A stretch of DNA of 40,746 nucleotides from the NCBI RefSeq assembly GCF_002155965.1, contig NZ_MUMH01000022.1, positions 1 through 40,746 on the forward strand, in the 5' to 3' direction. The position numbers and the translations under genes were made by a program. Within the stretch, counting starts at the first letter, position 1, and each line of letters opens with the position of its first letter. A model generated the notes under the pieces. The model was given only the letters and a program-made list of their open reading frames with translations, searched no databases and was not told the DNA's origin. Of this stretch, positions 1 through 40,746 are shown piece by piece. The stretch is from Allokutzneria sp. NRRL B-24872 (GTDB taxonomy: Bacteria; Actinomycetota; Actinomycetes; Mycobacteriales; Pseudonocardiaceae).

Positions 1-58
1 CCCAGGCGTCCGCCACGCCGAAACGCAACCCCCTCCCAACAGAACACGCGGCTGGAAC

Positions 59-174
59 GGGTCGGCTTTACCTGGGGTGCGCGTGCCATACGCTCGCGCG
101 GGGGCCGGTGTTTCATCACCGTGCCGCCCGGCCCTTTTCGGCACGCGCAAGGGGTCCCCAGGTCAAGCCGACCC
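59..174. repeat. 116-bp imperfect inverted repeat (large stem-loop)
   Basis: Bases 59-77 pair with 156-174 at 18 of 19 positions, and 78-87 pair perfectly with 140-149. Only a 6-base bulge (150-155) interrupts the outer 29-bp stem. The interior (88-139) has further small stems such as GGTG...CACC at 107-120. It lies downstream of the P450 stop with no convincing ORF. It may be a palindromic repeat or MITE-like element, a transcript-end structure for the terpenoid operon, or a structured RNA; copy number elsewhere would decide. Confidence 0.6.
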
Positions 175-196
175 CACGCAGCAACCCCCGCGCCCC

Positions 197-242
197 CAGC
201 CGTACCCGACCTGGAAGCGCAGCCGTACCCCGCTGGAAAGAG
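197..242. repeat. Two-copy tandem repeat, about 23 bp
   Basis: CAGCCGTACCC occurs at 197-207 and 220-230, each followed by a TGGAA-containing segment, giving two adjacent imperfect 23-bp units. No coding or regulatory meaning is evident. Apart from this and the inverted repeat at 59-174, I see nothing in bases 1-308. Confidence 0.5.
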
Positions 243-308
243 CTAAAAGCCCTTGCCGTCAATCAATCACAGCTGGAGAACCCACCAGCCCGCCAACACC
301 CCCGGGCG

Positions 309-1562
309 TCAACGAGACAGGACCCGCATCCGCAACCGCCGAGGCCGAGGCACGATCGCCAAAGCCTCCCGGACCCGACCCTCAACCCCGCGCAACGACC
401 ACCGCGACACAACCCCCGCCACGACCACCATCATCTCCGCCCAGGCGAAGTGCTCCCCGACGCACTTGTGCACCCCGAAGTTGAACGGGGAGAACAACTC
501 CGGCACCGTCCGCTCCGGATCGAACCGCAACGGCGACGGGAACAACTCTGGATCGCGATGCAACGCGTAAGGGCTGTACGCGACCTCTGCCCCCTGAGGA
601 AACCGAAAGCCCCCAAGGGAAACTTCCCGCGTGGTACGCAAGGTGAACAGCAGCGTCGGATGCAGTCGCAACGCCTCGGTCACCACGCGGCGCGTGTACT
701 CCAACTCCCGCACAGACGAAACCGTCACTGGCCGCCCGCCAAGCACCGCATCAACTTCGGCCTGCACACCAAGCGCAACAGAAGGATTGGCCGACAGCTC
801 ATGGAAGATCCAAGCCAACGTCGAACTCGGAGTCTCGGTACCCGCCATCAGCAGCGATACGACTTCGTCGCAGATCTCCGCATCGGACATGCCCGCGGAA
901 ACCAGCATGCTCAACAGATCCGCGCTCGAACCGGAATCCGACCGGTAGCTGGTGATCAGCGTGCCGACCAGTTGCCGCAGCCGCGCGGAAGCGGCGTCGA
1001 AGCGCGGGTGGAACGGCGTGACCATGCGCAGCGCGATGCCCTTCATGATCACGGGCATCAGGCGGTGGATCTCCGAGGCGGCGGCACGGCCGATGTCACG
1101 GGAGGTCAGCGCGTTCACGACGATCTTGAGCATGAGCGAGCTCATCGCCTTGTCGACCTCGACGACGCGACCGTGCTCCCACGAGTCGGTCAGCGCGCGG
1201 GTCTGGGCGACCATCGTGTCGAAGTAGGACTCGACGTGCGCGCGGTGGAAGAGCGGCTGCACGAGCCGTCGCTGCCGTAGGTGCAGCGCTCCGTCGGAGG
1301 TCGCGAGGCCGTCGCCGAACAGGGTTCGCGCGCGCTCGTAGATCTGACCACGCGCGAAACCGTTGCTGGTCAACGCTTCTCGATGAAGCCGGGGCGCGGT
1401 GATGAAGTAGACCGGTTTCGGGCCGAGGTCGACGCGCACGACGTCACCGGACTCGCGCAGCGACACCAGGAACGGCAGCGGGCCACGGGCCAGCGCGCCG
1501 AGGTGCCCGATACCGGGCAGTCTCCCAGGGGCGACCGGAACAGCGCCGAGGTCAGAGGACAT
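309..1562 (-). CDS. Cytochrome P450 (partner of terpene cyclase)
   Basis: A 417-residue bacterial class I cytochrome P450, a normal family length. Visible motifs are the I-helix AGTET (residues 240-244), the K-helix ExxR (E296-R299) and the heme loop FNFGVHKCVG, with Cys367 as the proximal thiolate. The start is the ATG at 1562: it overlaps the end of the terpene cyclase gene by 11 bp, whereas the in-frame extension to 1649 lies inside that gene. Such overlap implies translational coupling. By inference the enzyme oxidises the terpene made by its neighbour. Electrons should come from a ferredoxin and reductase, neither of which is encoded nearby. Confidence 0.93.
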   Translation of the reverse strand: MSSDLGAVPVAPGRLPGIGHLGALARGPLPFLVSLRESGDVVRVDLGPKPVYFITAPRLHREALTSNGFARGQIYERARTLFGDGLATSDGALHLRQRRLVQPLFHRAHVESYFDTMVAQTRALTDSWEHGRVVEVDKAMSSLMLKIVVNALTSRDIGRAAASEIHRLMPVIMKGIALRMVTPFHPRFDAASARLRQLVGTLITSYRSDSGSSADLLSMLVSAGMSDAEICDEVVSLLMAGTETPSSTLAWIFHELSANPSVALGVQAEVDAVLGGRPVTVSSVRELEYTRRVVTEALRLHPTLLFTLRTTREVSLGGFRFPQGAEVAYSPYALHRDPELFPSPLRFDPERTVPELFSPFNFGVHKCVGEHFAWAEMMVVVAGVVSRWSLRGVEGRVREALAIVPRPRRLRMRVLSR

Positions 1563-2550
1563 TGTCGAAGATCCCCCGAATTCGAGGCAGGTCAAGGTCA
1601 TAACGCTTGGTGTGCTCGATCCACACGAGGTTCGCGTAGACGTACGCACGCAACTGCCGGGTCAGAGCGAGCGCCGCTTCTGCGCCGAGTCCGAACTCCG
1701 CCGCCAGCTCGGGTAACTCGCCCTCGATGTGCAGGAAAAGTCGTTGTCGCTCCTTGGCCCGCTCCACAACGCGATCCACGGCGACTTCGATCGAGCAGTC
1801 CTCGCTCGCCGACACCACGAGCACGGTGTTGCACAGCTGCTCGTCGGCGATGTCCTTCTCCAGGCCGTAAATGTCGTTGTGCCACGCGGTGATGTCGGCG
1901 AAACACCACACAAGCTCGCGGAACATCCGGTGCGAGCGCAGCGCTTCCGGGATGCGCAGCCCGGACAGGGCTTCGAGCACGTCGGCCTGGAAGATCATCG
2001 CGATGGTGTGCCTGCGCAGGCCGAGGAAGGTGGCCGCGTCGGGGACTTCTCCCTTGACGTGGAAGCGGTTCTGAAAGCGGACCGCTTCGAGGTAGTCGAG
2101 GAAGTTCCGCGCCACCCGCAGCCGCGCGGCGGGCGCCATGTCCGCGATCAGCTCGGGCCAGAACTCGGCGAGCCCCCTGACGACCGGATCGGTGCCGGGG
2201 ACCGCGCCGCCGTCAAGGATCGTGCGGGCGGAGCGGATGACCGAGCACATCCGGCTGTCGCGCTCACCCCAGTCGTAGTTGTCGTACTGGTCGTCGGCCA
2301 GCGATCCCCAGCAGAACCACTTCATGCCGAGCACGAGCGCGGCGAACCCGAGCGAGGGCGTGGCGATCCCGTGGTAGAGCCCGAACCGGAAGGACCGAAG
2401 ATGATCTTCCTGGGCGTGGTCGGTGAGGAACCCGACGCGCCACAACCACGCGACCGCCTCGTCCTCCGCCCGCTCCGCCAACGGGTTGACCGCCGCGCTC
2501 TGCGACTCGGTGAACCCCGGAACCAGCGCGGACACGCTGAGCTGCGCCAC
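1552..2550 (-). CDS. Class I terpene synthase (terpene cyclase)
   Basis: A 332-residue protein with the bacterial terpene cyclase layout. It has an aspartate-rich DDQYD motif (residues 86-90), the NSE-type motif NDIYGLEKD (225-233), a preceding RRH segment where the pyrophosphate sensor arginine lies, and the C-terminal RY pair (316-317). The family ionises prenyl diphosphates with three Mg ions. The start is the GTG at 2550, because GGAGG lies just upstream; a longer ATG version reads through the promoter region. The middle metal ligand of the NSE motif, normally Ser or Thr, is Gly here. The product cannot be predicted; a sesquiterpene is likely from length. It overlaps the P450 gene by 11 bp. 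Confidence 0.9.
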   Translation of the reverse strand: MAQLSVSALVPGFTESQSAAVNPLAERAEDEAVAWLWRVGFLTDHAQEDHLRSFRFGLYHGIATPSLGFAALVLGMKWFCWGSLADDQYDNYDWGERDSRMCSVIRSARTILDGGAVPGTDPVVRGLAEFWPELIADMAPAARLRVARNFLDYLEAVRFQNRFHVKGEVPDAATFLGLRRHTIAMIFQADVLEALSGLRIPEALRSHRMFRELVWCFADITAWHNDIYGLEKDIADEQLCNTVLVVSASEDCSIEVAVDRVVERAKERQRLFLHIEGELPELAAEFGLGAEAALALTRQLRAYVYANLVWIEHTKRYDLDLPRIRGIFDNVL

Positions 2551-2604
2551 GGCACCACCTCCGCCCAGAAAGACTCCATCCAGCGGATTGACGCTATAGC
2601 ACAC

Positions 2605-2619
2605 TTTCCATACTGGAAA
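2605..2619. promoter_or_regulatory. Palindrome upstream of terpenoid operon
   Basis: A perfect 6+6-bp inverted repeat, TTTCCA-TAC-TGGAAA, lies 55 bp upstream of the cyclase GTG. On the minus strand it is followed by TGTGCTATAGC, which could be an extended -10. Position suggests an operator for the cyclase-P450 operon. The repressor is unknown. Confidence 0.4.
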
Positions 2620-2625
2620 CACGCT

Positions 2626-3657
2626 TCACGTACGGTTGCGCCAGCGCGTCAACCGCCGTCCGCCAACGGTCACCGCACCAGCCAGCACGGTCACGACGCA
2701 CGCCACGACGGCGGTCTGGAGCACGCCCGGCCACACGAGCAGCGCGAGCGTCCACAGCACCAGCAACGCCGTACCCAGCGTGAACAGCGCGCTCGCCGCC
2801 AGCAGCAGCGTCCGTGCCCGCACCAGCCGGACCAGGCCCGGCCGCACCGCGGCGGGCACCTTGGACACGAACTGCCACAGCACCGCGGCCATGGCGGCGA
2901 TCAGGATCAGCCCGAACACCGCGTACCCGGACGACGGCCGGGGCAGCCCGCCGATCACCAGGGCCAGGCTGCCGATGGCTTGCAGAACCACCAAGCGCCA
3001 CAACACATCCCACAGCACCGGTTCCGCGTCGGGGACCACGGGCTCGGGGTCGGGCTCGCCGCGCTGCACCTTCGCCAGCTCATCGCGCAGGTGCTCGTTG
3101 TTCGGGTTGAGCTGCACAGCGGTCAGCAGCGCCTGTTCGGCCACGTCCCACCGGTGCGCGCGCGAAGCGATCTCGCTGAGGACCTCGAAGGGGCGGGACT
3201 CCGTCGGCGCCAGCTCGGAGGCGCGGTGCGCGGCGATGAGCGCGCGCTTGGCGTCCTCCTCGGCCTCGTGCACGCGCTCGACGGCACCCGAGCCGATCAG
3301 GGCTTCGGCGAGCGCGATGTGGCAGCGCCATTCGAACGGATCGGCGCGGACCGCGCAGTCGGCGGCGGCGACGGCCTCGGCGCTGCGGCCGAGCTGGAGC
3401 AGCGCGAGGCTAGCCAGCCGGTGCGGCCCCTCCTTGCCCGAGCCGAGGACCACCGCGTTCTGGGCGGCCTCCAACGCTTTTTTGGGCTGGTCGTCGGACA
3501 GGTGGGCGGCGGCGAGGCCGCACCAGGCGTCCACGTTCGTCGGGAACTGGGCGGTCACCGGGCGCAGCAGCCGCACGGCCTTGGCCGCCTTGCCGGAGCG
3601 GCACAGCTCGGCGGCCTGCCGCACGGCAGCGGCCGCGTGGTCGTCGGCGTCGGCCAT
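2626..3657 (-). CDS. TPR-repeat membrane protein
   Basis: A 343-residue protein. The N-terminal two thirds is helical with TPR character: repeated A-x-x-A-x-x-L patterns and the segment NPNNEHLRDELAKVQRG. The C-terminal part has several hydrophobic segments, including VLQAIGSLALVIGGL and LLLAASALFTLGTALLVLW, and ends in an Arg-rich tail. TPRs usually mediate protein-protein contacts, here probably on the cytoplasmic side of the membrane. The start at 3657 has GGAAGGA about 7 bp upstream; a longer reading would overlap the divergent glycosyltransferase gene. The partner is unknown. It is divergent from the glycosyltransferase with an 88-bp gap. Confidence 0.8.
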   Translation of the reverse strand: MADADDHAAAAVRQAAELCRSGKAAKAVRLLRPVTAQFPTNVDAWCGLAAAHLSDDQPKKALEAAQNAVVLGSGKEGPHRLASLALLQLGRSAEAVAAADCAVRADPFEWRCHIALAEALIGSGAVERVHEAEEDAKRALIAAHRASELAPTESRPFEVLSEIASRAHRWDVAEQALLTAVQLNPNNEHLRDELAKVQRGEPDPEPVVPDAEPVLWDVLWRLVVLQAIGSLALVIGGLPRPSSGYAVFGLILIAAMAAVLWQFVSKVPAAVRPGLVRLVRARTLLLAASALFTLGTALLVLWTLALLVWPGVLQTAVVACVVTVLAGAVTVGGRRLTRWRNRT

Positions 3658-3745
3658 CCGGGCGTCCTTCCAGGCAGCGGGCTCAGCGTGACCAGTCTGG
3701 CACGTCCGGTGATCACTACTCTCGGAGCCGAGCTGGGAGGACGCC

Positions 3746-4924
3746 GTGAGGATTCTGATGATCACCGCAGGCAGCAGGGGCGACGTGCAGCCCTACGCGG
3801 CGCTCGCGGTCGCGCTGCGGGCGGCGGGGCACGAGCCGGTGCTCGCGGCGGCCACCCGTTCGGGCGAGGTCTTCGCCGGGCTCGGCTTCCGGTTCGCCGA
3901 GTTGGACGAGGGTCCGCTCGCGCTGACCGAGAGCGCGGCGACGGAGAGCAAGCTCGCGCTCTACCGCAAGGCCATGGGCATGATGGGACGGATGTTCGAC
4001 GACGCCTGGGCGGTCGCGGCCGATGGCGCGGACCTCGTCGTGCACCATCCCGGAGCGCTCGTCGGCGCGCACATCGCCGAGCGCCTCGGTGTCCCGGCGG
4101 TGATCGGCGCGCTGACCCCGCTCTACGTTCCGACACAAGCGTTTCCGCTGCCCCTGTTGCCACCGTGGACGCCTCCGGCGTTCAACCGGGCGAGCTACCG
4201 GCTCGTCAACGCGATCGGCCTGCCGTTCCGGAAGCTGGTGACGCGCTGGCGCGCCGAGCGGTTGGGCCTGCCACCTGGAAAGGGACGACAGGACGCGGTG
4301 CTGCACGCGATCAGCGAGCACGTCGTGCCCCGCCCAGCCGACTGGCCCGCGACCGCGCACACCACGGGCTACTGGTTCCTCGAATCCCCTGAGGAGATCG
4401 AGCTTCCCGAGATCACCGGAACGACCGTCTACATCGGATTCGGCAGCATGTTGGGAGCCGATCCCGCTCGCACGACCGCGACCGTGCTCGAAGCCGTCAG
4501 GCTGGCCGGGGTCCACGCGGTCCTCGCGCGCGGCTGGGGCGGGCTGGCATCAACGGACCTGCCGAAGAACGTGACGATGATCGACCAGGTGCCGCACGAG
4601 CGCCTGTTCCCGCTGGTGGACGCGGTTGTGCACCACGGCGGAGCCGGGACGTCCGCGGCAGCCGTCGCGGCCGGGCGACCGCAGGTCCTGTGCCCGTTCA
4701 TCGCGGACCAGCCGTACTGGGGACGCCGGATGCACGAGCTCGGCGTGGCCCCGCCGCCGCTGCCCGAGCGCGCGCTGGACGCCGGGGAGCTGGCCGCATC
4801 GATCAAGGAGGCGCTGAGCAGGGCGGAGGAGGCCGCGCGGCTCGGCGCGCTGGTCCGCGCGGAAAACGGTGCGGGCAAAGCGGTTCACGAACTCGAACAG
4901 CTCTGTCGTTCTTCCGGACGATGA
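3746..4924 (+). CDS. GT1/GT28-type glycosyltransferase
   Basis: A 392-residue GT-B glycosyltransferase of the UDP-glucuronosyl/sterol 3-beta-glucosyltransferase-like group. The N-terminus (ILMITAGSRGDVQPY) is the usual acceptor-domain loop. The C-terminal donor site reads HHGGAGTSAAAVAAGRPQVL followed by PFIADQPYWG, the nucleotide-sugar binding signature. It should transfer a sugar from an NDP-sugar to a lipid or small molecule, by analogy a sterol-like, polyketide or terpenoid acceptor. The start is GTG at 3746 behind GGGAGGA. The terpenoid operon lies about 1.2 kb away on the other strand, so terpenoid glycosylation is possible but unproven. Confidence 0.88.
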   Translation: MRILMITAGSRGDVQPYAALAVALRAAGHEPVLAAATRSGEVFAGLGFRFAELDEGPLALTESAATESKLALYRKAMGMMGRMFDDAWAVAADGADLVVHHPGALVGAHIAERLGVPAVIGALTPLYVPTQAFPLPLLPPWTPPAFNRASYRLVNAIGLPFRKLVTRWRAERLGLPPGKGRQDAVLHAISEHVVPRPADWPATAHTTGYWFLESPEEIELPEITGTTVYIGFGSMLGADPARTTATVLEAVRLAGVHAVLARGWGGLASTDLPKNVTMIDQVPHERLFPLVDAVVHHGGAGTSAAAVAAGRPQVLCPFIADQPYWGRRMHELGVAPPPLPERALDAGELAASIKEALSRAEEAARLGALVRAENGAGKAVHELEQLCRSSGR

Positions 4925-4991
4925 CCGCGCGCATCGCGGGCACTACGGTCGGCTACGCCGTCGCAGGTACTCCACACAAGGAGATCCAGCG

Positions 4992-6329
4992 ATGAGACAT
5001 GCCCTCGTCCCGGTCGCCGCGTTGCTGCTGCTGGGAACCACGCCGATCGCGAACGCCGCGCCGGTGACCTCGTTGTCCGCCTTGCAGAGCGCGATCGACA
5101 AGGCCAAGTCCGGGGACCGCGTCGTGCTCGCGGCGGGCCGCTACGAGGCCAAGCAGCCGATCAAGATCGCCCGCAAGTCCGGTGTCACGATCGCCGCCGC
5201 CTCGGTCGGTGGCGCCGAGATCTTCGGTGCGAACGGCTTCACCTTCGAGTCCTCCGACAACGTCACGGTGGAGGGCTTCAAGTTCACCCACACCGCGACG
5301 GTGTCCGTTCCGTCCAGTTCGCACCACATCCGCTTGAGCCGCAACGTCTTCCAGCTGCGCTCCGAGGCGGGCAAGCACTGGGTGAACGTGGACGGCGACG
5401 ACGTCGAGGTGGACCGCAACACCTTCACCGGCAAGAGCACGCAGGGCGTCTACCTGTCGATCTTCGGGCCGAGCAGCGGAATGGCGCAGCGGACGCACAT
5501 CCACCGCAACTACTTCCACAACCACTCGTTCTCCGGATCGAACGGCGGCGAGTCGATCAGGCTCGGCGTCAGCTCCAAGCAGCGGTTCTCCGCGCGCGCC
5601 CTGGTGGAGAACAACCTGTTCGAGAAGGCCAACGGCGACCCCGAGGCGATCTCCGTCAAGTCCTCCGACAACGTCGTCCGCAACAACACGATCCGTGACA
5701 GCAAGGGCCAGATCGTGTTGCGGCACGGCAACCGCACGCGCGTCGAGGGCAACATCATGCTCGGCGGAGCTTCCGGAATCCGCTTCTACGGCAACGACCA
5801 CGTGATCGTGAACAACGTCGTGAACGGCAGCAGCGGCAACGGGATCACGGTCGGCAGCGGGACCGTCATCGACGACACCAGCAGCACCGGCAACGACCGC
5901 CCGGACCGCGTGCTGGTCGCCTTCAACACCGTTTCCGGCACGGCGACGGCCATCGCGGGCGAGAACAAGACCTACGGGCCGGACTCGTGCGTGATCGCCA
6001 ACAACGTGCTCACCGGCAGCGGCCAGCTCGTGCGGCAGACGCAGTTCGCCAAGTTCCGCTGGGAGGGCAACGTGCTCTGGGGCGGCAGCGCCGGTGACAT
6101 CCCGTCCGGCGGCTACCGCCAGGCCGACCCGAAGCTCTCCGGCGAACTCCGGCGCCCGGCATCGGACAGCCCGGTGCTCAACGCCTCCGTCGGCTCCTAC
6201 CCGATGGTCGAGCTGGACGTGGACGGGCTGCGGCGGGACGACCGCAAGGACGTCGGTGCCGACGAGCGCGGTGGCCAGCGCGTCCCGCTGACCGCCTCCG
6301 ACGTCGGCCCTGGGGCCTCTTCCGAGTGA
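4992..6329 (+). CDS. Secreted polysaccharide lyase, PL6-like (chondroitinase B/alginate lyase fold)
   Basis: A 445-residue exported beta-helix protein. Signal peptide residues 1-23 end in ANAAP. The body shows repeated beta-helix rungs (NNLF, NNTI, NNVV). The active-site region has NGDPEAISVKSS (215-225) and IVLRHGN (241-247). Lys223 and Arg244 are 21 residues apart, the same spacing as the catalytic Lys/Arg pair of chondroitinase B, and D216/E218 match its calcium ligands. It probably cleaves a uronic-acid polysaccharide by beta-elimination. The start at 4992 has AAGGAG upstream. A short tail follows the conserved VGADE end. Confidence 0.87.
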   Translation: MRHALVPVAALLLLGTTPIANAAPVTSLSALQSAIDKAKSGDRVVLAAGRYEAKQPIKIARKSGVTIAAASVGGAEIFGANGFTFESSDNVTVEGFKFTHTATVSVPSSSHHIRLSRNVFQLRSEAGKHWVNVDGDDVEVDRNTFTGKSTQGVYLSIFGPSSGMAQRTHIHRNYFHNHSFSGSNGGESIRLGVSSKQRFSARALVENNLFEKANGDPEAISVKSSDNVVRNNTIRDSKGQIVLRHGNRTRVEGNIMLGGASGIRFYGNDHVIVNNVVNGSSGNGITVGSGTVIDDTSSTGNDRPDRVLVAFNTVSGTATAIAGENKTYGPDSCVIANNVLTGSGQLVRQTQFAKFRWEGNVLWGGSAGDIPSGGYRQADPKLSGELRRPASDSPVLNASVGSYPMVELDVDGLRRDDRKDVGADERGGQRVPLTASDVGPGASSE

Positions 6330-6366
6330 TCATGACGACCGGCTTCTGCTGGTCAGAGCGCCGTTC

Positions 6367-6386
6367 GTTCAGCCGATCGACTGAAC
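6367..6386. promoter_or_regulatory. 20-bp near-perfect palindrome (operator-like)
   Basis: GTTCAGCCGATCGACTGAAC is symmetric at 18 of 20 positions. It lies in the 141-bp gap between the lyase stop and the small gene starting at 6471. This is the size and symmetry expected of a TetR/GntR-type operator. A smaller imperfect hairpin at 6336-6353 could end the lyase transcript. Confidence 0.4.
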
Positions 6387-6470
6387 AGGCTCAAGCGCCG
6401 CGTCATGCCCGGCCAGCCCGGGCGTCCCACCTCCGCATCGAGAACGGACCAGGGCTGGAGGTCGGGGAAC

Positions 6471-6671
6471 GTGGTTGTCCGCAAGGAGTGGATCGTGGGC
6501 TGCCGCGATGTCGCGGGCCGACGGCGGTCGTTGACGGTGCTGGTGAACCAGGGACAGGTCGTGGTGATCTCGCCGCCGGGCGAGGCGGCCGTGCTCGCGC
6601 CCTTGGAGGTCGGTGAACTGCGGTCCGCGCTTCGGCAGGCGGCGATGGCCGCGGTGGGCGCCGAACTGTGA
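6471..6671 (+). CDS. Conserved small hypothetical protein, 66 aa
   Basis: A small beta-rich protein: basic N-terminus with RKEWIVGCRD, a hydrophobic strand pair (LTVLVNQGQVVVISPPG), then an amphipathic helix. The start is the GTG at 6471, placed by GGAGG about 9 bp upstream; the reading frame opens further upstream without a ribosome site. Its stop overlaps the next start by 4 bp (GTGA), so it is translationally coupled to the acetyltransferase. Similar short proteins occur in actinomycetes. I do not know its function. Confidence 0.7.
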   Translation: MVVRKEWIVGCRDVAGRRRSLTVLVNQGQVVVISPPGEAAVLAPLEVGELRSALRQAAMAAVGAEL

Positions 6672-7213
6672 GCGAGCAAGCAGGAGAAGAGGCGTCTGAG
6701 CTGACCGTTCGGAGCGGGACGGTCAGCGACGCCGCGACAGTGCTCGGACTCTTCGACGACGCGGTGCGCTGGTTGACGGTCAAGGGGCAGACCGGCCAGT
6801 GGGGCACCACCCCGTTCTCGGAGAGTCCGAAGCGCGTCCTGCAGGTGGAGCGGTGGTGCGGCTCCGGCGGGCTGCACATCGCCGAACGGTCCGGGGAGGC
6901 GGTCGGCGCGCTCGTGCTGCTGCCGGAAGCCCCGGACTACGTGCCCGTCTCCGACGAACCCGAGCTGTACGTGATCGGCCTGGTCTCTGGGCGGCAGGCC
7001 GCCGCACGTGGCGCGGGAAGGGCATTGCTGGAGACGGCACACCAGAAGGCGGTGGCGGCGGGGGTCTCCCGGCTGCGGGTCGACTGCTGGGCAGGCGGTG
7101 ACGGCGCGCTCGTGGACTTCTACGTCTCGGCGGGTTTCACCAGGCTGCACGGCTTCGAGGTCGGGGACTGGCCGGGCCAGGTCCTCGAACGGCGCCTGCG
7201 CCGCCACCCCTGA
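6668..7213 (+). CDS. GNAT family N-acetyltransferase
   Basis: A 181-residue single-domain GNAT protein. The acetyl-CoA loop is visible as RQAAARGAGRALLE (motif A, R/Q-x-x-G-x-G), followed by a helix and the strand RLRVDCWAGGDGALVDFYVSAGF, whose last part is the usual motif B. The N-terminus has the common RSGTVSDAATVLGLFDDA helix. The substrate is unknown; small molecule, aminoglycoside-like or protein N-terminus are all possible. The GTG start overlaps the stop of the 66-aa gene. Confidence 0.85.
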   Translation: MSEQAGEEASELTVRSGTVSDAATVLGLFDDAVRWLTVKGQTGQWGTTPFSESPKRVLQVERWCGSGGLHIAERSGEAVGALVLLPEAPDYVPVSDEPELYVIGLVSGRQAAARGAGRALLETAHQKAVAAGVSRLRVDCWAGGDGALVDFYVSAGFTRLHGFEVGDWPGQVLERRLRRHP

Positions 7214-7265
7214 CCGGGCCGGCACGTTGGTCCCCTGCTTCCTGCGTGCCGGCCCTTCAGCTCTT

Positions 7266-7293
7266 CCTACTCACGGGTAGGTAGTGTCAGTAT
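7266..7293 (+). promoter_or_regulatory. Operator-like repeat and putative leaderless promoter
   Basis: CCTAC at 7266-7270 and GTAGG at 7277-7281 form an inverted repeat with a 6-bp spacer. The hexamer CAGTAT at 7288-7293 ends 6 bp before the GTG at 7300. Since the Rossmann fold begins at once after that GTG and the only purine-rich stretch touches it, the transcript probably starts at the initiation codon. TACC/GGTA-like palindromes are common TetR operators at fatty-acid genes of actinobacteria; assignment here is inference. Confidence 0.4.
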
Positions 7294-7299
7294 CGAGGG

Positions 7300-9153
7300 G
7301 TGACCTCCTACCTGGTGACCGGCGCGACCGGCTTCGTCGGCGTTCGGCTGGTCGAGAGACTGCTCCTGCGCGCCGCGTGCGAACGCGTGTTCGTGCTGGT
7401 CAGGCCCGGCTCCAGGGCGAAGTTCGACGAACTCGCGCAGCGCTGGCCACAGGCTGAGCGCGTCTGGCCGGTGTCCGGCGACCTGATCAGCCCGGGTCTC
7501 GGACTGGCCGAGGAGGACCGCGCGCGGCTCTCCGGCGCCGAGCACGTCATCCACCTCGGCGCGAGCTACGACCTGACCGCCGGAGAAGCCGACGCGCGGG
7601 CGGCCAACGTCGACGGCACGCGGCACGTCGTGGACCTCGCCACCGAGTTGGGCGCGAAGCTGCACCACGTGTCCTCGGTCGCCGTCGCGGGCGAGCACAG
7701 CGGGCCGTTCACCGAGGACGACTTCGACCTGGGACAGCGCTTCGGCTCGCCGTACCACTCGACGAAGTTCGACGCGGAGCGCGTCGTCCGCGAGAGCACG
7801 GGCGTGCAGTGGCAGGTCTACCGGCCGGGCGCGATCGTCGGCGACTCGCGCACGGGCGAGATGGACAAGATCGACGGGCCGTACTACTTCTTCGGCGCGC
7901 TCGCGGAGCTGTCCCGGCTGCCCGCCGCGCTCCCCCTCGCCGGCGCCGATCTGGGCACGACCAACCTGGTGCCGGTGGACTGGGTCGCTGACGCGCTGGA
8001 CCGATTGGTGCACAACGACTTCTCGTCGGGGACGACCTTCCACCTCACCGCTGCCGGCGGGCAGCGGCTGACCTCGGTCTACAACGCGCTCGCTTCGGCG
8101 GCCGGGGCACCGAGGATCGCGGTGACCGCGCCCGTGCCCGTCCCGGTCCGAGCGCTGGCGAAGCTTCCCGGCCTGGACAAGGTCCTCGGCGTGCCCTCAG
8201 AAGTGTTGCCGCACATGGCTTTCTCGGCGAGCTTCGACCGCTCGAACACCGATCGCGTGCTGCACGACCTGCCGACGCCGGAGTTCGGGGAGTACGCGGA
8301 TCGCTTGTGGCGCTTCTGGAAACGGCACCTCGATCCGGACCGCGCGCGGCGTCCCAGGGAGGGTCTGCGCGGTCGGCGGATCGTGATCACCGGCGCGTCC
8401 TCGGGGATCGGGCGGGCGACAGCGGTGCAGGTGGCGAAGCTCGGCGCGGTGCCGCTGCTGATCGCTCGGCGCGCGGAGGAGCTGGAGGCCGTGCGCGAGG
8501 AGATCGTGCACGAGGGCGGCCAGGCGCACGTGTACCCCTGCGACCTGACCGACACGGAGTCCGTGCGGGCCACGGTGAAGCGGATGCTCAGCGACCACGA
8601 GGGCATCGACATGCTGGTCAACAACGCAGGCCGCTCGATCCGGCGCGGCGTGCTGAACTCGTTGGACCGCCTGCACGACTACGAGCGCACGATGGCGATC
8701 AACTACTTCGGCGCGGTGCGCCTGGTGCTGGCCCTGTTGCCGCACATGACATCCCGCCGCTTCGGCCACGTCGTGAACGTCTCGACGCAGGGCGTGCAGC
8801 TCGCCACGCCGCGCTATTCCGCCTACCTGGCCTCGAAAGCGGCGCTGGACATGTTCAGCCGGGTGGTCGCGAGCGAGACCGTGGCTGACGGGGTCACGTT
8901 CAGCACCGTCCACATGGGACTCGTCAGGACGCCGATGAGCCAGGCGACCTCGGCCTACGACCGGCTGCCCGCCGCCACCCCGGAGGAGGGCGCCCGTCTG
9001 GTGGTGCGCGCGCTGACCCGACGGCCCAAGCGGGTCGGCTCCACGATCGGCGCACTCGCCCAGGCCGCGTACGCCGTCACCCCCAAGGCGGTTGATCGCG
9101 CCATGCACCTGCTGTATCGCCTTATGCCGGAGGCACCACGGCGCACGCCCTGA
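7300..9153 (+). CDS. Two-domain SDR protein, fatty acyl-CoA reductase-like
   Basis: A 617-residue fusion of two Rossmann domains. Residues 1-340 are an extended SDR of the NAD_binding_4 (male-sterility) type with TGATGFVG (7-14) and YHSTK. Residues about 360-600 are a classical SDR with TGASSGIG, NNAG and the YSAYLASK active site. This order matches mycobacterial AcrA1/FcrA-type fatty acyl-CoA reductases, which make fatty aldehyde or alcohol from acyl-CoA with NADPH. An acyl-CoA ligase follows after 22 bp, which fits supply of the substrate. It could instead process another acyl thioester. The start is GTG at 7300, forced by the position of the first glycine motif. Confidence 0.88.
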   Translation: MTSYLVTGATGFVGVRLVERLLLRAACERVFVLVRPGSRAKFDELAQRWPQAERVWPVSGDLISPGLGLAEEDRARLSGAEHVIHLGASYDLTAGEADARAANVDGTRHVVDLATELGAKLHHVSSVAVAGEHSGPFTEDDFDLGQRFGSPYHSTKFDAERVVRESTGVQWQVYRPGAIVGDSRTGEMDKIDGPYYFFGALAELSRLPAALPLAGADLGTTNLVPVDWVADALDRLVHNDFSSGTTFHLTAAGGQRLTSVYNALASAAGAPRIAVTAPVPVPVRALAKLPGLDKVLGVPSEVLPHMAFSASFDRSNTDRVLHDLPTPEFGEYADRLWRFWKRHLDPDRARRPREGLRGRRIVITGASSGIGRATAVQVAKLGAVPLLIARRAEELEAVREEIVHEGGQAHVYPCDLTDTESVRATVKRMLSDHEGIDMLVNNAGRSIRRGVLNSLDRLHDYERTMAINYFGAVRLVLALLPHMTSRRFGHVVNVSTQGVQLATPRYSAYLASKAALDMFSRVVASETVADGVTFSTVHMGLVRTPMSQATSAYDRLPAATPEEGARLVVRALTRRPKRVGSTIGALAQAAYAVTPKAVDRAMHLLYRLMPEAPRRTP

Positions 9154-9175
9154 CCATCCACTGTGGAGGGACGCG

Positions 9176-10801
9176 ATGATGCGGTTCACCCGGCTAGCCC
9201 AACGACTCACCCAGCGCACGGTGAACCAGGCGAAGGGACTCCTGGTGCTGGCCAGGAGCCGGGTCCTCGTCCCGCAGAGCCCCGATCGGCTCATCAGGGC
9301 GGCGCAGGCGTTGCGCAAGTACGAGTACAGCATCGCGGCCGGTTACGCCTCCGGCGCGGCGCTGCGCCCCGACAGCCCCGCGATCATCGACGAGCTGGGC
9401 ACGCTGACCTGGGCCGAGGTCCACGACCGGACGACGCGGCTCGCGCACGGCTTCGCCGAGCACGGAGTGCGCGCCGGGTCGCACGTGGGAGTGCTGTGCC
9501 GCAACCACCGCGGCTTCGTCGAGTCGATCGCCGCGCTGGCCAAGCTCGGCGCGCACACCGTGCTGCTCAACACCGGCGCGAGCCCTTCTCAGCTCAGCGC
9601 GGTGCTGCGCGATCAGGAGATCTGCCTGGTCGTCGCCGACACCGAGTTCCGGCCCTTGCTGGTGAACGCCCCGCGCGGGGTGAAGCGCGTGACCGCGTGG
9701 ACCGACGGGCCGACCAAGAGCACCACGGTGGAGGAGCTGATCGCGTCCTCGCCCGCCACCGAACTGCCGAAGCCGTCGGTGTCGCGGCTGATCGTGCTGA
9801 CCTCTGGCACGACCGGAACGCCGAAGGGCGCGCGCAGACCGCACGCCAAGGGGTTGCTGGGTTCGGCCGCACCGTTCCTGTCACGCATCCCGCTGCGCGC
9901 CGGGGAGCCGATGCTCATCGCCGCGCCGATGTTCCACAGCTGGGGCATCGGCGCGTTCCAGATCAGCCTCGTGCTCGGCTCGCCGATCGTGCTGCGGCGC
10001 AGGTTCGAGCCCGCCGACGCGCTGGCCACCGCCCAGAAACACCGCTGCACCAGCATGTTCGCCGTCCCGGTGATGTTGCAGCGGATCATGGAGCTGCCCA
10101 CCGAGGAGCGGCAGCGGCACGACACGTCGTTCCTGCGCACGGTGGCGTGCACGGGCTCCGTCCTGCCCGGCAAGCTCGCCACCGACTTCCTCGACGCGTT
10201 CGGGCCCGTGCTCCACAACTTCTACGGCTCGACCGAGGCGTCGTGGGTGTCCGTCGCCTCGCCCGAGGAGCTGCGGCTCGCCCCCGGCACGGCCGGGAAA
10301 CCACCGCTGGGCACGCGCTTGGCGATCCTGGACGAGGACGGCCGGCCGGTGTCGCGCGGGCGGACCGGGCGGATCTTCGTGGCCAACGAGATGCTCTTCG
10401 ACGGCTACACCAACGGCTCCGGCAAGCAGGTCGTCGACGGCATGCTCTCCACCGGCGACATGGGCTACCTCGATGAGCACGGCCTGCTCTTCGTGGCCGG
10501 CCGCGATGACGACATGATCATCTCCGGCGGTGAGAACCTGTACCCGCGCGAGGTCGAGGACGTGCTCGCCGCCCTGCCCGACGTCCGCGAGGTCGCCGTG
10601 ATCGGCGTGCCCGACGACGAGTTCGGCCAGCGCTTGGCCGCCTACGTGGTCCCCGCCGACGGGGTGCTGCTGGACGCCGAGGAGCTGCGCAAGCACGTCC
10701 GCGCCACGCTCACCCGCTTCTGCGTGCCCCGCGACGTGACCTTCCTCGACGCGCTCCCCCGCAACGCCACCGGCAAGGTCGTCAAACGAGAACTGGGCTA
10801 G
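9176..10801 (+). CDS. Long-chain fatty acid--CoA ligase (FadD-like)
   Basis: A 541-residue ANL-superfamily adenylating enzyme. Motifs in order: the phosphate loop TSGTTGTPKGA, the A5 motif YGSTEAS, STGDMGYLDEHG, the hinge GRDDDMIISGGENLYP, and the C-terminal NATGKVVKREL with the catalytic Lys. It should activate a fatty acid to acyl-AMP and then acyl-CoA. The start at 9176 (tandem ATG ATG) is set by GGAGGGA. It lies 22 bp behind the reductase-like gene, so the pair probably turns a free fatty acid into aldehyde or alcohol. Chain length cannot be read from sequence. Confidence 0.9.
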   Translation: MMRFTRLAQRLTQRTVNQAKGLLVLARSRVLVPQSPDRLIRAAQALRKYEYSIAAGYASGAALRPDSPAIIDELGTLTWAEVHDRTTRLAHGFAEHGVRAGSHVGVLCRNHRGFVESIAALAKLGAHTVLLNTGASPSQLSAVLRDQEICLVVADTEFRPLLVNAPRGVKRVTAWTDGPTKSTTVEELIASSPATELPKPSVSRLIVLTSGTTGTPKGARRPHAKGLLGSAAPFLSRIPLRAGEPMLIAAPMFHSWGIGAFQISLVLGSPIVLRRRFEPADALATAQKHRCTSMFAVPVMLQRIMELPTEERQRHDTSFLRTVACTGSVLPGKLATDFLDAFGPVLHNFYGSTEASWVSVASPEELRLAPGTAGKPPLGTRLAILDEDGRPVSRGRTGRIFVANEMLFDGYTNGSGKQVVDGMLSTGDMGYLDEHGLLFVAGRDDDMIISGGENLYPREVEDVLAALPDVREVAVIGVPDDEFGQRLAAYVVPADGVLLDAEELRKHVRATLTRFCVPRDVTFLDALPRNATGKVVKRELG

Positions 10802-10870
10802 ACGAAAGTAGCGAGCACCGCTCACCAAAGGCGCGTTCTTCTGCCGGGTGCGCCGCAGGTGGGGCAGAGT

Positions 10871-11386
10871 GTGCGCGTGAACACTGCACAACCGCGTCTC
10901 CAGCTGCGCCTGCGTCCACCGGCCAACCAGGTCAGCCGCAAGGCGATCGGCTGGTGGGCGATCCAGGCGGCGATCGAGTGGCTGGTGCTCGTCGGCGCGC
11001 TCGTGGCGGCCCGCTTCCTGTTCGACTGGACGGGTCCGTGGCCGACCACGTTCCTGGTGCTGGCGATCGTGCTCGGCGCGGCGCACACGGCGGTGATGCC
11101 CTTGTGGCGCTTCCGCGTGCACCGCTGGGAGACGACCGAACAGGCCGTGTACGTGCAGTCGGGCTGGTTCTGGCTGGACGCGCGGGTGGCTCCGGTGTCG
11201 CGGGTGCAGACGGTGGACATGAAGCGCGGCCCGTTGCAGCAGTGGCTCGGGCTGGCGACCGTGGTGGTCACGACGGCTTCGGCGGCGGGGCCGCTGGAGA
11301 TCGCCGGAGTGGACCACGACGTCGCGACCCGCATGGTCGACGAGCTGACCGCGGTGGCCGAGGCCGCGCAGGGTGATGCGACGTGA
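10871..11386 (+). CDS. PH domain-containing membrane protein, YdbS-like
   Basis: About 171 residues. Two hydrophobic segments (IEWLVLVGALVAARFLF and TTFLVLAIVLGAAHTAVM) are followed by a bacterial PH domain (DUF304/bPH2) with the hallmark V-S-R-V-Q-T-V-D and the segment GPLQQWLGLATVVV. The start is uncertain among in-frame GTGs at 10859, 10871 and 10877; GGTGGGG fits 10871 best. Its stop overlaps the next start by 4 bp. In Bacillus the YdbS/YdbT pair contributes to resistance to antimicrobial peptides; a cell-envelope protection role here is inference. Confidence 0.82.
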   Translation: MRVNTAQPRLQLRLRPPANQVSRKAIGWWAIQAAIEWLVLVGALVAARFLFDWTGPWPTTFLVLAIVLGAAHTAVMPLWRFRVHRWETTEQAVYVQSGWFWLDARVAPVSRVQTVDMKRGPLQQWLGLATVVVTTASAAGPLEIAGVDHDVATRMVDELTAVAEAAQGDAT

Positions 11387-12981
11387 GCCAGCACGCGAAC
11401 GACTTCGCCGACCTCCCCGCGGCACCGCCGTTGGAGGAGCCGGACACGGAGTGGCACCGGCTCAACCCGAAGGTGATGATCGCCGACCCGCTCAACGAGA
11501 TCGCCAGCGTGCTCGGCGTCCTCGTGCTGATCCTGGTGGTGCGCGGGCGGTTCGAGCTGGAGTTCTGGGAGACCGCCGTCGCGCTCGGCGTCTCCGGCAG
11601 CCTCATCGCCTACGCCATGGTGCGCTGGCTGACCACGCGCTACCGCGTCACCGCCAAGCACGTCGAGCTGCACACCGGCTGGCTGGTCAAGAAGCACCGG
11701 CAGGTGGCGCGGGACCGGCTGCGCACCGTCGACCTGAAGGCGTCGGTGCCGCACCGCCTCGTCGGGCTGTCCGTGGTCCGGCTCGGCACCGGCCGCCAGG
11801 ACTCCGGCACCGAGGACGAGCTGACCCTCAACGCGATCACCAAGGCACAGGCCGAAGCCCTCCGGCTGACCTTGCTGCGCAGGGAAGTCGCGCCGCAGCA
11901 GCAGGAAGAGCGCTCCGAACCGTCCACAGAGGACACTGGGGTCACTCCGGTCACGCTGCTTTCCAAGATGGACCCGAAGTGGCTGAGGTTCGCCCCGCTG
12001 ACGCTCTTCGGCGTGATCGCGGTGGGCACGCTCTTCGGTGGCGCCGCGGCGATCGCCCGGCAGATCAAGGTGGACCTGTTCCACATCGGTCCCGTTCAGG
12101 CCGTCGTCGACTGGTTCACCACGACCTCGCTGCTGACCACGATCCCGGTGGTCGTCGCGGGCGCGCTGGTGCTCTCCAGCATCGCGGGCATCGTCGTGTA
12201 CGTGATCTCCTACTGGAACTACGAGTTGAGCCGGGAAGAGCACGGTTCGCTGCTCGTGCGCTACGGCCTGCTCGAAGTCCGTTCGGTGTCCATCGAGCAG
12301 AAGCGCATGCGCGGGGCCAAGGTCGAGGAGCCGCTGCTGCTGCGCACCGGCAAGGGCGCGAAGTGCAGTGCCATCGCCACCGGCCTCGGCACCGGTGAGG
12401 GCAGCGGCATGCTGCTCCCCCAGGCTCCGCGCGCCGAGGCGCACCGCGTCGCCGCGGAAGCGCTCCAGCTCGCCGTCTCACCGACGACCGCCGCGCTCAC
12501 CAGCCACCCGCGCGCCGCGCTCATCCGGCGGCTTTTCCGCGCCACGGTCCCGGTTCTGGTGCTCGCGGCGATCCTCGGCGGGCTGCGGATCTACCTGTCC
12601 TTCCCGGACTGGCCGTGGATCGCGGCGCTGTGCCTGCTGCCGGTGTCGCTGCTGCTGGGCGTCGACCGCTACCGCAACCTGGGGCACACCTTCACCCACG
12701 ACGAGCACCTGGTCAGCCGCTCCGGCTCGCTGATCAGGCAGACGGTCGCGCTGCACCGCAACGGCATCATCGGGTGGAAGGTCACCAGGTCGATCTTCCA
12801 GCGGCGCGCCGGACTGGTCACGCTGCACGCCACCACCGGCGCGAGCACCGGCCGCGCGGAGGCCGAGAACGGCGCCTACTCGGTGGAGGACCTCGGCGAG
12901 TCCGACGCGCTGGCGCTGGCCGAGGCCGCCCTGCCCGGACTGCTCACCCCGTTCCTGGTCTCGTTCACCGTTGACCGTTGA
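11383..12981 (+). CDS. PH domain-containing membrane protein, YdbT-like
   Basis: A 532-residue multi-pass membrane protein with repeated bPH2 modules. The first module has WLVKKHRQVARDRLRTVDLKA after two membrane segments; the middle one has LLEVRSVSIEQKRMRG; the last has ALHRNGIIGWKVTRS. Membrane segments occur near residues 35-80, 205-290 and 385-425. This is the standard larger partner of a YdbS-like protein, to which it is coupled by a GTGA overlap. The two probably form one membrane complex. A link to the downstream oligoribonuclease is not implied, since that gene seems to have its own promoter. Confidence 0.82.
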   Translation: MSQHANDFADLPAAPPLEEPDTEWHRLNPKVMIADPLNEIASVLGVLVLILVVRGRFELEFWETAVALGVSGSLIAYAMVRWLTTRYRVTAKHVELHTGWLVKKHRQVARDRLRTVDLKASVPHRLVGLSVVRLGTGRQDSGTEDELTLNAITKAQAEALRLTLLRREVAPQQQEERSEPSTEDTGVTPVTLLSKMDPKWLRFAPLTLFGVIAVGTLFGGAAAIARQIKVDLFHIGPVQAVVDWFTTTSLLTTIPVVVAGALVLSSIAGIVVYVISYWNYELSREEHGSLLVRYGLLEVRSVSIEQKRMRGAKVEEPLLLRTGKGAKCSAIATGLGTGEGSGMLLPQAPRAEAHRVAAEALQLAVSPTTAALTSHPRAALIRRLFRATVPVLVLAAILGGLRIYLSFPDWPWIAALCLLPVSLLLGVDRYRNLGHTFTHDEHLVSRSGSLIRQTVALHRNGIIGWKVTRSIFQRRAGLVTLHATTGASTGRAEAENGAYSVEDLGESDALALAEAALPGLLTPFLVSFTVDR

Positions 12982-12998
12982 GCGCGGACGGTAAGGGA

Positions 12999-13004
12999 TA
13001 GGCT
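12999..13004 (+). promoter_or_regulatory. Putative -10 of leaderless oligoribonuclease gene
   Basis: TAGGCT fits the actinobacterial TANNNT consensus and ends 7 bp before the GTG at 13012. No ribosome site lies at a usable distance. TTGAGC at 12978-12983 could be the -35, with a short 15-bp spacer. Confidence 0.45.
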
Positions 13005-13011
13005 CACCCGC

Positions 13012-13623
13012 GTGACGGAACGTCTAGTGTGGATCGACTGCGAGATGACCGGCCTGGACCTGGGCAAGGACGCGCTCATCGAGATCGCAGCCCTGGTGAC
13101 CGACGCCGACCTGAACGTGCTCGGCGAGGGCGTGGACATCGTGATCCACGCCGATGACAAGGCGCTGGAGAGCATGCCGGACGTTGTGCGCGACATGCAC
13201 GCCAAGTCCGGGCTGACCGAGGAGGTCCGCCGCTCGACGGTGACCATCGAGGAAGCCCAGCGCGCGGTGCTGGACTACGTGCGCGAGTGGGTGCCGGACA
13301 AGCGGACCGCTCCGCTGGCGGGCAACTCCATCGCCACCGACCGCGGCTTCATCGCCCGCGACATGCAGGAGCTGGACGCGCACCTGCACTACCGGATGGT
13401 CGACGTCTCCTCCATCAAGGAGCTGTGCCGCCGCTGGTACCCCAAGGTCTACTACGGCCAGCCGGCGAAGGGGCTGGCCCACCGGGCGCTGGCCGACATC
13501 CAGGAGTCGATCGTGGAGCTGGCCTACTACCGGCGCGCGCTCTTCGTCCCGCCGCCCGGCCCCACCACCGAGAAAGCCCAGGCCATAGCGGCCGAGCTGG
13601 TCGCGGAGCAGACCAAGGGGTAA
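13012..13623 (+). CDS. orn: Oligoribonuclease
   Basis: A 203-residue DEDDh 3'-5' exonuclease, which degrades RNA di- to pentanucleotides and pGpG to mononucleotides in the cytoplasm. The first acidic pair lies in [10 protein letters not shown] (D9, E11), a third Asp in [12 protein letters not shown], and the HxxxD end in [10 protein letters not shown]. Length and order match E. coli Orn with the usual actinobacterial tail of about 20 residues. The GTG start sits directly before conserved sequence and appears leaderless. tRNA-His follows on the same strand. Confidence 0.96.
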
Positions 13624-13697
13624 CCCGATTTCGCTCACGCAGGGTGGCACGCTACGCTTGTGCGGCTGCCTCGGCGGCAACGAAACACAATAGGTAC

Positions 13698-13774
13698 GGT
13701 GGGTGTAGCTCAGCTGGTAGAGCACCTGGTTGTGGTCCAGGAAGTCGCGGGTTCAAGTCCCGTCACTCACCCCA
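13698..13774 (+). tRNA. tRNA-His (anticodon GTG)
   Basis: Full cloverleaf: acceptor 13699-13705 pairs with 13764-13770, anticodon stem CCTGG/CCAGG with GTG at 13732-13734, and T arm GCGGG-TTCAAGT-CCCGT. The extra G at 13698 faces discriminator C at 13771, the G-1:C73 pair that histidyl-tRNA synthetase recognises. CCA is encoded at 13772-13774. Confidence 0.97.
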
Positions 13775-13775
13775 A

Positions 13776-13812
13776 CGGAAGGGCCCCGCGCAGCACGCGC
13801 GGGGCCCTTCCG
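13776..13812. terminator. 15-bp GC-rich hairpin, bidirectional
   Basis: CGGAAGGGCCCCGCG (13776-13790) pairs perfectly with 13798-13812 around a 7-base loop, 2 bp after tRNA-His. It separates the tRNA from the convergent small secreted-protein gene. Nearly the same hairpin recurs at 14262-14294. Confidence 0.85.
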
Positions 13813-13859
13813 CTTTGCCCGGGTTCTTGCCCGGTCCTTGTCCGTCCGACGTGGACGGC

Positions 13860-14108
13860 CTAGCGGTCGCTGGTGAACAGCCGCCACCGCTGCACGAACG
13901 ACACACCGGTCCACACCATCTCCGGCTCGCACCACGCGCCGGTGCTGCCGTCGCGGATCTGCGCGGCCCGCTTCTCGCAGTAGTGGTGGGACGTGAACAG
14001 CTCGCCGGTGGCGCCCGCGAAGGCACTCGCGGGTGCCGCCACCAGAATCCCGGCGACAGCAGCCGCGACCGCGCTCCCAGCGAGAACAGATCTTGCGATT
14101 CTTGCCAT
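13860..14108 (-). CDS. Small secreted protein, 82 aa (paralogue A)
   Basis: A signal peptide (residues 1-31, ending near PASAFA) precedes a mature domain of about 51 residues. The mature part has a C-E-K-R-A-A-x-I-R-x-G-S-x-G-A-W-C-x-x-E pattern, with the two cysteines probably forming a disulfide. The gene at 14323-14568 encodes a clear paralogue. GGGAG lies upstream of the ATG. No known family comes to mind; a small extracellular structural or inhibitory protein is possible. Confidence 0.78.
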   Translation of the reverse strand: MARIARSVLAGSAVAAAVAGILVAAPASAFAGATGELFTSHHYCEKRAAQIRDGSTGAWCEPEMVWTGVSFVQRWRLFTSDR

Positions 14109-14261
14109 GCCTCATCTCCCGTCGTAAAAATAAGAGGACGACCCTGAACCCTAACCAAGAACCCTCGTCGACGATTCTGTTCAACTGCGGCATCTCATCT
14201 CAAAATGCGACCGTTCCTCTCAAGGGCCGCACAAACGCGAGAAAAGATCGCCGCAACAGCT

Positions 14262-14294
14262 GAAGGGCCCCGCGCAGCTCGCGCGGGGCCCTTC
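14262..14294. terminator. 14-bp GC-rich hairpin, copy of 13776-13812
   Basis: GAAGGGCCCCGCGC (14262-14275) pairs perfectly with 14281-14294 around the loop AGCTC. It lies 28 bp after the stop of the second paralogue (minus strand). Its stem is almost identical to the hairpin behind the first paralogue, so gene and terminator appear to have been duplicated together. Confidence 0.82.
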
Positions 14295-14322
14295 TGATCT
14301 GTCCGTCCTCCGTGAACGGTCA

Positions 14323-14568
14323 TCAACCGGTGGTGTGCACCCTCCACACCGTCGCCTGCAGCGGCGGCCTACCGACCCTTTCCGACTGGCACCACGCGCC
14401 GACCGAGCCCTGCCGGATCAGGGCAGCGGCCTTCTCGCACTTCGCTTGGGTCGCGTACACCTGATTGGTCGGGTAGGCGAACGCGCTGGCGGGCGCGATC
14501 ACGAGGCCACCGGCCAGGGCGGCGGCAACGGCGGCACCGGTGAGAAGGGATCTCGAAACTCTCGCCAT
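14323..14568 (-). CDS. Small secreted protein, 81 aa (paralogue B)
   Basis: Signal peptide MARVSRSLLTGAAVAAALAG... ends near PASAFA. The mature domain shares the C-E-K-A-A-A-L-I-R-Q-G-S-V-G-A-W-C spine with paralogue A at 13860-14108, while the C-termini diverge. The start is the ATG at 14568 behind AGGAG; the frame extends upstream but has no secretion signal there. Tandem copies, each with its own terminator, suggest a local duplication. Function unknown. Confidence 0.78.
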   Translation of the reverse strand: MARVSRSLLTGAAVAAALAGGLVIAPASAFAYPTNQVYATQAKCEKAAALIRQGSVGAWCQSERVGRPPLQATVWRVHTTG

Positions 14569-14855
14569 GATTCGTCTCCTGCGATGGAAAACTGGTCGGG
14601 CGGAACTGTAACCCAGAAGTGCCGGAGGTGAGGCGGAACCGCCAACTTCGACAAATACCACCTTCGACCCATACAGCAGCGCCGCACCCGCTGTTTCGAT
14701 GTGCGCCGTGCGCGGTCGACGCGCACAAGATCGAAGGGCGCACTCATGAGCAAGCTGAGCGCAGCATGCCTCACGTCGACCGCCACCGTTTCCTGGGACG
14801 ACATCTTCCCGATTTCCCGAAATGCGTCGAACGCAGAAGACACACGGAGAGACCT

Positions 14856-15161
14856 GTGCGCGCACGAACCCGGCTCGCCGTCGCCCTCGCGGCGGCAGCC
14901 GCGATGACGAGCCTCGCCACCACGGCTGCGAACGCCTCCACCGCCGATGACCTCGCCCGAGAGCGGTGCGGAGTCTCGGTGAAGGACGGCCACGCCGTGA
15001 TCTACAACCACTGCGCCGAGAACTGGGTCGTGATCCAGATCGACCGGTGGCTCGGCGACAACTACACGAAGTGCGTCGGTCCCGGCATCACCACCATCGG
15101 CACCATTTTCTCGGTTCGTGACGCCTGGTACGACGGCCGCCTCTGCCGTCCTGGCAGCTGA
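14856..15161 (+). CDS. Small secreted four-cysteine protein, DUF6355-like
   Basis: A 101-residue exported protein. The signal peptide (RTRLAVALAAAAAMTS...ANAS) is about 28 residues. The mature part has four cysteines in the order C(GVS), NHC, KC(VGPG) and LC near the end, plus an AWYDGRLC tail, which resembles actinomycete DUF6355 proteins. Four cysteines suggest two disulfides. The start is GTG at 14856 with GGAGAG upstream. The 287 bp before it, shared with the divergent paralogue B, holds no gene I can support. Confidence 0.72.
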   Translation: MRARTRLAVALAAAAAMTSLATTAANASTADDLARERCGVSVKDGHAVIYNHCAENWVVIQIDRWLGDNYTKCVGPGITTIGTIFSVRDAWYDGRLCRPGS

Positions 15162-15204
15162 GCAGAGACTCGCAGGGCGCGGCGCAACCGCGCGCTCGCA
15201 CGAG

Positions 15205-15239
15205 AACGGCCGATTCCCCACGCCGGGGAATCGGCCGTT
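15205..15239. terminator. 15-bp bidirectional terminator hairpin
   Basis: AACGGCCGATTCCCC (15205-15219) pairs perfectly with 15225-15239, with a 5-base loop. A T run follows on the plus strand and AA on the left gives a weak one on the minus strand. It lies between convergent genes. Confidence 0.88.
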
Positions 15240-15273
15240 TCCGTGTCGCGCGCCCGCCGAGTTCGTCGAAGGG

Positions 15274-16506
15274 CTACTTCTTGCCGCCCTTGAGCCATTC
15301 CTCCCACGGGATCTGCCAGTCCCCGAAGCCGTCCCAGGACCGCAGGTCGGGGCCGCCGGAGTTGGTGATCACCACGATGTCGCCCTTCTTCACCGTGTCG
15401 AAGTACCACTTGGCGTTCTCGGTCGACATGTTGATGCAGCCGTGGCTGACGTTGCGGCGCCCCTGGTCGCGCACGGACCACGGCGCGGCGTGGGTGAACT
15501 CGCCGCCGTTGGAGATCCGGACCGCCCAGTTGACCTTGGTGCGGTAACCGCCCCGGTCCAGCGGCAGGCCGTAGCTCGTGGAGTCCATGACCTTGGTCGG
15601 GTGCTTCTCGGTCACCACGTGGATGCCGTTGTTGGACGGGAACTTCGCACTGCCGAGGGAAACCGGCATCTCCTTGACCACCTGGCCGTTGACCTTGACG
15701 ACCATCTGGTGCGAGCCGCCGTCGGCCTCGGCGATGACCGCGTCGCCGATGGTGATCGTGGCCTTGCGGTCCTCCTGGCCGTAGATGCCGCCGCCGAGGT
15801 CCTTGCCGTAGACCTTGACGTCGATGCTGACCTTGGTGCCCGGCTTCCAGTACTCGCGCGGGCGCCAGTGGACCTCCTTGTCGGAGAACCAGTAGAAGGC
15901 GCCCTCGGCCCTGGGCTCGGCGGTGACCTGGATGGCCTTCTGCGCGGCCTCCTTGTTCGGCGGCGCGACGTCGAAGATGAACGCCAGCGGCTGGCCGATG
16001 CCCACGGTCTGGCCGTCGAGCGGGTTCATCGACACGAACGCCTGCCTGCGCGGCTTCACGGTGCCGAAGGCCGACTTCGCGGTCACGGCCTTGCCATCGG
16101 TGCCGGTCGCCGTGGCGGTGAGCGTGTAGGACTTGTTGTAGCCCAGGGTTTCCGTGGAGGTCCACTTGAGACCGTCCTGCGACACCTGGCCCGCGACGGG
16201 CTTGCCATCGGGGTTGAGCAGGCTGACCTCGCCGAGCTTGCCGCCGGTCGCGGTGACGGTCACCGGCTCACCCGGCGCCACCCCCTGCGAGCCCTCGGCG
16301 GGCACCAGCGCGAGCGTCGCCGGGGTCGGCGGGGTGGTCGGCGTCGAGCCGCCCCCGCTGGGCTGGCCGCCACCCGGCGCGCCCTGACCGCCCCCACCGC
16401 CGGTGCACCCGGAGACGAACGCGGCCACCAGCCCAAGAGTCCCCACCGCGAGCGCGCGGCGCCGCCCCAGCACGACTCGATCTTTCGGGCTTCCTGGCAC
16501 CAACAT
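15274..16506 (-). CDS. L,D-transpeptidase lipoprotein (YkuD domain)
   Basis: A 410-residue exported lipoprotein that should form 3-3 cross-links in peptidoglycan outside the membrane. After an Arg-rich n-region and a hydrophobic core, the lipobox FVSGC puts the lipidated Cys near residue 34, followed by a Gly/Pro/Ser linker. Two Ig-like domains (about 60-260) precede the catalytic YkuD domain, which carries the SHGCINMS motif with the nucleophilic Cys. The layout is that of mycobacterial LdtMt2/LdtMt5-type enzymes. The start at 16506 is reasonable but lacks a strong ribosome site, and in-frame GTGs follow closely. Confidence 0.93.
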   Translation of the reverse strand: MLVPGSPKDRVVLGRRRALAVGTLGLVAAFVSGCTGGGGGQGAPGGGQPSGGGSTPTTPPTPATLALVPAEGSQGVAPGEPVTVTATGGKLGEVSLLNPDGKPVAGQVSQDGLKWTSTETLGYNKSYTLTATATGTDGKAVTAKSAFGTVKPRRQAFVSMNPLDGQTVGIGQPLAFIFDVAPPNKEAAQKAIQVTAEPRAEGAFYWFSDKEVHWRPREYWKPGTKVSIDVKVYGKDLGGGIYGQEDRKATITIGDAVIAEADGGSHQMVVKVNGQVVKEMPVSLGSAKFPSNNGIHVVTEKHPTKVMDSTSYGLPLDRGGYRTKVNWAVRISNGGEFTHAAPWSVRDQGRRNVSHGCINMSTENAKWYFDTVKKGDIVVITNSGGPDLRSWDGFGDWQIPWEEWLKGGKK

Positions 16507-16780
16507 CGGCGACCGTCCGTTCCGCTCGTTCCCACAGGCTGTGCACGATCCAGTGTGCTACACCACCCGGTCGAGGCGAGTGCCTCGGGCGAAGCAACGG
16601 CGCGTAGCCCCTGTCACCTTCACCACTGTTCAGACGCAAAAATCAGTCCGCAGGTTGCTCGCGACGAGCGGCCCCCGGGGAGCCGAACGTAACCTTGATC
16701 ACTCCCACCGGCCAGGCGGGGGCCCCTGTCCTGCGGAGACACCCGTCTCCGAGGCCCCGAAACCGCCCCTGACCAGCCGA
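16507..16780. other. Intergenic region between L,D-transpeptidase and tRNA-Lys
   Basis: No gene seen. GTAACCTTGATCAC at 16689-16702 (minus strand GTGA-N6-TTAC) resembles a CRP-type half-palindrome about 180 bp upstream of the transpeptidase start. A long leader is therefore possible. I looked for a c-di-AMP riboswitch, which often precedes wall enzymes, and could not match its conserved core. Confidence 0.35.
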
Positions 16781-16811
16781 TTGGGAACCGCGATACCCCC
16801 TGTGCTAAGTT
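16781..16811 (+). promoter_or_regulatory. Putative tRNA-Lys promoter
   Basis: TTGGGA at 16781-16786 and TGC-TAAGTT (-10 at 16806-16811, with an extended TG) are 19 bp apart. Transcription would start about 25 bp before the tRNA. Confidence 0.5.
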
Positions 16812-16843
16812 TTCCCCCGTCCGAAAGGGCAACAACAAAACAA

Positions 16844-16916
<73 letters not shown>

Positions 16917-16930
16917 CAAACAAAGCACAA

Positions 16931-16975
16931 CAGAACGGCCGATCTTCCTTTCTGGAAGATCGGCCGTTCTGTTTT
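16931..16975. terminator. 18-bp perfect terminator hairpin
   Basis: Bases 16931-16948 pair perfectly with 16954-16971 around TTTCT, followed by TTTTA. It ends the tRNA-Lys transcript and, from the other side, the secreted hydrolase gene that stops at 17000. Confidence 0.92.
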
Positions 16976-16999
16976 ACGTCGCTGTCGTCGCGACCGCTG

Positions 17000-18727
17000 T
17001 CAGTCGGTGAACACCAGGTCCGAGACGGCGAGCGCGCCGGTCGGGTTGACGTCGAGGGCGAGCGCCACGGACGCGACCTTGGTGAGGTCGACCCCGGTGA
17101 ACGCGCTCAGCGGCACGCGCACCTGGTTGAGGTGCAGCTTCGGCACCACGTCGTACTCGCCACTGCTCACCAGCGGGTAGTCCAGCGCCTTGCCGAAGTC
17201 CGACGCCTTCACCGACGCGGACTTGCCCGCGGTGTCGGTGAGCACGACGCGGAGGTCCTGCGGCTGGCCCGCGGTGTTGGCCACGTCGCTGAAGTCGACG
17301 CCGCCGCGGAACTGAACCGCCTTGTACTTCTGGACGTCAGCGTGCTGGGCGGGCAGCTCGTTGGTGATCGTGCCACCCGTCGCGGCCCACGTGGTCCTGC
17401 CCGCGATGACGCCGGAGAAGCCCCATCCGCGGTGCGGTTCGGTCAACCGCATACCGGGCTTGCTCAGGCACGTCCCCATGACCGGGTCGACGCTCGAACC
17501 ACCGCACCTGATCTGCTTCGCGCCGGCGACGGCGACCTTGCCCGCCAGGGTGTTGGTGGGCGAGCCGTCCTGCTGCCGGTTGACGTCCAGCCGCTGCCCG
17601 GTCGCGGCGGGCGGGTGGTAGGAGACGTTGACGGTGGCCGGGGCGATCGACGCCGGAACGCCACTTTCGCCGCGCCACAACGGTCCCAGGGACTTCTCGC
17701 CGCCGAGGTGGTGCCGGAAGAAGCCGCCGATGTAGCCGATGCCGACGTTGCGCTGCTGCTGCTCGGTGAGGCGCGTCGGCTTCGACGGGTGGCAGGGCGA
17801 GTTCGCGTCGCCGTGCCAGTCGTCGATCGCGCCCTGCAGGCCGCTGCTCGGCGTCCAGTTGGTGTTGAAGTAGTTGTGGTTCGCGCCGAGCACGGTGACG
17901 TTGTTGCGCGTCGCGCGGTCGGTGTTCACGTAGTAGCGGCCGTCGTCGTAGTAGTGCACGCCCTGGAGGTCCGAGACGTCGCCGTCGCAGTCAGGCTGGA
18001 GCGTGGCCATCGTGATGCCGACCGGGATGCGCCGCTCGAAGTCCGTAGCGGCGAGCGGGAGCAGTGCGCGCAGCTTGTAAGGCTTCTCCCGCAACGCGTT
18101 CTGCGCGACGGCGTTGACGACGCCCTCACCGCCCCGCGAGTGGCCCATCAGCCCGATGCGGGTGAAGTCGAAGGACCGCGTCACCGTGACCGGGACGGGG
18201 CCGCCGGGCTTGGAGCGCCACTCGTTCCACAGGTCGAGGTGCTTGAGCACCAGGTCGCCGCGCGCCCGCTGGCCGTACTGCGGGTCGAGCGAGTCGTTGC
18301 CGTTGATCCCGTTGGCGCTGAGGGAGATCACCGCGTAGCCGTGGCTGGCGAGCTGCCTGGCGACGTAGTCGTAGCCGCGGTGGCTCGGGATCGGCTCGTA
18401 GCCGGTCGGGCACGGCCAGGCCAGCTTCGGCCTCGGCTCGGTCTTCGACATGCACGTGACGTGCCTGCCGTGCAGGAAGACCACGACCGGGTAGGCGGAG
18501 TCGGCCAGCTTCTCCGGGTGGTAGACGTGCCCGGCCAGCTCGACGGGCTTGGGGAAGCCGTTGGGCTGGAAGGCCTCGTCGCCCAGGTCGTAGGAGGCCT
18601 CGGCGACCTTGTGCGGGCCGGGCGTGAGCGGGTCCACCTGCGGCGCGGCGCTGGCCGAGCCGGTGGCCGTCCCGGCCAGCGAGGCGGCCAGCACGGCGGC
18701 GGCGGCAAAGAATCCGATGCGCTTCAC
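17000..18727 (-). CDS. Secreted alpha/beta-hydrolase with C-terminal beta domain
   Basis: A 575-residue exported protein. The signal peptide (1-28, ending ASAAP) is followed by an alpha/beta-hydrolase core with the oxyanion strand VVVFLHGRH and the nucleophile elbow GHSRGGEG. A histidine in GANHNYFN is a candidate for the catalytic base. Residues about 370-575 look like a beta-sandwich (VSYHPPAA...; VDFSDVAN...), possibly binding or structural. It resembles large secreted hydrolases of actinomycetes; ester substrate unknown. Its start overlaps the stop of the upstream membrane-anchored protein by 4 bp. Confidence 0.85.
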   Translation of the reverse strand: MKRIGFFAAAAVLAASLAGTATGSASAAPQVDPLTPGPHKVAEASYDLGDEAFQPNGFPKPVELAGHVYHPEKLADSAYPVVVFLHGRHVTCMSKTEPRPKLAWPCPTGYEPIPSHRGYDYVARQLASHGYAVISLSANGINGNDSLDPQYGQRARGDLVLKHLDLWNEWRSKPGGPVPVTVTRSFDFTRIGLMGHSRGGEGVVNAVAQNALREKPYKLRALLPLAATDFERRIPVGITMATLQPDCDGDVSDLQGVHYYDDGRYYVNTDRATRNNVTVLGANHNYFNTNWTPSSGLQGAIDDWHGDANSPCHPSKPTRLTEQQQRNVGIGYIGGFFRHHLGGEKSLGPLWRGESGVPASIAPATVNVSYHPPAATGQRLDVNRQQDGSPTNTLAGKVAVAGAKQIRCGGSSVDPVMGTCLSKPGMRLTEPHRGWGFSGVIAGRTTWAATGGTITNELPAQHADVQKYKAVQFRGGVDFSDVANTAGQPQDLRVVLTDTAGKSASVKASDFGKALDYPLVSSGEYDVVPKLHLNQVRVPLSAFTGVDLTKVASVALALDVNPTGALAVSDLVFTD

Positions 18728-19236
18728 TTGCCCTCCTCCTTCAACTGGCCGATCGGCTTCGCCTGCTCGTCGCCGTAGCGGACGGACACCTCGGCGCCGG
18801 AACGCGGCTGCGGCAGCGCGACCCGGATGGCGTCGAGGTTCTCGGTCGGGATGCCCCTGCCGACCGGCTGGCCGTCGACGAGAACGGTGTAGTCCAGCGC
18901 GCGCACCGGGAACTCGCCCGAGACGGTCAGCCGGAGCAACGGGGCCCGGTCGGTGTGCGTGGTGATCTCGTCGGCGACCATCGACGGCCCGCGCGCGACG
19001 ACACGGCCCTCAGGCGCGCTGCGCACCTTCTCCGCCACGCCCGCCTCGGGCGCGGGAACCGCCTGGCGCGCGGCTGGCTGCTCCGCGACCGGCGCGCGCG
19101 GCACCTCGAAACCGGGCTCGGCGTCGGCCTGCCCCCGGCCGCTGATCCAGGACACGCTGGCGATCACGGCCACCAGCAGGGCGGCCACGACGACCACCTT
19201 CACGTTCCCCAAGCGGGAACCCCGTAATACACGCAC
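18724..19236 (-). CDS. Membrane-anchored extracytoplasmic protein of unknown function
   Basis: About 170 residues: a short basic N-terminus, one membrane segment (VVVVAALLVAVIASVSWI), an Ala/Pro-rich linker, and a beta-rich outer domain with LLRLTVSGEF and DYTVLVDGQPVG. The start is uncertain. The GTG at 19236 has GGGGAG at good distance; an ATG 12 bp upstream (19248) has GGAG only 1 bp away. The stop overlaps the hydrolase start (ATGA), so the two are coupled and may act together at the cell surface. No family recognised. Confidence 0.7.
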   Translation of the reverse strand: MRVLRGSRLGNVKVVVVAALLVAVIASVSWISGRGQADAEPGFEVPRAPVAEQPAARQAVPAPEAGVAEKVRSAPEGRVVARGPSMVADEITTHTDRAPLLRLTVSGEFPVRALDYTVLVDGQPVGRGIPTENLDAIRVALPQPRSGAEVSVRYGDEQAKPIGQLKEEGK

Positions 19237-19410
19237 AGTTCTCCCCATGCTCCGAAACCGGACACATCCACATCGAGGACGCCGTCCTCCCGATCGGGGT
19301 TCGCGCGATCGGCTTCAGAGTCCCTGATATGCCACCAGGAACTCGAAAACGAATACTTCGGACACGCTCGGCGAGAACCGCACCGATGTTGATCACCGCA
19401 GCTCAGGACC

Positions 19411-19455
19411 GCTAGGGGTGCGCGTGGCTAGGGGTGCGGGGCAGGTTAGGGGTTG
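19411..19455 (+). repeat. Direct repeats upstream of C-methyltransferase promoter
   Basis: GCTAGGGGTGCG occurs at 19411-19422 and 19427-19438 (16-bp period), with a weaker GTTAGGGGTTG at 19445-19455 touching the -35 region. Such phased repeats are typical of activator or repressor binding sites. Confidence 0.5.
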
Positions 19456-19481
19456 GCCAGTCCCTTGCCGCGACTTAGGTT
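19453..19481 (+). promoter_or_regulatory. Sigma-A-type promoter, leaderless transcript
   Basis: TTGGCC (19453-19458), a 17-bp spacer and TAGGTT (19476-19481) form a good housekeeping promoter. The -10 ends 7 bp before the ATG at 19489 and no ribosome site is present, so the mRNA should start at the ATG. Confidence 0.65.
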
Positions 19482-19488
19482 GTGCGAT

Positions 19489-20706
19489 ATGGCTGATTGT
19501 CGTATCTGCGGCGGCGTTCTCACGGAATTCTACGATTTCGGACGCCAGCCCCTTTCCGATGCTTTCCTGGAGCCGGACAAGCTCGAAGGCGAGTTCTTCT
19601 TCCGCCTCGCCGTCGGTCTGTGCTCGGACTGCACCATGGTCCAGCTCATGGAGGAGGTCCCGAGGGACAAGATGTTCCACGAGGACTACCCGTACTTCTC
19701 CTCGGGTTCCTCGGTGATGCGCAAGCACTTCGAGCTGACCGCGCGGAAGTTCCTGGAGACCGAGCTCACCGGCCCGGACCCGTTCATCGTCGAGATCGGC
19801 TGCAACGACGGCATCATGCTGAAGACCGCGGCCGAGGCGGGCGTCAAGCACCTCGGTGTCGACCCCTCCGGCGGGGTCGGGGAAGTGGCTCGCGGCAAGG
19901 GAATCCGCGTGCGCACCGCCTTCTTCGAGGAGTCCACCGCGGTCGAGGTGGCCAAGGAGGAGGGGCACGCGGACGTCATCTTCGCCGCGAACACCATCTG
20001 CCACATCCCGTACATGGACTCGATCTTCCGCGGCATCGACGCGCTGCTGAAGCCGAACGGCGTGTTCGTCTTCGAGGACCCGTACCTGGGCGACATCAAC
20101 CAGCGCACGTCCTTCGACCAGATCTACGACGAGCACTACTACCTGTTCACCGCTCGGTCGGTGCAGGCCATGGCGCGCAAGTTCGGCTTCGACCTCGTCG
20201 ACGTCGAGCGCTACCCGGTGCACGGCGGCGAGGTGCGCTACACCATCGCGCGCGCCGGTGCCCGTGAGCCCAGCGCCGCCGTCGCCGAGCTGATCGCCGA
20301 GGAGACCGCGGCCGGCCTGGCCACGCTGCCGACCCTGGAGGCATTCGGCGCCAAGGTCACCAAGATCAAGGAAGACCTGGTCGCGCTGCTCACCAAGCTG
20401 CGCGAGGAGGGCAAGACCGTGGTGGCCTACGGCGCCACCGCGAAGAGCGCGACCGTGGCGAACCTGTGCGGACTGAGCTCCGAGCTTGTCTCCTTCGTCT
20501 GCGACACCACGCCGCAGAAGCAGAACCGCCTCACCCCGGGCACGCACATCCCGGTGCGCAGCCCCGAGGCGTTCAGCAACCCCTACCCGGACTACGCGCT
20601 GCTGTTCGCCTGGAACCACGCCGAGGAGATCATGGCGAAGGAGAAGGCGTTCCGCGAGGCCGGCGGCAAGTGGATCCTCTACGTCCCCGAGGTGCACGTC
20701 CTCTGA
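19489..20706 (+). CDS. SAM-dependent C-methyltransferase, TylC3/NovU-like
   Basis: A 405-residue protein with the three-part layout of NDP-sugar C-methyltransferases: an N-terminal zinc-binding region with CRICGG and CSDC, a central SAM fold with VEIGCNDGIMLK and GVDPSG, and a C-terminal domain with VVAYGATAKSATVAN and the DTTPQKQNRLTPGTHIPV signature. Relatives methylate a keto-deoxysugar carbon, often in natural-product pathways. No other deoxysugar gene lies nearby, so it is an orphan that may act on a cell-wall or secondary-metabolite sugar. The start at 19489 fits the leaderless promoter. Confidence 0.88.
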   Translation: MADCRICGGVLTEFYDFGRQPLSDAFLEPDKLEGEFFFRLAVGLCSDCTMVQLMEEVPRDKMFHEDYPYFSSGSSVMRKHFELTARKFLETELTGPDPFIVEIGCNDGIMLKTAAEAGVKHLGVDPSGGVGEVARGKGIRVRTAFFEESTAVEVAKEEGHADVIFAANTICHIPYMDSIFRGIDALLKPNGVFVFEDPYLGDINQRTSFDQIYDEHYYLFTARSVQAMARKFGFDLVDVERYPVHGGEVRYTIARAGAREPSAAVAELIAEETAAGLATLPTLEAFGAKVTKIKEDLVALLTKLREEGKTVVAYGATAKSATVANLCGLSSELVSFVCDTTPQKQNRLTPGTHIPVRSPEAFSNPYPDYALLFAWNHAEEIMAKEKAFREAGGKWILYVPEVHVL

Positions 20707-20743
20707 CGAGACCCGCTCGCCGCACGACGATCAGCGACAGCTA

Positions 20744-20774
20744 GGACCGGCCGTCCCCTGCAGACGGCCGGTCC
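20744..20774 (+). terminator. 12-bp hairpin after methyltransferase gene
   Basis: GGACCGGCCGTC (20744-20755) pairs perfectly with 20763-20774 around a 7-base loop. There is no T run, so it may act with the stronger terminator at 20801-20836. Confidence 0.65.
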
Positions 20775-20800
20775 CGGCCAGAAAGGCGAGCGAGGGGCTG

Positions 20801-20836
20801 AGCGCCACGTCCTCCGACGTGGCGCTTGTTCTTTTT
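20801..20836 (+). terminator. Intrinsic terminator with T-rich tail
   Basis: AGCGCCACGTC (20801-20811) pairs with 20816-20826 around CTCC, followed by TGTTCTTTTT. This is a classical rho-independent terminator for the methyltransferase transcript. Confidence 0.9.
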
Positions 20837-20858
20837 CTCCGGCAAGAACCTCGGCAAC

Positions 20859-20887
20859 AAAAAGGCCCGGACGCATCCGCCCGGGCC
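20859..20887 (-). terminator. Intrinsic terminator of LLM gene
   Basis: Read on the minus strand, GGCCCGG (20887-20881) pairs with CCGGGCC (20870-20864) and is followed by TTTTT (20863-20859). It ends the oxidoreductase transcript whose stop is at 20903. Confidence 0.85.
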
Positions 20888-20902
20888 CTTTCCCAGAAAT
20901 GC

Positions 20903-21781
20903 TCAGCGCATCGCTCCGATGACCTCGCCGAAGGCCTCCATCGCCGGTTCCATCACCGTGACGTAGTTGATCCCGTACACCTCGCGGTTCTCCCTGAGCT
21001 GTTCCGCGATCTGTTCCGGAGTTCCGATCGACAACGTCGGAGCCGCGAGGATCTGGTCATCGTCAAGGTGCGGGGCGAAACGCCGGACCTGCTCCAGCGC
21101 GGATCGCCGGTCCTTGGTGATGATCGTCGCCTTGGAAAGGATGTTGTATTCGAGCTCGTCAGCCCTGGCACCGGCGGCGCGGCGGGCGTACTCGGCCCGC
21201 TCCACCATTTCCTCCGCGGTCGCGATCACCATCCGACCGTATTCCGGACGGTACTGCGCCCCGACGAAGCTGACGATCTCGGCGTTGCGCGCCGCGAGCC
21301 GCAGCACCCGGTTGCCATGCCCTCCCACCAGCATCGGAGGGTGCGGGCGCTGCACGGTCTTGGGGTGCTCGGGGTCGGTCAGCAGGCGCTGGAGCTCGCC
21401 GATCGCGGTCTCCAGCTTGTCCACCCGGCTGGCCGGGGTGCCGAAGGGAATGCCCGCCTTCTCGAATTCCCATTCGACGTAGCCGGTGCCCAGTCCGAGT
21501 TCGAGCCTGCCCTCCACGAACTGGTCCACCGTGACCACGTCCCTGGCCAACAGGGTCGGATTGTGGAAACTGGTGTTCAGCACGTAGATGCCGATCCTGG
21601 GCCGTTCCGTCGCTTCCGCGGCGAGGATCACGGAGGGGAACGGGGACGGCAGGTTCACGTGCTCGCACGCGGAGACGACGTCGTACCCGAGTTCTTCCGC
21701 GCGGCGGCACTTCGCCACCCACTCCGCGCGCGAACACGCTTCGGACACCAGAACAACGCCGAAACGGAACGGCGCAACCAT
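20903..21781 (-). CDS. LLM class F420-dependent oxidoreductase
   Basis: A 292-residue single-domain TIM-barrel protein of the bacterial luciferase-like superfamily, in the F420-dependent subgroup common in actinobacteria. Landmarks are the N-terminal strand FGVVLVSEA, ELGYDVVSACEH, the VEGRLELGLGTGYVEWEF segment near the cofactor site, RPHPPMLVGGHG and the C-terminal IGTPEQIAEQL. It should pass hydride between F420H2 and an organic substrate; the substrate is not predictable. The start at 21781 has AGGAGAG upstream. It is transcribed alone between terminators. Confidence 0.87.
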   Translation of the reverse strand: MVAPFRFGVVLVSEACSRAEWVAKCRRAEELGYDVVSACEHVNLPSPFPSVILAAEATERPRIGIYVLNTSFHNPTLLARDVVTVDQFVEGRLELGLGTGYVEWEFEKAGIPFGTPASRVDKLETAIGELQRLLTDPEHPKTVQRPHPPMLVGGHGNRVLRLAARNAEIVSFVGAQYRPEYGRMVIATAEEMVERAEYARRAAGARADELEYNILSKATIITKDRRSALEQVRRFAPHLDDDQILAAPTLSIGTPEQIAEQLRENREVYGINYVTVMEPAMEAFGEVIGAMR

Positions 21782-21908
21782 GTCGCTCTCCTGCCTGCCG
21801 ATCACGCGTACAGCCGGATTACCCCATCGTAACCGCCGAACACACCATTGCCGCCCCGCACAAGAAGAACTTTCAGCGGTTTCCCACCCCCTGGCGCCGC
21901 GTGCGCGC

Positions 21909-21926
21909 GGGGCAGGAGAATGCCCC
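21909..21926 (+). promoter_or_regulatory. Ribosome site held in a hairpin loop
   Basis: GGGGCA (21909-21914) and TGCCCC (21921-21926) form a perfect 6-bp stem whose loop is GGAGAA, the Shine-Dalgarno sequence for the ATG at 21928. The stem ends 1 bp before the start codon, so folding could modulate initiation. Confidence 0.5.
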
Positions 21927-21927
21927 C

Positions 21928-22257
21928 ATGCCGACGCGCCTGCTGTGGATGGCCAACATCGCGCTCGTCGCGGTGGTGCTGGTGCTGCTCGCGGCCGAGC
22001 AGTCGCTGGCCGCCACCTTCGCCGCGCTCGCCTCCGTCGCCCTCTCCGCATACGTGTCCACAGTGGACAGAAAGCGACGGCGCGCTGACTTCGTCGCCGA
22101 GCACACCTCCGTCGAGGCCATCCTCGAGACCGACGACCTGTCGCGGTTCCGCGAGATCCGCGACCGGGAGGGCAACGTGCGTGCGGTCCGCGAGGTGCGG
22201 CGCACCTACTCCGGCATCGAGCTCACCGAGGCCGTGAAGCTCGTCGAACTCCTCTGA
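21928..22257 (+). CDS. Small two-helix membrane protein, 109 aa
   Basis: Two adjacent hydrophobic segments (WMANIALVAVVLVLLAA and FAALASVALSAYVS) form a hairpin, followed by a basic stretch (DRKRRR) and a charged cytoplasmic tail with DDLSRFREIRDREGNVRAVR. The ATG at 21928 has AGGAG 9 bp upstream. It looks like a conserved actinobacterial membrane protein, but I do not recognise a family. The gene stands alone between the LLM gene and the next small gene. Confidence 0.72.
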   Translation: MPTRLLWMANIALVAVVLVLLAAEQSLAATFAALASVALSAYVSTVDRKRRRADFVAEHTSVEAILETDDLSRFREIRDREGNVRAVREVRRTYSGIELTEAVKLVELL

Positions 22258-22353
22258 CCTGCCCGATTTCGCACCCGTGGGCGATTAGGCGTCAACCGTT
22301 TGGGTAACAACCGGGTGGCTCCACCTGCTGGAAGCCGGAACCGGAGGGCCCCG

Positions 22354-22677
22354 ATGATCATCGCTGACGCCGGATCGGCGCGGTTGCACCACAAGTCCGA
22401 CAGCCACTGGGTGATGCGGGTGGGTGAGCTGGAGTTCCGGATCGAGCACGACCCCGACGTGCCCCCGCCGATGTGGGCGTTGCGGGACACGCTGCTGTGC
22501 CACGGTTTCCACCCGTACCCGAGCGATCTGCGCGCGTGGGAGCTGGCCCCGGAGACGACCGCGATCCGCGTGGTGCGCGACCCGGAGTCGTTGCCGCGCA
22601 GTGAAAAACCGGTCACACACCGTGTGGTGTACCCAGCTGCGCCGAGAAGCCGCTCCCTGCGCTCCCGCCGACGCTAG
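22354..22677 (+). CDS. Conserved hypothetical protein, 107 aa
   Basis: A small, probably cytoplasmic protein with alternating charged and hydrophobic stretches (HWVMRVGELEFRIEHDPD; MWALRDTLLCHGFHPYPSDLRAWEL) and an Arg/Ser-rich tail. The start at 22354 is supported by GGAGGG. Its TAG stop shares the palindromic CTAG at 22674-22677 with the stop of the convergent lipoprotein gene. No function is evident. Confidence 0.68.
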   Translation: MIIADAGSARLHHKSDSHWVMRVGELEFRIEHDPDVPPPMWALRDTLLCHGFHPYPSDLRAWELAPETTAIRVVRDPESLPRSEKPVTHRVVYPAAPRSRSLRSRRR

Positions 22678-23237
22678 CGGGTCGTGGTCGTCACGAAGGG
22701 CCGTCGGCTCGTCGTGGTCGGCACCGGCCTGAACGTGGTCGTCGGCCGGACCGTCGTGGTCGTGGGCCGAGGCCGGGTCGTCGGCAGCGCGCGGGTGATG
22801 CCCGGCTCGGGCGGACACGCCGTGCGGGCGTTCTCGGTGGCCGAGACCATCCAGAACCGGCTCACCGGGGTCAGCAGCACGAGGGTGATCGTGTTGCCGG
22901 ACACCCCGAGGTGGAACCGCCCGTTCAGGCAGGCGGCGAGGTTGCCCTCGATCCGCAGCGTGTAGAGGTCGCGGACGTCCCGGTTGGCGATGCGCTGCTG
23001 GATCACCAGCAGGTGCCCCTCGGCCTCCTCCACCACGGGCAGGTCGGCGCCGAGGGTGATCCGGCCGAGCGGGGTGACGAAGGACTTGTCGTAGGAGAAG
23101 GTCACATCGCCCTTGCTGTTGATGCCGAAGGCGATCGGCAGGAACGGCGGCGCCAGCTTCACCGATCCGTCCGCACCGCACCCCGTCGTCATCACGAGCA
23201 CGAGCAGGGCGATGACGCCCCGTATTCGCCAGTGCAT
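22674..23237 (-). CDS. Lipoprotein with Thr/Pro-rich C-terminal tail
   Basis: A 187-residue secreted lipoprotein. The signal MHWRIRGVIALLVLVMTTGC ends in a lipobox with Cys20. A beta-rich domain follows (residues 25-140: FGINSKGDVTFSYD, GRITLGADLPVV, LYTLRIEGNLAACLNGRF). The tail is 40 residues of Thr/Pro/Arg repeats (TTTTVRPTTTF...), probably extended and possibly O-mannosylated or wall-spanning. AGGGGTGAG lies upstream of the start. Function unknown. Confidence 0.78.
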   Translation of the reverse strand: MHWRIRGVIALLVLVMTTGCGADGSVKLAPPFLPIAFGINSKGDVTFSYDKSFVTPLGRITLGADLPVVEEAEGHLLVIQQRIANRDVRDLYTLRIEGNLAACLNGRFHLGVSGNTITLVLLTPVSRFWMVSATENARTACPPEPGITRALPTTRPRPTTTTVRPTTTFRPVPTTTSRRPFVTTTTR

Positions 23238-23318
23238 GGCTCACCCCTGTCAGCGCGGGAGTGACCCATGATCCGCTCGGCGGAGATCACCGAGGGCACG
23301 GTGGCGTCACAGAACAGC

Positions 23319-23762
23319 TCAGCCGGTGCGCTCCTCGATGAGCTTCTTGAGCCGTGCCAAGGTTTGCTCGATCGAGCGGGCGTTGCGCTTGGGGTAGCCG
23401 AGCAGCTCCAACGCCTTCGGCGAGCGCGCGGTGCCCCAGTCGAAGCTCTCGGTGACCCTGGTGCCGCCCTCGGCGGGCTCCAGCGCGTATCGCCAGCGGT
23501 GGTGGCCGGTGTGCCGCCAGGCGATGAGCCGGTCCGCCTCGAACTCCACCACCTCGTTCTCGATCCGGTAGGGCAGCAGGATCCGCATCCGCATGCCGAA
23601 CTTCGCGCCCAGCTCCAAGCGCTCGGGCCCGTGCAGCTGCCCGCGCACGCTGCCGGAGCCGTCGAAGTTGGCGTGCTCGTAGGGGTTCGCCAGCACCTCG
23701 AAGACGCGCTCCGGCGGGGCGTTGATGATCACGGTGCGCGAGACGACCTGGTTCGCTGCCAT
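23319..23762 (-). CDS. SRPBCC (START-like) family protein
   Basis: A 147-residue protein with the polyketide cyclase/dehydrase-type fold: the N-terminal strand VSRTVIINAPPERVFEVLANP, then ERLELGAKFGMRMRI, EFEADRLIAWRHTGH and a long C-terminal helix ending KKLIEERTG. These proteins bind hydrophobic ligands. TAGGTT (23769-23774, minus) ends 6 bp before the ATG, so it probably has its own promoter at the end of the receiver gene and a leaderless mRNA. Confidence 0.85.
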   Translation of the reverse strand: MAANQVVSRTVIINAPPERVFEVLANPYEHANFDGSGSVRGQLHGPERLELGAKFGMRMRILLPYRIENEVVEFEADRLIAWRHTGHHRWRYALEPAEGGTRVTESFDWGTARSPKALELLGYPKRNARSIEQTLARLKKLIEERTG

Positions 23763-23777
23763 GAGGCCAACCTATGT

Positions 23778-24221
23778 TCAGCGCGGGAGTTTGACCACGG
23801 TGACGAAGAAGTCGTCGATGCGCTGGACGATCTCCACGAAGCGGTGGAAGTCCACCGGCTTGGTGACGTAGGCGTTGGCGTGCAGGTCGTAGCTGCGCAG
23901 GATGTCCTCCTCCGCCTCTGAGGTGGTCAGCACCACCACGGGGATGGTGCGCAGCGACTCGTCGGCCTTGATCTCGGCGAGGACCTCGCGGCCGTCCTTC
24001 TTCGGCAGGTTCAGGTCGAGCAGGATCAGCCCCGGCCTCGGCGCGTTCGCGTGCGCGCCCTCGCGGCGCAGGAAGGCCAGCGCCTCCACGCCGTCGGGCA
24101 CCACGTGCAGGCTGTTGCGGATCTTGTGCAGCTCGAAGGCTTCCTGGGTCATCAGCACGTCGCCCGGGTCGTCCTCGACCAGCAGGACGTCGAAGGGCGT
24201 GAGCGGGGTCTGGTCAGTCAT
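23778..24221 (-). CDS. Stand-alone response regulator (Rcp1-like receiver)
   Basis: A 147-residue CheY-type receiver with no output domain. [12 protein letters not shown] carries the acidic pocket, Asp69 in [13 protein letters not shown] is the phosphorylation site, and VVLTTS and YVTKPVD supply the Thr and Lys switch residues. The PGD insertion and length resemble Rcp1/phytochrome-partner receivers. The ATG at 24221 overlaps the kinase stop by 8 bp; a GTG 6 bp upstream lacks a ribosome site. It most likely receives phosphate from the adjacent kinase. Confidence 0.9.
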
Positions 24222-25791
24222 GGTCACCTTCGGTCGTCTGCGCTGGGTCTGTCCGCACTGGGTCTGTTCGCACTGGGTCTGCCGGTTCCGCGACGGCGGG
24301 CAGGGTGAAGACGAAGCGCGTCCCGCCCTGGTACCCGGTGTCCAGCCGGATGGTCCCGCCGTGGTGTTCGATGATCTTGCGGCACAGGGCGAGGCCGATG
24401 CCGGTGCCCTCGTAGGCCTCCTTGGCGTGCAGCCGCTGGAAGATCACGAAGATGCGTTCCGCGTACTGCGCCTCGATGCCGATCCCGTTGTCGGAGAAGG
24501 AGAACTCCCACATCTCGCCGAAGCGCTCCGCCTCGATCCGCACCCGGGGCGGCTGCTCGCCGCGGAACTTCACCGCGTTGCCGATCAGGTTCTGGAAGAC
24601 CGTGGTCAGCAGCGAGGACTCACCGCGCACCACGGGCAGCTCGCCGGTGCTGACCTCCGCGCCGGTGTCCTCGATGACCGCGGCGAGGTTGCGCTCGGCC
24701 TGCGCGAGCAGCTCGGCGCTGTCCACCTCGCGCTGCTCGCCGCTGGTCCTGCCGACCCTGGAGAACGCCAGCAGGTCGTTGATCAGCACCTGCATCCGCT
24801 TGGCACCGTCCACCGCGAAGTCGATGTACTGGTCCGCGCGGTCGTCCAGCTGCCCCCGGTAGCGGGTGGACAGCAGCTGGCAGAACCCCGCGACCTTGCG
24901 CAACGGCTCCTGCAGGTCGTGCGAGGCGACGTAGGCGAACTGCTCCAGCTCGGCGTTGGAGCGCTGGAGCTCGCGGGCCTGCTCGTCGAGGGTGCGGTGG
25001 GCCTCCTGCACCTCGCCCAGCTCGCGCAGGATGTGCCCGCGCATCTCGTCGACGTCGTGCCCGAGGTCGACGATCTCGCGCGGGCCGTGCACTTCGAGCT
25101 GGTGGTGGAAGTCGCCGCTGGCCACGCGTCTGGCCTCGGCGCGCAGGTCGGCGAGCGGGCGCAGCACGACCCGCCGGGTGCCGAGGAACAGCGCGACGAT
25201 CGCGAGCACCAGCAGCACCGCGACCGTGATGCAGACCGTGATCAGGGTCTGCGCCGCACCGTCCACCTGGCGCTGCGAGTTCGCCCGCAGCAGGTCGTAG
25301 TGCTCGGTCTGCCGGTTCAGCGCGGCGCGCACCTCGTCGAAGAGGATCTTGCCGCGCGCGGAGTTGCCGGTCTCGCCCGATGCGCCCCGGGAGTGCACGA
25401 TCTCCAGGGTCGGCTCGACGTAACCGCTGACCCACGCGCGGTTCGCGGCGTCGATCGTCTGCAGGTTCGCGCGCTCGACGGCGCCGCCGTTCTTGATCAG
25501 CTCAGTGAGCCTCGCGTGCGCGTCCATCGCCTGGCGCTCGCCGGTCCGGTACGGCTCCAGGAAGTCCGGCCTGCCGGTCAGCACGTAGCCCCGGACCCCG
25601 GTCTCCTGGTCGAGGAAGGCGGTGGTCATCGTCTGCGCGAGCCGGGCGGCGGGCTGGACGTAGGTGGTCCCGGTGCGCCTGGCGTCGGTCAGCTCGGTGA
25701 TCGCGTAGGCGCCCAGCACGATCGCGCTCCCCGCGAACACCAGCAGGAACGCCCCTGCCGCCAGCAACCAGCGCCCGAGGGAGCGCGTCAC
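24214..25791 (-). CDS. CHASE3-HAMP sensor histidine kinase
   Basis: A 525-residue membrane kinase. The order is TM1 (8-30), an extracytoplasmic CHASE3 domain (about 35-180, with [13 protein letters not shown]), TM2 (183-205), HAMP (206-258), a coiled coil, HisKA with phosphoacceptor His291 in [12 protein letters not shown], and an HATPase domain with [15 protein letters not shown] and GTGIGLAL. The C-terminus has a DPVRT repeat. It overlaps the phosphatase gene upstream (GTGA) and the receiver downstream. The kinase is of the Rcp1-partner type; the stimulus is unknown. Confidence 0.93.
24239..24283. repeat. Three tandem 15-bp repeats inside kinase gene
   Basis: Three copies of a CGCACTGGGTCTGTT-type unit at 24239-24253, 24254-24268 and 24269-24283 encode the repeated pentapeptide near the kinase C-terminus. 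The length is a multiple of three, so copy number can vary without frameshift. Confidence 0.75.
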
Positions 25792-26996
25792 CTGGGCCGC
25801 CGGTAGTTCGACGTCAGCAGCAGCACGGCCACGTCGTCGGTGAGACGCTGGCCGTGCAGGGCCTCGGTCCGCTCGATGAGGTGGTCCAGCAGCGTGTGCG
25901 GGGCCGAGCGCCAGCGCGGGTCCTCGGCGATCCGCTCCTCCACCAGGCCGTGGAGTCCTTCCACGCCAAGGCGTTCCGGCCCTCCACCGACGCGGCCCTC
26001 GATCAGCCCGTCCGTGTAGAGCACCAGAGCCCAGTCCTGCGGCAGGTCAACGGTCATCGGCAGCCAGCTCGCCTGCGGGTCGATGCCCAGCGGCATGCCC
26101 GCGTCCTCCCTGGGCACGGCGACGGCCCGGCCGCCGCTGAGCAGCAGCGGCTCCGGGTGCCCGGCCAGGTGCATGGTCGCGGTCTGCTGGTCGGGGCTGA
26201 CCGAGATCGTCGCGATCGTCGCGAACACGCCCCTTCGCAACCGCTCCGCGAGCAGAACCTGTTGCAGCGTACGGAGAATCACCTCGGTCGGTTGACCGGA
26301 GAGCACGAGCGCGCGCCACGCGATGCGCAGGCACACCCCGACGGCCGCCTCGTCGGGACCGTGCCCGCAGACGTCGCCGATGACGACGTGCACGGTGCCG
26401 TCGTCGGTCTGCACCGCGTCGTAGAAGTCCCCACCGACGAGCATGCCGGCTCCACCGGCTCGGTAGCGGGCGACGAAGGTCGTGTGCGGGTCGCGCAACA
26501 ACGGCGAGGGCAGCAGGCCGCGCTCCAGCCGGGCGTTCTCCTCACCACGCAGCCGTTCCTCGTCGAGCTGGCGCTGGGTCTCCTCCGCGCGCAGGCGCTC
26601 GATGGCGTAGCGGATCGCCCGCCCGAGCAGCCGCCCGTCCACATCGCCCTTGATCAGGTAGTCCTGCGCGCCCGTCGCGACGGCGTCGACCCCCTGCTGC
26701 TGGTCGTCGTGCCCGGTGAGCACGATGAACGCGACGCTGCCCGCCGAGTCGACCGCGCGCAGCCTGCGCAGGCCGTCGAGCCCGGTCGCGTCGGGCAGTT
26801 GCAGGTCGAGCAGCACGCAGTCGACGCGGCGGCCCGCGATCTCCGCCTCGGCGTCGGCGAGGGTGCGCACGCGGTCGAGGCGGACGCGCTCGTTCTGCAG
26901 CGCCAGGTGCTCCTCGACCAGGAAGGCGTCGCCGTCATCGTCCTCGACGAGCAGGACCCGGATGTCCCGCTCGCCGAGCCGAACTGGTCCGGGCAC
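25788..26996 (-). CDS. Receiver-SpoIIE (PP2C) phosphatase
   Basis: A 402-residue fusion. Residues 10-130 are a receiver with phosphoacceptor Asp64 (VLLDLQLPDATG) and the Lys switch in DYLIKGD. A coiled linker follows, and residues about 185-400 are a PP2C/SpoIIE phosphatase with GGDFYDAVQ, VIGDVCGHGPDEA and TDDVAVLLL metal-site motifs. Such proteins often dephosphorylate anti-sigma antagonists. The GTG at 26996 is chosen because GGGAGG lies 6 bp upstream. It is first of a three-gene overlapping operon with the kinase and receiver, suggesting one partner-switching or stress circuit. Confidence 0.9.
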   Translation of the reverse strand: MPGPVRLGERDIRVLLVEDDDGDAFLVEEHLALQNERVRLDRVRTLADAEAEIAGRRVDCVLLDLQLPDATGLDGLRRLRAVDSAGSVAFIVLTGHDDQQQGVDAVATGAQDYLIKGDVDGRLLGRAIRYAIERLRAEETQRQLDEERLRGEENARLERGLLPSPLLRDPHTTFVARYRAGGAGMLVGGDFYDAVQTDDGTVHVVIGDVCGHGPDEAAVGVCLRIAWRALVLSGQPTEVILRTLQQVLLAERLRRGVFATIATISVSPDQQTATMHLAGHPEPLLLSGGRAVAVPREDAGMPLGIDPQASWLPMTVDLPQDWALVLYTDGLIEGRVGGGPERLGVEGLHGLVEERIAEDPRWRSAPHTLLDHLIERTEALHGQRLTDDVAVLLLTSNYRRPR

Positions 26997-27076
26997 AGCG
27001 GCCTCCCTCAGACGGATCTCGTCGATCGTACGGGGATGCCCCACGCGTTCGAGAAGTCCTCCGGTCAACGAGCAAC

Positions 27077-27082
27077 TACCCT
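27077..27082 (+). promoter_or_regulatory. Putative -10 of leaderless speD-like gene
   Basis: TACCCT fits TANNNT and ends 6 bp before the ATG at 27089; no ribosome site is present. The same hexamer stands 7 bp before the Eco29kI-like gene. No convincing -35 is seen. Confidence 0.45.
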
Positions 27083-27088
27083 CGCCGC

Positions 27089-27454
27089 ATGGCTGGTGAC
27101 GGCGAGGTCGAGGTCGGCGAGCTGTGCTCCTACGCGGTGGACGCGTGGGTGGCCGACCCGGCTGTCCTGACCGACGAGCCCGCGCTGCTGCGGCTGCTCA
27201 CCGACGCCGCGCTCGCGGGCGGGGCGAAGATCCTCGGCGAGTCCCGGCACGTCTTCCCCAACGGCGCGGTGACCGCCGTCCTGGTGCTCTCGCAGTCGCA
27301 CCTGAGCATCCACACCTGGCCGGAGTTCAACCTGGCCAACATCGACCTGCTCGCCTACGGCCGGATCAACGCCGAACGCATGATCAGCAGCATCGAGGCG
27401 GGGTTGTCCCCGGTGCGCGCCAACATCTCCCGGCTGCTCAGAGCCACCAGCTGA
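27089..27454 (+). CDS. SpeD-family pyruvoyl decarboxylase-like protein, atypical
   Basis: A 121-residue homologue of the prokaryotic S-adenosylmethionine decarboxylase proenzyme. The self-cleavage region is SQSHLSIHTWPE (68-79). Ser70 is the expected pyruvoyl precursor and His75 is present, but the residue before the serine is Gln rather than the usual Glu. The position of the catalytic Cys (Cys83 of Thermotoga SpeD, in TCG) is Tyr90 (AYG). SpeD homologues with changed active sites have been reported to act as pyruvoyl arginine or ornithine decarboxylases. So it may make decarboxylated SAM for BpsA or a different amine. It starts the polyamine operon, with BpsA 81 bp downstream. Confidence 0.82.
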   Translation: MAGDGEVEVGELCSYAVDAWVADPAVLTDEPALLRLLTDAALAGGAKILGESRHVFPNGAVTAVLVLSQSHLSIHTWPEFNLANIDLLAYGRINAERMISSIEAGLSPVRANISRLLRATS

Positions 27455-27535
27455 ACCCGCTGGTGAGCACGCCGGTTGCTAAGCTCGACGGACCATGTTG
27501 AACAGCACCGCGTTGACCTGTCTGCGATTCGCCTC

Positions 27536-28735
27536 ATGAGCGCCGAGTCGCCGAACACCGGGTCCCAGAACCCTGACCTGGCACTGCTCGCCGAGGTGGC
27601 CGACGCCGTTCGGCTGCAGGAAGGCGAGATGGGCGTCCGCGCCATCCTCCAGGCCTTCCGCCAGCTCGCCCCCGCCCCGACCAGGGCGATCAGCCGCCGC
27701 ACCGGGCTGCCGCTGCCCATCGTGGCCGCGGTCGGCAACGAGCTGCGCAGCCGCGGCCTGCTCGGCGAGGAGCGGCCGTCCCGGCTGACCCCGCGCGGGC
27801 ACGCGCTGACCACCGAACTGGGTGTCGAGCTCAACCTCGACCCGGACTGCTACCGCTGCGGCGGCCTGGAGATCGCCATCCCGGCGGTGCTCAACGAGGC
27901 CGTCGAGCGGATGAAGCGGATCATGGCGGCCGCGCCGGGCGTGAACGTCGCGCTCGACCAGTCGCTGTGCACCGCCGAGACCAAGGTCCGCAGGGTGCTC
28001 GCGCTGATCAGGGCCGGGGTGCTGCCGGGCGGCTCGGTGCTGCTCGTCGGCGACGACGACCTGGTCTCGATCGCCATCGGCGTGGTCAGCGACGTGCTCG
28101 ACGTGCCGTTGGCCAGCAAGGTCACCGTGGTCGACCTGTCAGCGGACATCCTGGAGTACATCGCCGACACCGCCGACACCCTCGGCATCGACGTCGACCT
28201 GGTGCAGCACAACCTGCGCGACCCGCTGCCGGAGGAGTTGCGCGGCCAGTTCGACGCGGGCATGACCGACCCGCCCTACACCGCGGAGGGCGCGAAGCTG
28301 TTCCTCTCCCGGGTGGTCGAGGGCCTGAAGCCGGGTGCGGCGCGCAACGTGCTGTTCTCCTTCGGCGCCAAGGGAACCGAGGAGATGCTGGACGTCCAGC
28401 GGGAGATCCTCGGCCTGGGCCTGGTCACCCACGGGATGATCCGCAACTTCAACGAGTACGAGGGCAGCGGCATCCTCGGCGGCACCGGGTTCCTGCAGCA
28501 CTTGCTCACCACGGCGGAGACCGCGTCCTCGGTGGCGGGCAGCTACGAGGGCCCGCTCTACACCAGGGAGAAGCGCTCCCGGCAGCGCGAGTACGAGTGC
28601 GTCGCGTGCTCGGCGAAGGTCCCCGTCGGCGTGGGCGCCGCGTTCGACTCGGTCGCCGAACTGCGCGAGGCGGGGTGCCCCGAGTGCAAGGGCGGCCCGT
28701 TCCGGCCGTTGCAGCTGGTGGCGGAGTCGGAGTGA
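27536..28735 (+). CDS. Branched-chain polyamine synthase, BpsA family
   Basis: A 399-residue homologue of N4-bis(aminopropyl)spermidine synthase, which in thermophiles adds aminopropyl groups from decarboxylated SAM to spermidine. An N-terminal winged-helix region (about 40-90) precedes the catalytic Rossmann domain, with VGDDDLVS (171-178) and DPPYT (245-249), both BpsA hallmarks. C105/C108 and a C-terminal C355-x2-C358...C381-x2-C384 set suggest zinc binding. The start is uncertain: ATG 27536 lacks a clear ribosome site and an in-frame TTG lies at 27476. The stop overlaps the GNAT start. The true acceptor in a mesophile is unknown. Confidence 0.85.
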   Translation: MSAESPNTGSQNPDLALLAEVADAVRLQEGEMGVRAILQAFRQLAPAPTRAISRRTGLPLPIVAAVGNELRSRGLLGEERPSRLTPRGHALTTELGVELNLDPDCYRCGGLEIAIPAVLNEAVERMKRIMAAAPGVNVALDQSLCTAETKVRRVLALIRAGVLPGGSVLLVGDDDLVSIAIGVVSDVLDVPLASKVTVVDLSADILEYIADTADTLGIDVDLVQHNLRDPLPEELRGQFDAGMTDPPYTAEGAKLFLSRVVEGLKPGAARNVLFSFGAKGTEEMLDVQREILGLGLVTHGMIRNFNEYEGSGILGGTGFLQHLLTTAETASSVAGSYEGPLYTREKRSRQREYECVACSAKVPVGVGAAFDSVAELREAGCPECKGGPFRPLQLVAESE

Positions 28736-29193
28736 CCGCATACGCCGTGCGCCAGGCCGAGGAGCGGGACCTGGACGCGATCGCGGACTTCGAGGTGGAG
28801 ATCGCCAAGATCTCCTTCGGCGACGACGCGGTGGACGATCCGGCGACGCACCGCAAGAAGCTGGCCAACGCGCTGAAGAAGCAGCCTGAGGGGATGTTCG
28901 TGGCCGCGCGCGGCACCGAAGCGCCCATCGGCTGGCTGTGGATGGCGCTGAACACCAACTTCCTCACCGGTGACCGCTACGCCAACTTCCGCTCGCTCGC
29001 GGTCGCGGAGCTGCCGGAGCGGACCGAGGTCGCGGAGCTGCTGCTGGAGGAGGGCCTCGCCTTCGCCGCGCGCAACGAGCTGACCGAGGTCACCGGCAAG
29101 GTGCACGTCGGCAACACCGGCATGCGCTCGCTCTACCGGAAGTACGGCTTCGAGTCGACGCACCTGTCGATGCGCCTGGACATGAGGAAATGA
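28732..29193 (+). CDS. GNAT-fold acyltransferase with degenerate CoA loop
   Basis: A 153-residue GNAT protein: N-terminal VRQAEERDLDAIADFEVEIAK helix, IGWLWMAL strand, NFRSLAVAEL strand beta4, and the C-terminal VHVGNTGMRSLYRKYGFEST motif B. The usual Q/R-x-x-G-x-G/A loop after beta4 reads PERTEVAELL, lacking the glycines that bind the CoA pyrophosphate. It may use an acyl-ACP donor, or hold CoA differently. It overlaps BpsA upstream and the FkbH-like gene downstream by 4 bp each. A polyamine acyl acceptor is my inference. Confidence 0.82.
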   Translation: MTAYAVRQAEERDLDAIADFEVEIAKISFGDDAVDDPATHRKKLANALKKQPEGMFVAARGTEAPIGWLWMALNTNFLTGDRYANFRSLAVAELPERTEVAELLLEEGLAFAARNELTEVTGKVHVGNTGMRSLYRKYGFESTHLSMRLDMRK

Positions 29194-30233
29194 GTTCTGG
29201 CCGCTCGGTGAAGTGCGTCGTCTGGGACCTCGACGGCACGGTGTGGGACGAGGTCGCGGTCGAGGGCGACGGGCAGAGCCTGCCGACGCCGCGGCCGGAG
29301 GTGCTGCGCGCGATCGACGTCCTGGCCGGGCGGGGCATCCTGAGCAGCGTCGCCAGCCGGACCGACCCGTCGCTGCTCGCGCTGCTCACGTCCACCCCTG
29401 AGCTGGCGGAGCGGTTCGTCGCGCCGCAGCTGGGCTGGGGCGACAAGAGCGATTCCCTGCGCCGGATCGCTTCGGAGCTGGGCATCGGCCTGGACACCCT
29501 CGCCTTCGTCGACGACACCGCCTTCGAGCGTGCCGAGGTCGCGGCGCGCGCCCCCGAGGTGCTCGTCCTCTCCCCCTCGGAGCTGGCCGAGCGACTGGAC
29601 GAACCGCCGCTGCTGCCCGAGGTGCTGACCGACGACAGCCGGGCGCGCGTCCGCCGCTACCGCGAGGACTCCGATCGCAAGGCCGCGGCGGCGAGCTTCG
29701 GTGGCTCCCGCGAGGACTTCCTGCGCGACTGCGACATGCGGTTGGCGGTGCGCGAGGCCCGCCCTTCGGACCTGGACCGGCTGGTGGAGCTGGCCACGCG
29801 GACGCACCGGCTCAACTCGACCGGCGAGGTGCCCTCGGCGGAGGAACTGCGCTCGATGCTCGCTTCGCCGGAGTGGTTCGTGCCGGTGGCGAGGCTGACC
29901 GACCGCTTCGGCGACTACGGCATGATCGGCGCCGCGTTGGTGCAGCGCCGGGACGCCGCGTGGCGGGTGCGCCTGCTCGCGCTGTCCTGCCGGGTCGCCG
30001 GGCGCGGGGTGGCGCTGGCGTTCCTGCGCTGGCTGATGGAGCGCTCCGGCTCGGGCGTCGAGGTGCTGATGCGCCCGACCAGCGCGAACCTCGAACTGCG
30101 CGTGCTGTTCCGGCAGTGCGGGATGCGGGTGGTCGAACAGCCCTCGCCCGACCTGGCCGTGCTCGGCGCTCCCGCCGGCACACCGCCCCCGGACGCGCCG
30201 GGCTGGCTGACGATCGTGGAAGGGGACTCATGA
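29190..30233 (+). CDS. FkbH-like HAD-IIIC protein
   Basis: A 347-residue protein with an N-terminal HAD-IIIC domain (VVWDLDGTVWD, nucleophile Asp13 and Asp15; later FVDDTAFERAEV) and a C-terminal GNAT-like acyltransferase half from about residue 195. FkbH-type enzymes take 1,3-bisphosphoglycerate, remove phosphate and load a glyceryl group on the phosphopantetheine arm of an ACP, or act similarly in natural-product pathways. The very next gene encodes an ACP, overlapping by ATGA, which supports this. No polyketide synthase is nearby; instead the operon holds polyamine genes. Confidence 0.87.
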   Translation: MSSGRSVKCVVWDLDGTVWDEVAVEGDGQSLPTPRPEVLRAIDVLAGRGILSSVASRTDPSLLALLTSTPELAERFVAPQLGWGDKSDSLRRIASELGIGLDTLAFVDDTAFERAEVAARAPEVLVLSPSELAERLDEPPLLPEVLTDDSRARVRRYREDSDRKAAAASFGGSREDFLRDCDMRLAVREARPSDLDRLVELATRTHRLNSTGEVPSAEELRSMLASPEWFVPVARLTDRFGDYGMIGAALVQRRDAAWRVRLLALSCRVAGRGVALAFLRWLMERSGSGVEVLMRPTSANLELRVLFRQCGMRVVEQPSPDLAVLGAPAGTPPPDAPGWLTIVEGDS

Positions 30234-30481
30234 GCACGGACGCGGTGGTCCGCGAACTGATCGCCGAGGCCGTCGGCCAAGAGCGGGCGGTCGTGGCCGC
30301 GCTGCCCGGGGACACCCGGCTGTTCGGCCCCGAGATCGGGCTCAGCTCGCTCGCGGGCGCGCGACTGCTGGACTCCGTGCGCGAGCGGTTCGGGGTCGAC
30401 GTCGCCGCCGAGGACCTGAACCTGGACGCGCTGGAGTCCATCGCAAGCCTGTCCGGCTTCGTGGACCGGCACCAGCCGTGA
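30230..30481 (+). CDS. Acyl carrier protein
   Basis: An 83-residue stand-alone carrier protein: an acidic helical fold with the phosphopantetheine site GLSSLAGARLL (Ser40), preceded by LFGPEI and followed by ERFGVDVAAEDLNLDALESI. The usual DSL is SSL here. Coupled by ATGA overlap to the FkbH-like gene, it probably carries a glyceryl or related C3 unit for the operon. A hairpin at 30512-30548 closes the transcript. Confidence 0.88.
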   Translation: MSTDAVVRELIAEAVGQERAVVAALPGDTRLFGPEIGLSSLAGARLLDSVRERFGVDVAAEDLNLDALESIASLSGFVDRHQP

Positions 30482-30511
30482 ACCGGCGGTGCTGAGAAGA
30501 GGAAAAACTGA

Positions 30512-30548
30512 AGCCGCCCAGGCCACGGGTGCACGTGGTCGGGCGGCT
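30512..30548. terminator. Hairpin between convergent operons
   Basis: AGCCGCCC (30512-30519) pairs with GGGCGGCT (30541-30548), and CCACG with CGTGG inside, giving a long, nearly continuous stem. It lies 30 bp after the ACP stop and 12 bp from the end of the convergent DUF3073 gene. Confidence 0.75.
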
Positions 30549-30560
30549 CAGCTCAGATGG

Positions 30561-30740
30561 TCACCCGCGGTAATCGTCGTACCGGTCGTCGAGTTCGAGG
30601 CGATCGTCCGGCCTGCGATCCGCCGACGACCCCCCGCCCGACAACTCGTTCTGGAGTGCATGCAGGTCAGTTGGGTGAGAGCTGTACTTGAGCTCCCTTG
30701 CCACCTTGGCCTGCTTTGCCTTGGCTCGGCCGCGCCCCAT
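30561..30740 (-). CDS. DUF3073 family protein, 59 aa
   Basis: A short conserved actinobacterial protein. It begins MGRGRAKAKQAKVARELKYS, then SSHPTDLHALQNEL, a Gly/Ser linker and a very acidic, Tyr-containing tail (DDRLELDDRYDDYRG). The basic head and acidic tail are the DUF3073 hallmark. GGGAGG lies upstream of the ATG. Function is unknown in the family; the basic N-terminus hints at nucleic-acid or ribosome contact. Confidence 0.9.
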   Translation of the reverse strand: MGRGRAKAKQAKVARELKYSSHPTDLHALQNELSGGGSSADRRPDDRLELDDRYDDYRG

Positions 30741-30762
30741 AGCTCGACCTCCCTATACGAGG

Positions 30763-30825
30763 ACAAGCGGGCCTCACCCGTGGGCGGCTCCGCTTGTCTG
30801 GGCATCTGTTCCTGCAAATATCGTA
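30763..30825 (-). promoter_or_regulatory. Leader hairpin and putative promoter of DUF3073 gene
   Basis: ACAAGCGG (30763-30770) and CCGCTTGT (30790-30797) form a perfect 8-bp inverted repeat in the leader. On the minus strand TACGAT (30825-30820) could be the -10, giving an mRNA leader of about 75 nt that contains the hairpin. Confidence 0.4.
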
Positions 30826-30868
30826 GCGTGCCCCGCCGACAGGGGAAGCAGACCGCCGCCCTTGCCGA

Positions 30869-31819
30869 TCAAGGAGCTCCGGCGGTCTCCGCTTGCAGGG
30901 CCCGCAACATCCGGTCGAGGAACTCGGCCTCGTCCAACTCCGCCGCGATCTTCACCGCGGGCCGCTCGGCACTCGTGTCCTGGTAACCGCGCAGGTCGGC
31001 GACGGTGGTGCCCCTGGTGTGCGTGCCACTCAGCTCCACGTGCACCGGCAGTTCGCGGTAGCGCGCCAGGTCCGGGTCCAGCAGGATCGCCGCCGCGAGC
31101 GGGTCGTAGAGCGTGCACTGGCGCACCCCGACCAGCGGCTCGTAGAAGCCCACGTAGTGGCCGAGAACACCGCTCGCGAACCGCGCGCGGGGGCTGTCGT
31201 GCGCCGCGAGTTCATCCAACCAGGTGGCGTTCGCGATGGCGTGCGCCGTCGCTTCGAGACCGACCAGCGTGAGGTCGAACCCCGCCCCCAGAACAAGATC
31301 AGCCGCTTCCGGGTCGTTGTGGATGTTGGCCTCCGCGTGCGCCGTCGCGTTCCCCGGCACCCACACCGCCCCACCCATCACGACGACCTTGCGCAGCAGC
31401 TTCGGCAGCTCCGGCTCCACCAGCAGCGCCACCGCCACGTTCGTCAACGGCCCCAGCGCCAGCAGGTCCAGCTCCCCCGGATACCTGCGCGCCAGCCTGA
31501 CGAGCTGTTCAACCGCCGACTCGTCCGTCGGTTTCCCCTTCGGCTTCGCCCCCGCCACGTTGCCGAGGCCGTCGTCGCCGTGCACGTGCTCGTAGGTCCT
31601 CAGCGGCTGCGCCATCGGCCGCCTCGCGCCGATGGCGACCGGCACGGCGCCCCAGCCCACCAGCTCCAACACCCGCAACGCGTTCTCCGCGGCCGTGTCA
31701 GCCGCGACGTTGCCGTGCACCGTTCCCACGCCCACCAGCTCCACCCCCGACTGCGCCGCCAGGTAGAGGATCGCGAGCGCGTCGTCGATCCCCGGGTCGG
31801 TGTCCAAGACGATCCGCAT
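30869..31819 (-). CDS. Inosine/uridine-preferring nucleoside hydrolase family protein
   Basis: A 316-residue hydrolase that should cleave the N-glycosidic bond of ribonucleosides for salvage, in the cytoplasm. The calcium site is the N-terminal DTDPGIDDA cluster (7-15). LLALGPLTNVA, VVMGGAVWVPGN and the segment AEANIHNDPEAAD are further family signatures. CTLYDPLAAA contains the third Asp. Length is typical. It has about 90 bp upstream before the defence island begins, and appears to be native chromosomal sequence. Confidence 0.93.
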   Translation of the reverse strand: MRIVLDTDPGIDDALAILYLAAQSGVELVGVGTVHGNVAADTAAENALRVLELVGWGAVPVAIGARRPMAQPLRTYEHVHGDDGLGNVAGAKPKGKPTDESAVEQLVRLARRYPGELDLLALGPLTNVAVALLVEPELPKLLRKVVVMGGAVWVPGNATAHAEANIHNDPEAADLVLGAGFDLTLVGLEATAHAIANATWLDELAAHDSPRARFASGVLGHYVGFYEPLVGVRQCTLYDPLAAAILLDPDLARYRELPVHVELSGTHTRGTTVADLRGYQDTSAERPAVKIAAELDEAEFLDRMLRALQAETAGAP

Positions 31820-31912
31820 GCGTGGCAGTCAACCAAGTCACCCCACAGCACCGCTCCCCTCTGCTAGATGTCTCTCCATCCGTTTGCGGCACTGGCAAAC
31901 CGAGGAGGACGC

Positions 31913-31993
31913 ATGACACGCAAACTCAGACAGATACCTTGGGGTTCGTCACAGCGGTACGTCAACGTCAAAGACGAGCTAGACGCAGTGTGA
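31913..31993 (+). CDS. Possible 26-aa small ORF at island edge
   Basis: ATG at 31913 follows GAGGAGG with a 5-bp gap, an excellent ribosome site. The reading frame gives a basic 26-residue peptide starting MTRKLRQIPWGSSQRYVN and ends at TGA 31993, overlapping the 3' end of the convergent gene. GTTTGC (31882-31887) and GCAAAC (31895-31900) form an inverted repeat just before it. It may be a real small peptide, or the 5' stump of a gene cut by insertion of the island. Confidence 0.35.
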   Translation: MTRKLRQIPWGSSQRYVNVKDELDAV

Positions 31994-32558
31994 TGTGTCG
32001 AAGATCGACGCCTACCACGTTGGAGAGGAGCACGTGCCGGTGCTTCTCGCCCTCGCTGAGACGAGTTCCTTGCGAAGACGTAACGACGATGACAGGTTCG
32101 GCTCCACCGTCGACGCGGGCGTTGATGGCGGCCCACACAAGGTCGGCGAGCTTCGTGGCCGGTCCCCAGATCATCAGTACGTCCGTGCTTGGTCCCCGAA
32201 CCAAACAGCGGTTGGGTTTGACGTCCACCGTGCCGGGGTCTGCCCGCCAGTCGGCCCCGATGGCCTGACGTGCGATCTCCTCCATATCGGGATATCGACT
32301 CACCGCGAACGGCGCGTATGAACCGATACCGTGGCGCGCCCGGGGCAGTTCCTTGATCGGGCCGTCCTTGATCCACACGCGGACTCGATCACGTTCGATG
32401 AAGCGCCTCAGCTTGCCGCCAACGAGCGGGTCATCAATCCAGCGCACATAGCACTCCGAGCGCTCACGCGGGGACATGCCGTCCCAGTCGAGTTCATCGA
32501 CCTGCCGGTAGATCTCGGCGATCACTTCACGGCGGATGTCCTCATCGATAACACTCAT
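31968..32558 (-). CDS. Unknown 196-aa protein of the MORC/helicase module
   Basis: No family recognised. An N-terminal helical part (DEDIRREVIAEIYRQVDELDWDGMSPRERSECY) precedes a basic middle (RRFIERDRVRVWIKDG) and a mixed alpha/beta end with DVLMIWGPATKLADLVWAAI and PVIVVTSSQG, which looks like a small sandwich domain. The ATG at 32558 is set by GAGG upstream and lies 7 bp after the helicase stop, so it belongs to that transcript. Its role is probably to support the nuclease-ATPase pair, for example by target recognition, by position only. Confidence 0.75.
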   Translation of the reverse strand: MSVIDEDIRREVIAEIYRQVDELDWDGMSPRERSECYVRWIDDPLVGGKLRRFIERDRVRVWIKDGPIKELPRARHGIGSYAPFAVSRYPDMEEIARQAIGADWRADPGTVDVKPNRCLVRGPSTDVLMIWGPATKLADLVWAAINARVDGGAEPVIVVTSSQGTRLSEGEKHRHVLLSNVVGVDLRHITLRLARL

Positions 32559-32565
32559 TATTACC

Positions 32566-34242
32566 TCATCCCCCAAAGGCAGCAGGGTCAGGAAACTGGA
32601 GGCGACTGTCCTCTAGCGACGCCTCCAGGCTCGCCGCGTCCTTAATCCATTCGCGCATCAGACTCTCCGCGCGCTGGTCGGCAAACTCGAAGGTCGTACC
32701 ACGCTCAGCCAGGCGCAAGGTCTCGACTTCGTCTTCAGCGATCTGTTGGCGAATGTTCAAGATCGCGGCGACACGGCGGATGTCGCTGACGAAATCCAGA
32801 ACTTCCACGTGCGATTTCCCAGGCCGCAGCCGCAAACCGCGGCCGAGTTGCTGGACGAAGATCCGACGGCTGTGCGTCACCCGAGCGAAGCAAAGAATAT
32901 TTACATCCGGAACGTCGACGCCTTCATTAAGAATGTCAACGGCAGACAGAATGGGCGTCTTCCCACTACGAAAGGCCATTAGCCGGGACTGGCGCTCCCG
33001 CTTACTCAGGCCTGCGTGCACAGCGAGCGCCCCTCGCCACTGCGGTACTTCCCCGAGCAGCGCGGCGAGCCGCTCGGAGTGTTCAATAGTGCGACAGAAG
33101 ACCACCGCACGAGGCCGCTGGGTGCGCGCCCAGACTTCTTTTAGTTGCTCACGTACGCCTTCGTCTCGCTCAGGCAGGAAGAGTCGGGAATTGAGATCTT
33201 TGATCGAGTAACTGTGGTCGCTGATGCCGCGGACGAAGTCCCAGTCGATGTTGTCCGCGTAGAGTCGGTAGCGAACCTCGGACAGATAGCCCAGCCGCAT
33301 TCCTTCCTCAATGCCCAGGGTGAAGCTAGGTTCTCCGAATCGCTTGCGGATGTCGAAGCGGTCACCGCGCCACGGGGTAGCGGTGACCCCAAACTGTCGA
33401 CTGGCGTGGAGGATGTCGAGGAGCTCGGCCAATTGGCCATCCTCGGCAACGTGATGGGCCTCGTCGACCATGACTAGAGCCGGACGATAGCCGGCGCGGG
33501 CGTACGAGAGCGCGCTGGCGGCTGTAGCGCAAGTGACCCCACGCAGGTCGTCGGGACGGTGGTCACCCGTCAAGAGTTGGGTGCGTACCGCCTTGGGCAG
33601 GTGGTGCCACAGAGCCCGTTCGAGCTGATCTACCAAGTCCTTGGCCGGGGCGACAACCAAGACCTTGTCCTGGGGGTGTTCTCGTAAGTGGTAGTCGATA
33701 GCTTCGCCACCAACCACGGTTTTCCCGAGGCCGGTGGCCAGGACCAGCAGTGCCCGGTCGGCACTGTTCAAGTCGCACTGAATCTCCCGCAGAGCGTGGT
33801 CTTGATAGGGACGCAGCGAACGGGCAGGGAGCCGATCAGATGTGAAGCGGTTGTCAGCGTAGAGGTCAGCCAGCTCCTGGCCCGACCACAGTTCCACCCT
33901 TATTCCGACTGCGGCGAGGCTATCGCGGCGTTTGCGGGTGTTTGGCCCGAAACGGCTGTTGGTTACCACGACCGCGTGGTCCGCGCCGTAGTGGGCCTTC
34001 GCCGCTAGCACTTCGTCAATGGCGGTGGATGGAACCACCGCGCCCGCCTTCCACTTGGCTTGAAATACCCAGAGGCGTCCCTCCCGGGTGGCAAGGATGT
34101 CACCGCCCTGGTCGTTCGCGCCGTCGATATTTACGACATCGGTGAAGCCCAGGTGCAGTGCGAGGCGCTCCAGTTGACGGGTGAAACCGAACGGTCCCAT
34201 CGCACGGAGGAACTCCGAGGCCACGAATGAGGTGGTCAACAC
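32566..34242 (-). CDS. Mrr-like nuclease fused to SF2 helicase
   Basis: A 558-residue restriction-type fusion. Residues 20-120 are an Mrr-like PD-(D/E)xK domain: GANDQGGDIL with Asp48, then FQAKWK (QxK, Lys63). Residues about 140-520 are a DEAD/DEAH helicase with LATGLGKT (169-175), DEAH (260-263), TATPWRGD and the arginine-finger motif QQLGRGLRLRPGK. It should use ATP to translocate on DNA and cut it. The GTG start directly follows the ATPase stop with no gap. It resembles the helicase-nucleases of predicted MORC-associated restriction systems. Confidence 0.9.
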   Translation of the reverse strand: MLTTSFVASEFLRAMGPFGFTRQLERLALHLGFTDVVNIDGANDQGGDILATREGRLWVFQAKWKAGAVVPSTAIDEVLAAKAHYGADHAVVVTNSRFGPNTRKRRDSLAAVGIRVELWSGQELADLYADNRFTSDRLPARSLRPYQDHALREIQCDLNSADRALLVLATGLGKTVVGGEAIDYHLREHPQDKVLVVAPAKDLVDQLERALWHHLPKAVRTQLLTGDHRPDDLRGVTCATAASALSYARAGYRPALVMVDEAHHVAEDGQLAELLDILHASRQFGVTATPWRGDRFDIRKRFGEPSFTLGIEEGMRLGYLSEVRYRLYADNIDWDFVRGISDHSYSIKDLNSRLFLPERDEGVREQLKEVWARTQRPRAVVFCRTIEHSERLAALLGEVPQWRGALAVHAGLSKRERQSRLMAFRSGKTPILSAVDILNEGVDVPDVNILCFARVTHSRRIFVQQLGRGLRLRPGKSHVEVLDFVSDIRRVAAILNIRQQIAEDEVETLRLAERGTTFEFADQRAESLMREWIKDAASLEASLEDSRLQFPDPAAFGG

Positions 34243-36645
34243 TCACACCGACCCAGCGACGCTCTGGTCAAGCATGTCGAAGGTGATCCGCGCCAGGGAC
34301 AGCTCTAGTCGAGTCTTCGCCCCCGGCTCGGCCAAGAACTCGCCGACCACCTCCAGCGGTCGTACGGTCTGCGTGACTTGCCGTTCCTTGACCGCCGCGT
34401 CGGACCAGCCGCGCCAAGACGTCTTGAACACCGCCCCGTCCAGGAAGTTGGCCGGGCACGCGCGAATCGCGGCCGCGATCCCGGCCGCGTCGAGATGGGA
34501 GACGTAGGCCCCCTCCCTGATGACCGCAGGCCAGTCCAGGGAGGCATCCGCGCGCCCGGCATCGCGCTCCGCGCGCAGCCGGATCTCCTCGGGGAGCGCC
34601 TCCCACAGTTCGCCAGCCATCGACCCGGCGATCGGCGCCATTAGCTCGCGCACTCGCCCCAGCAAGGAATCCGCTCGGTCGCGCAGGGCCGATTCAGTCA
34701 CTCTCTGGTCGGGGAACTGGCGTGTGACCTCGGCAGTGACTGCGGTGATCTTCTGCCCGTCTGGCTCAAAGGCGTGCAGCGTCTGCGCGATCTCCATCAG
34801 CGCGTAGTCCCGCGGATCGCGGCCGTACTCACGAAATACCGGATGCTCGCCGTTGACGAACACCTCCAGGTTCATGCCCTTCCCCATGCGTGCCAGGGAG
34901 GGAACCCGCCGCGCCTCGTCATCCAGCAGCGGCGCCCGCGTGTCAAACACCGTCACGACCCTGCGTCCCAGCCGAGGAAGTGTCACTTCGCCCATCAGGT
35001 CAAAGATCTGACGGGCGTCAACGCGGTATCGCTGGAAGCGTTCCCCCTCAGTCTCCACGCGCTCAGGATCAGAGGACGGAGCAGATGGCTCCGGGGTCTC
35101 GCTGTCAACCTGACCTCCCGAGGTTGGAGTAACCAATGGACTCAACCCGGTGCGCCCAGCCAACGAGGAATCTTCGACCTCGCCAGCTCGTTTCCGCCTC
35201 GCAGGCGCTTCGCCGTTGTCTCGGGCATCATCGTGGGCCAGGACTGCCTGGTACCAGATCTCGTCGGAGAGAAACTCAGGGTGGCGTCCAGAATGAAACT
35301 TAGCGCCCCACTCTCGAGCCGAATCATGGATAGCTGATTTTCCATTTCCAGGAATCAGACTAGCAGCCCCAGGGCGGTTTTCCTGATATCCCTTGAATAT
35401 CTCCCCAAGAGGAGAGGAATTCAACGGATATCCCAGAGCTTCCGCCTTCTTTGGACGCATCGGGCCTTCGCCGCGCAGCACAATGACCGCATGACGCCAA
35501 TCGCGACTCTCTCGACTAAAGTCTGTTTTCTGATAGCCCACCGGGACGTGATCAAGGTGAATCTCTCCCACGATTCGACCCTGAGTAGCAGGAATATCCA
35601 CTGGGTATTCAGTGAGCTGCGTACCGTCATCGGGATTTTCCCACGAGAATAGAGATCGATCCCCGATTCTGATTTTCCTTCCATTGCGCAGGAAATCAAT
35701 CCCATAATCGGTCTCATCCAAATACCGCTGGACGCCGAACCAACCATGGATCCGACGCTCGCTCAACCGCATGTCATCGCCGTCACACTGCGCGCAGCGG
35801 TCCAGGTTGAGGTCCGGACTCTGCCAATGGCCACACTTCATGCAAGCCAGCGCGGAGGTCAACCGGATGTCCACCGACTTCACGGCTGGGATCTCTCGAC
35901 CCTGCTTGGTCACTTTCCGTGAAGCCGACCACACGCAAGGCAATCTCGGCAACACGTTCCTGTCATTCACCTTCAGGCGGAAGCCGCGTCCCGCCATCGG
36001 ACCATCCGGAACGCCTGGGACCGGGTTTTCTCCGCGCAGCAGATACGAATAGACGCGACCTAGATCCCTGCGGATATGGTTGTGCCGATTGGCCTTCTTC
36101 AGATCGTCGACGATCTCGGCACGGAGGCGCCGAACGATCACTTCGGTGCCGTGTTCAGACACATCCTGCTTGGGCTCACGCCGAAGGGGCGCCCGGAAGG
36201 AGTCATTCTGTTGCAGACGGCGCAAGTCAATCTCAACGACCAACCAGTCCGCGTCGCCTGCCCGCGTTGTTCGCACTTCGGTTAGATTTCCCATTCGGGC
36301 TGTGGCGATATTGAAGCCCATACCGAACAACCCTAGACTGCCGTAGCGCCGCTTACCGCTGTACCCGGCTTTCAGCGCGTTTTGCAGCATTTCCAGACTC
36401 ATGCCGCGCCCATTGTCGAGCAAAACTACGATCGGGTCGTCGTCGGCAGGCTTCGGCAGGGTGATCCATACCTCTTGCCGCTCGATGGGATCTGGGTCCG
36501 CGAGGAAGTCATCGAAAGAGTTGTCGATCAGCTCCGCCAGGCACTGCCAGGGCTTGTAGGGAATATCCCCCAGCGCCTCCAACAACTGCGGAGAAGGCGT
36601 GAGGTCCACTTCCTCGTACGAAGATCCCTCAGCGTCGGTCGACAA
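34243..36645 (-). CDS. MORC/Hsp90-type GHKL ATPase of a restriction module
   Basis: An 800-residue protein with an N-terminal GHKL ATPase: AELIDNSFDD (Asn42), LLDNGRGMS (78-83) and GSLGLFGMGFNIAT (102-115). A zinc ribbon follows with C268-x2-C271 and C284-x2-C287. The middle has a Pro/Ser-rich linker, and the C-terminal third is helical and unrecognised. Prokaryotic MORC/MutL-like ATPases of this type are known next to restriction helicases and are thought to clamp or loop DNA. Start is TTG at 36645 with AGGAG 8 bp upstream. Bases 35250-35750 are clearly AT-richer than the surrounding chromosome. Confidence 0.88.
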   Translation of the reverse strand: MSTDAEGSSYEEVDLTPSPQLLEALGDIPYKPWQCLAELIDNSFDDFLADPDPIERQEVWITLPKPADDDPIVVLLDNGRGMSLEMLQNALKAGYSGKRRYGSLGLFGMGFNIATARMGNLTEVRTTRAGDADWLVVEIDLRRLQQNDSFRAPLRREPKQDVSEHGTEVIVRRLRAEIVDDLKKANRHNHIRRDLGRVYSYLLRGENPVPGVPDGPMAGRGFRLKVNDRNVLPRLPCVWSASRKVTKQGREIPAVKSVDIRLTSALACMKCGHWQSPDLNLDRCAQCDGDDMRLSERRIHGWFGVQRYLDETDYGIDFLRNGRKIRIGDRSLFSWENPDDGTQLTEYPVDIPATQGRIVGEIHLDHVPVGYQKTDFSRESRDWRHAVIVLRGEGPMRPKKAEALGYPLNSSPLGEIFKGYQENRPGAASLIPGNGKSAIHDSAREWGAKFHSGRHPEFLSDEIWYQAVLAHDDARDNGEAPARRKRAGEVEDSSLAGRTGLSPLVTPTSGGQVDSETPEPSAPSSDPERVETEGERFQRYRVDARQIFDLMGEVTLPRLGRRVVTVFDTRAPLLDDEARRVPSLARMGKGMNLEVFVNGEHPVFREYGRDPRDYALMEIAQTLHAFEPDGQKITAVTAEVTRQFPDQRVTESALRDRADSLLGRVRELMAPIAGSMAGELWEALPEEIRLRAERDAGRADASLDWPAVIREGAYVSHLDAAGIAAAIRACPANFLDGAVFKTSWRGWSDAAVKERQVTQTVRPLEVVGEFLAEPGAKTRLELSLARITFDMLDQSVAGSV

Positions 36646-36954
36646 GGTGTAACTCCTGTCTGAGATGTTGTTCTGGCTCTAGTCCACCCCAGGCAAGAGA
36701 TACAGCGCGGCACCGACAACTAGGGTGACGCGGCCGACTGGACAACGGCGGACGCACGAGCGGACCGCTGGATCGTATCGACGCAGATCCGTCCGCTCCA
36801 CAGTTCTAGTCGGACTGGCGCTAGTACCGTCGCCTACCTTAGGCAAGCACTTGCAGACGATCAGCTCGTGTGACGACGCCTCCGCTTGCCAAGCGGCCGT
36901 CAACCCACGGTCCAGTGACCGCACCACCCCTGTGCATCCGAACAGAAGCTGGGA
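36646..36954. other. 309-bp gap inside the defence island
   Basis: No gene supported. A short inverted repeat CCGCTT-GCC-AAGCGG (36882-36896) could end the Vsr transcript. On the minus strand TTGTCC (36745-36740), a 17-bp spacer and TAGTTG (36722-36717) could be a promoter for the ATPase-helicase module, giving a leader of about 65 nt. Confidence 0.4.
36717..36745 (-). promoter_or_regulatory. Putative promoter of MORC-helicase module
   Basis: Minus-strand TTGTCC and TAGTTG are 17 bp apart, about 70 bp upstream of the TTG start of the ATPase gene. The last -10 base deviates from TANNNT. Confidence 0.35.
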
Positions 36955-37746
36955 TCAACCCCTAGCAGACGTGACCGACCGTTGGAGTCGTCCAGCACGG
37001 ACCTCTCGCTCGACGCGCTCGGCTGCCAAGTCGGGGTTTTCATGCTCCCAAACTCGGATCACCTGCCAACCGGCAGCAGACAGCATTTCATTGGTTTCGA
37101 GGTCTCTGGCGCGATTGCCCTCGATCTTCTCGCGCCAAAATTCCGCCTTCCTGACAGCGGGGCGGTAGTGCTCCGGACAGCCGTGCCAGAAACAGCCATC
37201 GACGAAGACCGCTACCCGAGCGCCCGGGAACACCAGATCTGCCGTACGTCGGATCTCGATGAGCGGCCTCGCGTCGACGCGGTAGCGGAGGCCGCGCCCG
37301 TAGAGCAGCTTACGGAGTGTCAGCTCAGGTCGGGTGTCCTTACCACGATTTGCCCGCATGGACGCGCGGACCTCCAGCGAGGACGCACTCGACTCGGGAG
37401 GCAGCGGCTCTTCGACCAGAAGGTCCATGTCCCACGCACGCTGCCACGCTTCAGCCAGGTTCTTTCCTCTGGAGTCATGCTCGACCTCGCAAACGTACCG
37501 TTCCCGAGTCTTGCCATCCTGCGACCAGCGCAGGTAGGCACGGATACGTCGAGTACTCCTATACAGCCGCAGACTGATCGAGGCTCGCGCGAAGCGCCCA
37601 TCTCCCAGCGCGACGCTGCGCCGGTTGTGGCCTCCCGCAGCCCGGTCTTGTTCAATAACCGGCGCGACGCCGCCCACGCGCCGCTTGTAGGCCCGCTCCG
37701 GGGGGAGCCGCGCCTTCCAATGTCCTTGCCCCTCTGTCCGCGGCAT
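36955..37746 (-). CDS. vsr: Vsr-family mismatch endonuclease with long N-terminal extension
   Basis: A 263-residue protein. Residues 128-260 are a complete Vsr domain: MRANRGKDTRPELTLRKLL, TADLVFP (catalytic Asp170), VFVDGCFWHGCPEHY (His188, His193), FWREKIEGNRARD and GWQVIRVWEHE. Vsr nicks 5' of T in T:G mismatches left by deamination of 5-methylcytosine. The first 125 residues are not part of E. coli Vsr (about 156 aa in total) and include a basic, strand-rich segment (ISLRLYRSTRRIRAYLRWSQDGK). The gene lies 3 bp behind the C5 methyltransferase, the standard partnership. Confidence 0.93.
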   Translation of the reverse strand: MPRTEGQGHWKARLPPERAYKRRVGGVAPVIEQDRAAGGHNRRSVALGDGRFARASISLRLYRSTRRIRAYLRWSQDGKTRERYVCEVEHDSRGKNLAEAWQRAWDMDLLVEEPLPPESSASSLEVRASMRANRGKDTRPELTLRKLLYGRGLRYRVDARPLIEIRRTADLVFPGARVAVFVDGCFWHGCPEHYRPAVRKAEFWREKIEGNRARDLETNEMLSAAGWQVIRVWEHENPDLAAERVEREVRAGRLQRSVTSARG

Positions 37747-37749
37747 CCG

Positions 37750-39111
37750 TCAGTGTCCCGCCGTGGTGAGGGCATCGGCGACGGCGTTCGCGAAGAACTC
37801 GCCGAGCACGACCGGAACCGCGTTGCCCAGTTGCCGCATCTGCTCGCCCCGAGGTCCGGAGCCGAGCCACTCGTCAGGAAAAGTCATCACTCGGGCGGTC
37901 TCGCGCACCGTCATATAGCGGTGCAGGTAGGTCCAGCCGTCGGCCGACTTGGAATCGGGGACACGGTCATCCAGCAGCATCACGGACTCGCCGCCTGGCA
38001 CCCCGTGCACGCCAGCCTTGACCGTCTTCGCGGGTTGGTCGAGTTCATTCGGCGTATGCCCCTTGTATATTCGCGCGCCGGGCCATCCGATGTGGTCGAC
38101 GATTCCACCACTCCCGAAGTCGTGCTTCTCCTCAAGGCGGCTCAAGTCGACCTCTGGCAGCGCGGGTAGCTTGGCGCCAGTGCCAAAGCCCGCGACCGCG
38201 TCGCGCAGCGTGCGCCAAGGCTGGCAGTCGTCCTCCTTGACCACCTTCGGTAGCCGAGCCCGGACCCGATCCTTTACGTGACCTGGCACCTGATGGTGGC
38301 GCTGCCAGTACGGACCGTTCTCGTCCTTCATAGATCGCAGCAGAGCGGCCTCAGAGAACTTCGGCGTCCTGACATACTTCGTGAATGCTTCGATGTCGAC
38401 GCCGAGGTCGGCACGGAAGGCGACGAGAACGACACGGTTTCGCACCTGCGGGACGCCGTAGTTGGCGGCGTTGACCGGCACCATCACGACCTTGTAGTGA
38501 TCGGGGTCGCTGTCTTCGTCAGGCAGCCGCCGGAGAATGCCAGCCAGATGGGCATCGTGGTCCTGCCACCTCACCTCGCTGTCGCGCTTCTCGAACGGAA
38601 GGCGAAGTTCGTTCTGGATGTACTGGAAGTACTCGGCGAACGAGGGTCGAAGAAGGCCCCGGACGTTCTCGCAGATGACGGCCTTTGGCCGGATCTCGCG
38701 GACCGCCTTGAACATGGCGGGGAACATGTTGCGTTTGTCCTCGTCGCCCTTGGCCACGCCTCCGGCGCTGAACGGCTGGCAGGGCGGACCTCCAGCGAGG
38801 ACGTCCACCTCGCCCTCAAGGGCGCTCATGTCAAGGTCGCGCACGTCTCCCGGATACAGGGGAGCGGGTTGGCCCGGCTCCGGAGGTTCAGGCCTCGTCC
38901 CCTCGACTCGGATCAGGCCGTCGACGCCCAGAGTCTTCCGCGCGCTAGCCACCAGGGTCTCGCAGGCACGGTTGTTGAACTCGTTGAATAGGAGCGGGCG
39001 GAAGCCCGCCTGGTGGACCGCCATGGCAAGCCCACCCCCGCCAGCGAACAGCTCAACACTGGTACGCGACTTCTCTGTGCCCTCAGGCCGGTTCGCTGAT
39101 CGCTTCGCCAC
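37750..39111 (-). CDS. DNA (cytosine-5) methyltransferase
   Basis: A 453-residue C5 methyltransferase. Motif I is VELFAGGGGLA, motif IV GGPPCQPFS with the nucleophilic Cys at about 111, motif VI VICENVRG, motif VIII PQVRNRVVLVAF, and motif X GEQMRQLGNAVP. It transfers methyl from SAM to a cytosine in a short target, protecting against the partner nuclease. The target recognition region is roughly residues 260-390. The GTG at 39111 appears leaderless; a TTG 6 bp upstream is an alternative. The divergent gene encodes an Eco29kI-like nuclease, so a CCGCGG-like target is plausible but unproved. Confidence 0.94.
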   Translation of the reverse strand: MAKRSANRPEGTEKSRTSVELFAGGGGLAMAVHQAGFRPLLFNEFNNRACETLVASARKTLGVDGLIRVEGTRPEPPEPGQPAPLYPGDVRDLDMSALEGEVDVLAGGPPCQPFSAGGVAKGDEDKRNMFPAMFKAVREIRPKAVICENVRGLLRPSFAEYFQYIQNELRLPFEKRDSEVRWQDHDAHLAGILRRLPDEDSDPDHYKVVMVPVNAANYGVPQVRNRVVLVAFRADLGVDIEAFTKYVRTPKFSEAALLRSMKDENGPYWQRHHQVPGHVKDRVRARLPKVVKEDDCQPWRTLRDAVAGFGTGAKLPALPEVDLSRLEEKHDFGSGGIVDHIGWPGARIYKGHTPNELDQPAKTVKAGVHGVPGGESVMLLDDRVPDSKSADGWTYLHRYMTVRETARVMTFPDEWLGSGPRGEQMRQLGNAVPVVLGEFFANAVADALTTAGH

Positions 39112-39117
39112 TCGCAA

Positions 39118-39123
39118 ACCGTA
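39118..39123 (-). promoter_or_regulatory. Putative -10 of C5 methyltransferase gene
   Basis: Minus-strand TACGGT fits TANNNT and ends 6 bp before GTG 39111, giving a leaderless mRNA. A CCGCGG hexamer at 39124-39129 lies in the spacer region of this promoter. Confidence 0.45.
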
Positions 39124-39187
39124 CCGCGGAGCGTTTCGAACGCTCGTTCGCCTACCTAGTTCAGCGTGTCGCGTTGAACGACGCCGG

Positions 39188-39193
39188 TACCCT
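39188..39193 (+). promoter_or_regulatory. Putative -10 of GIY-YIG nuclease gene
   Basis: TACCCT ends 7 bp before GTG 39201, giving a leaderless mRNA. No clear -35 is visible. Confidence 0.45.
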
Positions 39194-39200
39194 CAGCCCG

Positions 39201-39983
39201 GTGGCGAGTGATCAAGAGCCAGCAGAGGCCCCGGCGACCGGCGAGTTCAGGCTAAGCATCATGCGAGCACTCGCCGATCAACTGGCGGACGGCCTACGCG
39301 CCCTCAAGCCTGCTCCCCTCGATCTCGAACACCTGGCCGACGTGTACTCCAAGCCGGGCGTCTACCAGCTCTACCAGAACGACGTACTCGTCTATGTCGG
39401 CAAAGACGAGAGTTCGGTGGCCAACCGCCTCCGAGAGCACTACGACAAGATCAAGTGTCGTTTGAAGATCACACCGATAGAGATGTCATTCACCGCGTTG
39501 TACGTACACGAGGACCTGCACTCGGTCGCACCTGAGAGGCGGCTCATCGCGTCGTACAAGGAACAAGGACTAGCAGCATGGAACGGTAAGGGGTTCGGCC
39601 CACACGACCCGGGCAAGCATCGGGACGAGACGGCCTTCGGACCCGACCACTTCGACACGATGTATCCCGCGAATCTTCACTGGACGTGCAAAGAAATCGC
39701 AATGGGGACCTACACGGCAACTAATCTTTTGCAGCAAGTGAAGAAAAACGTTCCATTCGTATTCCGCTACAAGAAGGCCGATTTTCACAGGGGAATTGAA
39801 GTCACGGTTGACTGGGAAAATCCGACCGCCGACGAACTGTTCGAGCTGCTCGGCCAAGCGATCAACGCGGTCGGCCCGGACTGGCAGATCATCGCACTTC
39901 CCGGCTATGCGATCATGTACGACAAGCGGACTCAATACCCAAGCGCACGCAAGCGGTACCCGTACACCGGCTCAGTGGCATAA
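39201..39983 (+). CDS. Eco29kI-like GIY-YIG restriction endonuclease
   Basis: About 260 residues. The GIY-YIG core is GVYQLYQND (Tyr55) and VYVGK (Tyr65), then RLREHYDKI (Arg76, His80), PERRLIASY (Glu112) and WNGKGFGPHDPG (Asn128). This Y-Y-R-H-E-N order and the GFG-x2-DPG tail are typical of the Eco29kI family of type II enzymes, which cut CCGCGG. The C-terminal region is unassigned and AT-richer (39680-39840). The GTG at 39201 fits a leaderless promoter; an in-frame TTG upstream is less likely. It is divergent from the C5 methyltransferase, as expected of a restriction-modification pair. Confidence 0.88.
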   Translation: MASDQEPAEAPATGEFRLSIMRALADQLADGLRALKPAPLDLEHLADVYSKPGVYQLYQNDVLVYVGKDESSVANRLREHYDKIKCRLKITPIEMSFTALYVHEDLHSVAPERRLIASYKEQGLAAWNGKGFGPHDPGKHRDETAFGPDHFDTMYPANLHWTCKEIAMGTYTATNLLQQVKKNVPFVFRYKKADFHRGIEVTVDWENPTADELFELLGQAINAVGPDWQIIALPGYAIMYDKRTQYPSARKRYPYTGSVA

Positions 39984-40059
39984 CGACAAGGAGCGAGCCA
40001 TTGAGGGCGCGCTGCTACGGTGAGTTGAGGCCTGGATACGGACTGCGCACGGGGGACTA

Positions 40060-40410
40060 GTGGAGCCGATGATCATGACTATGGCGGCGGTGTTGGCGAC
40101 GAAGGCCGCGACGTCCGCGATCGGCGGGCTGGTGCGGTGGGTGAAGGAGCAGCTGAGCCCGGAGGCGCAGGCGGTGCTGGACGCCGCGATCGAGGCGCCG
40201 GAGGACGAGGCGCGCGTTGGCGAGCTGGGCCGCGAGCTGGAACGGGCGGAGCAGGCGGACCCGGAGTTCGGGCGCGAGCTGCGCGAGCGCTACGACAGGG
40301 CCAACGTGGAGATCCACGCGGACGGCGGCAGCGTGGTGAACCAGATCTCCGGCAACGTCAGCGGCAAGGTCGTCCAGGCGCGCGACATCCAGGGCAACAT
40401 CAGCTTCTGA
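40060..40410 (+). CDS. Small conflict-system-type protein with VVQA motif
   Basis: About 116 residues. After a short hydrophobic start (MAAVLATKAATSAIGGLV) comes a charged helical stretch (LSPEAQAVLDAAIEAPEDEARVGELG). The C-terminus reads VVNQISGNVSGKVVQARDIQGNISF. This glycine-spaced VVQA strand motif is common at the ends of small proteins in actinobacterial NTPase-linked conflict systems, and may mediate assembly. The start may be GTG 40060 or ATG 40069. It sits between the defence island and a housekeeping gene. Function is inference. Confidence 0.68.
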   Translation: MEPMIMTMAAVLATKAATSAIGGLVRWVKEQLSPEAQAVLDAAIEAPEDEARVGELGRELERAEQADPEFGRELRERYDRANVEIHADGGSVVNQISGNVSGKVVQARDIQGNISF

Positions 40411-40425
40411 CGCCCCCCAGGGTTC

Positions 40426-40490
40426 TCGCGTTTTGGCTACTCGTTGCGAATGGGAGCGCTCTCAAATCGCAACACGTAGCCAAAACGCGA
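40426..40490. terminator. Long hairpin between convergent genes
   Basis: TCGCGTTTTGGCTAC...GTTGCGA (40426-40449) pairs with 40467-40490 at 22 of 24 positions, with a 17-base loop. It lies 16 bp after the VVQA gene stop and probably ends transcription in one or both directions. The loop holds an operator-like palindrome (40451-40464). Confidence 0.72.
40451..40464. promoter_or_regulatory. CebR/CelR-like operator match
   Basis: TGGGAGCGCTCTCA matches TGGGAGCGCTCCCA, the known operator of LacI-type cellulose-utilisation repressors (CebR, CelR) in actinobacteria, at 13 of 14 bases. It occupies the loop of a terminator-like stem, between convergent genes, which is unusual for an operator. Confidence 0.4.
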
Positions 40491-40531
40491 AAACGTCGCG
40501 CTGGGACGTGCGGGGCCGGAGACGAGCGGGC

Positions 40532-40566
40532 CCCCTGTGAACGTGTGAATGGAGTGTTCACAGGGG
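40532..40566. terminator. 11-bp hairpin downstream of metG-like gene
   Basis: CCCCTGTGAAC (40532-40542) pairs perfectly with 40556-40566 around a 13-base loop. It lies 14 bp past the stop of the minus-strand gene; no T run follows. Confidence 0.6.
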
Positions 40567-40580
40567 ATTCGCGCGTGGGG

Positions 40581-40746
40581 CTACTCGGCTGCGGGGAGTT
40601 CCAGGCGGGGGAAGAGGGCGGGGGGCTTGCTGATGGCGCGGCCGGTGAGGTCGGCGAGCCACGCGTCTGCGGCGGGGACGCTCTCGGCCTTCTCGCCGAG
40701 GGCCTCGAGGGTCTCGGCGCTGGGCACGGGCAGGTACGGCTGGATG
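40581..40746 (-). CDS. metG: Probable methionyl-tRNA synthetase, C-terminal end (partial)
   Basis: The last 54 residues of a protein running off the right edge. They read IQPYLPVPSAETLEALGEK, then WLADLTGRAISKPPALFPRL and a short tail, ending at TAG (40581-40583). The QPYLP-x-A helix and the KPPALFPRLE end match the anticodon-binding domain end of MetRS. Other class I synthetases share a looser version, so the call is likely but rests on a short piece. Confidence 0.7.
   Translation of the reverse strand, partial: IQPYLPVPSAETLEALGEKAESVPAADAWLADLTGRAISKPPALFPRLELPAAE

What the first reader, a model, noticed from the sequence alone, without database searches (positions are those of the whole stretch)
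27089..30481. Polyamine synthase operon fused to FkbH/ACP chemistry
A SpeD-like gene and a BpsA-family gene are followed without gaps by GNAT, FkbH-like HAD-IIIC and acyl carrier protein genes; the last four genes overlap by exactly 4 bp each. Seen: gene order and overlaps. Known: BpsA makes branched polyamines; FkbH loads glyceryl groups on an ACP. Inference: the GNAT enzyme joins an ACP-bound glyceryl (or similar C3) group to a polyamine, giving a new conjugate. No polyketide or peptide synthase is present to explain the ACP.
Basis: partly seen in the sequence, partly recalled or inferred. Interest (0 to 1): 0.85.

Follow-up and report, generated by a model that had tools for sequence, protein, structure and literature searches.

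The report
Conserved polyamine-acylating gene cassette in actinomycetes
Some soil bacteria carry the same small set of five genes that appears to build an unusual polyamine and attach an acyl group to it from a carrier protein; we found no published description, and the product is still unknown.

Summary
In detail: SpeD, BpsA, GNAT, FkbH-like and ACP genes lie in order at 27089-30481 with three overlaps of exactly 4 bp. It is a real unit. 30 genomes of three bacterial families have BpsA-GNAT-FkbH-ACP on one strand, with the same SpeD within 1 kb in 25 and elsewhere in the genome in 5. In 394 genomes of the class, the same 6 hold both the SpeD and BpsA orthologues. In 20 of 30, BpsA and GNAT share one open frame, a predicted fusion. 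No other nearby gene recurred between genera.

BpsA keeps the catalytic GDDD motif, which 51 of 53 paralogues lack, so aminopropyl transfer is likely. Acylation of the amine from acyl-ACP by the GNAT domain is the best inference. 'Glyceryl' is weak: this FkbH clade keeps the HAD residues and SCRV cysteine but replaces positions invariant in 28 other FkbH proteins. SpeD has Tyr at the catalytic Cys83 position in 29 of 30.

So: a conserved cassette, undescribed in the open literature searched, for a probable N-acyl polyamine; acyl group, acceptor and role unknown.

The parts
27089..27454 (+). SpeD-type pyruvoyl S-adenosylmethionine decarboxylase homologue (dcSAM supply, inferred); keeps the Ser63 and His68 equivalents of T. 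maritima SpeD, has Tyr at Cys83
   Evidence: Pfam AdoMet_dc 77.5 bits; alignment with T. maritima 1tlu; residue table
27536..28735 (+). BpsA-type aminopropyltransferase with GDDD and DPPY motifs and a Cys-rich C-terminal segment
   Evidence: Pfam BpsA_C 130.8 bits; PDB 5xnc N4-bis(aminopropyl)spermidine synthase E 3.7e-29; motif counts
28732..29193 (+). GNAT acyltransferase; lacks the usual [QR]xxGx[GA] loop at motif A; shares one open frame with BpsA in 20 relatives
   Evidence: Pfam; AF2 model pLDDT 86.7 and Foldseek GNAT hits
29190..30233 (+). FkbH-like protein: HAD-IIIC phosphatase domain plus GNAT-fold C-terminal domain with SCRVAGRG
   Evidence: NCBIfam TIGR01686 199.6 bits; AF2 model and Foldseek; residue comparison and tree
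30230..30481 (+). Acyl carrier protein, phosphopantetheine site GLSSLAG
   Evidence: Pfam PP-binding 31.1 bits; alignment A4; neighbour comparison

Best explanation
A self-contained five-enzyme pathway for an N-acylated aminopropyl polyamine. SpeD makes decarboxylated SAM; BpsA moves its aminopropyl group onto an amine from primary metabolism; the FkbH-like protein takes a small phosphorylated acyl donor, removes the phosphate and loads the acyl group on the ACP; the GNAT domain, fused to or co-translated with BpsA, moves the acyl group from ACP to an amine of the polyamine. Shown here: gene families, conserved order, co-occurrence, fusion frames, motif retention. Inferred: every reaction, the order of steps, and the acyl group (a C3 acid such as glycerate is the default guess, not established).
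For: BpsA-GNAT-FkbH-ACP on one strand in 30 of 34 loci examined; the other four end at contig edges. SpeD within 1 kb in 25 of the 30, elsewhere in the genome in 5 (four Crossiella, Goodfellowiella). The same 6 of 394 class genomes hold both orthologues and all 6 have the five genes within about 5 kb. BpsA-GNAT in one frame in 20 of 30; the split genes of the window's lineage nest inside fused ones, so fusion looks older. GDDD in 26 of 26 cassette or MAG loci with the column covered (of 27); 51 of 53 paralogues read GDHD, and the two with GDDD (one Woesebacteria MAG) lie beside a SpeD match. A review calls GDDD indispensable in T. kodakarensis BpsA (PMC12979288, passages). The cassette-type SpeD is the only PF02675 match in 19 of 22 genomes reached by locus, so it is the likely dcSAM source there. 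The CoA-loop motif is absent at motif A in 30 of 30 GNATs (2 regex hits lie elsewhere), which fits an ACP donor. HAD residues D13, D15, K86, D108, D109 and C267 kept in 18 of 18. No other gene recurred around it.
Against: SpeD has Tyr at the Cys83 position in 29 of 30 genomes (G249 has Cys); PMC10407285 calls Cys83 essential for processing and catalysis in T. maritima and used two SpeDs in one genome as a flag for altered substrate. Eight of the nine Allokutzneria, Crossiella and Goodfellowiella genomes do have a second, canonical-like SpeD. FkbH positions 58, 207, 229 and 299 changed. The acyl-ACP to GNAT step rests on linkage and a missing motif only, and the G249 GNAT keeps the Gly-x-Ala half of that motif (sequence). 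Two MAG loci with BpsA at 41% have SpeD-BpsA but no GNAT, FkbH or ACP in the DNA held (1.5 and 4.3 kb downstream), so the acyl half is not obligatory for the polyamine half.
Confidence: 0.55

Rival explanations
1. First reader's exact version (a special case of the best explanation): FkbH loads D-glyceryl from 1,3-bisphosphoglycerate on the ACP and GNAT makes an N-glyceryl branched polyamine.
For: FkbH score well above cut-off; HAD residues and SCRV cysteine kept; ACP site resembles 4 of 5 found beside other FkbH genes; FkbH with a standalone ACP is proposed to make glyceryl-ACP in tetromadurin biosynthesis (PMC7489565, passages).
Against: Q207R, R299A and N58 to T/S in 18 of 18 and H229 not conserved, against 28 of 28 (H229: 27 of 28) in other FkbH proteins, which include a more distant clade in the midpoint-rooted tree.
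Confidence: 0.3
2. Carrier-tethered assembly: the acceptor of the aminopropyl group is not a free polyamine but an acyl or amino-acyl group bound to the ACP, and GNAT releases or caps the chain.
For: Three genomes carry a second cassette-type SpeD; in one (L148) it lies near an ACP gene, a BpsA_C protein and a phosphopantetheinyl transferase gene, so ACP and BpsA can pair without FkbH.
Against: No amino-acid-loading enzyme is in the five-gene unit. The BpsA-like gene of L148 was not found again in L150, and L149 is cut by its contig end, so the pairing is seen once. That protein is remote (30% over 109 aa) and uncharacterised.
Confidence: 0.12
3. SpeD here is a neofunctionalised amino-acid decarboxylase that supplies the amine acceptor, and dcSAM comes from elsewhere.
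For: Cys83 is Tyr; the window genome has a second SpeD about 0.5 kb before its only PF01564 (spermidine synthase) match; SpeD-derived decarboxylases exist in Actinomycetota (PMC10407285).
Against: In 19 of 22 locus genomes it is the only SpeD, while BpsA in these loci keeps GDDD where covered; the G249 copy keeps Cys. That paper also notes that such genomes lacked ordinary arginine and ornithine decarboxylases; I did not test that here.
Confidence: 0.15
4. GNAT is an ordinary acetyl-CoA-dependent polyamine acetylase and the FkbH-ACP pair serves an unlinked pathway.
For: GNAT fold matches include the polyamine acetyltransferase DpA among many general GNATs.
Against: FkbH and ACP stay with BpsA-GNAT in all 30 genomes with uncut loci, from three families, with no other recurring gene in the 26 loci compared; CoA-loop motif absent at motif A.
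Confidence: 0.1

Closest known systems
BpsA, N4-bis(aminopropyl)spermidine synthase (T. kodakarensis; PDB 5xnc)
   Same: Homologous over about 260 residues including GDDD
   Different: Actinomycete; Cys-rich tail; overlapping or in frame with GNAT; acceptor unknown. A 2026 review of branched polyamines has no occurrence of 'actino' or 'Streptomyces' (PMC12979288, term search)
FkbH-type glyceryl transferase-phosphatase with a dedicated ACP (methoxymalonyl and tetronate pathways; PMC7489565, passages)
   Same: HAD-IIIC plus GNAT-fold domain, SCRV cysteine, standalone ACP
   Different: No dehydrogenase, FabH-like enzyme or PKS found with it; changed residues 58, 207, 229, 299; own clade 100/99
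NRPS loading by FkbH domains (vioprolide, suomilide, corramycin)
   Same: Glycerate placed on a carrier domain (passages)
   Different: Here standalone proteins and a polyamine enzyme, no NRPS
SpeD-SpeE aminopropyl pathway, including AdoMetDC-aminopropyltransferase fusions
   Same: dcSAM supply paired with an aminopropyltransferase (PMC11107197, passages)
   Different: BpsA fold instead of SpeE, plus acyl-carrier chemistry
DpA and SpeG polyamine N-acetyltransferases
   Same: GNAT fold
   Different: No CoA-loop motif at motif A; linked to ACP and FkbH

Membership tests
Class 1b AdoMetDC (SpeD) | Pyruvoyl-forming Ser and processing His (T. maritima S63, H68) | tested here: met
   QSH or ASH and HTWPE in all cassette copies tabulated
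Class 1b AdoMetDC (SpeD) | Catalytic Cys83 | tested here: not met
   Tyr in the window and in 29 of 30 cassette genomes, Cys in G249; filed as SpeD homologue, activity open
BpsA | BpsA_C domain with GDDD motif | tested here: met
BpsA | Makes branched polyamine from spermidine and dcSAM | not testable with these tools
   Needs an assay
BpsA | C-terminal acidic aminopropyl-carrier cluster (review) | tested here: not met
   Read by eye: Cys-rich segment, then stop or linker and GNAT
FkbH glyceryl transferase-phosphatase | TIGR01686 above curated cut-off | tested here: met
   199.6 vs 146.65 bits
FkbH glyceryl transferase-phosphatase | HAD catalytic residues and SCRV cysteine | tested here: met
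   18 of 18 compared
FkbH glyceryl transferase-phosphatase | Residues invariant in 28 other FkbH proteins (N58, Q207, R299) | tested here: not met
   T/S, R and A in 18 of 18; glyceryl specificity therefore not claimed
FkbH glyceryl transferase-phosphatase | Loads glyceryl on an ACP | not testable with these tools
   Needs an assay
Acyl carrier protein | Phosphopantetheine Ser | tested here: met
   Ser40 invariant in 19 aligned ACPs, Ser also in G249
GNAT acyl-CoA N-acyltransferase | GNAT fold | tested here: met
GNAT acyl-CoA N-acyltransferase | [QR]xxGx[GA] CoA loop at motif A (motif recalled, from no call) | tested here: not met
   0 of 30 at motif A; 2 regex hits elsewhere

The most novel reading that the evidence does not exclude
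A previously undescribed class of actinomycete metabolites, N-acylated aminopropyl polyamines, made by a bifunctional BpsA-acyltransferase that draws its acyl group from a carrier protein loaded by an FkbH variant with a changed, non-glyceryl specificity: carrier-protein chemistry joined directly to polyamine biosynthesis.
Probability: 0.4. Interest if true: 0.8.

Novelty: new variant of a known kind. Interest (0 to 1): 0.7.

Why it matters
It would be, as far as the searches here show, the first pathway to join acyl-carrier chemistry to aminopropyl polyamine synthesis, and a use for FkbH-ACP outside polyketide and peptide assembly lines. It is small enough (five genes, about 3.4 kb) to test whole in a laboratory Streptomyces or E. 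coli strain. It also suggests a sequence marker (GDDD with a SpeD, against GDHD without) to separate likely aminopropyltransferases from actinomycete BpsA look-alikes.

Tried and rejected
Plasmid spread: no BpsA match at E up to 1e-10 in 72,556 plasmid records. Extra pathway genes (transporter, regulator, oxidase): an all-against-all comparison of ORFs in 26 loci of four groups, reported for 7 reference loci, found only the five genes and their shadow ORFs, plus one stray 61-bit match to one locus. Conserved neighbours of the GDHD paralogue: none in 16 loci compared, three reported.

Literature: ten searches of open-licence PMC papers ran. FkbH with polyamine gave 0 papers, branched-chain polyamine synthase with Streptomyces 0, FkbH with polyamine and acyl carrier protein 0, BpsA with branched-chain polyamine and Actinobacteria 0. 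The other listings (3, 2, 7, 22, 23 and 2 papers) were looked at as titles and abstract starts; seven papers were opened, six as term-search passages and PMC10407285 as abstract, passages and its whole Results section; its Fig. 8 was not seen. Subscription literature is not covered.

L061, L062, L071 and L075 end at contig edges before GNAT and are not in the 30. The FkbH comparison used 18 of 30 cassette proteins and 28 of 35 non-cassette matches listed (33 of the 35 over the cut-off), all from one bacterial family. SCR[VI]AGRG was found in 29 of 30 cassette FkbH frames; I did not look into the exception. The BpsA tree used 27 rows, 5 of 53 paralogues among them, and flags long branches. L057 is titled Actinobacteria bacterium, grouped here with Streptomyces.
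Full report
What is there. Five genes run on the + strand: SpeD 27089-27454, BpsA 27536-28735, GNAT 28732-29193, FkbH-like 29190-30233, ACP 30230-30481. The last four overlap by 4 bp at each of three junctions; SpeD and BpsA are 81 bp apart if BpsA starts at the ATG. Family assignments pass Pfam cut-offs for AdoMet_dc, BpsA_C, Acetyltransf_1 and PP-binding and the NCBIfam cut-off for FkbH; the NCBIfam AdoMetDC equivalog model falls just short (71.3 vs 75.65 bits). The neighbours are a SpoIIE-type phosphatase with a response-regulator domain on the left and a nucleoside hydrolase on the right; neither recurred around the cassette in other genera.

It is a conserved unit. A genome-contig scan kept the best 80 of 353 relatives of BpsA: 25 at 61% identity or more, 2 MAG loci at 41%, 53 paralogues at 34-40%. 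In the bacterial family, 9 of 150 genomes (three genera) have an orthologue, while 94 of 150 have some homologue. Of 34 loci examined together, 30 hold BpsA, GNAT, FkbH and ACP on one strand; the other four end at contig edges. SpeD lies within 1 kb in 25 of the 30 and elsewhere in the genome in 5. In 394 genomes of the class, the same 6 have the BpsA orthologue (E up to 1e-45) and the SpeD orthologue (E up to 1e-18), and all 6 have the five genes within about 5 kb. One of them, G249, is from a third family, with BpsA at 42% identity, yet has the whole set. The two MAG loci (L073, L074) have SpeD and BpsA but no GNAT, FkbH or ACP in the DNA held.

A fusion links the acyltransferase to the polyamine enzyme. 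In 20 of the 30, BpsA and GNAT share one open frame through a linker, often Pro/Ala-rich. They are separate in 8 (Allokutzneria, Crossiella); in 2 drafts (L068, L069) the frame is broken. In the BpsA tree the split clade (100/99) joins fused Goodfellowiella (100/98) inside fused lineages, and the divergent G249 is fused. The window's 4-bp overlap therefore looks like a later split of a fused enzyme, though long branches are flagged.

The BpsA is the kind that should use dcSAM. It aligns with T. kodakarensis BpsA (PDB 5xnc, E 3.7e-29). GDDD is present in 26 of 26 cassette or MAG loci in which the column was covered (of 27). Of 53 paralogues, 51 read GDHD; the two exceptions, both in one Woesebacteria MAG, lie next to a SpeD match. 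The review PMC12979288 states that GDDD is indispensable in the T. kodakarensis enzyme and that the acidic C-terminus carries the aminopropyl group (passages). The cassette protein has a Cys-rich tail there instead, so the mechanism may differ in detail.

The SpeD is unusual. It keeps the Ser and His for processing, but the T. maritima Cys83 position is Tyr in 29 of 30 cassette genomes and Cys in G249. PMC10407285 names Cys83 as essential for processing and catalysis and used two SpeDs in one genome as a search flag for altered substrate. Eight of nine Allokutzneria, Crossiella and Goodfellowiella genomes do have a second SpeD; in the window genome it carries Cys and lies beside the only PF01564 match. 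Against a substrate switch: in 19 of 22 genomes reached by locus the cassette-type SpeD is the only PF02675 match, so BpsA would have no other dcSAM source. In the two MAGs no PF01564 match was found (MAGs may be incomplete), so the acceptor of BpsA need not be spermidine.

The FkbH-like protein is a variant. The model (pLDDT 87.1) has a HAD half matching MDP-1 and 3slr and a GNAT-fold half. The 18 compared form their own clade (100/99) against 28 other FkbH proteins of one bacterial family. All 18 keep D13, D15, T17, K86, D108, D109, S266, C267 and R268, but have R for Q207, A for R299 and T or S for N58, invariant in the 28. The phosphatase half and the conserved cysteine are thus likely active, while the acyl donor may not be 1,3-bisphosphoglycerate. 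That C267 carries the acyl group is my inference.

The GNAT and ACP. The GNAT model is a plain GNAT fold (pLDDT 86.7). The usual CoA loop (motif recalled) is absent at motif A in 30 of 30; two regex hits lie elsewhere in the protein, and G249 keeps the Gly-x-Ala half of it. This fits an acyl-ACP donor but does not prove it. The ACP Ser is invariant in 19 aligned; its (S/T)-S-(L/M) context recurs in 4 of 5 ACP-like matches beside non-cassette FkbH genes (7 of 30 loci matched, 2 being the cassette itself).

Judgement. The cassette is real, conserved and not described in the open literature searched (listings and passages). I put 0.55 on an N-acyl aminopropyl polyamine made by ACP-to-amine transfer, and within that 0.3 overall on the acyl group being glyceryl. 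Which amine is the acceptor, which nitrogen is acylated, and what the product does are not known.

Noticed in passing
L148:4851-13671; parts in L149 and L150: Three genomes (S. phaeoluteigriseus, Streptomyces sp. IBSBF 2953, OV320) have a second cassette-type SpeD in a different cluster. In L148 it sits near an ACP, a remote BpsA_C protein (GDDE), a phosphopantetheinyl transferase and a B12-radical SAM protein; a 582-aa protein, the transferase and (whole only in L150) the radical SAM protein recur, but the BpsA-like gene was not found in L149 or L150.
   Followed up: partly
51 of the 53 loci L076-L128; related copy at G000:C2:49076-49945: Widespread actinomycete BpsA paralogue with GDHD instead of GDDD and no SpeD match in the locus; probably not a dcSAM enzyme. 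The G000 copy's motif was not checked.
   Followed up: partly
L073:5465-7134 and L074:5547-6918: SpeD(Tyr)-BpsA(GDDD) two-gene pairs in two actinobacterial MAGs without GNAT, FkbH or ACP in the DNA held and with no PF01564 match in the MAG.
   Followed up: partly
window 309-2622, - strand: Cytochrome P450 next to a terpene synthase family 2 gene.
   Followed up: no
window 32566-39983: Restriction-like island: Mrr-helicase, GHKL ATPase, Vsr, C5-cytosine methylase, and a weak Eco29kI endonuclease match below its cut-off.
   Followed up: no
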